Shown here: in pieces, positions 1 through 34,801 of the stretch
Layout: the number at the start of each line of letters is the position of its first letter
Numbering within the stretch: position 1 is the first letter of the stretch
Assembly: GCA_027593175.1 (NCBI GenBank)
Contig: JAQCJI010000021.1
Coordinates: forward strand, 1 to 34,801
DNA length: 34,801 nt
Direction of reading: 5' to 3'
From: Bacteroidota bacterium
Lineage (GTDB): Bacteria > Bacteroidota > Bacteroidia > Cytophagales > Cyclobacteriaceae
Notes under the pieces: model-generated
What the model saw: only the letters and a program-made list of their open reading frames with translations
What the model was told of the DNA's origin: nothing
The model's database searches: none
Position numbers and translations under genes: made by a program

Positions 1-81
1 AAAATTGTTAAAATCCTTGCGGCCAACGCAAGCCCAGTGGAATACGATCAGCCCCTTTTCCTTGTAGATCCGGCAGGTTGA
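1..81 (+). CDS. accB: Acetyl-CoA carboxylase biotin carboxyl carrier protein, C-terminal fragment
   Basis: Only the last 26 codons lie in the window, and they end at a TGA. The readable tail ([16 protein letters not shown], then LVDPAG) matches the last beta strands of the biotinyl (lipoyl-like) domain of AccB. There the phrase PVEYDQPLF lies after the biotinylated lysine. The biotin site itself is upstream of the window. AccB carries the carboxybiotin between biotin carboxylase and carboxyltransferase in the first committed step of fatty acid synthesis. accC follows after about 23 bases, the usual accB-accC order, which supports the call although the fragment is short. Confidence 0.85.
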
Positions 82-104
82 TTTTTTCACTAAATCAAAA
101 AAAC

Positions 105-1451
105 GTGTTTAAAAAAATATTAATTGCCAACCGTGGCGAAATCGCACTACGGATAATCCGTACCTGCAAGGAGATGGGTATCAAAACTGTAGCCGTCTAT
201 TCAACAGCGGATAAGGACAGCCTTCACGTACGATTTGCAGATGAAGCAGTTTGTATTGGGCCTGCCCCAAGCCGTGAGTCCTATTTAAATATCCCCCGTA
301 TCATTACAGCTGCTGAAATCACAAATGCTGACGCTATCCATCCTGGATATGGCTTCCTCTCCGAAAACGTAGAGTTTTCTAAAGTTTGCGAGGAGTACGG
401 CATCAAATTTATCGGTGCATCCCCAGACATGATTGTTAAAATGGGGGATAAAGCTACTGCAAAAGCGACCATGAAAGTTGCGGGGGTACCTACCATTCCA
501 GGTTCTGAGGGCTTGATTGACTCCATCGAACAAGGTTTAGCCATCGCCAAGGAGATAGGCTACCCAGTGATTCTCAAAGCCACGGCTGGTGGAGGAGGGA
601 GAGGAATGCGCATCGTAAAGAAGGACAATGAGTTCAAGAAAGCATGGGATGATGCCAAAATGGAATCTAGTGCTGCTTTTGGCAATGATGGCCTTTACCT
701 AGAAAAGTTTGTCGAAGAACCACGACACATTGAAATTCAAATTGTTGGGGACAGAACCGGTAAAGCATGCCACCTTTCGGAGCGCGACTGCTCCATTCAA
801 AGAAGACACCAAAAACTTGTAGAAGAAACTCCCTCTCCATTTATCACGGATGAACTTCGGGATGCCATGGGTAAAGCTGCCATTAAAGGAGCAGAAGCCA
901 TCGGTTACGAAGGGGCAGGAACTATCGAGTTTTTGGTCGACAAAAATCGCAACTTCTATTTTATGGAGATGAATACCCGAATTCAGGTAGAACATCCCAT
1001 TACCGAAGAGGTAACCGACTTTGACCTGATCAAAGAACAGATCAAAGTTGCTGCTGGAGAAACCGTCTCAGGACGAAACTATTATCCAAAGCTCTTCGCG
1101 ATGGAATGCAGAATCAATGCAGAAGATCCATCAAATGGATTCCGACCAAGCCCTGGTAAAATTCTGAATCTACATATTCCGGGAGGTCGTGGCGTACGGG
1201 TAGATTCGCATGTTTACGCAGGTTATGTCATCCCTCCCAATTATGACTCCCTGATCGCCAAGCTGATTGTAAGCGGGCAAACAAGAGAAGAGGTAATCGT
1301 TCGTATGAAGCGAGCCTTGGAGGAATTTGTGATTGATGGCATCAAAACCACGATCCCTTTCCATATCGCCTTACTCGAAAATGAAGAGTTCAAAGCCGGT
1401 AACTTCACCACCAAGTTTCTTGAAACCTTTGATTTTTCGGTGATTAAATAA
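105..1451 (+). CDS. accC: Acetyl-CoA carboxylase, biotin carboxylase subunit
   Basis: ATP-dependent carboxylation of biotin on AccB, the first half-reaction of acetyl-CoA carboxylase in the cytoplasm. The protein is 448 residues, the normal AccC length. It has an N-terminal pre-ATP-grasp domain beginning [16 protein letters not shown], the ATP-grasp glycine loop GGGGRGM near residues 162-168, and the catalytic [11 protein letters not shown] segment near 288-298. A biotin-carboxylase C-terminal domain follows. The frame is open back to a TTG at 78, but the GTG at 105 gives the canonical [12 protein letters not shown] start and avoids overlap with accB, so I chose it. No Shine-Dalgarno is visible. 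It is probably co-transcribed with accB and ends just before a strong terminator. Confidence 0.96.
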
Positions 1452-1473
1452 TAAGGAATTATAAAACCTTGAA

Positions 1474-1525
1474 GTAGCGCACAAAAAAAGGAGAAATTTT
1501 AGTTTCTCCTTTTTTTGTGCGCTAC
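1474..1525. terminator. Bidirectional intrinsic terminator between accC and pyk
   Basis: A perfect 23-bp inverted repeat with a 6-base loop (1497-1502). The left arm, 1474-1496, starts GTAGCGCAC and continues through seven A to GGAGAAA. The right arm, 1503-1525, is its exact reverse complement and contains seven T. It lies between two convergent genes, accC (plus) and pyk (minus). The stem mixes a GC-rich base with A/T tracts, so both transcripts can form a long hairpin containing a U run. Confidence 0.85.
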
Positions 1526-1545
1526 AAGCGAAAAGTCAGTTGTGT

Positions 1546-2976
1546 TTATTCCACCACATGCAATTTCAACATATTTGTTTTACCCTTTTGACTCAGTGGC
1601 ATACTTCCCGTATTGACAATAACCTCTCCTTTCTGTACATGCCCGTCTCGCTTCAAAATGGCCTCAATATCTGCAAATACTCCATCTGTTGAAGCTTGAC
1701 CTTCATAATAATATACCCGAACCCCCCAAACGAGAGATAATTGAGTCAAAAGTTTCTGATTTCTCGTAAATACAAAAATATTGGATAGTGGACGGTGGGA
1801 AGCCAATCGGAATCCAGTAAATCCGGAAGAAGTAATGCCTACAATGGCTTTTGCCCTCACATTTCTGGAAAGCCTAGCCGCCATTAAAATCAGGTTATTA
1901 CTCAAAAAGGTAGCATCCTCTTCTGGAATTTTATAAAGGTTATGGTAGATTTCAGCGTTTTCTTCCAAATAAGTGATGATGCTAGTCATCGCCTTCACGG
2001 TATGAGTCGGATACTTTCCGGAAGCAGTTTCTGCTGAAAGCATCACTGCATCGGCTCCATCCAAAACCGCATTCGCTACATCGTTGGTTTCTGCACGGGT
2101 AGGACGTGGATTTTGAATCATACTTTCCATCATCTGGGTAGCAATGATCACCGGCTTACAGGCTAGCTTGCATTTTTCCACCATTTTCTTTTGCCAAAGT
2201 GGCACAATTTCCATCGGCACCTCTACTCCTAGATCTCCTCGTGCTACCATGATTGCATCCGCAGCTTCAATAATCGCATCAATATTTTCTAGTGCTTCTG
2301 GCTTTTCAATTTTAGCAACAATTTTACAATCTTTCCCTGCTGCTTTGATTCGCTCACGCAAATCCACAATATCCGCAGCGGAACGAACGAAAGACAAGGC
2401 AATCCAATCCACATCATTGGCTAAACCAAATTCAAGATCCTCCAAATCCTTTTCAGTCAAGGATGGAGCAGAAATATTCGTATTCGGTAGGTTGATTCCC
2501 TTTCTAGATTTCAAAATACCCCCATGGATTACCGTACAATTCACAAATTTTCCATCGGTATCATTGACCACCAATTCTAGATTTCCATCGTCAATCAAGA
2601 TATGCTCCCCTTCTTGAACATCCTGAGGAAGATTCTTGTAGACTGTACTCACCAAAGATGCTGTACCAATCACAGGATCAGAGGTAATGGTGATTTTATC
2701 TCCTGGGTTAATTTCAACACCATTATTTTCAACTTCACCCACACGAATTTTTGGACCTTGTAAATCTTGAAGAATACCTAAATGGCAATTCAACTCTTTA
2801 TTTACTTTTCGGATGTTCTCTAGTACTTCCTTATGAACCTCATGGGAGCCATGTGAAAAATTGAGACGAAAAACATTCGCTCCAGCAAAAGCCAAGTCCT
2901 TGATTATTTTGTAAGTATTCGAAGCTGGACCAATGGTGGCTAAAATTTTTGTCTTTTTAAAAGGTAAATGAGGCAT
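1546..2976 (-). CDS. pyk: Pyruvate kinase
   Basis: Converts phosphoenolpyruvate and ADP to pyruvate and ATP, the last step of glycolysis. At 476 residues it has normal bacterial length. The N-terminus carries the substrate-binding NVFRLNFSHGSHE stretch (residues 34-46). The catalytic signature AKIEKPEALENID (221-233) includes the active-site lysine and a metal-binding glutamate, and MVARGDLGVEVP follows at 243-254. The C-terminal allosteric-type domain is present. The ATG lies 6 bases downstream of the stop of the IPExxxVDY gene, so the two form a minus-strand operon. It converges on accC across the inverted-repeat terminator. Confidence 0.97.
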   Translation of the reverse strand: MPHLPFKKTKILATIGPASNTYKIIKDLAFAGANVFRLNFSHGSHEVHKEVLENIRKVNKELNCHLGILQDLQGPKIRVGEVENNGVEINPGDKITITSDPVIGTASLVSTVYKNLPQDVQEGEHILIDDGNLELVVNDTDGKFVNCTVIHGGILKSRKGINLPNTNISAPSLTEKDLEDLEFGLANDVDWIALSFVRSAADIVDLRERIKAAGKDCKIVAKIEKPEALENIDAIIEAADAIMVARGDLGVEVPMEIVPLWQKKMVEKCKLACKPVIIATQMMESMIQNPRPTRAETNDVANAVLDGADAVMLSAETASGKYPTHTVKAMTSIITYLEENAEIYHNLYKIPEEDATFLSNNLILMAARLSRNVRAKAIVGITSSGFTGFRLASHRPLSNIFVFTRNQKLLTQLSLVWGVRVYYYEGQASTDGVFADIEAILKRDGHVQKGEVIVNTGSMPLSQKGKTNMLKLHVVE

Positions 2977-2982
2977 ATTTTA

Positions 2983-3411
2983 TTAATAAGTTAATAGGTT
3001 TTCTTTTGATTTTAGTTTGGAAATATCAATCCGTACAATGCTTTGTACCAAGGTATTTCGCGAAAGTTTTTCCATAAAATTGCTCAAATCCAATTGTTCA
3101 GTTTCATCTTGAAACAGCAGGAAATAGTCTAAATTTTTCAACTCTGGGATCAAATAAGCTGGTTTCTGAGAGGAATTAAGCGCTTTATTTTTCAAAAGCT
3201 GAATAAATCCATGCGGTAAAGAAAGAAAATACTGAGCGATTTCTAACTTCTCTGCGTTTAGAAACTCCAACTCCAAATCATCGACTTTCACCAAGTTGAG
3301 TTCTAACTCTTGATTGACTAACCAAGCCATCCGATATTCCCTAATTGGAGACACGATTCCAAGCAATTCAAAGTCAAAGGTAGGTTCAATTTGTAGCTTA
3401 GCCTTCTTCAT
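2983..3411 (-). CDS. IPExxxVDY family protein of unknown function
   Basis: A 142-residue soluble protein with no signal peptide or membrane segment. It contains the family signature in the form IPELKNLDY (residues 88-96), where valine is replaced by leucine. Proteins of this family occur in Bacteroidota next to pyk and the acpP-fabF-rnc genes, as here; the biochemical function is not known. The N-terminal half is rich in acidic and hydrophobic alternation (WLVNQELELNLVKVDDLELE), suggesting beta strands. It is the first gene of an operon with pyk and is divergent from acpP. The link to glycolysis or fatty acid synthesis rests on position only. Confidence 0.85.
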   Translation of the reverse strand: MKKAKLQIEPTFDFELLGIVSPIREYRMAWLVNQELELNLVKVDDLELEFLNAEKLEIAQYFLSLPHGFIQLLKNKALNSSQKPAYLIPELKNLDYFLLFQDETEQLDLSNFMEKLSRNTLVQSIVRIDISKLKSKENLLTY

Positions 3412-3433
3412 TGGGGATGATCAGTAGGGAAAA

Positions 3434-3441
3434 CAAAAATA
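3434..3441 (-). promoter_or_regulatory. Candidate -7 element for the IPExxxVDY-pyk operon
   Basis: The minus strand reads TATTTTTG, an exact match to the Bacteroidota -7 consensus TAnnTTTG. It lies about 23 bases upstream of the IPExxxVDY ATG. A TTG occurs 15 bases further upstream, shorter than the usual 19-21, so only the -7 box is well supported. Confidence 0.45.
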
Positions 3442-3501
3442 GAAATTAAAACGGAGCAAGAGGCATATTCGCTATCTGCAAAATTTACTTACCCCATTTC
3501 T

Positions 3502-3532
3502 TTGTCAATTAAGCATTAAATATATTTCTTTG
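3502..3532 (+). promoter_or_regulatory. Candidate promoter of the acpP-fabF-rnc operon
   Basis: A TTG at 3502-3504 is followed after 20 bases by TTTCTTTG at 3525-3532. This fits the Bacteroidota arrangement of TTG at -33 and TAnnTTTG at -7, with one mismatch in the -7 box. The predicted start of transcription would be near 3539, giving a leader of about 24 bases before the acpP ATG at 3563. Confidence 0.45.
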
Positions 3533-3562
3533 CGGAAAGTTATTAACTAAACTGATCACAAA

Positions 3563-3799
3563 ATGTCTGAAATTGCACAAAAAGTAAAGGCCATCATTGT
3601 TGACAAACTTGGCGTAGAAGAATCTGAAGTAACTATGGAAGCAAGCTTTACCAATGATCTTGGCGCTGATTCTTTGGACACTGTAGAATTAATTATGGAA
3701 TTCGAAAAAGAATTCAATATTTCTATTCCAGACGACCAAGCAGAACAAATAGGTACCGTAGGCGCAGCTGTGGCGTACCTTGAGGCTAACGTAAAATAA
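3563..3799 (+). CDS. acpP: Acyl carrier protein
   Basis: A small acidic cytoplasmic protein of 78 residues that carries growing acyl chains as thioesters on 4'-phosphopantetheine. The prosthetic-group site is Ser37 in [10 protein letters not shown], the classic DSL motif. Helix II acidic residues ([12 protein letters not shown]) that dock with FabF-type enzymes follow. The ATG start is unambiguous. It is the first gene of a plus-strand cluster; fabF begins 21 bases after its stop, so carrier and condensing enzyme are expressed together. Confidence 0.98.
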
Positions 3800-3820
3800 A
3801 CAGTACTCAAATTCATTTTT

Positions 3821-5071
3821 ATGAATTTAAAAAGAGTTGTAGTAACGGGCATGGGTGCACTCACACCGATCGGAAATACCAAAGACGAGTTCTGGAAAGG
3901 ATTAGCCTCTGGTGTGAGTGGCGCTGGGCCTATTACTCATTTTGATGCCTCCCTCTTCAAAACCCAGTTTGCCTGCGAAGTAAAAAAAATTGACATCGAA
4001 CAATTTATCGAGCGAAAAGAAGCTCGCAAAATGGATCTCTTTACCCAATATGCTATGGTAGCCGTTGAGGAAGCCATGGGTGATTCAGGTCTCAACCTAG
4101 AAATACTTGATCTTTCCCGTGCTGGAGTGATTTGGGGCTCAGGTATCGGAGGAATTAAAACCTTCCAAGATGAAGTGATGGCTTTTTCCCATGGGGATGG
4201 CACTCCTCGATTCAACCCCTTCTTTATCCCAAAAATGATTGCCGACATTTCCGCGGGTTTTATCTCCATTAAATATGGTTTTAGAGGCCCTAATTTTGTC
4301 ACAGTTTCTGCATGTGCTTCTGCTACCAATGCCTTAATCGATGCCTTTAACTACATCCGGTTGGGCAAAGCAGATGTATTTATTAGTGGTGGATCAGAAG
4401 CTGCCATAACCGAATCTGGTATCGGTGGATTCAATGCCATGAAAGCCCTTTCCCAACGAAATGACTCTCCGCATACTGCCTCTAGGCCTTTTGACAACGA
4501 CCGTGATGGTTTTGTCTTGGGTGAAGGCGCCGGCGCTTTGATACTGGAGGAGCTGGAGCATGCCAAAGCAAGGGGAGCAAAAATATATGCCGAATTAGTC
4601 GGTGGCGGGATGACCGCAGATGCCAATCACATCACTGCTCCACATCCTGAAGGACTAGGTGCAAGTACTGTGATGCGAATTACACTCGAAGATGCAGGAC
4701 TTCAGCCTGAACAAATTGATTACATCAATGTACATGGGACCTCAACCCCACTTGGTGATGTAAGCGAAACTAAAGCCATCCAGCAAATATTTGGGGAGCA
4801 CGCGTATCAATTGAATATCAGCAGTACGAAGTCCATGACAGGGCACCTTCTAGGGGCTGCAGGGGCTATCGAAGCAATTGCCTGCATCATGGCCATGCAG
4901 CACAGCCTTGTTCCACCTACGATTAACCATTTTACGGACGACGAGGCATTTGACCCTAGGCTCAACCTGACTTTCAACAAGCCACAGAAAAGAGAAATTA
5001 ACTATGCGCTAAGTAATACCTTCGGATTTGGTGGACACAATTGCTCTGTCATTTTTAAAAAATACACCTGA
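3821..5071 (+). CDS. fabF: Beta-ketoacyl-[acyl-carrier-protein] synthase II
   Basis: Elongating condensing enzyme of type II fatty acid synthesis that joins malonyl-ACP to acyl-ACP. The full length of 416 residues is typical. The thiolase-fold Cys-His-His triad is visible: Cys165 in VSACASATNA, His305 in NVHGTSTPLGD and His342 in MTGHLLGAAGAIE. The C-terminal glycine-rich NTFGFGGHN is also present. It sits between acpP and rnc, the order common in Bacteroidota. A separate fabB or fabH is not in the window. Confidence 0.97.
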   Translation: MNLKRVVVTGMGALTPIGNTKDEFWKGLASGVSGAGPITHFDASLFKTQFACEVKKIDIEQFIERKEARKMDLFTQYAMVAVEEAMGDSGLNLEILDLSRAGVIWGSGIGGIKTFQDEVMAFSHGDGTPRFNPFFIPKMIADISAGFISIKYGFRGPNFVTVSACASATNALIDAFNYIRLGKADVFISGGSEAAITESGIGGFNAMKALSQRNDSPHTASRPFDNDRDGFVLGEGAGALILEELEHAKARGAKIYAELVGGGMTADANHITAPHPEGLGASTVMRITLEDAGLQPEQIDYINVHGTSTPLGDVSETKAIQQIFGEHAYQLNISSTKSMTGHLLGAAGAIEAIACIMAMQHSLVPPTINHFTDDEAFDPRLNLTFNKPQKREINYALSNTFGFGGHNCSVIFKKYT

Positions 5072-5076
5072 TACGC

Positions 5077-5817
5077 GTGAAGCTCTTTCAGCGAATAGGA
5101 ATCCACTCCCTCTTTTTTAGTGCGAAAGACAAAAAGCTTGCTGCCTCGATTCAATTAATTCTAGGAAACAAGCCTTTTAATTTGTCACTCTACCGACTCG
5201 CACTTACTCCTGCCGGCTTAGGAGAAGAAACTGACACAGGGTTTCAGAGATCCAACGAGCGCTTAGAATTTCTGGGTGACGCTATACTTGGTGCCGTTAT
5301 TGCCGAATATTTATTTAAAAAATATCCTTACCGAGACGAGGGATTTCTCACTGAAACAAGATCTAAGCTAGTCAATCGAGAGACTCTGAACGAAGTAGGA
5401 ATAAAAATCGGCTTAAAAAAAACCTTGCACTATATTATTGATAATCGACAGTTTGTAGGCAATAAATCCTTGTATGGAGATATCCTAGAAGCTTTTTTAG
5501 GGGCTGTATATTTGGATAGAGGTTATGCATTTACTAAAAAGTTGGTTCTACAACGAATCCTGATACACCTGGATTTAGAAGGAATGGTCACTACCATATC
5601 CAACCATAAAAGTAAACTAATTGAATGGTCGCAACGGGAAGGAAACCAAGTAGAATTTCAAGTTCTTCACGTAAACAGCAACCAAAGGTACAAAGAGTTT
5701 GTTGTAGCTGTGGTGGTCAACGGAAAAGAAGTGGCTCAAGGCAAAGGAGAAACCAAGAAAAAGGCGGAGCAAGAAGCCTCAAAAAATGCCTGTCAGATAC
5801 TTCAGATTCCTCGTTGA
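5077..5817 (+). CDS. rnc: Ribonuclease III
   Basis: Double-strand-specific endoribonuclease that processes rRNA precursors and structured mRNAs. The 246-residue protein has the RNase III signature ERLEFLGDAILG (61-72), the second catalytic acidic segment GDILEAFLGAVYLDRG (134-149), and a C-terminal double-stranded RNA-binding domain ending in GKGETKKKAEQEASKNA. The start is a GTG only 5 bases after the fabF stop, with no better ATG nearby, so it is probably translationally coupled to fabF. Confidence 0.96.
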   Translation: MKLFQRIGIHSLFFSAKDKKLAASIQLILGNKPFNLSLYRLALTPAGLGEETDTGFQRSNERLEFLGDAILGAVIAEYLFKKYPYRDEGFLTETRSKLVNRETLNEVGIKIGLKKTLHYIIDNRQFVGNKSLYGDILEAFLGAVYLDRGYAFTKKLVLQRILIHLDLEGMVTTISNHKSKLIEWSQREGNQVEFQVLHVNSNQRYKEFVVAVVVNGKEVAQGKGETKKKAEQEASKNACQILQIPR

Positions 5818-5841
5818 CCCTTTAAATTCAATGATTGAAGC

Positions 5842-7674
5842 ATGGATGTACTAAAGATTGCCGGCGCGACACTTAATCAAACTCCCCTGGATTGGAAGGG
5901 GAATTTTGACCGCATCGTCCTAGCAATCCAAAAAGCGCGTATGCAACAAGTTGAGCTCCTCTGCTTTCCTGAGCTGAGCCTCACTGGATATGGTGCGGAA
6001 GACCTTTTTCTTAGTCCTTGGTTTGCTGAAAAAGCAAAAAGCCAACTAGAGCTGCTCCTACCCTACTGTCGTGACATTACCCTCGCTGTTGGTTTACCCA
6101 TCCGTTTGGAAAATAAGGTCTTCAACACCATGGCTGTCATTGAAAATGGAGCCATAAAGGGTATTGTTGCCAAGCAATTTATGGCCATCGATGGCGTCCA
6201 CTATGAATTCAGATGGTTTACTCCTTGGACCGCATCACTACAAATCCCAATTGAAGTCAACGGCAAGCAAGTTCCATTTGGAGACCTAACCTTTGACTTA
6301 AAAGGTCTACACTACGGATTTGAGATTTGTGAAGATGCTTGGAGAGGGGTAGCCCGTCCGGGATTCCGATTGGGTGAAAGGAAAGTAGATTTAATTTTCA
6401 ATCCTAGTGCTTCTCATTTTGCAATGAATAAGACCATAGAGCGGAAAGAGCTGGTTTCCAAAAGTTCCGCTATGTTCAACTGCTACTATTTTTATGTCAA
6501 TTTACTGGGCAACGAGGCGGGAAGATTGATTTTTGATGGGGAGATTTTACTCGCGAAGGATGGAAAAATGCTTGGCCGAAACCAATTACTCTCTTTTGAA
6601 TCTGTTCAAGTATGCACTTTTTCTCTGGAGAATAAGGTTCAACCCATCGCTCCAATACAGTCGAAAGAATGGGAATTTGTACAGGCAGCTAGCTTGGCAC
6701 TTTTTGACTACCTCCGCAAGAGTAAAGCAAACGGATTTGTCCTGTCCCTTTCTGGAGGAGCAGACTCCTCTACCATCGCAGTTCTCGTTGCTGAAATGGT
6801 GCGAAGGGGTATCCATGAACTCGGGGTGGACGGATTTATTGCCAAACTTGGCCTTCCGCTCACAGCAAGCAAAGATAATCCCGAAAAAGACTTGGTAAAT
6901 CAACTCTTAACCACTGCCTATCAAGGAACAAAAAACTCAAGCACTTCCACCTTTAACTCTGCTAAAGTATTAGCGGAAAGCCTAGGAGCAGCGTTTTTGA
7001 GTTGGTCCATAGATGAGGAAGTGCAGTCCTACATCCAAACAATAGAGGGGGTACTAGGAAGGGCACTTACTTGGGAACAAGACGATATAAGCCTACAAAA
7101 TATTCAATCACGTACGCGCTCACCCATTATCTGGCTGTTAGCTAACATAAAAAACGCCTTGCTTCTATCCACTTCCAACCGAAGTGAGGGGGATGTAGGC
7201 TATACCACCATGGATGGAGATACTAGCGGAAGTATTTCACCAATTGCAGGAGTGGATAAGGATTTTGTGATCCATTGGTTGCAGTGGGCAGAAAAAAATC
7301 TAGACCGTCCAGGCCTTCGTGAAGTGAATGCGCTCACACCAACCGCTGAACTTCGTCCACGAGAACGAAGCCAAACGGATGAAAAAGACCTAATGCCCTA
7401 CTCCTTGTTAGTCGAAATAGAACGATTGGCAATCCGAGATCGTAATTCCCCCCTCGAGGTTTTTCATCAACTTCGGAAAAAAAATGAGTTTGAAGAGGCG
7501 GAATTGAAGGAATTTATTAAAAAATTCTTCCGACTTTGGTCAAGAAATCAATGGAAAAGGGAGCGCCTAGCCCCCTCCTTTCATTTGGATGATTTCAATG
7601 TGGATCCAAAAACATGGTGTCGATTCCCCATACTCTCTGGAGGATTTGAAGAAGAATTAAATCAATTAGATTAG
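5842..7674 (+). CDS. nadE: Glutamine-dependent NAD+ synthetase
   Basis: Last step of NAD biosynthesis: amidation of deamido-NAD using ammonia from glutamine. It has two domains in 610 residues. The N-terminal nitrilase/CN-hydrolase amidase shows the Glu44-Lys111-Cys163 triad (CFPELSLTGYG, VAKQFMAIDG, GFEICEDAW). The C-terminal synthetase has the ATP-pyrophosphatase P-loop SGGADSS at 304-310, and the conserved STSNRSEGDVGYTTMDGD segment further on. It starts 24 bases after rnc on the same strand and is followed 8 bases later by lgt, so it is likely in the same transcription unit. Confidence 0.95.
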   Translation: MDVLKIAGATLNQTPLDWKGNFDRIVLAIQKARMQQVELLCFPELSLTGYGAEDLFLSPWFAEKAKSQLELLLPYCRDITLAVGLPIRLENKVFNTMAVIENGAIKGIVAKQFMAIDGVHYEFRWFTPWTASLQIPIEVNGKQVPFGDLTFDLKGLHYGFEICEDAWRGVARPGFRLGERKVDLIFNPSASHFAMNKTIERKELVSKSSAMFNCYYFYVNLLGNEAGRLIFDGEILLAKDGKMLGRNQLLSFESVQVCTFSLENKVQPIAPIQSKEWEFVQAASLALFDYLRKSKANGFVLSLSGGADSSTIAVLVAEMVRRGIHELGVDGFIAKLGLPLTASKDNPEKDLVNQLLTTAYQGTKNSSTSTFNSAKVLAESLGAAFLSWSIDEEVQSYIQTIEGVLGRALTWEQDDISLQNIQSRTRSPIIWLLANIKNALLLSTSNRSEGDVGYTTMDGDTSGSISPIAGVDKDFVIHWLQWAEKNLDRPGLREVNALTPTAELRPRERSQTDEKDLMPYSLLVEIERLAIRDRNSPLEVFHQLRKKNEFEEAELKEFIKKFFRLWSRNQWKRERLAPSFHLDDFNVDPKTWCRFPILSGGFEEELNQLD

Positions 7675-7682
7675 AACTAAGC

Positions 7683-8783
7683 ATGCTTTCATTTCTTTTT
7701 AGCTTTATTGTTTGGGATCCTAGTCCCATGATCTTAGAATCGTTCGATCGCTTTAGGTGGTATGGTTTTCTTTTTGCATTGGGATTTATCATTTCCCAGC
7801 AAATCATGGTTTACTTTTTTAAGAAAGAAGGAAAAGACCCTGCATTAGTAGATAAACTCACTATTTACATGGTCTTAGCTACCATCATTGGCGCAAGATT
7901 AGGTCATGTACTGTTTTATGAGCCTGAAAAATACCTTGGCAACCCGATTGATATTTTTAAAATTTGGGAAGGAGGACTAGCCTCCCACGGTGCAGCGATT
8001 TCTCTTCCTATTGCACTATGGCTCTACTCGAAGCGCAATCAAGGGCAGCGCTACCTTTGGGTAGTGGACCGGATTGTAATCGTCACAGCGATGACTGGAG
8101 CGTTGATCCGCATGGGTAATTTGATGAATTCTGAAATTGGGGGTAAAGACACCAACTCTGATACAGGTATTGTCTATGCTAGAGATACAGAAGAAATTTT
8201 AAGTAGACTTCGTGTACCTATCGAATCCATAGAAGCCTATAAACCCACAGATCGAGACGCAGAGCTGAAGGGCACAGGGATAGTTCCAGTAAATTTCGAT
8301 GTGGTGATTACAAAAGGAAATTACACTAAAAAGAGCTTGGAATCCATACTTTCTCAAGACATCAAGTATGCGCTCACGGAGTTTAACTCTTCCAAGGAGT
8401 TTTTAGCAGAGCCATTGAATACTCCCTTACAACTAGATATTAAAGAACAGGCATCCAACTACCACGTGACTGTTAAAACTTTTGGACGGGTAAAATACCC
8501 AACCCAGATCTACGAAGCAGTGACCTATTTCTTAATATTTCTTTTACTTCTCAGCTTATGGCAATGCTACAAATCTAAACTCCCTGAAGGACTACTCTTC
8601 GGCTTATTTTTTATTCTAGTCTTCGGAATGCGATTTGTATGGGAATTTTTTAAGGAGAATCAAGTGGATTTTGAAGAATCTATGCAGTGGAATATGGGGC
8701 AACTTTTGAGCATCCCTCTTGTTATTTTGGGATTGGTCATGGTGATTAGAGCATTAAAAAAGGGAAGTCCACAAATCGACTAA
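7683..8783 (+). CDS. lgt: Phosphatidylglycerol-prolipoprotein diacylglyceryl transferase
   Basis: Inner-membrane enzyme that attaches diacylglycerol to the lipobox cysteine of prolipoproteins. The 366-residue sequence has several membrane segments. The core motifs include [10 protein letters not shown], the signature [14 protein letters not shown] and the late YPTQIYEA segment. About 100 residues sit between SEIGG and YPTQIYE ([16 protein letters not shown] onward, rich in charged residues). That insertion is typical of Bacteroidota Lgt and is absent from the shorter proteobacterial enzyme, so it is probably periplasmic. The stop overlaps the convergent yidD stop by 4 bases. Confidence 0.95.
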
Positions 8784-9004
8784 GGTACGGGGTCGTGACC
8801 ATGTCCTCCCCAAGGGTGACATTTACCGATCCGTTTGAGCCCCAATAGGCCTCCTTTGAATAGGCCATGCTTGAGGATTGCTTCCTTCATGTACTGACTG
8901 CAGGTAGGACTATATCGACAGCTTGCAGGAAAAATTGGGGAAATTACATGTTGGTAGACCAGTACAGGAAATATGGCTATCTTTCGGAGGTAGGTATTGA
9001 ACAT
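8780..9004 (-). CDS. yidD: Membrane protein insertion efficiency factor YidD
   Basis: Small membrane-associated protein that assists YidC-dependent insertion of inner-membrane proteins. It contains the family core [16 protein letters not shown] and ends in [13 protein letters not shown], both diagnostic. The frame also offers ATGs at 9016 and 9025. I chose the third methionine (start 9004, 74 residues) because it gives the usual family length, with an amphipathic segment before VYQHVISP. If the longest form is used, only 2 bases separate its start from the divergent BamA-like gene. The gene is not linked here to rnpA, yidC or rpmH, its usual partners in other phyla. Confidence 0.93.
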
Positions 9005-9027
9005 AGTGCTTACCATTTTGGTCAAAC

Positions 9028-10506
9028 ATGCAGCGATTGGAGCAAATTTACCGGTATATATTTTTATTTAACAAGTTTTTATTTAGCGTTCGCAGCTTCT
9101 TTTTATGGGCTGGGTTGCAATTTTTTTTGTTGCCCCTACACGCTCAAGATAGCCTTCAGATTCAAGATACACCCCAACAAATAAAAGTAAATTCCATCTA
9201 CATCATTGGAAACGAAAAAACAGAAAGGGAGATTATTTTACGAGAACTGAACTTTGTTACCAATTACTATTACGATTGGGTAACCTTCCTAGGTATTCTA
9301 AAATCAGATCAACAGAAAATTTTTAACCTGCGCTTGTTTAATGAAGTAGAAATTACTCCACTACGCACAGGTCCTGAAGAGGTAGAAGTATTGATTGCCG
9401 TCAAGGAGCGTTGGTATATTCTTCCTTCTGTCATTTTTGAATTGGCTGACCGAAACTTCGCAGAATGGTGGACGAACCAAGAACGAGATTGGTCTCGGGT
9501 AAACTATGGAATTAAAATAAACCATACAAATGTGGGAGGTAGAAATGAAAAATTTCGTTTTTCGGGTCAGCTCGGCTTCACGAAGGGTCTTGAATTAATT
9601 TATTCCAAACCCTATATCGATCGGAAACAAAAACATGGACTTTCCTTTCAGCTAAACTATAGAGATCAGAAAACCATTCCCATTGCCTCCAAAAATAATA
9701 GGCAGCTATTTTATACCTCGGAGTTTGAAGAAGTCCTACGAAAGAATTTCGTAACTGCACTTCGCTATACTTTCCGACGCACCTTTTATAACTTTCATCT
9801 GCTGACATTGGGCCACATTACCACCTGGGTTTCCCCAAAAGTATTGGAACAAAATCCCAACTACTTTCTCCAGCCAGGTAATAGGCTATCTTTTTCCTTT
9901 TTTCAATATTCCTTTCTCCATGACAAACGAGATAACATTGCCTATGCCACCAAAGGGGAATTGCTACAGTTGACCGCTACAAAATATGGGCTCATTTCAC
10001 GAAAGAAATTGGATGAGCTAGAAATAAACATCACGGCTAACAAATACATAGCGCTTGGTAAGCGAGCTCATTTTGCTTCAGGATTGACTGCAGGCTGGTT
10101 TTTGAGTCCCAGTCAACCCTACACCCTGGTAAGAGGAATTGGCTATTCCCCCAATTTTATCCGGGGCTATGAACTCAATGTCATTGAAGGACAGCAACTG
10201 GTAGTTCAAAAAAATAGCCTCCGGTTTCAAGTTATCAATACCAGTTTTGATCTTTCGAAAGCAATAAACAACGATCAATTCAACACCCTTCCGCTAAGTA
10301 TTTACCTGAGCGGCAACTTTGACCATGGTGTAGTTAGAGATCGGAATCGAATCCCTGAAAACCTCGCATTGACGAATCAGTACCTTTTCGGTTTTGGAGC
10401 GGGAATCGATATTGTAACAGGCTATGATGCAGTCTTTCGATTGGAATATTCAATCAATAAACAGGGATTTGGAAACTTTTTCTTCAATTTCAAGGCGCCT
10501 TTTTAA
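9028..10506 (+). CDS. BamA/TamA-like outer-membrane beta-barrel protein with one POTRA domain
   Basis: A 492-residue protein with an N-terminal hydrophobic export signal ([17 protein letters not shown], cleavage near residue 39). One POTRA-like domain follows from about 52 to 130 ([17 protein letters not shown]). The rest is long alternating beta-strand sequence ending in [11 protein letters not shown], an aromatic C-terminus typical of outer-membrane barrels. The barrel contains [11 protein letters not shown], resembling the conserved RGY motif of the Omp85 family. BamA proper has five POTRAs and about 800 residues, so this is an accessory Omp85-type protein of unknown substrate. No other start is available in the signal region. 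Confidence 0.8.
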
Positions 10507-10563
10507 AACAGGGACAAGCTAAATTCAAGTATAAAAGTTCGTTTTTCTGTTGGAAGTATATTT

Positions 10564-11334
10564 TTAAAACTTTTCCTCCACACCTAATCCAAAAAGAGCA
10601 AAATCATATTTAATAGGGTCCTCCGAGTCAAAACTCCGAAGCATCTGAGTTAGCTCAATAGCAGTGCCCCAATCAGTTAGTTTCCGACTAATTAATCCAA
10701 GTTTTCTACCTACCCGATCCACATGCAAGTCACAGGGACAGATCAGTTGGGCGGGACTAATTCGCTTCCAAATCCCGAAATCCACCCCCTGCTCATCCTG
10801 ACGAACCATCCACCGAAGGTACATGTTGACTCGCTTGCATGCCGAACGCGTAGCTGGGGAAGAAATATGTTTCTTCGTTCGTCCAGGAGCTTCCTCCAAA
10901 CTGAAGAAAAATCGTTGAAACTGAATAAGCATAGATTCCATGCTATCTATAGCTCCAGTTTGACCGATAAGAAAGGCATTTTCCAAACTATCCTGATGCC
11001 GGTAAAACCAAGACAAAAAATGAACAAAATAAAGGGCATCCACTTCATTGAAGGTTCGGTGTTTGAAGCTGAGAAAGACTTTTAAATCTCCCTCAGAATG
11101 ATTCACTAAGAAATCATGGGGCGTATTATCCATTCGTCCCAGTAACTCTGCACATTTGTTGAGAATGGTTTTTCGTAGGCCCCAAGCTAAGATGGCCGCA
11201 AAAAAGCCTGCAATCTCAATGTCTTGCTTTTTGTGGAAGCGATGAGGAATAGAAATTGGATCTAACTCAATAAAATTAGGTCTGTTGTATAGCGCTACTT
11301 TTTGATCTAAAAAATCCTTAATCCCTTGATTCAT
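10564..11334 (-). CDS. TIGR02757 (DUF2400) family protein
   Basis: A 256-residue cytoplasmic protein whose motifs fit the TIGR02757/DUF2400 family: the early PHRF.KKQDIEIAGFFAA block, ILAWGLRKTI, the central FKHRTFNEVDALYF, and the late CDLHVDRVGRKLGL. The last motif resembles helix-hairpin and catalytic segments of DNA-glycosylase-like folds, so a nucleic-acid role is possible but unproven. Its ATG overlaps the stop of the upstream membrane-protein gene by 4 bases (ATGA type), indicating translational coupling. It converges on the BamA-like gene without a clear hairpin terminator. Confidence 0.85.
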   Translation of the reverse strand: MNQGIKDFLDQKVALYNRPNFIELDPISIPHRFHKKQDIEIAGFFAAILAWGLRKTILNKCAELLGRMDNTPHDFLVNHSEGDLKVFLSFKHRTFNEVDALYFVHFLSWFYRHQDSLENAFLIGQTGAIDSMESMLIQFQRFFFSLEEAPGRTKKHISSPATRSACKRVNMYLRWMVRQDEQGVDFGIWKRISPAQLICPCDLHVDRVGRKLGLISRKLTDWGTAIELTQMLRSFDSEDPIKYDFALFGLGVEEKF

Positions 11335-11885
11335 AGCTGTACGAGTATCTCTCCTCCTTGGGTACCATCATACCACTTGAATACCAATTCCTTGTCTTTT
11401 ACTTCAGCAAGATGCCAGTCAAAGCAGCTAATTTGAGTAAGAAAGCGAATACTATCCAGCTTTGGTTCATAGAGGCAAATATCAAAATCAGGAAGTGCTG
11501 TTGCTTCTAACGCTTTCCATTTTTCCAAAATAAAACCTTTCTCAATGAGACGAACCTTTTTCCCAAATACATATTCACTTAGGACGGAGGGAATACCATC
11601 TTTTCGTCTCAGCCTTACCCCTACCGGTCCAAAAAGGATTTGTTTTTCCACTTTTGCTTCCAACAAATCATTGGAATTTGGCAGGGTTTCCCATGCTGTT
11701 TCAACCAGCATCCCGTTTTTACTTTCCGGCCTTGTGCGAATCAAAAGCTTCGAAAGCTTCGAAAATAAAAAAGTAAGCCCAATAAAAAGCAGCCCAACGC
11801 TTGCCAAAATGGGGTATGAAAGTACAAAAATACTATTCCAAATAAATCGGAGAACATGGTGAAAGAACAACTGGATTTTTGACAT
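11331..11885 (-). CDS. Membrane-anchored protein of unknown function
   Basis: I do not recognise a family. The 184-residue protein begins with a strongly hydrophobic stretch (residues about 11-42, FIWNSIFVLSYPILASVG and on), probably one or two membrane helices. A soluble, mostly beta-rich tail of about 140 residues follows (WETLPNSNDLLEAKVEKQI, then YDGTQGGEILVQL at the end). The basic segment KLLIRTRPESK after the helix suggests that the tail is cytoplasmic. It overlaps the TIGR02757 gene by 4 bases, so the two are expressed together. It lies about 85 bases downstream of the LysM gene. Confidence 0.7.
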   Translation of the reverse strand: MSKIQLFFHHVLRFIWNSIFVLSYPILASVGLLFIGLTFLFSKLSKLLIRTRPESKNGMLVETAWETLPNSNDLLEAKVEKQILFGPVGVRLRRKDGIPSVLSEYVFGKKVRLIEKGFILEKWKALEATALPDFDICLYEPKLDSIRFLTQISCFDWHLAEVKDKELVFKWYDGTQGGEILVQL

Positions 11886-11970
11886 ACAAAATCAGGGGGG
11901 AATCCTACTTGAAATGAGATAGGCAAAATGATAGCTCCCCATAAACTAGAGGTGGGAGGACTATGTGATT

Positions 11971-13335
11971 TTAGTACAAGATTTCTACAGGAAATCGTGC
12001 ATTGACCCCTTTTAATTGTTTGAATGCCGCTTGAGAAAGTTTGATCAGCACTTTAGAGTTGTCCCCTGTCTCGGGCAAAACTCCTACCACACGAGCAAAG
12101 ATAGTCAGGTCATTTTCCTCATTTTTTACTCGAATTATGCTGCCGACTGGTGCGTTTCGGTGTAGTACCAAGTACTTTGTACTTGCTTCCGTACCTGGAA
12201 TAACCTCCGCCAAACCAGACTCTTTCGTATTAGTAAATCCTCCTGAAATATTTGGTGCTGTAATCTCCTGCTTTGGCTGAACAGGAGCAGGTGTCTGCTG
12301 GCTTTTTACTTCCTCAATCACAGGTACAGTTGTAGCTGCAGCAATAGCTTGACCAACTTTAATCGATTGACCTACTTTTAGATTATTGGAAGGCAGAGCA
12401 TTCCACTGAATCAATTCCTCTATAGAAGTTCCATATTGATTGGAAAGTGAAAATAAAGATTCACCAGACTTTACAGTATGAGAAATCCAATTCCCTACCG
12501 TAGTAGTATTCGTAGTGATCGAAGTTGATTCCTTTGTGTCGACAAAGACTACCTGTTTGTTTTCTTTAGGCTCTTCGGCTTTCTTCTCTACTACTTTGGG
12601 CTCCGCTTTTTTAATTTCTTCCTTCACCTCTACTTTGGTAACAAGAGCTTCTGCTTTTGGATCAGAACTACTTTGCTTGACAGCCACAGCCTGTTTACTA
12701 ATTATTTTTAAGGATTGACCAACCAAAACCTTATCGCTAGACAAAGAATTCCAAGCTTTTAGCTCTGCTACTGTGACCTTATATTTTTTTGCAATTGAAG
12801 ATAAATTCTCACCACTTTTTACCTTATGCGTAGATTCAACTTTTTGGATTGTGACTTCAGCCGCTGGATTCGAAGCGGTAGTAGAAGTGGGTTCCGCAGG
12901 TAAGCTTACCGTTGTTTTTTCATCTTTAACTACAGTACTTGAAGTTGAATCTGGACTAGCGATTGGGGTAGTCGTAGTCGCATCAGTTTCGGCGTTTGTC
13001 GAAGCAGCAGGTGTAGCGGGAATTGGGGTAATTTGTACCGAAAAATCCAAGTTGGCATTAGGTTGACCAAAAGGCACTAGTAATGTTTGCCCTTCTTTCA
13101 TGCCTTGTTTCAATGTTTCATTGGCTTCTTGAATCTCGGACATTGGAACTTTATACCTCCGTGAAATGGAAAATAAGGTCTCCTGCCTTACTACCTGATG
13201 AACGATGAAAGTCCTATCTCCTACTTTCTGTATTCCTATAGAATCCAACCGATTAGCATGTGCTTCGAAAGCTGAAGATTGGAAGCTGACAAAGATAAAA
13301 AAACCACAGATAAGAAGCTTGAATCTACCGAACAT
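11971..13335 (-). CDS. Exported protein with three LysM domains
   Basis: A predicted periplasmic or cell-wall protein of 454 residues. I chose the methionine at 13335 because it opens a clean signal peptide (MFGRFKLLICGFFIFVSF, cleavage near AFEAHA); the frame itself is open to 13407. Three peptidoglycan-binding LysM domains lie near 43-90, 170-212 and 285-327, each with a core like HKVKSGENLSSIAKKYKV. They are separated by low-complexity Ser/Thr/Pro and Lys/Glu linkers. The last 90 residues (VGSIIRVKNEENDLTIFARV and on) look like the C-terminal half of an RlpA-type double-psi beta-barrel. No catalytic peptidase or amidase domain is seen, so it is probably a scaffold or septal-ring factor. 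Confidence 0.85.
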   Translation of the reverse strand: MFGRFKLLICGFFIFVSFQSSAFEAHANRLDSIGIQKVGDRTFIVHQVVRQETLFSISRRYKVPMSEIQEANETLKQGMKEGQTLLVPFGQPNANLDFSVQITPIPATPAASTNAETDATTTTPIASPDSTSSTVVKDEKTTVSLPAEPTSTTASNPAAEVTIQKVESTHKVKSGENLSSIAKKYKVTVAELKAWNSLSSDKVLVGQSLKIISKQAVAVKQSSSDPKAEALVTKVEVKEEIKKAEPKVVEKKAEEPKENKQVVFVDTKESTSITTNTTTVGNWISHTVKSGESLFSLSNQYGTSIEELIQWNALPSNNLKVGQSIKVGQAIAAATTVPVIEEVKSQQTPAPVQPKQEITAPNISGGFTNTKESGLAEVIPGTEASTKYLVLHRNAPVGSIIRVKNEENDLTIFARVVGVLPETGDNSKVLIKLSQAAFKQLKGVNARFPVEILY

Positions 13336-13532
13336 AGGAAGAGCGAAAATAAAGTATATGAAATAATAAGAATAAGTAAGTAAACAAAAATAACCTTCAT
13401 CCCTCATTATTCAAGTTTAAAACAGTAATTTTCCTTAATTTAGAATGTTACTTTTTAGCGAAAAATTAGTTTCACATTAGAAACACTAATCCAAGCTAAG
13501 CTGTAGCTTCTAACAGGCCAAAAGACCCTTAT

Positions 13533-14879
13533 ATGAATCGATTTATATTCCTAATCCTTACCATACTGACGATTTCAACAGGCTTATTGCCTGCTCAGCA
13601 AAATCGTAAAAAGGTATTCACCTTTGCGATTGATCAAGATATTGATCCGGCAATGAATCGCCGGGTAAAGATGGCAATGGAACAGGCAGAAGCACTTCAG
13701 GTGGATGTGATTCTCATCGAAATGGATACCTACGGTGGAGCAGTTACGGATGCAGATGAGATCCGAACCCGAATTTTGGAATCCAAAATCCCAGTGTATG
13801 TATTTATCAACAAAGATGCAGCTTCTGCAGGTGCCTTAATTTCCATTGCCTGCGATAGCATTTATATGGCTCCAGGTGCCAGTATTGGTGCTGCTACCGT
13901 AGTCAATGGAACAGATGGAACTTCTGCCCCTGATAAATACCAATCCTATATGCGTTCGATGATGCGCAGCACAGCCGAGGCTACAGGGCGCAACCCACAA
14001 ATTGCAGAAGCAATGGTCGATGAAAAGTTGGTAGTAGCTGGAATATCCGATGACACCTCTGTAATTACCTTTTCAGTAGCTGAGGCCGTTAAAAATGGCT
14101 TTTGTGAAGGGGAATTCACCTCCATAAAAGCAATTTTAGCATCCCAAAATTTGCAGGCAGCCGAAGTAATTTCCTACGAAGAAAAAATGGTGGATTCCAT
14201 TATTTCTTTTTTCTTGAGTCCCGCAGTTAGCGGCATATTGATCTTATTAATCATTGGAGGAATCTATTTTGAGTTGCAAACTCCAGGAGTAGGTTTCCCG
14301 CTAGCAGTTGCCCTAATTGCCGCCCTCTTGTATTTTATTCCTTATTACCTGAATGGGTTAGCAGAAAATTGGGAAATTTTAGCTTTTGTCATTGGAATCA
14401 TCCTGCTTGCTGTAGAATTTTTTATCATTCCCGGTTTTGGGGTATTTGGGGTGGCTGGAATTGTGCTGACCTTGGGTGGGCTGGTACTGGGCATGCTCCC
14501 CAATCAATCATTTGATTTTGAATTGGTACCTTCCTCGCAACTTTTTAGGGCCTTACTCACTGTCATCCTTTCTTCAATTGCCGGGGTGGGGCTGGTATTT
14601 TGGCTGACTCCTAAAGTAAACGATTGGGGTGCATTTAGGCACTTGACCTTAGCCTCTACACAAGAACGCTCCCAAGGGTATACTGCTAGTACCTACGCTG
14701 AAAGTTTGCTTGGAAAAATTGGTACAGTTCACTCGAGGCTTCGCCCGAGTGGTAAAGTGGAGGTTGACGGAGAAATCTACGATGCTTATTCCCGAGGTGA
14801 ATTTTTAGAGCAAGGGGAAAGTATTGAGGTCATCTCTACTGAAGGAACCTCCATTCGAGTGAAAAAACGGAAAGCCTAA
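13533..14879 (+). CDS. NfeD-family membrane serine protease (ClpP class)
   Basis: A full-length NfeD1b-type protein of 448 residues. After a signal peptide (FLILTILTISTGLLPAQQ), a ClpP/crotonase-fold protease domain spans about 28-215. YGGAV lies at 67-71, the likely nucleophile is Ser98 in DAASAGALIS, and a candidate general-base lysine lies in DKYQSYM. Four or so membrane helices follow (about 222-370), then a C-terminal OB-fold NfeD domain (LGKIGTVHSRLRPSGKVEVDGE). Archaeal relatives cleave stomatin-like proteins, but no stomatin or flotillin gene is adjacent here. It is divergent from the LysM gene across about 200 bases. Confidence 0.9.
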   Translation: MNRFIFLILTILTISTGLLPAQQNRKKVFTFAIDQDIDPAMNRRVKMAMEQAEALQVDVILIEMDTYGGAVTDADEIRTRILESKIPVYVFINKDAASAGALISIACDSIYMAPGASIGAATVVNGTDGTSAPDKYQSYMRSMMRSTAEATGRNPQIAEAMVDEKLVVAGISDDTSVITFSVAEAVKNGFCEGEFTSIKAILASQNLQAAEVISYEEKMVDSIISFFLSPAVSGILILLIIGGIYFELQTPGVGFPLAVALIAALLYFIPYYLNGLAENWEILAFVIGIILLAVEFFIIPGFGVFGVAGIVLTLGGLVLGMLPNQSFDFELVPSSQLFRALLTVILSSIAGVGLVFWLTPKVNDWGAFRHLTLASTQERSQGYTASTYAESLLGKIGTVHSRLRPSGKVEVDGEIYDAYSRGEFLEQGESIEVISTEGTSIRVKKRKA

Positions 14880-14905
14880 AAGTCAAAATTGGCTAATTTT
14901 AATGC

Positions 14906-15280
14906 ATGAAATCTTTAGATTTCCTTTATTCCCGCATCATTGAAGCTTCGCTTAAAGAATTAGCGGGAAACTTTTACCAAGAAATAAGCAAGATTACTGA
15001 GCTAAGAAGCTTGTGCTTTAAAGATTTAGAAGCTGATGCACATCGTATCTATTTATTTCATGTTCAGACACTAGGCGGTCCCCAAACCTATTCTGATGAA
15101 AGAGGACACTGCAGGTTACGGATACGTCACATGCAATGGAAATTTGATTCCAAAATGAGAGTGTTTTGGATGAATGCCATGCTACATGCACCAGACAAAG
15201 TCCACTTGGAACGAGAAGTTCATGAGGAACTTTTACATTATTTCATACAAGTTGCAAATGCAATGACCTACCATGACTAA
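14906..15280 (+). CDS. Group II truncated haemoglobin (trHbO-like)
   Basis: A 124-residue globin of the 2-over-2 type. The diagnostic run LGGPQTYSDERGHCRLRIRH is followed by a helix carrying Trp88 (VFWMNAM). His75 in RIRHMQW aligns with the proximal haem ligand (F8), Trp88 with the group II G8 tryptophan, and Tyr24 in NFYQEI with the distal B10 tyrosine, by comparison with mycobacterial GlbO. GlbO-type proteins bind oxygen and NO and are linked to oxidative or nitrosative stress and lipid-associated respiration. The usual proline after GH (GHPRLR) is cysteine here. The end overlaps the plsC start by 8 bases, suggesting translational coupling. Confidence 0.87.
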   Translation: MKSLDFLYSRIIEASLKELAGNFYQEISKITELRSLCFKDLEADAHRIYLFHVQTLGGPQTYSDERGHCRLRIRHMQWKFDSKMRVFWMNAMLHAPDKVHLEREVHEELLHYFIQVANAMTYHD

Positions 15281-15998
15281 GTGGAGCAACCGAATCTATA
15301 CCTACTATGTAGCCGTCGTTTTTGTGCTGACTTTTGCGATCTTATTCCTGGTATTTGTTTGTTGCATTTGGATCCCTTCTTGGAATAAGCATGGAAGGAA
15401 AATCAATCAATTTTGGGCCAAAGGCTTATTTTCACTCATTTTTCTTCCGGTGAAAGTAGAAACTGAAGGCGAGTTCGAAAAAGAAAAACCCTGTATTTTC
15501 TTGGCCAATCATTTTAGTTACTTGGATGTACCGATGATGGGCTTTATTCCTGGTGATACCGTTTTTATAGGGAAAGCCTCTATCCGAAAGGTTCCTTTTT
15601 TTGGGTACTATTTCAAAAATTTACACATCGCAGTCGATCGTGATCGTGTCAAAAGTAGAGCCGAAACTATGCGGAGAGTGGGTATTGCTCTAGATCGGGG
15701 AAGCAGCATAGTCTTGTTTCCTGAAGGGGGAATCTACACCCAAGACCCTCCCTTTATGGTCCCTTTTAAAAATGGAGCATTCCGGCTGGCCATAGAGAAA
15801 CAAATCCCTGTCATTCCTGTCACCTTATCCTACAATCATGTAATTTTGGCTAACCAAAAAGAATTGATTTTAAAGCGAATGCCTGCCAAAATAGTCCTGC
15901 ATCAAGCGCTCCATCCGGCAGATTACTCAACGGATGAAGCACTCAAGCTACGCTGTTTTGAAGTAATTCAGGGGCAATTGCTGAAAGATAATCCGTAA
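15273..15998 (+). CDS. plsC: 1-acyl-sn-glycerol-3-phosphate acyltransferase (PlsC family)
   Basis: Transfers an acyl chain to lysophosphatidic acid to make phosphatidic acid at the inner membrane. The 241-residue protein has an N-terminal membrane helix (VAVVFVLTFAILFLVFVC), the catalytic NHFSYLD block with His80 and Asp85 (HX4D), and the glycerol-phosphate binding FPEGG at 149-153. A conserved FKNLHIAVDRDR lies between them. It overlaps the truncated-globin gene by 8 bases. The enzyme could also be an ornithine- or other-lipid acyltransferase of the same fold; the exact substrate cannot be read from sequence. Confidence 0.92.
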   Translation: MTKWSNRIYTYYVAVVFVLTFAILFLVFVCCIWIPSWNKHGRKINQFWAKGLFSLIFLPVKVETEGEFEKEKPCIFLANHFSYLDVPMMGFIPGDTVFIGKASIRKVPFFGYYFKNLHIAVDRDRVKSRAETMRRVGIALDRGSSIVLFPEGGIYTQDPPFMVPFKNGAFRLAIEKQIPVIPVTLSYNHVILANQKELILKRMPAKIVLHQALHPADYSTDEALKLRCFEVIQGQLLKDNP

Positions 15999-16050
15999 AA
16001 CTGAAGGCTTAAACCGTAAATAATTCCAAGCCAAACTTCCATCTATCCGT

Positions 16051-16338
16051 ATGAAAATTGATCAGGCAACCCTTCAAAAAATTGCTCATTTAGCTCGACT
16101 AAATTTTGATGCTCAGGCAGCAGAAAAGATGAGCACCGACCTTTCACAGGTACTGGATTGGGTAGAACAGCTTCAAGAGATAGATACTCATGATGTAGCA
16201 CCCCTTACAAACATATCTTCCGAAATCAATGTCCTTCGTACAGATCAAGTTGGGGAACAACTCACGCAGGAACAAGCTTTAAAAAATGCACCTAAAAAGG
16301 AGAATGGCTTTTTTAGCGTTCCAAAAGTAATGGAATAA
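16051..16338 (+). CDS. gatC: Asp-tRNA(Asn)/Glu-tRNA(Gln) amidotransferase subunit C
   Basis: Small stabilising subunit of the GatCAB complex that amidates misacylated Glu-tRNA(Gln) or Asp-tRNA(Asn). The 95-residue protein has the family start LQKIAHLARLNFDAQAAEKM, the central LSQVLDWVEQLQEIDT and the late NAPKKENGFFSVPKVME. gatA and gatB are not in the window, so the operon is split in this organism, a common state. It is followed one base later by the large membrane/TPR gene. Confidence 0.95.
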   Translation: MKIDQATLQKIAHLARLNFDAQAAEKMSTDLSQVLDWVEQLQEIDTHDVAPLTNISSEINVLRTDQVGEQLTQEQALKNAPKKENGFFSVPKVME

Positions 16339-16339
16339 C

Positions 16340-18175
16340 ATGCCAATTCATTCGAGAACATTTTCTATAGGCAAACTAGTTGCTTTCCTTTTCTTGGGAA
16401 TCGGGGCAATTTTAGCATCCTATGCTTTGTTTAGCCCCTCTTTCACCAATTCCAACCTCCAAACAGGTGCTTTTGTGGATAGGCTGCCCGTGCCCTTTTC
16501 CACAGTAAATTTAGGTAAAGTCGATATCCCCATTCAAGTGGATCACTTTCTTGTTTTCCAAAACTACCAAGTAACCCCCTACCCCTTTACACTCACTGAA
16601 AATTACCTCTTCGGTATCTTTATTCTACTCCTCTCAGTTACGGTGCTTGCAAATCTGAGCCAATTTAAAAAAATCCCATTTTTAGGGGTTGGTATAGGGT
16701 GGATCCTGCTCCTTACTTTAACGAACCTGAATGGACTGAACATTGGAGGTCCTAGTTCTAACCTTCCTTTAATGCTACTTTTAGCCGCCTCCCTTATTCC
16801 TACTGTTTATTTCCATATTTGGGGAAGCAAGTCTTCCTTTTGGGCCCGTTGGCTTGTACTTGCAGCTACCATAGGAGGAACGGTAACTACCTTCATCTTG
16901 ATCAGCCCGATCATTCAATCTAGCCTCTATCTGGCGGAACAAAGTGTAATTATCGGATTGGGAATTGGCATTACTTGGATTTTTTGGCAAGGCCATGGAT
17001 TCCTTTCGGGGCTCTTAATTCTTATTTCGAAAGCCAATGCTGGCCTAAATGCCAAAACAAGCATTCAGTTTTCAGTGGTAGCCTTGCTCTATCTAGGGTT
17101 ACTTGTATTTTTACTTCTCCAACTTAAAGGCGAAGTTCCCTTACCTTTTGCTAATTTCTCTCCCTTGTACCTCATCATTCCTTTAGGTATATTGGGATGG
17201 GTTTCGACGCAAGAAAAGTTAGCTCAAAGTAAAAATTTAGCCAGCTCGGCTCATATACTCCAAGCCTTATATCTATTGGGTTTTGCGAGCACCTTATGGA
17301 CTATTTGGAAGTTGATATTCTCCCACAACCAAGCGGGTGAGGAGCTAATTAAACATCTGGTTCTCTACTCTCAATTTGGCTTTTCCCTCTTCTTTTTCAT
17401 TTACCTAGGAATCAACTTTTTTCCCCTAATGCACCAAGGAAAACCTGTTCATCCGGTACTATACAAGCCATTTATTCTTCCCTATTACCACCTTAGAATC
17501 GGCGGAACGATCGCGATTTTGGTAATCACCACCTTTTTGGAAGCCATAATCGCACCTCAAATAAGCTCTTTAACTAGTCATATAGTAGGAGATTACTACT
17601 ACCAAACGAATCAAAAGCTTGAAGCAAGTATTCTATATGAAAATAGCTGGGACCGCTATCGATATAATCCTAAAGCGAAAAATTTAACTGCTCAACTCTT
17701 GTTTGAACTTAATCAACCTAGTTTGGCCAAAGAGCATTTGGAAGAAAGCTTTGATCTAGCTCCGCAGGTGGACAACATTCTACTACTTTCGGAGCGGCTT
17801 CAAAGAGAGAATAAGCCCTTTGAGGCAGTTTTTTACCTTGAAAATGGGTTAAAATTCTTTCCAAATAATCCGTACCTAAGTCAAAACCTAGCCTTGCTCT
17901 ATACCCTAGTTAAAAAAAACGAGGAAGCACAAGCTATCTTTGCTGACCTCTCCAAAAACAATCAAGTAGCGGCTGCAAATTGGCTTGCCATTTCCGTCAA
18001 ACTAGGGAAAAAAGTGGAAATCCCCAAAGCCGAAGAAGACCTCATTTTACTGATCAATCGGGTTGCTGCAGAACGAAAAAATGGAATGCTAGTTGATGGA
18101 CAAACCTTAAAAAAACTTGAAGAAAAAGCTAGAAAAAGAAAGTTCTCCACTTCTACTTCAAGCAGGGTATCGTAA
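16340..18175 (+). CDS. Multi-pass membrane protein with TPR region, apparently truncated by a frameshift
   Basis: The N-terminal 611 residues of what looks like one longer protein. About eleven or twelve membrane helices fill residues 1-420. A helical tetratricopeptide-like region follows (DYYYQTNQKLEASILYENSW, then NPYLSQNLALLYTLVKKNEE). The end (ARKRKFSTSTSSRVS) is non-helical and unlike the region before it. In the +1 frame the TPR-like sequence continues at once from about 18138 (ESSPLLLQAGYRNLLAIQN). Removing one A from the run at 18133-18137 would fuse the two into a single protein of about 916 residues. The family is not recognised. The gene follows gatC by one base. Confidence 0.6.
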   Translation: MPIHSRTFSIGKLVAFLFLGIGAILASYALFSPSFTNSNLQTGAFVDRLPVPFSTVNLGKVDIPIQVDHFLVFQNYQVTPYPFTLTENYLFGIFILLLSVTVLANLSQFKKIPFLGVGIGWILLLTLTNLNGLNIGGPSSNLPLMLLLAASLIPTVYFHIWGSKSSFWARWLVLAATIGGTVTTFILISPIIQSSLYLAEQSVIIGLGIGITWIFWQGHGFLSGLLILISKANAGLNAKTSIQFSVVALLYLGLLVFLLLQLKGEVPLPFANFSPLYLIIPLGILGWVSTQEKLAQSKNLASSAHILQALYLLGFASTLWTIWKLIFSHNQAGEELIKHLVLYSQFGFSLFFFIYLGINFFPLMHQGKPVHPVLYKPFILPYYHLRIGGTIAILVITTFLEAIIAPQISSLTSHIVGDYYYQTNQKLEASILYENSWDRYRYNPKAKNLTAQLLFELNQPSLAKEHLEESFDLAPQVDNILLLSERLQRENKPFEAVFYLENGLKFFPNNPYLSQNLALLYTLVKKNEEAQAIFADLSKNNQVAAANWLAISVKLGKKVEIPKAEEDLILLINRVAAERKNGMLVDGQTLKKLEEKARKRKFSTSTSSRVS

Positions 18176-19091
18176 TTTATTAGCAATACAAAACCTTGAA
18201 GATCCCATTACTGAAATCCAGTTTTTAGATTCCTTGGCTAAGAGGGAAGACTTTTTGGAATATTCCATGCAGTTTCAAGAAACCGCCATTTTGAGAAGTT
18301 TGGGAGCTGGTAGAGTCAATGAAGCCGTCAAAAATTTGAATGGCCTAGCCTTTAGAAATCCTGGAGATGCTGCCTATTACCTCAATTTGTCTGGACTTAT
18401 TCTCGCCCAGCAGCTCGATTTTGAAAAAGCTGCTAAGGACTTTATTTATGCGTCTGAAAAAGGATTTCAGGCCCAACTCCCCATCCATGAAGCAATTCGG
18501 AAGTGGCAAACAGAACGGGAAGTTGGAAATCAAGAGAATAGCTTTGAAAATAAGGGGGTACAAAATCAACTAGCGTTTATGGGGAATTTTAACGAATCCA
18601 TCCCACAAAAGCTCTTTACTGACTGGAAGAACATTGTATCCCCGAACTTCAAGTTAGAAATGGCGTTGATGCTGCTAAGTCACAAGGCCCATGGCCTATC
18701 GATACCACAACTTCAGGAAATTGGTCAATTTTTGAAAGGGAAGGTTGATCGCTTTGCAGATTTAGAGGCATTTCTGAAGGTACCAGATTGGACTAATGCA
18801 AACTCTTTACGCTCCTTCACTAAATTTATAGGTTCCTCAGAGGAACTCACTGCCAATCCATATTTCAGCCCCTTAATTTGGAGTGCATCTTTGCAAACTA
18901 AGGATTTATTGGAAGCCTATGAACTGCTTCAATCTGCATGTGAATTCAATAGAGATCCGTTACTCTGGGCAAAAAAGGTGAAAGCGGCTCAAGCACTTGG
19001 ATTAGATAAATATGCAGCAGAAACACGGGAGCAAATGAGGTTGTGGATGGATGAAGAAGAAATTGAAGGGGTATTGAAAGAGGTGTATTGA
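18117..19091 (+). CDS. C-terminal TPR-like part of the split membrane protein
   Basis: A 324-residue frame of helical repeats (DAAYYLNLSGLILAQQLDFE and others) that continues the preceding gene. It has no signal peptide. The first possible start is a weak TTG at 18117 inside the previous coding region, and the first ATG comes only about 50 residues in. That favours it being the second half of a frameshifted gene rather than an independent one. Codon usage and composition appear to be like those of the first half. A genuine coupled second gene with a 59-base overlap is the alternative. The next gene is an ABC ATPase. Confidence 0.6.
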   Translation: MKKKLEKESSPLLLQAGYRNLLAIQNLEDPITEIQFLDSLAKREDFLEYSMQFQETAILRSLGAGRVNEAVKNLNGLAFRNPGDAAYYLNLSGLILAQQLDFEKAAKDFIYASEKGFQAQLPIHEAIRKWQTEREVGNQENSFENKGVQNQLAFMGNFNESIPQKLFTDWKNIVSPNFKLEMALMLLSHKAHGLSIPQLQEIGQFLKGKVDRFADLEAFLKVPDWTNANSLRSFTKFIGSSEELTANPYFSPLIWSASLQTKDLLEAYELLQSACEFNRDPLLWAKKVKAAQALGLDKYAAETREQMRLWMDEEEIEGVLKEVY

Positions 19092-19102
19092 GAGTTTTCA
19101 TG

Positions 19103-19110
19103 TATTTTTG
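19103..19110 (+). promoter_or_regulatory. Candidate -7 element for the ABC ATPase gene
   Basis: TATTTTTG matches TAnnTTTG exactly and lies in the short gap after the TPR gene. Transcription would start near 19117, about 46 bases before the ATG at 19163. No TTG is found at the ideal spacing, so support is moderate. Confidence 0.4.
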
Positions 19111-19162
19111 AAATATAATAGTGCCTTACCAAATTGCTAAACCACTAGTAAACCACAACATT

Positions 19163-19894
19163 ATGAGTAAAGTCATTGAAACGCAAGAAATCAATAAAAC
19201 CTATAAAATGGGTTCTGAAATTATTCAGGCATTGAAATCGGTTAGCATCAGCGTTGATAAAGGAGAGTATGTCGCTTTCATGGGACCTTCTGGATCAGGA
19301 AAATCCACCTTAATGAATATCATTGGGTGCTTGGACTCACCTACCTCTGGCAGCTATGTTCTCGCAGGAAAAGATGTCAGTGATATGAGTGAAAACGAGC
19401 TTGCAGATATTCGAAACAAAGAAATTGGGTTTGTCTTCCAGACTTTCAACCTGCTACCAAGAGCTTCTTGCCTAGACAATGTAGCACTGCCCCTAGTTTA
19501 TGCAGGCTATTCCAAATCAGATCGGGAGGAGATTGCATTCAAGACGCTAGACAGTGTTGGTCTAGGAGACCGAACTAAACACCGCCCCAATGAACTTTCC
19601 GGTGGTCAAAGACAGCGTGTGGCCATTGCCAGAGCACTAGTCAACAGCCCAAGTATCATTTTGGCAGATGAGCCAACAGGTAATCTTGATTCCAAAACCT
19701 CCTATGGAATTATGGAACTCTTTCATGAACTCCATGCAAAGGGAAACACAATTATCATGGTTACCCACGAAGTTGATATTGCCCATTATGCACACCGCGT
19801 CGTACGCCTTCGTGATGGCTTAGTCGAATCGGATAAAGTCAATCCAAATCCTACCCGTGGCTTAGTGACTACTACCCAAGTTGGTTTAGTCTAA
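19163..19894 (+). CDS. ABC transporter ATP-binding protein, MacB/LolD type
   Basis: A 243-residue nucleotide-binding subunit. Walker A is GPSGSGKST (41-49), the Q-loop is [10 protein letters not shown], the signature is [15 protein letters not shown] starting at 145, and Walker B is [12 protein letters not shown] ending near 176. The switch histidine follows in MVTHEVD. The sequence style, including [14 protein letters not shown], is that of the MacB/LolD/FtsE-like family, which drives lipoprotein release or efflux from the inner membrane. The frame opens 14 codons earlier at a GTG, but the ATG at 19163 gives the standard N-terminus. No permease gene is next to it, so its partner must lie elsewhere. 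Confidence 0.93.
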
Positions 19895-19938
19895 AAGAGG
19901 CTGTTATACGTTTAAGGAATATAAAATTCAAGCTTGAT

Positions 19939-20487
19939 ATGAAAATCTACACCAAAACGGGGGATCAAGGAATCACCTCTTTGTTGGGGGGAGTGCGGGT
20001 ACCCAAATCAGATCTACGCATAGATGCCTATGGCACCTTGGATGAATTAAACGCCTATATAGGCTTACTTCGAGATCAGGAGGTAAATAAAAAAAGAGCA
20101 GACCTGCTCAAAACTATTCAAGATCGCCTGTTCACTATTGGAGCAGATTTAGCAACGGTTCCCGGAAAAGACAAAGTAAAGAAACCGGATCTTCTTCCCC
20201 AAGATGTAGAAGTTTTAGAAAAAGAAATAGATGCTATGGATGCTGAACTCCCAAAACTTAGCGCTTTTATTCTACCAGGTGGGCATACTGCAGTATCTTT
20301 TTGCCATTTGGCCAGAACAGTTTGCAGGCGCTCCGAACGGATAGTAGTTGAGCTTGCTTCAGCGGAGCAGGTGTCTAAATTAGTCATCCAATACCTTAAC
20401 CGACTTTCTGATTTTCTTTTTATATTAGGTCGAAAAATGGCTCAAGAGATGGAAGTAGAAGAAGTCACTTGGAAACCGCGTTGGTAA
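19939..20487 (+). CDS. Cob(I)yrinic acid a,c-diamide adenosyltransferase (PduO type)
   Basis: Transfers the adenosyl group of ATP to cob(I)alamin to make coenzyme B12. The 182-residue protein begins with the family block YTKTGDQGITSLLGG, followed by DAYGTLDELNAYIGL. The late RTVCRRSERIVVEL holds conserved arginines of the ATP/cobalamin site. All are hallmarks of the PduO/MMAB family, which is unrelated in fold to CobA. No other B12 gene or cobalamin riboswitch was seen nearby, so it probably serves salvage for B12-dependent enzymes encoded elsewhere. Confidence 0.94.
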   Translation: MKIYTKTGDQGITSLLGGVRVPKSDLRIDAYGTLDELNAYIGLLRDQEVNKKRADLLKTIQDRLFTIGADLATVPGKDKVKKPDLLPQDVEVLEKEIDAMDAELPKLSAFILPGGHTAVSFCHLARTVCRRSERIVVELASAEQVSKLVIQYLNRLSDFLFILGRKMAQEMEVEEVTWKPRW

Positions 20488-20547
20488 AATACACCTTAAA
20501 GAGGGTTAAAAAAAAAACCTGCTACCAAAAATTAAATCCATTCCATC

Positions 20548-21642
20548 ATGATGAATCCAATTTCCATTTCAATTACCAAGTCCTCTAACTCCAAAATTCC
20601 AGAAACTAATTTCTCTTCTTTGGTTTTTGGAAAAACTTTCTCGGACCACATTTTTGTATCAGATTACCAGAACGGAGCTTGGGGTGATTTTAGGATTGTA
20701 CCGTATGGACCTATAGATATCTATCCCTCTAATGCTTCGCTCCACTACGGACAGACAATATTTGAGGGACTGAAGGCCTACAAAAATGAATATGGAAAAG
20801 TGCTTATTTTTAGACCTGAAGCAAATGCAAGAAGGTTAAACGAATCCGCTATCAGGATGTGTATGCCTCCGTTACCAGAAGATATCTTCATGGAAGCTTT
20901 AAGGCAATTGCTCACCTTAGATCAGGATTGGGTGCCTAAAGAAAAAGGCTCTAGCCTTTACATTCGCCCATTTATGTTTGCCATGGACAATTACCTTGGG
21001 GTAAAGCCTTCCGACAGCTATAGATTTATGATTTTTACGAGCCCAGTAGGTGCCTACTACACCAAACCCGTCTCTGTTAAAGTAGAAACTAGCTATACCC
21101 GTGCAACAGAAGGAGGAACTGGCGAAGCAAAAGCTGGAGGAAACTATGCTGCTTCCCTCTACCCAGCACTTCAAGCCCAGAATGAGGGATATGACCAACT
21201 TTTGTGGACTGATGGAAAAACCCATAGCCACATTGAAGAAAGTGGGACTATGAATGTCGTATTTAAAATCAAGGGGACCCTTATCACAGCTCCGACTACC
21301 AAGGGTACCATCCTAAAGGGAATCACTCGAGATTCGGTACTCCAACTCGCAAAAGATTGGAGACAAGCTGTTGAGGAGCGGTTTCTTACAGTGACTGAAC
21401 TTCAAGAGTCCTTAGAAAATGGAAGTTTAGAGGAAGCTTTTGGCCTAGGTACTGCAGCAACGATTGCCTTCATTGATAAAATCCATGTCAACGGGAAAGA
21501 TTATTTTCTTACGGAACCCTCACAGGAAGCTTTCTCAAAGCGTGCACTTAAAACCTTGGATGGCATCAAATATGGAGATCTCCAGGACCCACACCAGTGG
21601 ATGCTCAGTATCTCAAAAATAAATGGAAAAGGTGCAGTCTAA
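20548..21642 (+). CDS. ilvE: Branched-chain amino acid aminotransferase
   Basis: PLP-dependent transaminase for valine, leucine and isoleucine, of fold type IV. The 364-residue protein is of the longer, mitochondrial-like BCAT class. It includes LHYGQTIFEGLKAY (65-78), the likely Schiff-base Lys195 in GEAKAGGNYAASL, and IEESGTMNVVF with the conserved glutamate. Two adjacent ATGs (20548 and 20551) are both possible starts. The 3' end overlaps the next gene by 20 bases in another frame. Confidence 0.95.
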   Translation: MMNPISISITKSSNSKIPETNFSSLVFGKTFSDHIFVSDYQNGAWGDFRIVPYGPIDIYPSNASLHYGQTIFEGLKAYKNEYGKVLIFRPEANARRLNESAIRMCMPPLPEDIFMEALRQLLTLDQDWVPKEKGSSLYIRPFMFAMDNYLGVKPSDSYRFMIFTSPVGAYYTKPVSVKVETSYTRATEGGTGEAKAGGNYAASLYPALQAQNEGYDQLLWTDGKTHSHIEESGTMNVVFKIKGTLITAPTTKGTILKGITRDSVLQLAKDWRQAVEERFLTVTELQESLENGSLEEAFGLGTAATIAFIDKIHVNGKDYFLTEPSQEAFSKRALKTLDGIKYGDLQDPHQWMLSISKINGKGAV

Positions 21643-22168
21643 ATTAATTTTATTCCGAACGGTAGTACTTAAGATTCTATTGATTGGCCTAGTTGCCATA
21701 CCAATACAGGCCCAAGAGCAAAACAAGAAATTTTTACTCCTCAAACGAGGGGCTAACCAAAAAACTCAAATCCGCTTTTATCCAGGTGAAAACATTACTT
21801 ATAAAAGCAAAAAGATAGGCTATTTTGTTACCGACAAAATCGTCGACTTAGATATGGAATACTTGTACCTCAGTGATGATATCTTAAAACCATCTGATAT
21901 TATTTCGATAGACGTTCGAGGCATAGATAGTAGGAATAGACTCGTAAATGTCTTAAAATTTGCTTCTTTGGGAGCAGGTAGCATGCTCTTAGCTGCAGAA
22001 GGTGTCAATAGTATCTACCAAAGAGGGCAACTTAAAATCAGCAACGGAGTAGCCAAAACCTCGTCCATCCTCTTGGGTATGGGTTTAGGATTGCTTCCCG
22101 TGCGTTACAAAACATTTACGCTCTCCGATAAAAATAAGGTTCAACTGGTCCTCCTTGAAATTGAATAG
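21623..22168 (+). CDS. Small exported or membrane protein of unknown function
   Basis: I do not recognise a family. The 181-residue protein begins with a signal peptide (VVLKILLIGLVAIPIQAQ). A beta-rich segment follows (QIRFYPGENITYKSKKIGYF), with a pattern seen in several Bacteroidota exported proteins. A hydrophobic stretch near residues 112-127 (VLKFASLGAGSMLLAA) and another near 146-160 (SSILLGMGLGLLPVR) suggest a hairpin in the inner membrane. The ATG at 21623 lies inside the end of ilvE, giving a 20-base overlap, so coupling to ilvE is likely. A strong hairpin with eight T follows its stop. Confidence 0.65.
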   Translation: MEKVQSKLILFRTVVLKILLIGLVAIPIQAQEQNKKFLLLKRGANQKTQIRFYPGENITYKSKKIGYFVTDKIVDLDMEYLYLSDDILKPSDIISIDVRGIDSRNRLVNVLKFASLGAGSMLLAAEGVNSIYQRGQLKISNGVAKTSSILLGMGLGLLPVRYKTFTLSDKNKVQLVLLEIE

Positions 22169-22177
22169 CAGCAATGG

Positions 22178-22199
22178 CTGGTAAAAACCAGTTTTTTTT
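22178..22199 (+). terminator. Intrinsic terminator before prfB
   Basis: CTGGT (22178-22182) pairs with ACCAG (22187-22191) around an AAAA loop and is followed by eight T. It lies 10 bases after the stop of the small exported protein and separates that unit from prfB. The stem is short (5 bp), so termination may be partial. Confidence 0.65.
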
Positions 22200-22232
22200 C
22201 TGATTTTTACGACACATTTCTAACTTAGACAG

Positions 22233-23334
22233 ATGACTTCAGACCAACTGAAAGACTTGAAAGCCCGCACATCGGCTTTGAGGAGGTATCTTTGACTACG
22301 ATCGTAAGAAAGTAGAAATTCAAGATCTAGATGCCGTATCGGCTCAAGCCGATTTCTGGAATATCCCAGAAGAAGCAGAAAAAATCATGAAACAAATCCA
22401 AGCCAGAAAGAGCTGGACTACTGCTTTCGAAAGTGTAGACCAGCGAATTCAGGATTTGGAAGTTCTGTATGAATTTTTTACCACAGGGGAAGTAACCGAG
22501 GAGGAAATTAAGAAAGACTTTATTTTGAGTAAAGACGCAGTGGAAGAGCTCGAACTCAAGAAAATGCTTGCTTCTGAAGAAGATCAACTCAACGCAGTTC
22601 TTGAGATTACTCCGGGTGCTGGTGGTACAGAAAGTAACGATTGGGCTTCAATCCTGATGCGTATGTACATCATGTGGGGAGAAAAAAATGGCTACAAAGT
22701 GCGCGAAGTGGATATGCAGCCTGGCGAAGTTGCTGGGATCAAATCCGCCACACTCCTCTTTGAACGAAAAACAGGTTGCCCTCATGCGGAATCGGAAACG
22801 GGAGTACATCGACTTGTACGAATTTCTCCTTTTGATTCAGGAGGGCGAAGACATACCTCCTTTGCTTCGGTTTATACCTACCCAGAAGTAGATGATTCTA
22901 TCGAAATCGAAATCAATCCCGGAGATGTTGAATTACATACTTCAAGATCTGGTGGCGCGGGTGGTCAGAATGTGAACAAGGTGGAAACCAAGGTGCAACT
23001 GACACACAAACCTAGCGGTATTGTAGTCGTTTGTCAGGTGGAGCGCTCTCAGCTTGCCAACCGGGAAATGGCTATGCAGATGTTGAAATCGAGGCTATAC
23101 CAACTGGAGTTGGAAAAAAGAAACGCGGAAAGTGCTAAAATTGAATCCTCCAAACTGCGAGTTGACTTTGGTTCTCAAATTCGAAACTATGTCCTGCACC
23201 CTTATAAGTTGGTGAAGGACAACCGCACCAGTCATGAAACCTCAGATGCTCAAGGAGTACTTGATGGTGGCCTGAATGAATTTATGAAAGCATTCCTTCT
23301 TGCACAAAGTGAGGAAAGTGCAAACAAAAACTAA
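22233..23334 (+). CDS. prfB: Peptide chain release factor 2, with programmed +1 frameshift
   Basis: RF2 recognises UGA and UAA stops and triggers peptide release. Translation starts at the ATG at 22233 and runs 20 codons to an in-frame TGA (22293-22295). A +1 slip at CTT-TGA-C skips one T, and reading continues as [15 protein letters not shown] to 23334, giving 366 residues in total, the RF2 norm. The class-I signature [14 protein letters not shown] (GGQ) is present. The codon-recognition segment (SPF-type) is represented by [13 protein letters not shown]. Gene callers starting in the second frame (22387) would lose about 50 N-terminal residues. Confidence 0.95.
22281..22296 (+). promoter_or_regulatory. 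RF2 autoregulatory frameshift site
   Basis: The sequence AGGAGGTATCTTTGAC contains an internal Shine-Dalgarno-like AGGAGG just upstream of the slippery CTT codon and the UGA stop followed by C. This is nearly the E. coli prfB element (AGGGGGTATCTTTGAC). When RF2 is scarce, slow reading of UGA lets the ribosome shift +1 and make more RF2. It is one of the few places in the window with a strong Shine-Dalgarno-like sequence. Confidence 0.95.
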
Positions 23335-23340
23335 ATTACT

Positions 23341-23368
23341 AGGCCGAGGAAATCATCTTCGGCTTTTT
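23341..23368 (+). terminator. Intrinsic terminator after prfB
   Basis: GCCGAGGA (23343-23350) pairs with TCTTCGGC (23356-23363), with one G-U pair, around an AATCA loop. Five T follow. It begins 8 bases after the prfB stop. Confidence 0.75.
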
Positions 23369-23385
23369 CATTACTCCTACTTACC

Positions 23386-24570
23386 ATGAGGCTACTCCCC
23401 TCCTTCTTTACGCTCGATTTTTTCCTACTCTGTTTGAGCAGCTTTTTATTTTTTTCGAGCTTCAACATGATCATTCCCGAACTACCAGCTTACCTAAGTT
23501 CCATGGGAGGAGAATCCTATAAGGGATGGATAATAGCCTTATTTACCCTATCCGCAGGGCTCTCTAGACCCTTTAGTGGAAAGCTTGCTGATAAAATTGG
23601 TCGAATTCCTGTGATGATCTTTGGAGCAAGTGTCTGCTTTTTGGTTGGCTTAAGCTACCCTCTCCTTCACTTTGTAAGTGGTTTTTTGTTTCTCCGGTTT
23701 GCACATGGTTTTTCCACTGGCTTCACCCCAACAGGTACATCTGCTTATGTTGCAGATACAGTCCCATTTGCACAGCGTGGAGAAGCCTTGGGTATTCAAT
23801 CGCTTTTTGGATCCTTGGGAATGGCGGCTGGACCCGCACTGGGCGGCTGGATAGCCAGTATCTGGCCCATCGACGTACTTTTCTATGCAGCAGCCTTCAC
23901 CGCGATTTTTTCCATCCTAATTTTGATTCGTCTGAAAGAAAGCCTACAAGAAAAAGTACCTCTTAAGCTGCATCTATTTAAGTTGGAGAAAAATGAGATT
24001 CTTGAAAAACAGGTTTTGCTTCCTTCCACCATCCTCTTTTTATCCGTCTTTTCTTTTGGCGTGGTCCTCACCTTAATTCCTGACCTTTCCACCTACCTTA
24101 GTATCAAAAATAAAGGGCTCTTCTTTGCAGTTTTCACACTCTCCTCCCTTGGTATTCGATTGATTGCTGGTAGAGCATCCGATCGAATCGGTCGGGTTAA
24201 AGTGATGCGTGTTGCAAGTGCTGTCATGGTATTGGCCATGATTGCTGTAGCTTTTGCTACAAATAAAGCCACGCTACTGGGTTCTGCTGTCCTATTTGGA
24301 GCGGCAGTAGGCATGCACAGCCCTACTACTACCGCTTGGGTGGTAGATAGATCTCTTGAAAATTATAAGGGAAGGGCTTTGGCAACCATGTATATTTTCC
24401 TAGAACTAGGAATTGGATTAGGCGCACTTGTGTCCAGCTGGCTCTACAATAACAAACCTGAGAATTTTAAAATTGCCTTTCTCTTTTCTGCAGGTATCGC
24501 TTTCCTCGGTTTCCTAATTTTGATTTTTATCAAAAGTGACCGAAAAAATGCTCCTGTCTTAGTACCCTAA
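23386..24570 (+). CDS. MFS transporter
   Basis: Inner-membrane secondary transporter of 394 residues with about 12 predicted helices in two halves. The loop between helices 2 and 3 carries GKLADKIGRIPVMIFG and its second-half repeat GRASDRIGRVKVMR, the classic MFS motif A. The FTPTGTSAYVADTVPFAQRG stretch resembles drug/sugar efflux families of the DHA type. The substrate cannot be read from sequence. It follows the prfB terminator closely, and its last 12 bases overlap the convergent M24 peptidase gene. Confidence 0.9.
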   Translation: MRLLPSFFTLDFFLLCLSSFLFFSSFNMIIPELPAYLSSMGGESYKGWIIALFTLSAGLSRPFSGKLADKIGRIPVMIFGASVCFLVGLSYPLLHFVSGFLFLRFAHGFSTGFTPTGTSAYVADTVPFAQRGEALGIQSLFGSLGMAAGPALGGWIASIWPIDVLFYAAAFTAIFSILILIRLKESLQEKVPLKLHLFKLEKNEILEKQVLLPSTILFLSVFSFGVVLTLIPDLSTYLSIKNKGLFFAVFTLSSLGIRLIAGRASDRIGRVKVMRVASAVMVLAMIAVAFATNKATLLGSAVLFGAAVGMHSPTTTAWVVDRSLENYKGRALATMYIFLELGIGLGALVSSWLYNNKPENFKIAFLFSAGIAFLGFLILIFIKSDRKNAPVLVP

Positions 24571-25908
24571 ATAATCACTTTTTCTAGGGATGGCGAGAAT
24601 AGATTTTTGTCGACCATTGTAATAAATAACCTTTTTCCCATCAAAATAAGCCCCTTCTTCTAGCATCACGCGAACATCCTTATTCCATTCTTTTACAAAA
24701 ACTACCGCATTCAATTCGATGGCATAACCTGTGTGTGGATGCATCGGAAAATCTCCCGCTCCAGGAGTATCACCTTGATTGTCCCACATCCCAATGGTAG
24801 GTCCTGCAGAATGCCCGTAGTATCCCAAAGGATGGGTGTAAATGGTGCCATTAATCCCTTCTTTTTGCATGAGCTCTCGGGAGGCTTTCAAAATTTGGTT
24901 ACCTGTTTTTCTTTCCTCAAAATTAGTGGTTAGAATATCTTGCAACCTATTTCCCACCTTCAAGGCATCTTGCAAGTAGTCTGGAACTTCCGTCTCTCCT
25001 GCCTTGAGCACATAAGCCAATTCTTGGGTATCGGTATTCAGACGCAAATAGGTGATTCCAAAATCAATATGTAGCAGGTCCCCAGGTAAAATCACTTCCT
25101 CACTTGGGCGAATTACAAAGGATCGTGAAGCTTCTTGGGAGTTTGGATCGGCCCGCTGTATGTCTACAGTTGGATGAAACCAAGTATCCAATTTCATCTC
25201 TTTTATTTTTTCTCGATAAAACCAAACTACATCTTCCGTAGTCGTCACGCCTGGTGTGATAACTCGATCAGAAAGCCCTTCAGCAATGATGTAATGCGCC
25301 AATTCTTGAATATGCTTGTAAGTGGCCATTTCTGCTACTGTCCTTGTTTCCAACCAGCGTACAGCAAGGGTTTGCGCTGAAACCACTTTGGCTTGCTCTT
25401 GAGCTGGAAGGATGCGAATCAATTCTTCATAATCGAAGTGAGTAAGCCCATCAGCATGGCCATAATCCTTGGAAAAGTTCAATCCAATTTTTTTAGGTTT
25501 TTTGGCTTGAATAATCTCAAGTAGCGCTTTCCACTGATCGGGCTGCTCCTCAGGATTCCAAGCCCTTTTAAAAGATTTACCCACATCGTAGCGGGCTACT
25601 GCGTAGGTCTCCACTGCAGCATTCGGACTAGGCTGATACATCACAAGAATCGTGCGTCTGCGAGCAGCATGCCAGGTTGCAGGCAATAAGGTGCGGATGA
25701 CTGGGTCTTCATTGTATTCCCGTGACACCACCACCCAAAAATCTATTCCAGTCTCAGTCATTAAGCTGGGAAGCAGCTGTTGAATTCTATCTTCCAACCA
25801 GGAGTCGATTACCGCTGCCTGATTCCGTACTGAAAGTACCGCAGGCTGCTGTGCCCAGCTGTTTAACGCTAAAAAAGAAGTACAAATAAGGAGAAGGAGT
25901 CGTTTCAT
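24559..25908 (-). CDS. Exported M24-family metallopeptidase (Xaa-Pro aminopeptidase-like)
   Basis: A 449-residue protein with a signal peptide (LLLLICTSFLALNSWAQ), so it is exported. The ATG at 25908 is chosen for this; the frame is open to 25962. An N-terminal creatinase-like domain precedes the pita-bread fold. All five metal ligands are recognisable in order: two Asp (LLHIDFGITYLRLNTDTQ), His in YYGHSAGP, Glu in YAIELNA and Glu in MLEEGAY. Relatives cleave N-terminal residues before proline. The 3' end overlaps the MFS gene. The MATE gene lies upstream by 72 bases on the same strand. Confidence 0.9.
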   Translation of the reverse strand: MKRLLLLICTSFLALNSWAQQPAVLSVRNQAAVIDSWLEDRIQQLLPSLMTETGIDFWVVVSREYNEDPVIRTLLPATWHAARRRTILVMYQPSPNAAVETYAVARYDVGKSFKRAWNPEEQPDQWKALLEIIQAKKPKKIGLNFSKDYGHADGLTHFDYEELIRILPAQEQAKVVSAQTLAVRWLETRTVAEMATYKHIQELAHYIIAEGLSDRVITPGVTTTEDVVWFYREKIKEMKLDTWFHPTVDIQRADPNSQEASRSFVIRPSEEVILPGDLLHIDFGITYLRLNTDTQELAYVLKAGETEVPDYLQDALKVGNRLQDILTTNFEERKTGNQILKASRELMQKEGINGTIYTHPLGYYGHSAGPTIGMWDNQGDTPGAGDFPMHPHTGYAIELNAVVFVKEWNKDVRVMLEEGAYFDGKKVIYYNGRQKSILAIPRKSDYLGY

Positions 25909-25980
25909 GATTTCGTTCAAAAGGTAAACCAAGATAGTCCTTCCCTGGGAAATCTCAGTCAAACAAATAAAATAAATATG

Positions 25981-27297
25981 CTAATCCCTAGCCTGATTTT
26001 GATGAAGCCCTTTTTTCTTGCTTAGCTGCTCAAATCGATAAAAAAGCAGTGCCGCAGTGCTAGTAAGTCCACTAAGTAAGCCTATCCAAATTCCATTTTC
26101 TCCAAAACCGAATTTAAAAGCCAAAAGATAGCCCAGAGGAAGACCCAGACCCCAATAAGCAAAAAAGGTTACCAGCGTAGGTACTTTTACATCCTCCATC
26201 CCGCGGAGGACACCCAAGCCAACTACCTGTACCCCATCTGAAATTTGAAAAAATCCTGCCAAAATCAACAGAGAAGCAGCCAAGGAAATCACCTGAGGAT
26301 CGTCGATATAAAGGGTAGGGAGATAAAATCGGAAGGCAAAAAATAAAAGCGCACAGACAAACATAAAGACAGCTACCATTCCGAAAACTACCCGTCCAGC
26401 TTCTTTCATCCCTACAAAATCTCCTTTACCAATGTAATGACTCACGCGAATCATCCCAGCCGTAGCGACACCTGTCGCCATCATGTAACTGATGGAAGCC
26501 AAATTGAGGGCTATTTGATGTCCAGCAAGGGCGTTTACTCCTATCCAACCCATCATGATAGCAGCAGCACTAAATGCGGAAACTTCAAAAATAAATTGAA
26601 AGCCTGTGGGTATCCCAATTTTGAGAATTCGACGTACCATGGGCCAACTCAAGCGAACCAGAAAAAAACGGAGATTATAATGGGCATAGCGCTTGGTAAA
26701 GAGGACATAAGCTCCCATCAATAACATCATCAAAATGCGCGAAATCAAGGTTGCCCAAGCAGCCCCATTCATTCCCATTTTTGGAAATCCCCACATTCCC
26801 CAAATCAATAGCCAGTTAAGAAATACATTGACCAAATTTGAAAATATAGTGATAAACATCGCCTGCTTTGTCTGGGATAGCCCTTCAGCAAATTGCTTGA
26901 AGGTCTGAAAAATCATCAAGGGAATTAAGGAAGCTGTAATAATCAGCAAATAAGATAGCGCCAGGTCTTGAACGACTTTTGGCTGATCCAATACCCACAA
27001 GCGTTGTGAGAATCCTAAAATCAAAAAAAATAAAAGAATACTTACTGCACTATTGATCCAAAAGCTATGCGTAAAAAGCCTAGATATACGCTTTATTCGA
27101 CCCTTTCCATCTCCCATAGACACCAGAGGGGTCAGTCCCATCGAGATGCCAATCCCAAACATCATAGTTACAAAGAAAATGCTGTTTGCCAAGGAAACAG
27201 CTGCTAAGGGTAAGGCCCCTAACCTCCCAACCATCATGCTATCGGCTATACCCACTCCTACCTGACCCAACTGACTTAGCACGACTGGATAAGCCAA
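25981..27297 (-). CDS. MATE-family efflux transporter
   Basis: Sodium- or proton-driven multidrug/organic-cation exporter in the inner membrane, with about 12 helices in 438 residues. Family motifs are present at the start (YPVVLSQLGQVGVGIADSMM, MVGRLGALPLAAVSLAN) and in the second half (MMGWIGVNALAGHQIALNLA). The listed start is a TTG at 27297. The frame continues upstream through conserved-looking KTTFLL to an ATT at 27342 whose bases overlap the NUDIX stop (TATTAA), giving 453 residues. I think the true start is likely that ATT or a non-canonical codon nearby. It is co-directional with the NUDIX gene. Confidence 0.92.
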   Translation of the reverse strand: MAYPVVLSQLGQVGVGIADSMMVGRLGALPLAAVSLANSIFFVTMMFGIGISMGLTPLVSMGDGKGRIKRISRLFTHSFWINSAVSILLFFLILGFSQRLWVLDQPKVVQDLALSYLLIITASLIPLMIFQTFKQFAEGLSQTKQAMFITIFSNLVNVFLNWLLIWGMWGFPKMGMNGAAWATLISRILMMLLMGAYVLFTKRYAHYNLRFFLVRLSWPMVRRILKIGIPTGFQFIFEVSAFSAAAIMMGWIGVNALAGHQIALNLASISYMMATGVATAGMIRVSHYIGKGDFVGMKEAGRVVFGMVAVFMFVCALLFFAFRFYLPTLYIDDPQVISLAASLLILAGFFQISDGVQVVGLGVLRGMEDVKVPTLVTFFAYWGLGLPLGYLLAFKFGFGENGIWIGLLSGLTSTAALLFYRFEQLSKKKGLHQNQARD

Positions 27298-27337
27298 TAG
27301 AAAGGTGGTTTTTACCTGATTGCTGACTGCTATACGA

Positions 27338-27880
27338 TTAATATCCCAATTGTCTCGCTACCCGCAAGATCGCAACCACCGACAAGGAATCTGTGATTTT
27401 TCCATTCATGACCCATTCTAGGGCTTCCACAAAGGGAAGCTTTTTGATGCTGATGTCCTCAGTCTCTTCAAATTGCGATTGACCCTCTGTAAGTCCCTTT
27501 GCCAAAAAAATATACCCGACCTCATCGGTTACGGAATTGGAAGTATGAATCACCTGAAGTTCCGTCCATTGCTGCGCAGTAAGTCCTGTTTCCTCCTTCA
27601 ATTCCCGCTGTGCAGAAGCAAGCGTATCCAACTCTAAAGGTCCACCACCCATCGGTACTTCCCAAGAGTAGGCATCAAGCGCATAACGATACTGACCTAC
27701 TAACCAGGTATTCCCGTCTTCATCTAGCGGAAGAATAGCGATTGCTTTGTTTTTAAAATGGATTTTCCCGTAAATTCCATCCTTACCAGCGGGAGTAAGG
27801 ACTTCATGGTGTTCCACACGAATCCAAGGATTATCGTATAACGTAACTTTGGACTTGGTTTTCCAGGGGTTTTTCATCAT
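27338..27880 (-). CDS. NUDIX hydrolase, ADP-ribose pyrophosphatase-like
   Basis: A 180-residue protein that would hydrolyse nucleoside diphosphates linked to another group. The NUDIX box spans residues 78-100 and has the metal-binding RELKEETGL. The first glutamate of the consensus (GX5E) is leucine here (Leu84), with Glu at the adjacent position. The preceding WLVGQYRYAL and EVPMGGG resemble ADP-ribose and GDP-mannose pyrophosphatases. Two adjacent ATGs open the gene. It lies downstream of an Lrp gene but is separated from it by a terminator. Its stop overlaps the likely MATE start. Confidence 0.88.
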   Translation of the reverse strand: MMKNPWKTKSKVTLYDNPWIRVEHHEVLTPAGKDGIYGKIHFKNKAIAILPLDEDGNTWLVGQYRYALDAYSWEVPMGGGPLELDTLASAQRELKEETGLTAQQWTELQVIHTSNSVTDEVGYIFLAKGLTEGQSQFEETEDISIKKLPFVEALEWVMNGKITDSLSVVAILRVARQLGY

Positions 27881-27887
27881 GGTATTT

Positions 27888-27914
27888 AAAAAAAAAGGGT
27901 GGCAACGCCACCCT
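27888..27914 (-). terminator. Intrinsic terminator after the Lrp gene
   Basis: On the minus strand the hairpin AGGGTGGC-gtt-GCCACCCT is an 8-bp stem with a 3-base loop, followed by nine T. It lies about 20 bases after the Lrp stop and just upstream of the NUDIX start, so read-through is limited. Confidence 0.85.
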
Positions 27915-27933
27915 AACCATTATTTTTCTCTTA

Positions 27934-28416
27934 TTAAGCGGGAATTGGAAGTACCTTGGAATCCTTAAAAGTAGAAAGAATCACCATAGATTGCAGCGAG
28001 TCTACCTCTTTGATTTCAGAAACCTTTTCAAGCATCAATTTCTGGTAAGACATGATGTCCTTGGCAATAATTTTTAAAATAAAATCACCTGTACCCGTAA
28101 TATGGTGACACTCAATTACCTCCTCAATAAGATTAATTTCTTTCATGAACGCATCAATATTGGTTTTGTTGTGACCAATCAAGCCCACCAATACAAAAGT
28201 ACTTACACCTAAGCCAATTTTCTCTGAATCCAACTTTGCGTGGTAACTCTTAATAATTCCAGATTGCTCCAATTTTTTAACACGCTCTAAAGTGGGAGCA
28301 GGAGAGAGCCCTATATCCTTTGAAAGCTGTGCATTGGTGATTTTAGCGTTGATCTGAAGTATTTCCAAAATACTTCGGTCAATTTTATCAAACTTAATTC
28401 GAATACTATTATACAT
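27934..28416 (-). CDS. Lrp/AsnC-family transcriptional regulator
   Basis: A 160-residue amino-acid-responsive DNA-binding protein. The N-terminal winged helix-turn-helix starts FDKIDRSILEILQINAKI and includes the recognition helix of LSPAPTLERVKKLEQSG. The C-terminal RAM ligand-binding domain has the typical HHITGTGDFILKI. Such proteins form octamers or higher oligomers and often regulate themselves. No amino-acid biosynthesis gene is adjacent, so its targets are unknown. A long A/T-rich leader region of about 200 bases precedes it. It ends in its own terminator. Confidence 0.93.
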   Translation of the reverse strand: MYNSIRIKFDKIDRSILEILQINAKITNAQLSKDIGLSPAPTLERVKKLEQSGIIKSYHAKLDSEKIGLGVSTFVLVGLIGHNKTNIDAFMKEINLIEEVIECHHITGTGDFILKIIAKDIMSYQKLMLEKVSEIKEVDSLQSMVILSTFKDSKVLPIPA

Positions 28417-28447
28417 TTTTTTGCGTTTTACAAAATTTTATATAACA

Positions 28448-28455
28448 CAAATGTA
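28448..28455 (-). promoter_or_regulatory. Candidate -7 element for the Lrp gene
   Basis: The minus strand reads TACATTTG, an exact TAnnTTTG match, about 32 bases upstream of the ATG at 28416. The surrounding 28417-28622 region is very A/T-rich, holds no gene, and could also contain Lrp-binding sites. Confidence 0.45.
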
Positions 28456-28538
28456 CAATAAATGATGAAAGTTTTATGTGTAAGAAGATGTTTTTTAATT
28501 TAAAATCGGAATTTTGTAAAGAATTACTGTCAATAAAA

Positions 28539-28557
28539 CAAATAATCCCCTTATTTG
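28539..28557 (-). terminator. Possible weak terminator after the TPR gene
   Basis: The inverted repeat CAAATAA-tcccc-TTATTTG has a 7-bp A/T-rich stem. On the minus strand it is followed by TTTTATTG. It lies about 65 bases downstream of the TPR gene stop. The A/T-rich stem makes this a weak candidate; it could equally be a palindromic protein-binding site. Confidence 0.3.
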
Positions 28558-28622
28558 GATCCCATAATTCCACGAATTCAAATTATCTATTGTAATTGGT
28601 AAAAAATAAGAACTAACATTCC

Positions 28623-29810
28623 TTACAATTTATTCTTCTTGATAAAATCTCTCGCTTCTTGATGTGCCGGGTGCTTACGCTTTGCGAATTTTTTCACTGC
28701 GCTGAAGTATGTCCTTGCCAACGGTTTATTTTTCTCTGCAGTAGCAATCTTTCCCAAAGAAATCAAGGAATATAAATAATACCCACTCTCCTGGGATTCC
28801 GATTCCTCTCCAAAGGTGATGGTCTTGGAATAATATTTTTTAGCCTCTACCTTGTTGCCTACCCGATAGAAGTATTCTCCAAGATAAAAAGCAGCATAGC
28901 GTCCACTAGTAGATTCATATCCAAACAGCTTTTGATCGATCCTCGCTAAGATTTCAAAGGACTCTTGCATGGCTTGGGTCCATTTGCCAGTAGTGTAAAG
29001 ATATCGGGCATAAGAACGATGGAAATAGGGATTGCTGGGAAATTTTTCATGAAGGTATTCTACAATTCGCAAGGCGTCTTCTGGCCTTTTTTCCTCTGAA
29101 CCGTACAGTCGAAACAGAAAGTATTGGGCCTCCACCCTCGTGTAGAAGGCATTGGAGGCAACATTTTCGAGTTGAGTCAACCCTAATTTCTTATTACCTT
29201 TTGGGAAAAGTGCCAACACTGGCTTCAGCAAGGGATAATTTTCTGGAATCCACACCGAAAAATAGTTGAATAAGGCATCTCCAAGGAGAAGTTCTGGATT
29301 AAACTCCTTCTCACCTTTGCTCATTTTCATGTAGTCCAACGCATTGTTCCCGGCAAATGTAGCCTTAGTCCAGTTTTTTCGCTCGCTATACAAGCGGCCT
29401 TGAAAACCGTAGCCTGCTGCCAAAAAAAATGCAGCTTCCTTATTTTTAGGATTCTGATCTAACATTTTTTTTGCTTTGGCATTGGCGCGATCTAAATACT
29501 GAATGAAAATATTATCGTAACGCTTATTATTCACATTAATTTCTATTCTCCACCAGTAGCCCAATGCCATCAAAAAGTCAGGTAAAGGATGATCTGGATA
29601 CTGGTACATAATCACAGTAAAATCCCGTTCTGCCGTAGCAAAATCAAAATTATACATGCTATTAATCGCCTTAGTAATCCGGTATTGTAAGCCCTTGTCC
29701 AAGAGCAAATAGGGAGCATTTGCCGTTCCCGGTTCTTGGGCCTGTACCTTTTCAACATTGAGGCACCCTAAAAAAAGAAAAAAACCAAGCACATGAAAGA
29801 TGTGACGCAT
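28623..29810 (-). CDS. Exported TPR protein of unknown function
   Basis: A 395-residue protein with a signal peptide (IFHVLGFFLFLGCLNVEKVQ). The cysteine in FLGC resembles a lipobox, so it may be a lipoprotein; a signal peptidase I site near VQAQ is the alternative. The rest is built of helical tetratricopeptide-like repeats: MYQYPDHPLPDFLMALGYWW, NPKNKEAAFFLAAGYGFQ, FPSNPYFHRSYARYLYTTG, and RVGNKVEAKKYYSKTITFG. TPR proteins usually scaffold protein complexes; no partner is suggested by the neighbours. It is divergent from a membrane-protein gene. Confidence 0.75.
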   Translation of the reverse strand: MRHIFHVLGFFLFLGCLNVEKVQAQEPGTANAPYLLLDKGLQYRITKAINSMYNFDFATAERDFTVIMYQYPDHPLPDFLMALGYWWRIEINVNNKRYDNIFIQYLDRANAKAKKMLDQNPKNKEAAFFLAAGYGFQGRLYSERKNWTKATFAGNNALDYMKMSKGEKEFNPELLLGDALFNYFSVWIPENYPLLKPVLALFPKGNKKLGLTQLENVASNAFYTRVEAQYFLFRLYGSEEKRPEDALRIVEYLHEKFPSNPYFHRSYARYLYTTGKWTQAMQESFEILARIDQKLFGYESTSGRYAAFYLGEYFYRVGNKVEAKKYYSKTITFGEESESQESGYYLYSLISLGKIATAEKNKPLARTYFSAVKKFAKRKHPAHQEARDFIKKNKL

Positions 29811-29832
29811 AACTCTTAGTTGGTTTACAATG

Positions 29833-29840
29833 CAAATCTA
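29833..29840 (-). promoter_or_regulatory. Candidate -7 element for the TPR gene
   Basis: The minus strand reads TAGATTTG, an exact TAnnTTTG match, about 23 bases upstream of the TPR start at 29810, in the 78-base divergent intergenic gap. Confidence 0.4.
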
Positions 29841-29888
29841 CGGCGAATTCCAAACAAACGTTTAGATTTACTCCGTTAATCCAAGAAA

Positions 29889-30536
29889 ATGGCAACAGCA
29901 GCATCTCCATTGGCCCAAAAAATTAAGGAAGCTCTAGATTTTGATAAGCGACTATTTTTTGTACTTCTTGTTATTATCTTTCTTACAATTAGATACTTGA
30001 CCAATACGCTGATTTTGGAAGCCATTCCAGATTCGGAGCAATTGGATGCTCAAGGTGACCTGCTATTTTTTCATATTTTCAACACCCTAAACTACATCTG
30101 GACACCCTTAGCACTACTCTGGAAGTTTACCGTAATCGCCTTCCTTTTCTGGTCCATCAGTTTAACCATCGGCTACAAGGCACCCTTTAAGGCTCTTTGG
30201 CATTTTGCTTTGGCCACCGAATTTATATTTATATTCCCTGAACTGCTACGCCTTTTATGGTACCTCAATCCCACAGGAACGGTAACTTTCCTGGAGATTC
30301 AAAATTTTGAGCCCTTATCTGTGCTATGGTTACTTGGTCCTGAACAGGTAGATGAAAGATTTCACTATCCCCTTTCTATTTTGAATTTGTTTGAGATGGC
30401 CTACGGTATCGCTTGGGTCTTTGGTTTTTATACCATCAGTCGTAGAAGTATTGCCGAGAGTATCCCAGTCGTGCTTCTCTCCTACTTCCTTCCATTACTG
30501 CTCTGGCTGGCTTTTTATGCAGCCTCCTACCGCTAA
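29889..30536 (+). CDS. Multi-pass membrane protein of unknown function
   Basis: A 215-residue protein with about five membrane helices (for example FFVLLVIIFLTIRYLT, LLWKFTVIAFLFWSISLTI, AYGIAWVFGFYTIS, VVLLSYFLPLLLWLAFYA). The N-terminus is soluble and slightly charged. I do not recognise a family; the overall layout is like small Yip1-type or unclassified inner-membrane proteins. It is divergent from the TPR gene. Its stop overlaps the DUF2256 gene stop by 4 bases in convergent orientation. Confidence 0.7.
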   Translation: MATAASPLAQKIKEALDFDKRLFFVLLVIIFLTIRYLTNTLILEAIPDSEQLDAQGDLLFFHIFNTLNYIWTPLALLWKFTVIAFLFWSISLTIGYKAPFKALWHFALATEFIFIFPELLRLLWYLNPTGTVTFLEIQNFEPLSVLWLLGPEQVDERFHYPLSILNLFEMAYGIAWVFGFYTISRRSIAESIPVVLLSYFLPLLLWLAFYAASYR

Positions 30537-30676
30537 ATTTTCTTCTTCTTCCGCTCATTTCTGCAGCGATCTGAACAATAATTAACTTCTTCCCAGCAGC
30601 GTTCCCACTTTTTACGCCAAGAAAAAGGCCTCTGGCAAACCAGACAGATTTTGGAAGGCAAATGTTGCTTTTTCAT
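30533..30676 (-). CDS. DUF2256 domain protein (small zinc-ribbon-like)
   Basis: A 47-residue protein. The family pattern is clear: KICLVCQRPFSWRKKWERCW followed by VNYCSDRCR. Its cysteines (CxxC at the start and CSDRC near the end) probably bind zinc. I chose the ATG at 30676, giving MKKQHLPSKICLVC, because it matches the family start; the frame is open further upstream into photolyase coding sequence. The ATG lies one base after the photolyase stop, so it is translationally coupled to that gene. The family is known only by association, often with photolyase/cryptochrome genes. Confidence 0.88.
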   Translation of the reverse strand: MKKQHLPSKICLVCQRPFSWRKKWERCWEEVNYCSDRCRNERKKKKI

Positions 30677-30677
30677 C

Positions 30678-31943
30678 TCAAGACCATCGTTTAGAAAGCG
30701 TATGCTTTGCCAGAATTCGCTTGCCATCCATCACTACCGCATCGGCTTTTTGAGCAGCCCAAATACGCTTTCTTGCTTCTGATGCCGCTTTTTTAATATC
30801 CACAATCGAGAAAGGATAGTCCTTACCGTATTCAAATCCTAGTTCTTGCTGCTCCAAAGGAGTAAGCTCCCAGGGTTGATGCAAGAAAGTAGTGGGCAGC
30901 TTTGTAAGTTCAGGAAGCCACTTTCGGATAAAAACACCTTCCGTATCATGGTCTTTAGCTTGCTTTATCGGATTATATACACGTATGGTATTTATCCCTG
31001 TGACCCCAGCTTGCATCTGCAATTGTGGATAATGGATTCCAGGTTCAAAATCCAAAAATTGTTGTGCCAAAAAGTTAGCCCCGGATTGCCACGATTGATC
31101 CAAATGGTGCGTCAGAAAGGAAACTACCATTGCTCGCATTCGAAAATTTAAATAGCCTGTTTCAACTAAGCAGCGCATACAGGCGTCCACCAAAGGCACC
31201 CCGGTTTTTCCCTCCTGCCAAGCCTGAATCCAATCGGGACGACTTGCATTTTCATTCCCTTTAAAACCCTGATTGATGGATTCACTATCCATGCGTGATT
31301 CCATTTCAAATTTTTGAATAAAATGACAATGCCATTTAAGTCGAGATTGGAAATTGAGAAGGTTTCGAGCTTGCTCACCCTCAGCAATCTTTTTACTCGT
31401 TTGCTGGTAAACCTCACGGGTAGATAGGCATCCCCAGGCCAAATAGGGAGATAATCGGCTGCAACCGGTTCTACTTCCCTCTGGTTTACTGATCTGCTTA
31501 CTGTAATTTTTAGCTCTGGAAAGGAGAAAACTTTTTAAGTATTTTCTACCTATTTGCTCCCCACCAGGCTGCATTTTAGGTGCTTGAGCAGTCCACGCAC
31601 TTGGCAAGGGGCAACGTATTCCGAAAGTGGAATATCCTGAAGGAGAAGGGGCAAATTTTGCTTGGTCAATGGAGAACACACCTAGCAGTTGCAAAAAAGC
31701 ATCCTTGACCTCACCGTCATAGACTAAAATATCCCCTTTAATCTGGGCTAACCTTTCCCGCATGTCTTGAAGACTCTGGTATACAAAGCGCCAATGTCTT
31801 GCACTGCTTTGGGGAGCATTGACTAAGGATGGTTCAAAACAATACAAAAGAAGAATTGGGAATCCTGCGGCAATCGCCTGCGCTAAAGGTTGATGATCGC
31901 TCAATCTCAAATCCCTCTTCAACCAAACCACAGAAATTTTCAT
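30678..31943 (-). CDS. Photolyase/cryptochrome family protein with shortened N-terminal domain
   Basis: A 421-residue FAD-binding flavoprotein. The N-terminus starts [20 protein letters not shown]. The FAD domain from about 150 has [28 protein letters not shown] and [17 protein letters not shown]. Relatives are typically about 470-490 residues. After the third strand (DILVYDG, 71-77) and the segment LGVFSID, the usual helix and fifth strand of the alpha/beta (antenna) domain are missing. The sequence runs directly into a linker ([15 protein letters not shown]) and [15 protein letters not shown]. About 50-60 residues appear to be lost in frame. Repair activity or another role cannot be decided from sequence. 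The ATG at 31943 is chosen because it gives [13 protein letters not shown]. Confidence 0.88.
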
Positions 31944-31989
31944 ATTCTTAAAACCTTGAGCTGCTCGCAAGGTTTAAAGAATATGAAAA
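31937..31989. repeat. 53-bp near-perfect palindrome containing both divergent start codons
   Basis: The left arm 31937-31958 and right arm 31968-31989 are 22 bases each and match as inverted repeats at 21 of 22 positions, with a 9-base centre (31959-31967). The photolyase ATG (complement of 31941-31943) and the TIGR03643 ATG (31983-31985) sit at exactly mirrored positions. Because of the symmetry, both strands read QG(F/L)KNMK through the start in their respective frames. It may be an operator for a dimeric regulator or an RNA hairpin that hides the start codons. Confidence 0.9.
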
Positions 31990-32267
31990 AATTAAAAGAA
32001 CTTTCACTTTCAGATATTGATCGAATTATAGAGATGGCCTGGGAGGACAGGACCCCTTTTGATGCAATTTTGAGTCAATTTGGAATCAGTGAAGGCGAGA
32101 CCATACAACTTATGCGCTTACACATGAAGAAAAGCTCATTCAAGATGTGGCGTACACGGGTACAAGGTCGCAGTACCAAACACAACAAAAAAGCACCAGA
32201 CGACCTACTGACCTTCAAGTCTAGGATGCAAAAAGGAATCGCGATGAATAAGGTTTCCAAGCGCTAA
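31983..32267 (+). CDS. TIGR03643 (DUF2805) family protein
   Basis: A 94-residue cytoplasmic protein whose central block LSDIDRIIEMAWEDRTPFDA is followed by a motif with SSFKMWRTRVQGRSTKH. Both match TIGR03643. The helical arrangement and basic C-terminal half suggest nucleic-acid binding, but no function is established. I chose the ATG at 31983 because it gives a start inside the family; the frame is open to 31890. It is divergent from the photolyase gene with 39 bases between the starts, inside the palindrome. The family tends to occur near photolyase and DUF2256 genes. Confidence 0.87.
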   Translation: MKKLKELSLSDIDRIIEMAWEDRTPFDAILSQFGISEGETIQLMRLHMKKSSFKMWRTRVQGRSTKHNKKAPDDLLTFKSRMQKGIAMNKVSKR

Positions 32268-32308
32268 CAAAAATACGCCTCTAAACACCTTTACTTCTAT
32301 AATGAAAG

Positions 32309-32578
32309 TCAAACTAACCCCTTAAACTGCACTATTTTTCTTATTTTTTGAACCTCCATTACATCCAAGCAAATTAGAAAGAGCCAAGGGATGCCATGCC
32401 ACAATAAATCCAAACAGTCCATAGTGCCCATTCCTCCCGCACATCCTGCTACCCATCGGATTTTTCCCCAGTTATGGGGCTCAGGAAAAAATGGGGCCAA
32501 TCCTAGTACCAAACAGAAAAGCATCACCATTTTAAAGCTATTGTAAAGCTTGAGCGGCTTTACTTCTTCTTGACCCAA
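32309..32578 (-). CDS. Small membrane protein of unknown function
   Basis: An 89-residue protein with two probable membrane helices (MVMLFCLVLGLAPFF and LLWHGIPWLFLICL). The central loop PEPHNWGKIRWVAGCAGGMG is glycine-rich and seems characteristic of a small uncharacterised Bacteroidota family. It starts 19 bases inside the end of the hydroxylase gene in a different frame, so the pair is translationally coupled. The ATG at 32578 is the longest choice; a later start at the second methionine (32530) is possible. Confidence 0.65.
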   Translation of the reverse strand: MGQEEVKPLKLYNSFKMVMLFCLVLGLAPFFPEPHNWGKIRWVAGCAGGMGTMDCLDLLWHGIPWLFLICLDVMEVQKIRKIVQFKGLV

Positions 32579-33432
32579 GGATGAGTAAGCTGCTGTAAAA
32601 ATGTCTTTGGGAAAATTCCTTGATGATCAAAACCCAAAGGCTCGTTTGGGCTTTCGTTGGGAATGTAAGCCGTACCGAACATGTAATCCCAAAGGCTGAG
32701 CGAAATCCCGTAGTTCACACCAAGACTTCCAGCCGGAATTTCCTTGGCATGGTGCCACAAATGCATCACGGGATTGTTCAACACATACTTCAGTGGACCA
32801 TAGGTGATTTTCACATTTGCATGATTCAAATGACCAATAAGAATCGTCCCTAGGTGTAAAATAAAGAAGTCATCGAGCCCAAAGCCAATCATAGCAAGCG
32901 GAATATATTGGACAGATTTGTAGACAATTGTCTCCATCCAATGGTAACGTAAATGGGCAGCAAATCCCATCTGCTCCACCGAATGATGCACCTTATGAAA
33001 TTCCCAAAGCCAAGGACTGTAATGCAGCCAACGGTGTACGTTCCACTGAATAAAGTCTGCCACCACAAATAGAAGCAAGAATTGAGACCAAATTGGCCAA
33101 GATGCAATTTGGAATGCTACTAGATTGGTGATCCCAAAAAGCGCTAGGAAATCATTGAATACCTCAACGGCTAAATTGGATACCGCATTGTAACCAATCA
33201 AGGAGAATAGAAAGAAGTTGAAAAACATGTAAAAGCCATCCAACCAGAAATCCTCTCGAATGACTGCCTGATTTTTGCGCCAAGGGAAAACCAATTCAAG
33301 ACTCCAAACCACTAGAGAAATCCCCAATAGCCACCAAAAATAATTGTGCCAAGAGGGGTACAAAATTTCCGAGCTGAGGTAGTTCCAATACCCGTAATAC
33401 CCATCTGAGAAGACCTGAATGTATTCTTGCAT
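32560..33432 (-). CDS. Sterol desaturase/fatty acid hydroxylase family protein
   Basis: A 290-residue integral-membrane di-iron oxygenase. The histidine clusters are HRWLH (133-137), HKVHH (146-150), HLNHAN (201-206) and HLWHH (224-228), which coordinate the iron pair. Four or so membrane helices precede and separate them. The substrate may be a fatty acid, a carotenoid or another lipid; sequence cannot decide. The gene lies between a TauE/SafE permease gene 6 bases upstream and the 89-residue membrane protein overlapping downstream, so it is in an operon. Confidence 0.92.
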   Translation of the reverse strand: MQEYIQVFSDGYYGYWNYLSSEILYPSWHNYFWWLLGISLVVWSLELVFPWRKNQAVIREDFWLDGFYMFFNFFLFSLIGYNAVSNLAVEVFNDFLALFGITNLVAFQIASWPIWSQFLLLFVVADFIQWNVHRWLHYSPWLWEFHKVHHSVEQMGFAAHLRYHWMETIVYKSVQYIPLAMIGFGLDDFFILHLGTILIGHLNHANVKITYGPLKYVLNNPVMHLWHHAKEIPAGSLGVNYGISLSLWDYMFGTAYIPNESPNEPLGFDHQGIFPKTFLQQLTHPWVKKK

Positions 33433-33438
33433 AGAGAT

Positions 33439-34245
33439 TTAAATAGCCAATAATTCTTTTGTAATGATGTAAATTCCAATTATTAACACAAACCAACCAA
33501 AACCTGTTTTTAAAACTTTTTCATTTATTTTTTTGGACAAAGCACTTCCAATAAAAATCCCGACAATGGATAGTGCAGTAAAGATAAGTAACATCTGCCA
33601 ATCAATCGTCTGGGTAGAGAGATCCCCAAAAAATCCAATTAGGGATTTTGTAGCAATTATCAGTAAGGAAGTCCCTACCGCCATTTTCATCGGCAGATTG
33701 GCTAGCAAAACCAAGGCTGGAATAATCAAGAATCCCCCACCTGCACCCACAATCCCCGTGATCACCCCTATCACTGATCCTTCAAGAGCAATCAAAGGGA
33801 AATTGAACGAAACTGGTTTTTCTTCCTCACAATCCTCACATTTTTTAGTAGCAATCATGGAGTAAGAAGCGGCAAGCATGATCAGCGCAAAAAACACCAT
33901 GATTCCAATATTTTTGGTAATGATCGCCTCTCCTACTGTAAACAAAGGGTCTGGAAGTGCCGGAACAAGAAATTTTCGTGTAAAAAAAACGGCAATAAAT
34001 GAGGGGATGGCAAATATCAAAGCGGTTTTGTAATTCACTAATCCTTTTTTCATGTAAGTTACCGCACCTACCAAAGAGGTACTCCCAACCATAAATAAGG
34101 AATAGGCAGTGGCCAAGACAGGATTCACCCCAAAAATATAAACGAGAACAGGAACGGTTAAAATAGATCCCCCACCGCCAATCAGCCCTAAACTGATGCC
34201 AATCAAAATTGCGGCAGCAAAACCAATAATCACAATATTATCCAT
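33439..34245 (-). CDS. TauE/SafE family sulfite/anion exporter
   Basis: A 268-residue membrane permease with about eight helices. The two-fold family repeat is visible as GISLGLIGGGGSILTVPVLV near the N-terminus and GVITGIVGAGGGFLIIPALV in the second half. Family members export sulfite, sulfoacetate and related anions. A charged loop with CEDCEEEKP lies in the middle and could bind metal. It is the first gene of a three-gene minus-strand operon with the hydroxylase. A candidate -7 element lies 28-35 bases upstream. Confidence 0.92.
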   Translation of the reverse strand: MDNIVIIGFAAAILIGISLGLIGGGGSILTVPVLVYIFGVNPVLATAYSLFMVGSTSLVGAVTYMKKGLVNYKTALIFAIPSFIAVFFTRKFLVPALPDPLFTVGEAIITKNIGIMVFFALIMLAASYSMIATKKCEDCEEEKPVSFNFPLIALEGSVIGVITGIVGAGGGFLIIPALVLLANLPMKMAVGTSLLIIATKSLIGFFGDLSTQTIDWQMLLIFTALSIVGIFIGSALSKKINEKVLKTGFGWFVLIIGIYIITKELLAI

Positions 34246-34272
34246 TCAGGAGACAAGTTAGAATTTACTTCT

Positions 34273-34280
34273 CAAAAGTA
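34273..34280 (-). promoter_or_regulatory. Candidate -7 element for the TauE-hydroxylase operon
   Basis: The minus strand reads TACTTTTG, an exact TAnnTTTG match, about 28 bases before the TauE ATG at 34245. A TTG lies 15 bases further upstream, shorter than the ideal spacing. Confidence 0.45.
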
Positions 34281-34591
34281 GCGCACCCGGCTCCTCAACT
34301 GAGTAGCCACCCAGATAAAAAAATGGAAAGGACACCTTCAGGTAGTTCTCGCGCTGTCATGCGCTAAAAGTACAGAACAAAATTGATATTGACCTGAAAT
34401 TATCCCCTGTGAGTCATTCCTTGGGATAGAAAAAATAGCCTTAAAATCGGGATCCGTGTTCCCTAGCTTTGCCTTCTACACTTGATGGGTGGTTCTAAAT
34501 CTAATTCAGTAAAAACATCCCGGATCTGTTACATATCGGCGACAAAAACCGCCACTCATCCTTTTCCATCACCATTTTTGCAAGTATTAGC

Positions 34592-34599
34592 TAGTTTTG
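34592..34599 (+). promoter_or_regulatory. Candidate -7 element for the TonB-receptor gene
   Basis: TAGTTTTG matches TAnnTTTG exactly, 15 bases upstream of the ATG at 34615. This would give a very short leader. No TTG at ideal -33 spacing was found. Confidence 0.35.
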
Positions 34600-34614
34600 T
34601 AGGTATTTGATACC

Positions 34615-34801
34615 ATGACCAACTGGAAATTTAGTTTACTTACTTCCCTGTTTTTAATTGCTTGGATGCGATCTGAAGCGCAGGAATTGACTGTATTCGA
34701 TGAGGAAAGTCAGAAACCTCTTCTCGGAGTTCTTATCTCTTCCAAAGAACCAAAAACCAATACGCTTACAAACGAAGCTGGTAAAGCAAGCATTGCTTCC
34801 T
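34615..34801 (+). CDS. TonB-dependent receptor with carboxypeptidase-like N-terminal domain, 5' part only
   Basis: The first 62 codons of a gene that runs off the window. A signal peptide (FSLLTSLFLIAWMRSEAQ) is followed by LTVFDEESQKPLLGVLIS and then TNTLTNEAGKASIAS. That is the pattern of the carboxypeptidase-regulatory-like (CarboxypepD_reg) domain found at the N-terminus of Bacteroidota TonB-dependent receptors. The plug, barrel and substrate cannot be seen. A plain exported protein with this domain is the alternative. Confidence 0.75.
   Translation, partial: MTNWKFSLLTSLFLIAWMRSEAQELTVFDEESQKPLLGVLISSKEPKTNTLTNEAGKASIAS

Follow-up and report, generated by a model that had tools for sequence, protein, structure and literature searches.

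A self-complementary candidate promoter inside a palindrome between divergent photolyase and DUF2805 genes

Why should the start codons of two divergent genes stand in mirror positions within one 53-bp palindrome? The question is raised by a locus in a 34,801-nt stretch of DNA from a member of the Cyclobacteriaceae (the window), where a photolyase gene is read to the left and a TIGR03643/DUF2805 gene to the right.

The palindrome and its flanking genes

The features of the locus that are used below are as follows.

30533-30727, minus strand: DUF2256 gene; overlaps the photolyase gene at the latter's 3′ end
30678-31943, minus strand: photolyase/cryptochrome-family gene, ATG at 31943-31941, with a predicted leaderless start
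31937-31989, no strand: 53-bp palindrome, with arms 31937-31958 and 31968-31989 and spacer 31959-31967
31951-31975, no strand: conserved core AAAC-N17-GTTT, putatively two superimposed promoters
31952-31957, plus strand: AACCTT, proposed −35 of DUF2805; its AAC (31952-31954) reads on the minus strand as GTT, the proposed −10 of the photolyase gene
31959-31967, no strand: spacer AGCTGCTCG, inverted relative to its sisters, and the reverse complement of GGAGCAGCT at 8 of 9 positions
31969-31974, minus strand: AACCTT, proposed −35 of the photolyase gene; the GTT at 31972-31974 on the plus strand is the proposed −10 of DUF2805
31983-32267, plus strand: TIGR03643/DUF2805 gene, 94 aa, with a predicted helix-turn-helix-like N-terminal part

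The preliminary description of this DNA, made from the letters alone, had given the palindrome arms of 22 bases matching at 21 positions around a 9-base centre, and had placed the two start codons symmetrically about position 31963 with 39 bases between them. Both statements hold. An inverted-repeat search of 31800-32150 returned the 31937-31989 palindrome as its sole inverted repeat (arms of 22 nt, 21 of the 22 positions paired or 95% complementarity, 9 nt between), and the gene coordinates place the photolyase ATG (31943-31941, minus strand) and the DUF2805 ATG (31983-31985, plus strand) exactly as described. Folded as RNA, the palindrome gives −22 kcal/mol with z = −6.2, and none of 200 shuffled sequences folded equally well. 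Arms of 20 bases with at most one mismatch and spacers of up to 30 occur at just two sites in the whole window, and five Markov-1 sequences of the window's length contained no arms of even 16. The palindrome is far beyond chance. The second of the two sites, at 1473-1526, has 20-base arms that are perfect at 1474-1493 and 1506-1525; it lies between convergent genes that resemble, by eye, those for biotin carboxylase and pyruvate kinase, and is probably a two-way terminator.

The identities proposed for the two genes are likewise borne out by profile matches, to FAD_binding_7 for the photolyase (E = 3.9e-66), and to DUF2805 (E = 1.1e-32) and TIGR03643 (E = 3e-32) for its neighbor. Across the family, 102 of 196 genomes contain TIGR03643; within the genus the count is 53 of 59. 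We found almost no literature on either DUF2805 or TIGR03643. The 94-aa protein is strongly conserved among relatives. Its structure model has several helices and a mean pLDDT of 83.6, and residues 11-60 are helical and confidently modeled (pLDDT 90-94 per block). A sequence search against solved structures gave no significant match. The structural matches are all weak (best Foldseek E = 0.92): spliceosome chains head the list with Z up to 6.3 and GcrA has Z = 5.3, and many of the other matches listed are DNA-binding helix-turn-helix domains, namely GcrA, LsrR, DeoR, TrpR and sigma region 4. DUF2805 is taken here to be a probable DNA-binding protein. A decayed second copy of the gene, with two stops, was seen in another genome (G137:C60:5967-6159).

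In Flavobacteriaceae and others (L176, L182, L192, L213, L217, L220, L240, L249) the DUF2805 gene is found closely downstream of the photolyase gene on the same strand, and the link between the two genes holds in this arrangement too.

A core conserved in relatives

Is the palindrome itself conserved? We scored 153 DUF2805 loci, taken from one genome per species and related to one another rather than independent; 74 have a photolyase gene that is divergent and directly upstream, and 79 do not as scored. The strict sequence AAAC-N17-GTTT occurs within 70 nt in 70 of the 74 divergent loci, compared with 0.2% for mononucleotide shuffles, and is missing in four (L011, L053, L065, L068). Exactly 7 nt separate its GTTT end from the DUF2805 ATG in 62 of the 70 core-bearing loci; the gap widens to 8 to 21 nt in the remaining 8. 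Outside this core most relatives show little symmetry. Alignment of related genomes had been suggested as the check on the palindrome, and its outcome is divided: the 22-base palindrome is absent from most relatives that have the divergent pair, but the core is kept. What relatives conserve is mainly the inner 25 bp.

The register was examined further by scanning AAC-GTT spacers of 10 to 24 at all gaps within 60 nt of the DUF2805 ATG. The combination AAC-N17-GTT-N8-ATG was found in 62 of 73 loci with a divergent photolyase and in 19 of 66 without; the next-best combination of spacer and gap reached at most 3 in either set, and the shuffle maximum was 2 and 3. Since the same arrangement precedes DUF2805 genes that lack a divergent photolyase, the element belongs to DUF2805. 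On the photolyase side, where start codons were counted without a frame check, an ATG, GTG or TTG lies 8-10 nt from the GTT in all 64 motif-bearing divergent loci, and at 8 nt in 43 of them. Among same-strand photolyase-DUF2805 operons of other families, 12 loci had no AAC-N17-GTT within 60 nt upstream of the photolyase ATG (L216 among them, with an unsure start; L023, L069, L076, L080 and L097 were left out). L207, of the same-strand operon set, has AAC-N17-GTT, but at another gap.

Sites that serve one gene can be compared with those that serve two. After thinning to below 85% protein identity we had 33 divergent and 15 one-way loci, all chosen as motif-bearing. The left AAC[ACT][AT]T is kept in 11 of the 15 one-way loci, and their right side is usually a bare GTT; a mirrored −35 hexamer on the right is present in 26 of the 33 two-way loci vs 4 of the 15 one-way loci (Fisher 1e-3). 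Three one-way loci, set aside post hoc, have a start codon at the mirror site: a DUF2256 gene starts there in L118, and short frames (MKRIN and VKKIN) in L075 and L096, which we read as photolyase remnants. Without these three the left −35 is kept in 8 of 12 one-way loci and the mirrored one in 1 of 12, against 24 and 26 of the 33 divergent loci (Fisher 3e-5 for the mirror). The mirrored half is thus mostly missing where the second gene is missing, which favors two superimposed promoters over an operator for a dimer. Some symmetric base pairs covary weakly (uncorrected p = 0.02-0.04), as would also be expected of a symmetric operator.

The G246 locus (L325, 1738-1906) is a natural swap of the photolyase for DUF2256 at the site. 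The mirror position here is occupied by the start of a DUF2256 gene, at 8 nt from the GTTT used for the photolyase in other loci. The neighboring genes resemble those of the window, and no photolyase was seen in the 3.4 kb read.

The core as a candidate promoter

The reading that we find fairly probable is that the inner 25 bp form a self-complementary promoter of the ECF kind, giving near-leaderless divergent mRNAs, with the outer arms of the palindrome as a by-product of template switching. The functional part would be AAAC-N17-GTTT, with AACNWT as −35, GTT as −10 and 17 bp between AAC and GTT, such that the −35 of each promoter overlaps the −10 of the other. Because AAC-N17-GTT is its own reverse complement, the same bases could serve RNA polymerase in both orientations. 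Transcription would begin at both ATGs or no more than a base or two away, and nearly leaderless mRNAs would run leftward for the photolyase and rightward for DUF2805. The sharing of the site would couple the expression of the two genes, and very probably, by inference, one cis element does serve both. The preliminary description had the promoters either overlapping the palindrome or lying in the opposite gene; this reading supports the overlap by inference. It had also suggested that one regulator or one RNA switch could control both genes; joint control through one shared cis element would remain, the RNA switch is unsupported, and a single dimeric regulator is possible but disfavored.

Counted from the A of the ATG as +1, GTT spans −11 to −9, and AAC spans −31 to −29. 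In the open complex of Mycobacterium tuberculosis sigma-H, as given in extracts of the crystal-structure paper (PMC6411747), GGAAYA at −34 to −29 forms the −35, G−11T−10T−9 forms the −10, and the optimal spacing is 17 bp. The core is like these promoters in its GTT at −11 to −9, its AAC-type −35 and its rigid spacing; unlike them it lacks GG before the AAC, and its AAC is one base closer to GTT. With an AAC-type −35, a −10 of the GTC/GTT type and rigid spacing, the core has the sequence marks of an ECF promoter, and its spacing and register resemble those of ECF-sigma promoters. It differs from the known ones in its self-complementary arrangement. In Flavobacterium psychrophilum, according to the available part of PMC9723704, an ECF-type motif with a CGT box exists and just 5.5% of mRNAs are leaderless; the latter figure argues against leaderless starts as a general rule.

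Bacterial bidirectional promoters were reportedly described by Warman et al. in 2021. Pseudo-symmetric DNA there engages RNA polymerase in two orientations and is transcribed divergently (extracts of PMC12825309; see also PMC10268837). The core is similar, as a pseudo-symmetric element that by sequence carries the promoter elements of both strands and would offer polymerase two orientations. The known examples share a sigma-70 −10 and have starts mostly 18 bp apart, with 10 and 23 also common (PMC12825309, in part); in the core each −35 overlaps the other's −10, the elements are ECF-like and the predicted starts are 40 bp apart rather than about 10, 18 or 23. With starts 40 bp apart and no shared −10, the core would be a variant of the known bidirectional promoters. 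Among the literature matches listed, all of them open-licence papers, we noticed no arrangement in which −35 and −10 exchange roles. If the proposal is right, two core promoters can occupy the same bases of a palindrome and give it the look of an operator or an RNA hairpin.

Does the site occur before other genes? It is found upstream of genes for a DUF6992 membrane protein (Pfam E = 1e-44; L326-L355), where AAC-N17-GTT precedes the ATG in 21 of 30 loci, 17 of them at exactly N8. Leaving out the four genomes first noticed through the motif, it is present in 17 of 26. The window's own DUF6992 copy (L355) seems, by eye, to have N18. Among background ORFs of at least 150 aa, 1 of 445 has the site, and that one had itself been chosen earlier by the motif. 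Two other candidates were rejected. Phytoene desaturase as a general target has matches in 2 of 30 loci, at gaps of 12 and 14 and none at N8; IspH matches recur in three genomes, and by eye the sequence upstream of them seems to be coding, part of the gene before. Genome-wide counts of the site before ATGs showed no excess and were below control, so that either the regulon has few members or the rest of them lack leaderless starts.

We also looked at sigma factor genes. In G227, which has 13, AAC-N16..18-GTT precedes none at a distance typical of promoters; its two matches lie 30 and 38 nt from a start. Of the 59 genomes of the genus, 57 have a close ortholog of one ECF sigma gene of this genome (L387; L399-L428), and AAC-N17-GTC lies upstream in all 30 of the best loci, 9-13 nt from the ATG. 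This suggests that the AAC-N17 geometry, there with GTC in place of GTT, is one that ECF promoters of these bacteria employ. The gene lies 12.7-27 kb from the photolyase locus in 22 of the 38 genomes listed; the remaining 16 have the two on separate contigs. Of the 59 genomes searched, the window's own (an assembly that is 83.5% complete) and G202 show distant paralogs only. We considered the product of L387 as the cognate factor; its own upstream site has GTC and the core has GTT, which argues against this.

Alternative sigma factors take part in responses to light elsewhere, RpoE of Rhodobacter in the photo-oxidative response being an example. In Vibrio cholerae the genes of the photo-oxidative response are under ECF or MerR control (MerR/ChrR; extracts of PMC5241685), and an alternative sigma factor at the core would be akin to the MerR/ChrR and RpoE systems. 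Among the literature matches listed, again open-licence papers, none stood out that links an alternative sigma factor to a photolyase of Bacteroidota. The proposal yields a promoter motif that can be tested and adds two further genes, DUF2805 and DUF6992, to a possible photolyase-linked sigma regulon in that phylum.

Alternatively, a dimeric regulator could bind the core as a symmetric operator and control both genes from promoters that we have not recognized here; the simplest candidate would be DUF2805 itself. MerR-type operators have a similar look. Two helical turns separate the half-site centers, the site is tied to DUF2805 even where the photolyase is missing, and the helix-turn-helix-like protein is encoded divergently to its supposed target; its confidently modeled N-terminal helical part has many helix-turn-helix matches, though with weak scores. 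Against this, half-site symmetry is not a property of all sites, the one-way sites being mostly asymmetric (mirror in 1 of 12, or 4 of 15), DUF6992 genes share the same one-way site, and the constant N8 to the ATG is the behavior of a core promoter. We regard an operator as unlikely.

Two overlapping promoters of the housekeeping sigma-A, in which the bases before each ATG form a degenerate −7 box (AAnnTTT for TAnnTTTG), are more doubtful still. The sigma-A −7 consensus is TAnnTTTG (F. psychrophilum; PMC9723704, in part), and this box is all but absent in register from the two-way sites. AAnnTTT does stand in register on the DUF2805 side of 48 of 64 divergent loci, but just 1 of these 64 has the T of the box (TAnnTTT in register: 1/64 divergent, 0/20 one-way), AAnnTTT itself recurs in only 3 of the 20 sites that serve one gene, and the invariant AAC 17 bp upstream is left unexplained. 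Five of the 21 DUF6992 sites also read TAnnTTT in register, and a housekeeping promoter is possible at those sites. A scan with the sigma-70 consensus, which is uninformative for Bacteroidota, found no site. By eye and uncounted, some flavobacterial DUF2805 genes have TAnnTTTG-like boxes about 7 nt before the ATG; in other families the gene likely has a different promoter type.

Least credible is an RNA switch, suggested at the outset, in which a hairpin would cover the start codon of transcripts initiated on the far side of the palindrome. A strong hairpin is predicted at the window's palindrome, and seven further loci, all of the same clade, have one too; these eight are the strongest of 64 motif-bearing divergent loci folded as 46-nt segments against mononucleotide shuffles. 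Only 16 of the 64, however, have z < −2 (median −0.8), no Rfam match reached its gathering score, and the fixed register suggests starts at the start codons, so that the transcripts would carry no hairpin. The region does not behave as a conserved structured RNA or riboswitch.

The outer arms and an inversion

What, then, of the outer arms, some 14 bases on each side that include both ATGs? Among the loci read, long outer arms are confined to the window's small-genome clade. In the closest genomes (79-86% DNA identity) the arms range from broken to perfect. Pairing is unbroken from the core through both ATGs in G206, G200 and G202, the arms are gapped in G242, G203, G229 and G221, and just 16-19 of 26 positions pair in G260, G207, G261, G198, G214 and G249. 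Relative to G200, its sister in the tree (86/99), G202 has changes at mirrored positions in both arms. The clade tree is weakly supported, and the window lies on a long branch.

Comparison with G206 shows that the element has been turned around. The 53 bases of the window match G206 at 51 positions when inverted and 45 when read directly, and the spacer matches at 8 of 9 inverted vs 2 of 9 direct. The spacer GCAGCGCCG of G198, G214 and G249, compared by hand, is oriented as in the sisters (5/9 vs 1/9); the window is therefore probably the flipped copy.

When polymerase switches template between short inverted repeats, it leaves homogenized arms and an inverted spacer as characteristic traces (extracts of PMC8604942; PMC8794818, also in part, treats the same process). 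Both are found here: in the window's clade the arms have been made alike, as in those repeats, and the spacer is inverted between close relatives. The arms would then be a lineage-specific by-product, template switching between them during replication having made them more alike and inverted the element in the window. The repeats of PMC8604942, in the part available, lie in yeast coding genes; ours lies in a putative bacterial promoter, where the inversion is expected to be functionally silent. Since that promoter would be self-complementary, a flip should change nothing in function, and the locus may be a natural case in which promoter symmetry makes an inversion mutation silent.

It is a separate question whether the arms have been selected as such in the small-genome clade, as a cruciform or a long operator, rather than arising from mutation bias. 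The perfect pairing outside the center in G206, G200 and G202 and the mirrored changes in G202 would fit selection. However, the arms are broken in four of the clade's genomes and pair at only 16-19 of 26 positions in six more, and are therefore not strictly kept; moreover, template switching alone gives homogenized arms and inverted spacers (PMC8604942, in part). We think selection of the arms improbable.

Taken at its full breadth, the proposal would be that the Algoriphagus group has an inversion-proof, self-complementary ECF-type promoter giving leaderless photolyase and DUF2805 mRNAs, within an undescribed sigma regulon that includes DUF6992, and that its symmetry tolerates lengthening and flipping by template switching. 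We offer this wider form tentatively, as possible but short of probable.

Three metagenome-assembled genomes, G202, G229 and G249, each have a pair of contigs whose overlapping ends fall near the palindrome (L262/L283, L264/L282 and L265/L284, respectively), possibly reflecting mixed sequence in the population.
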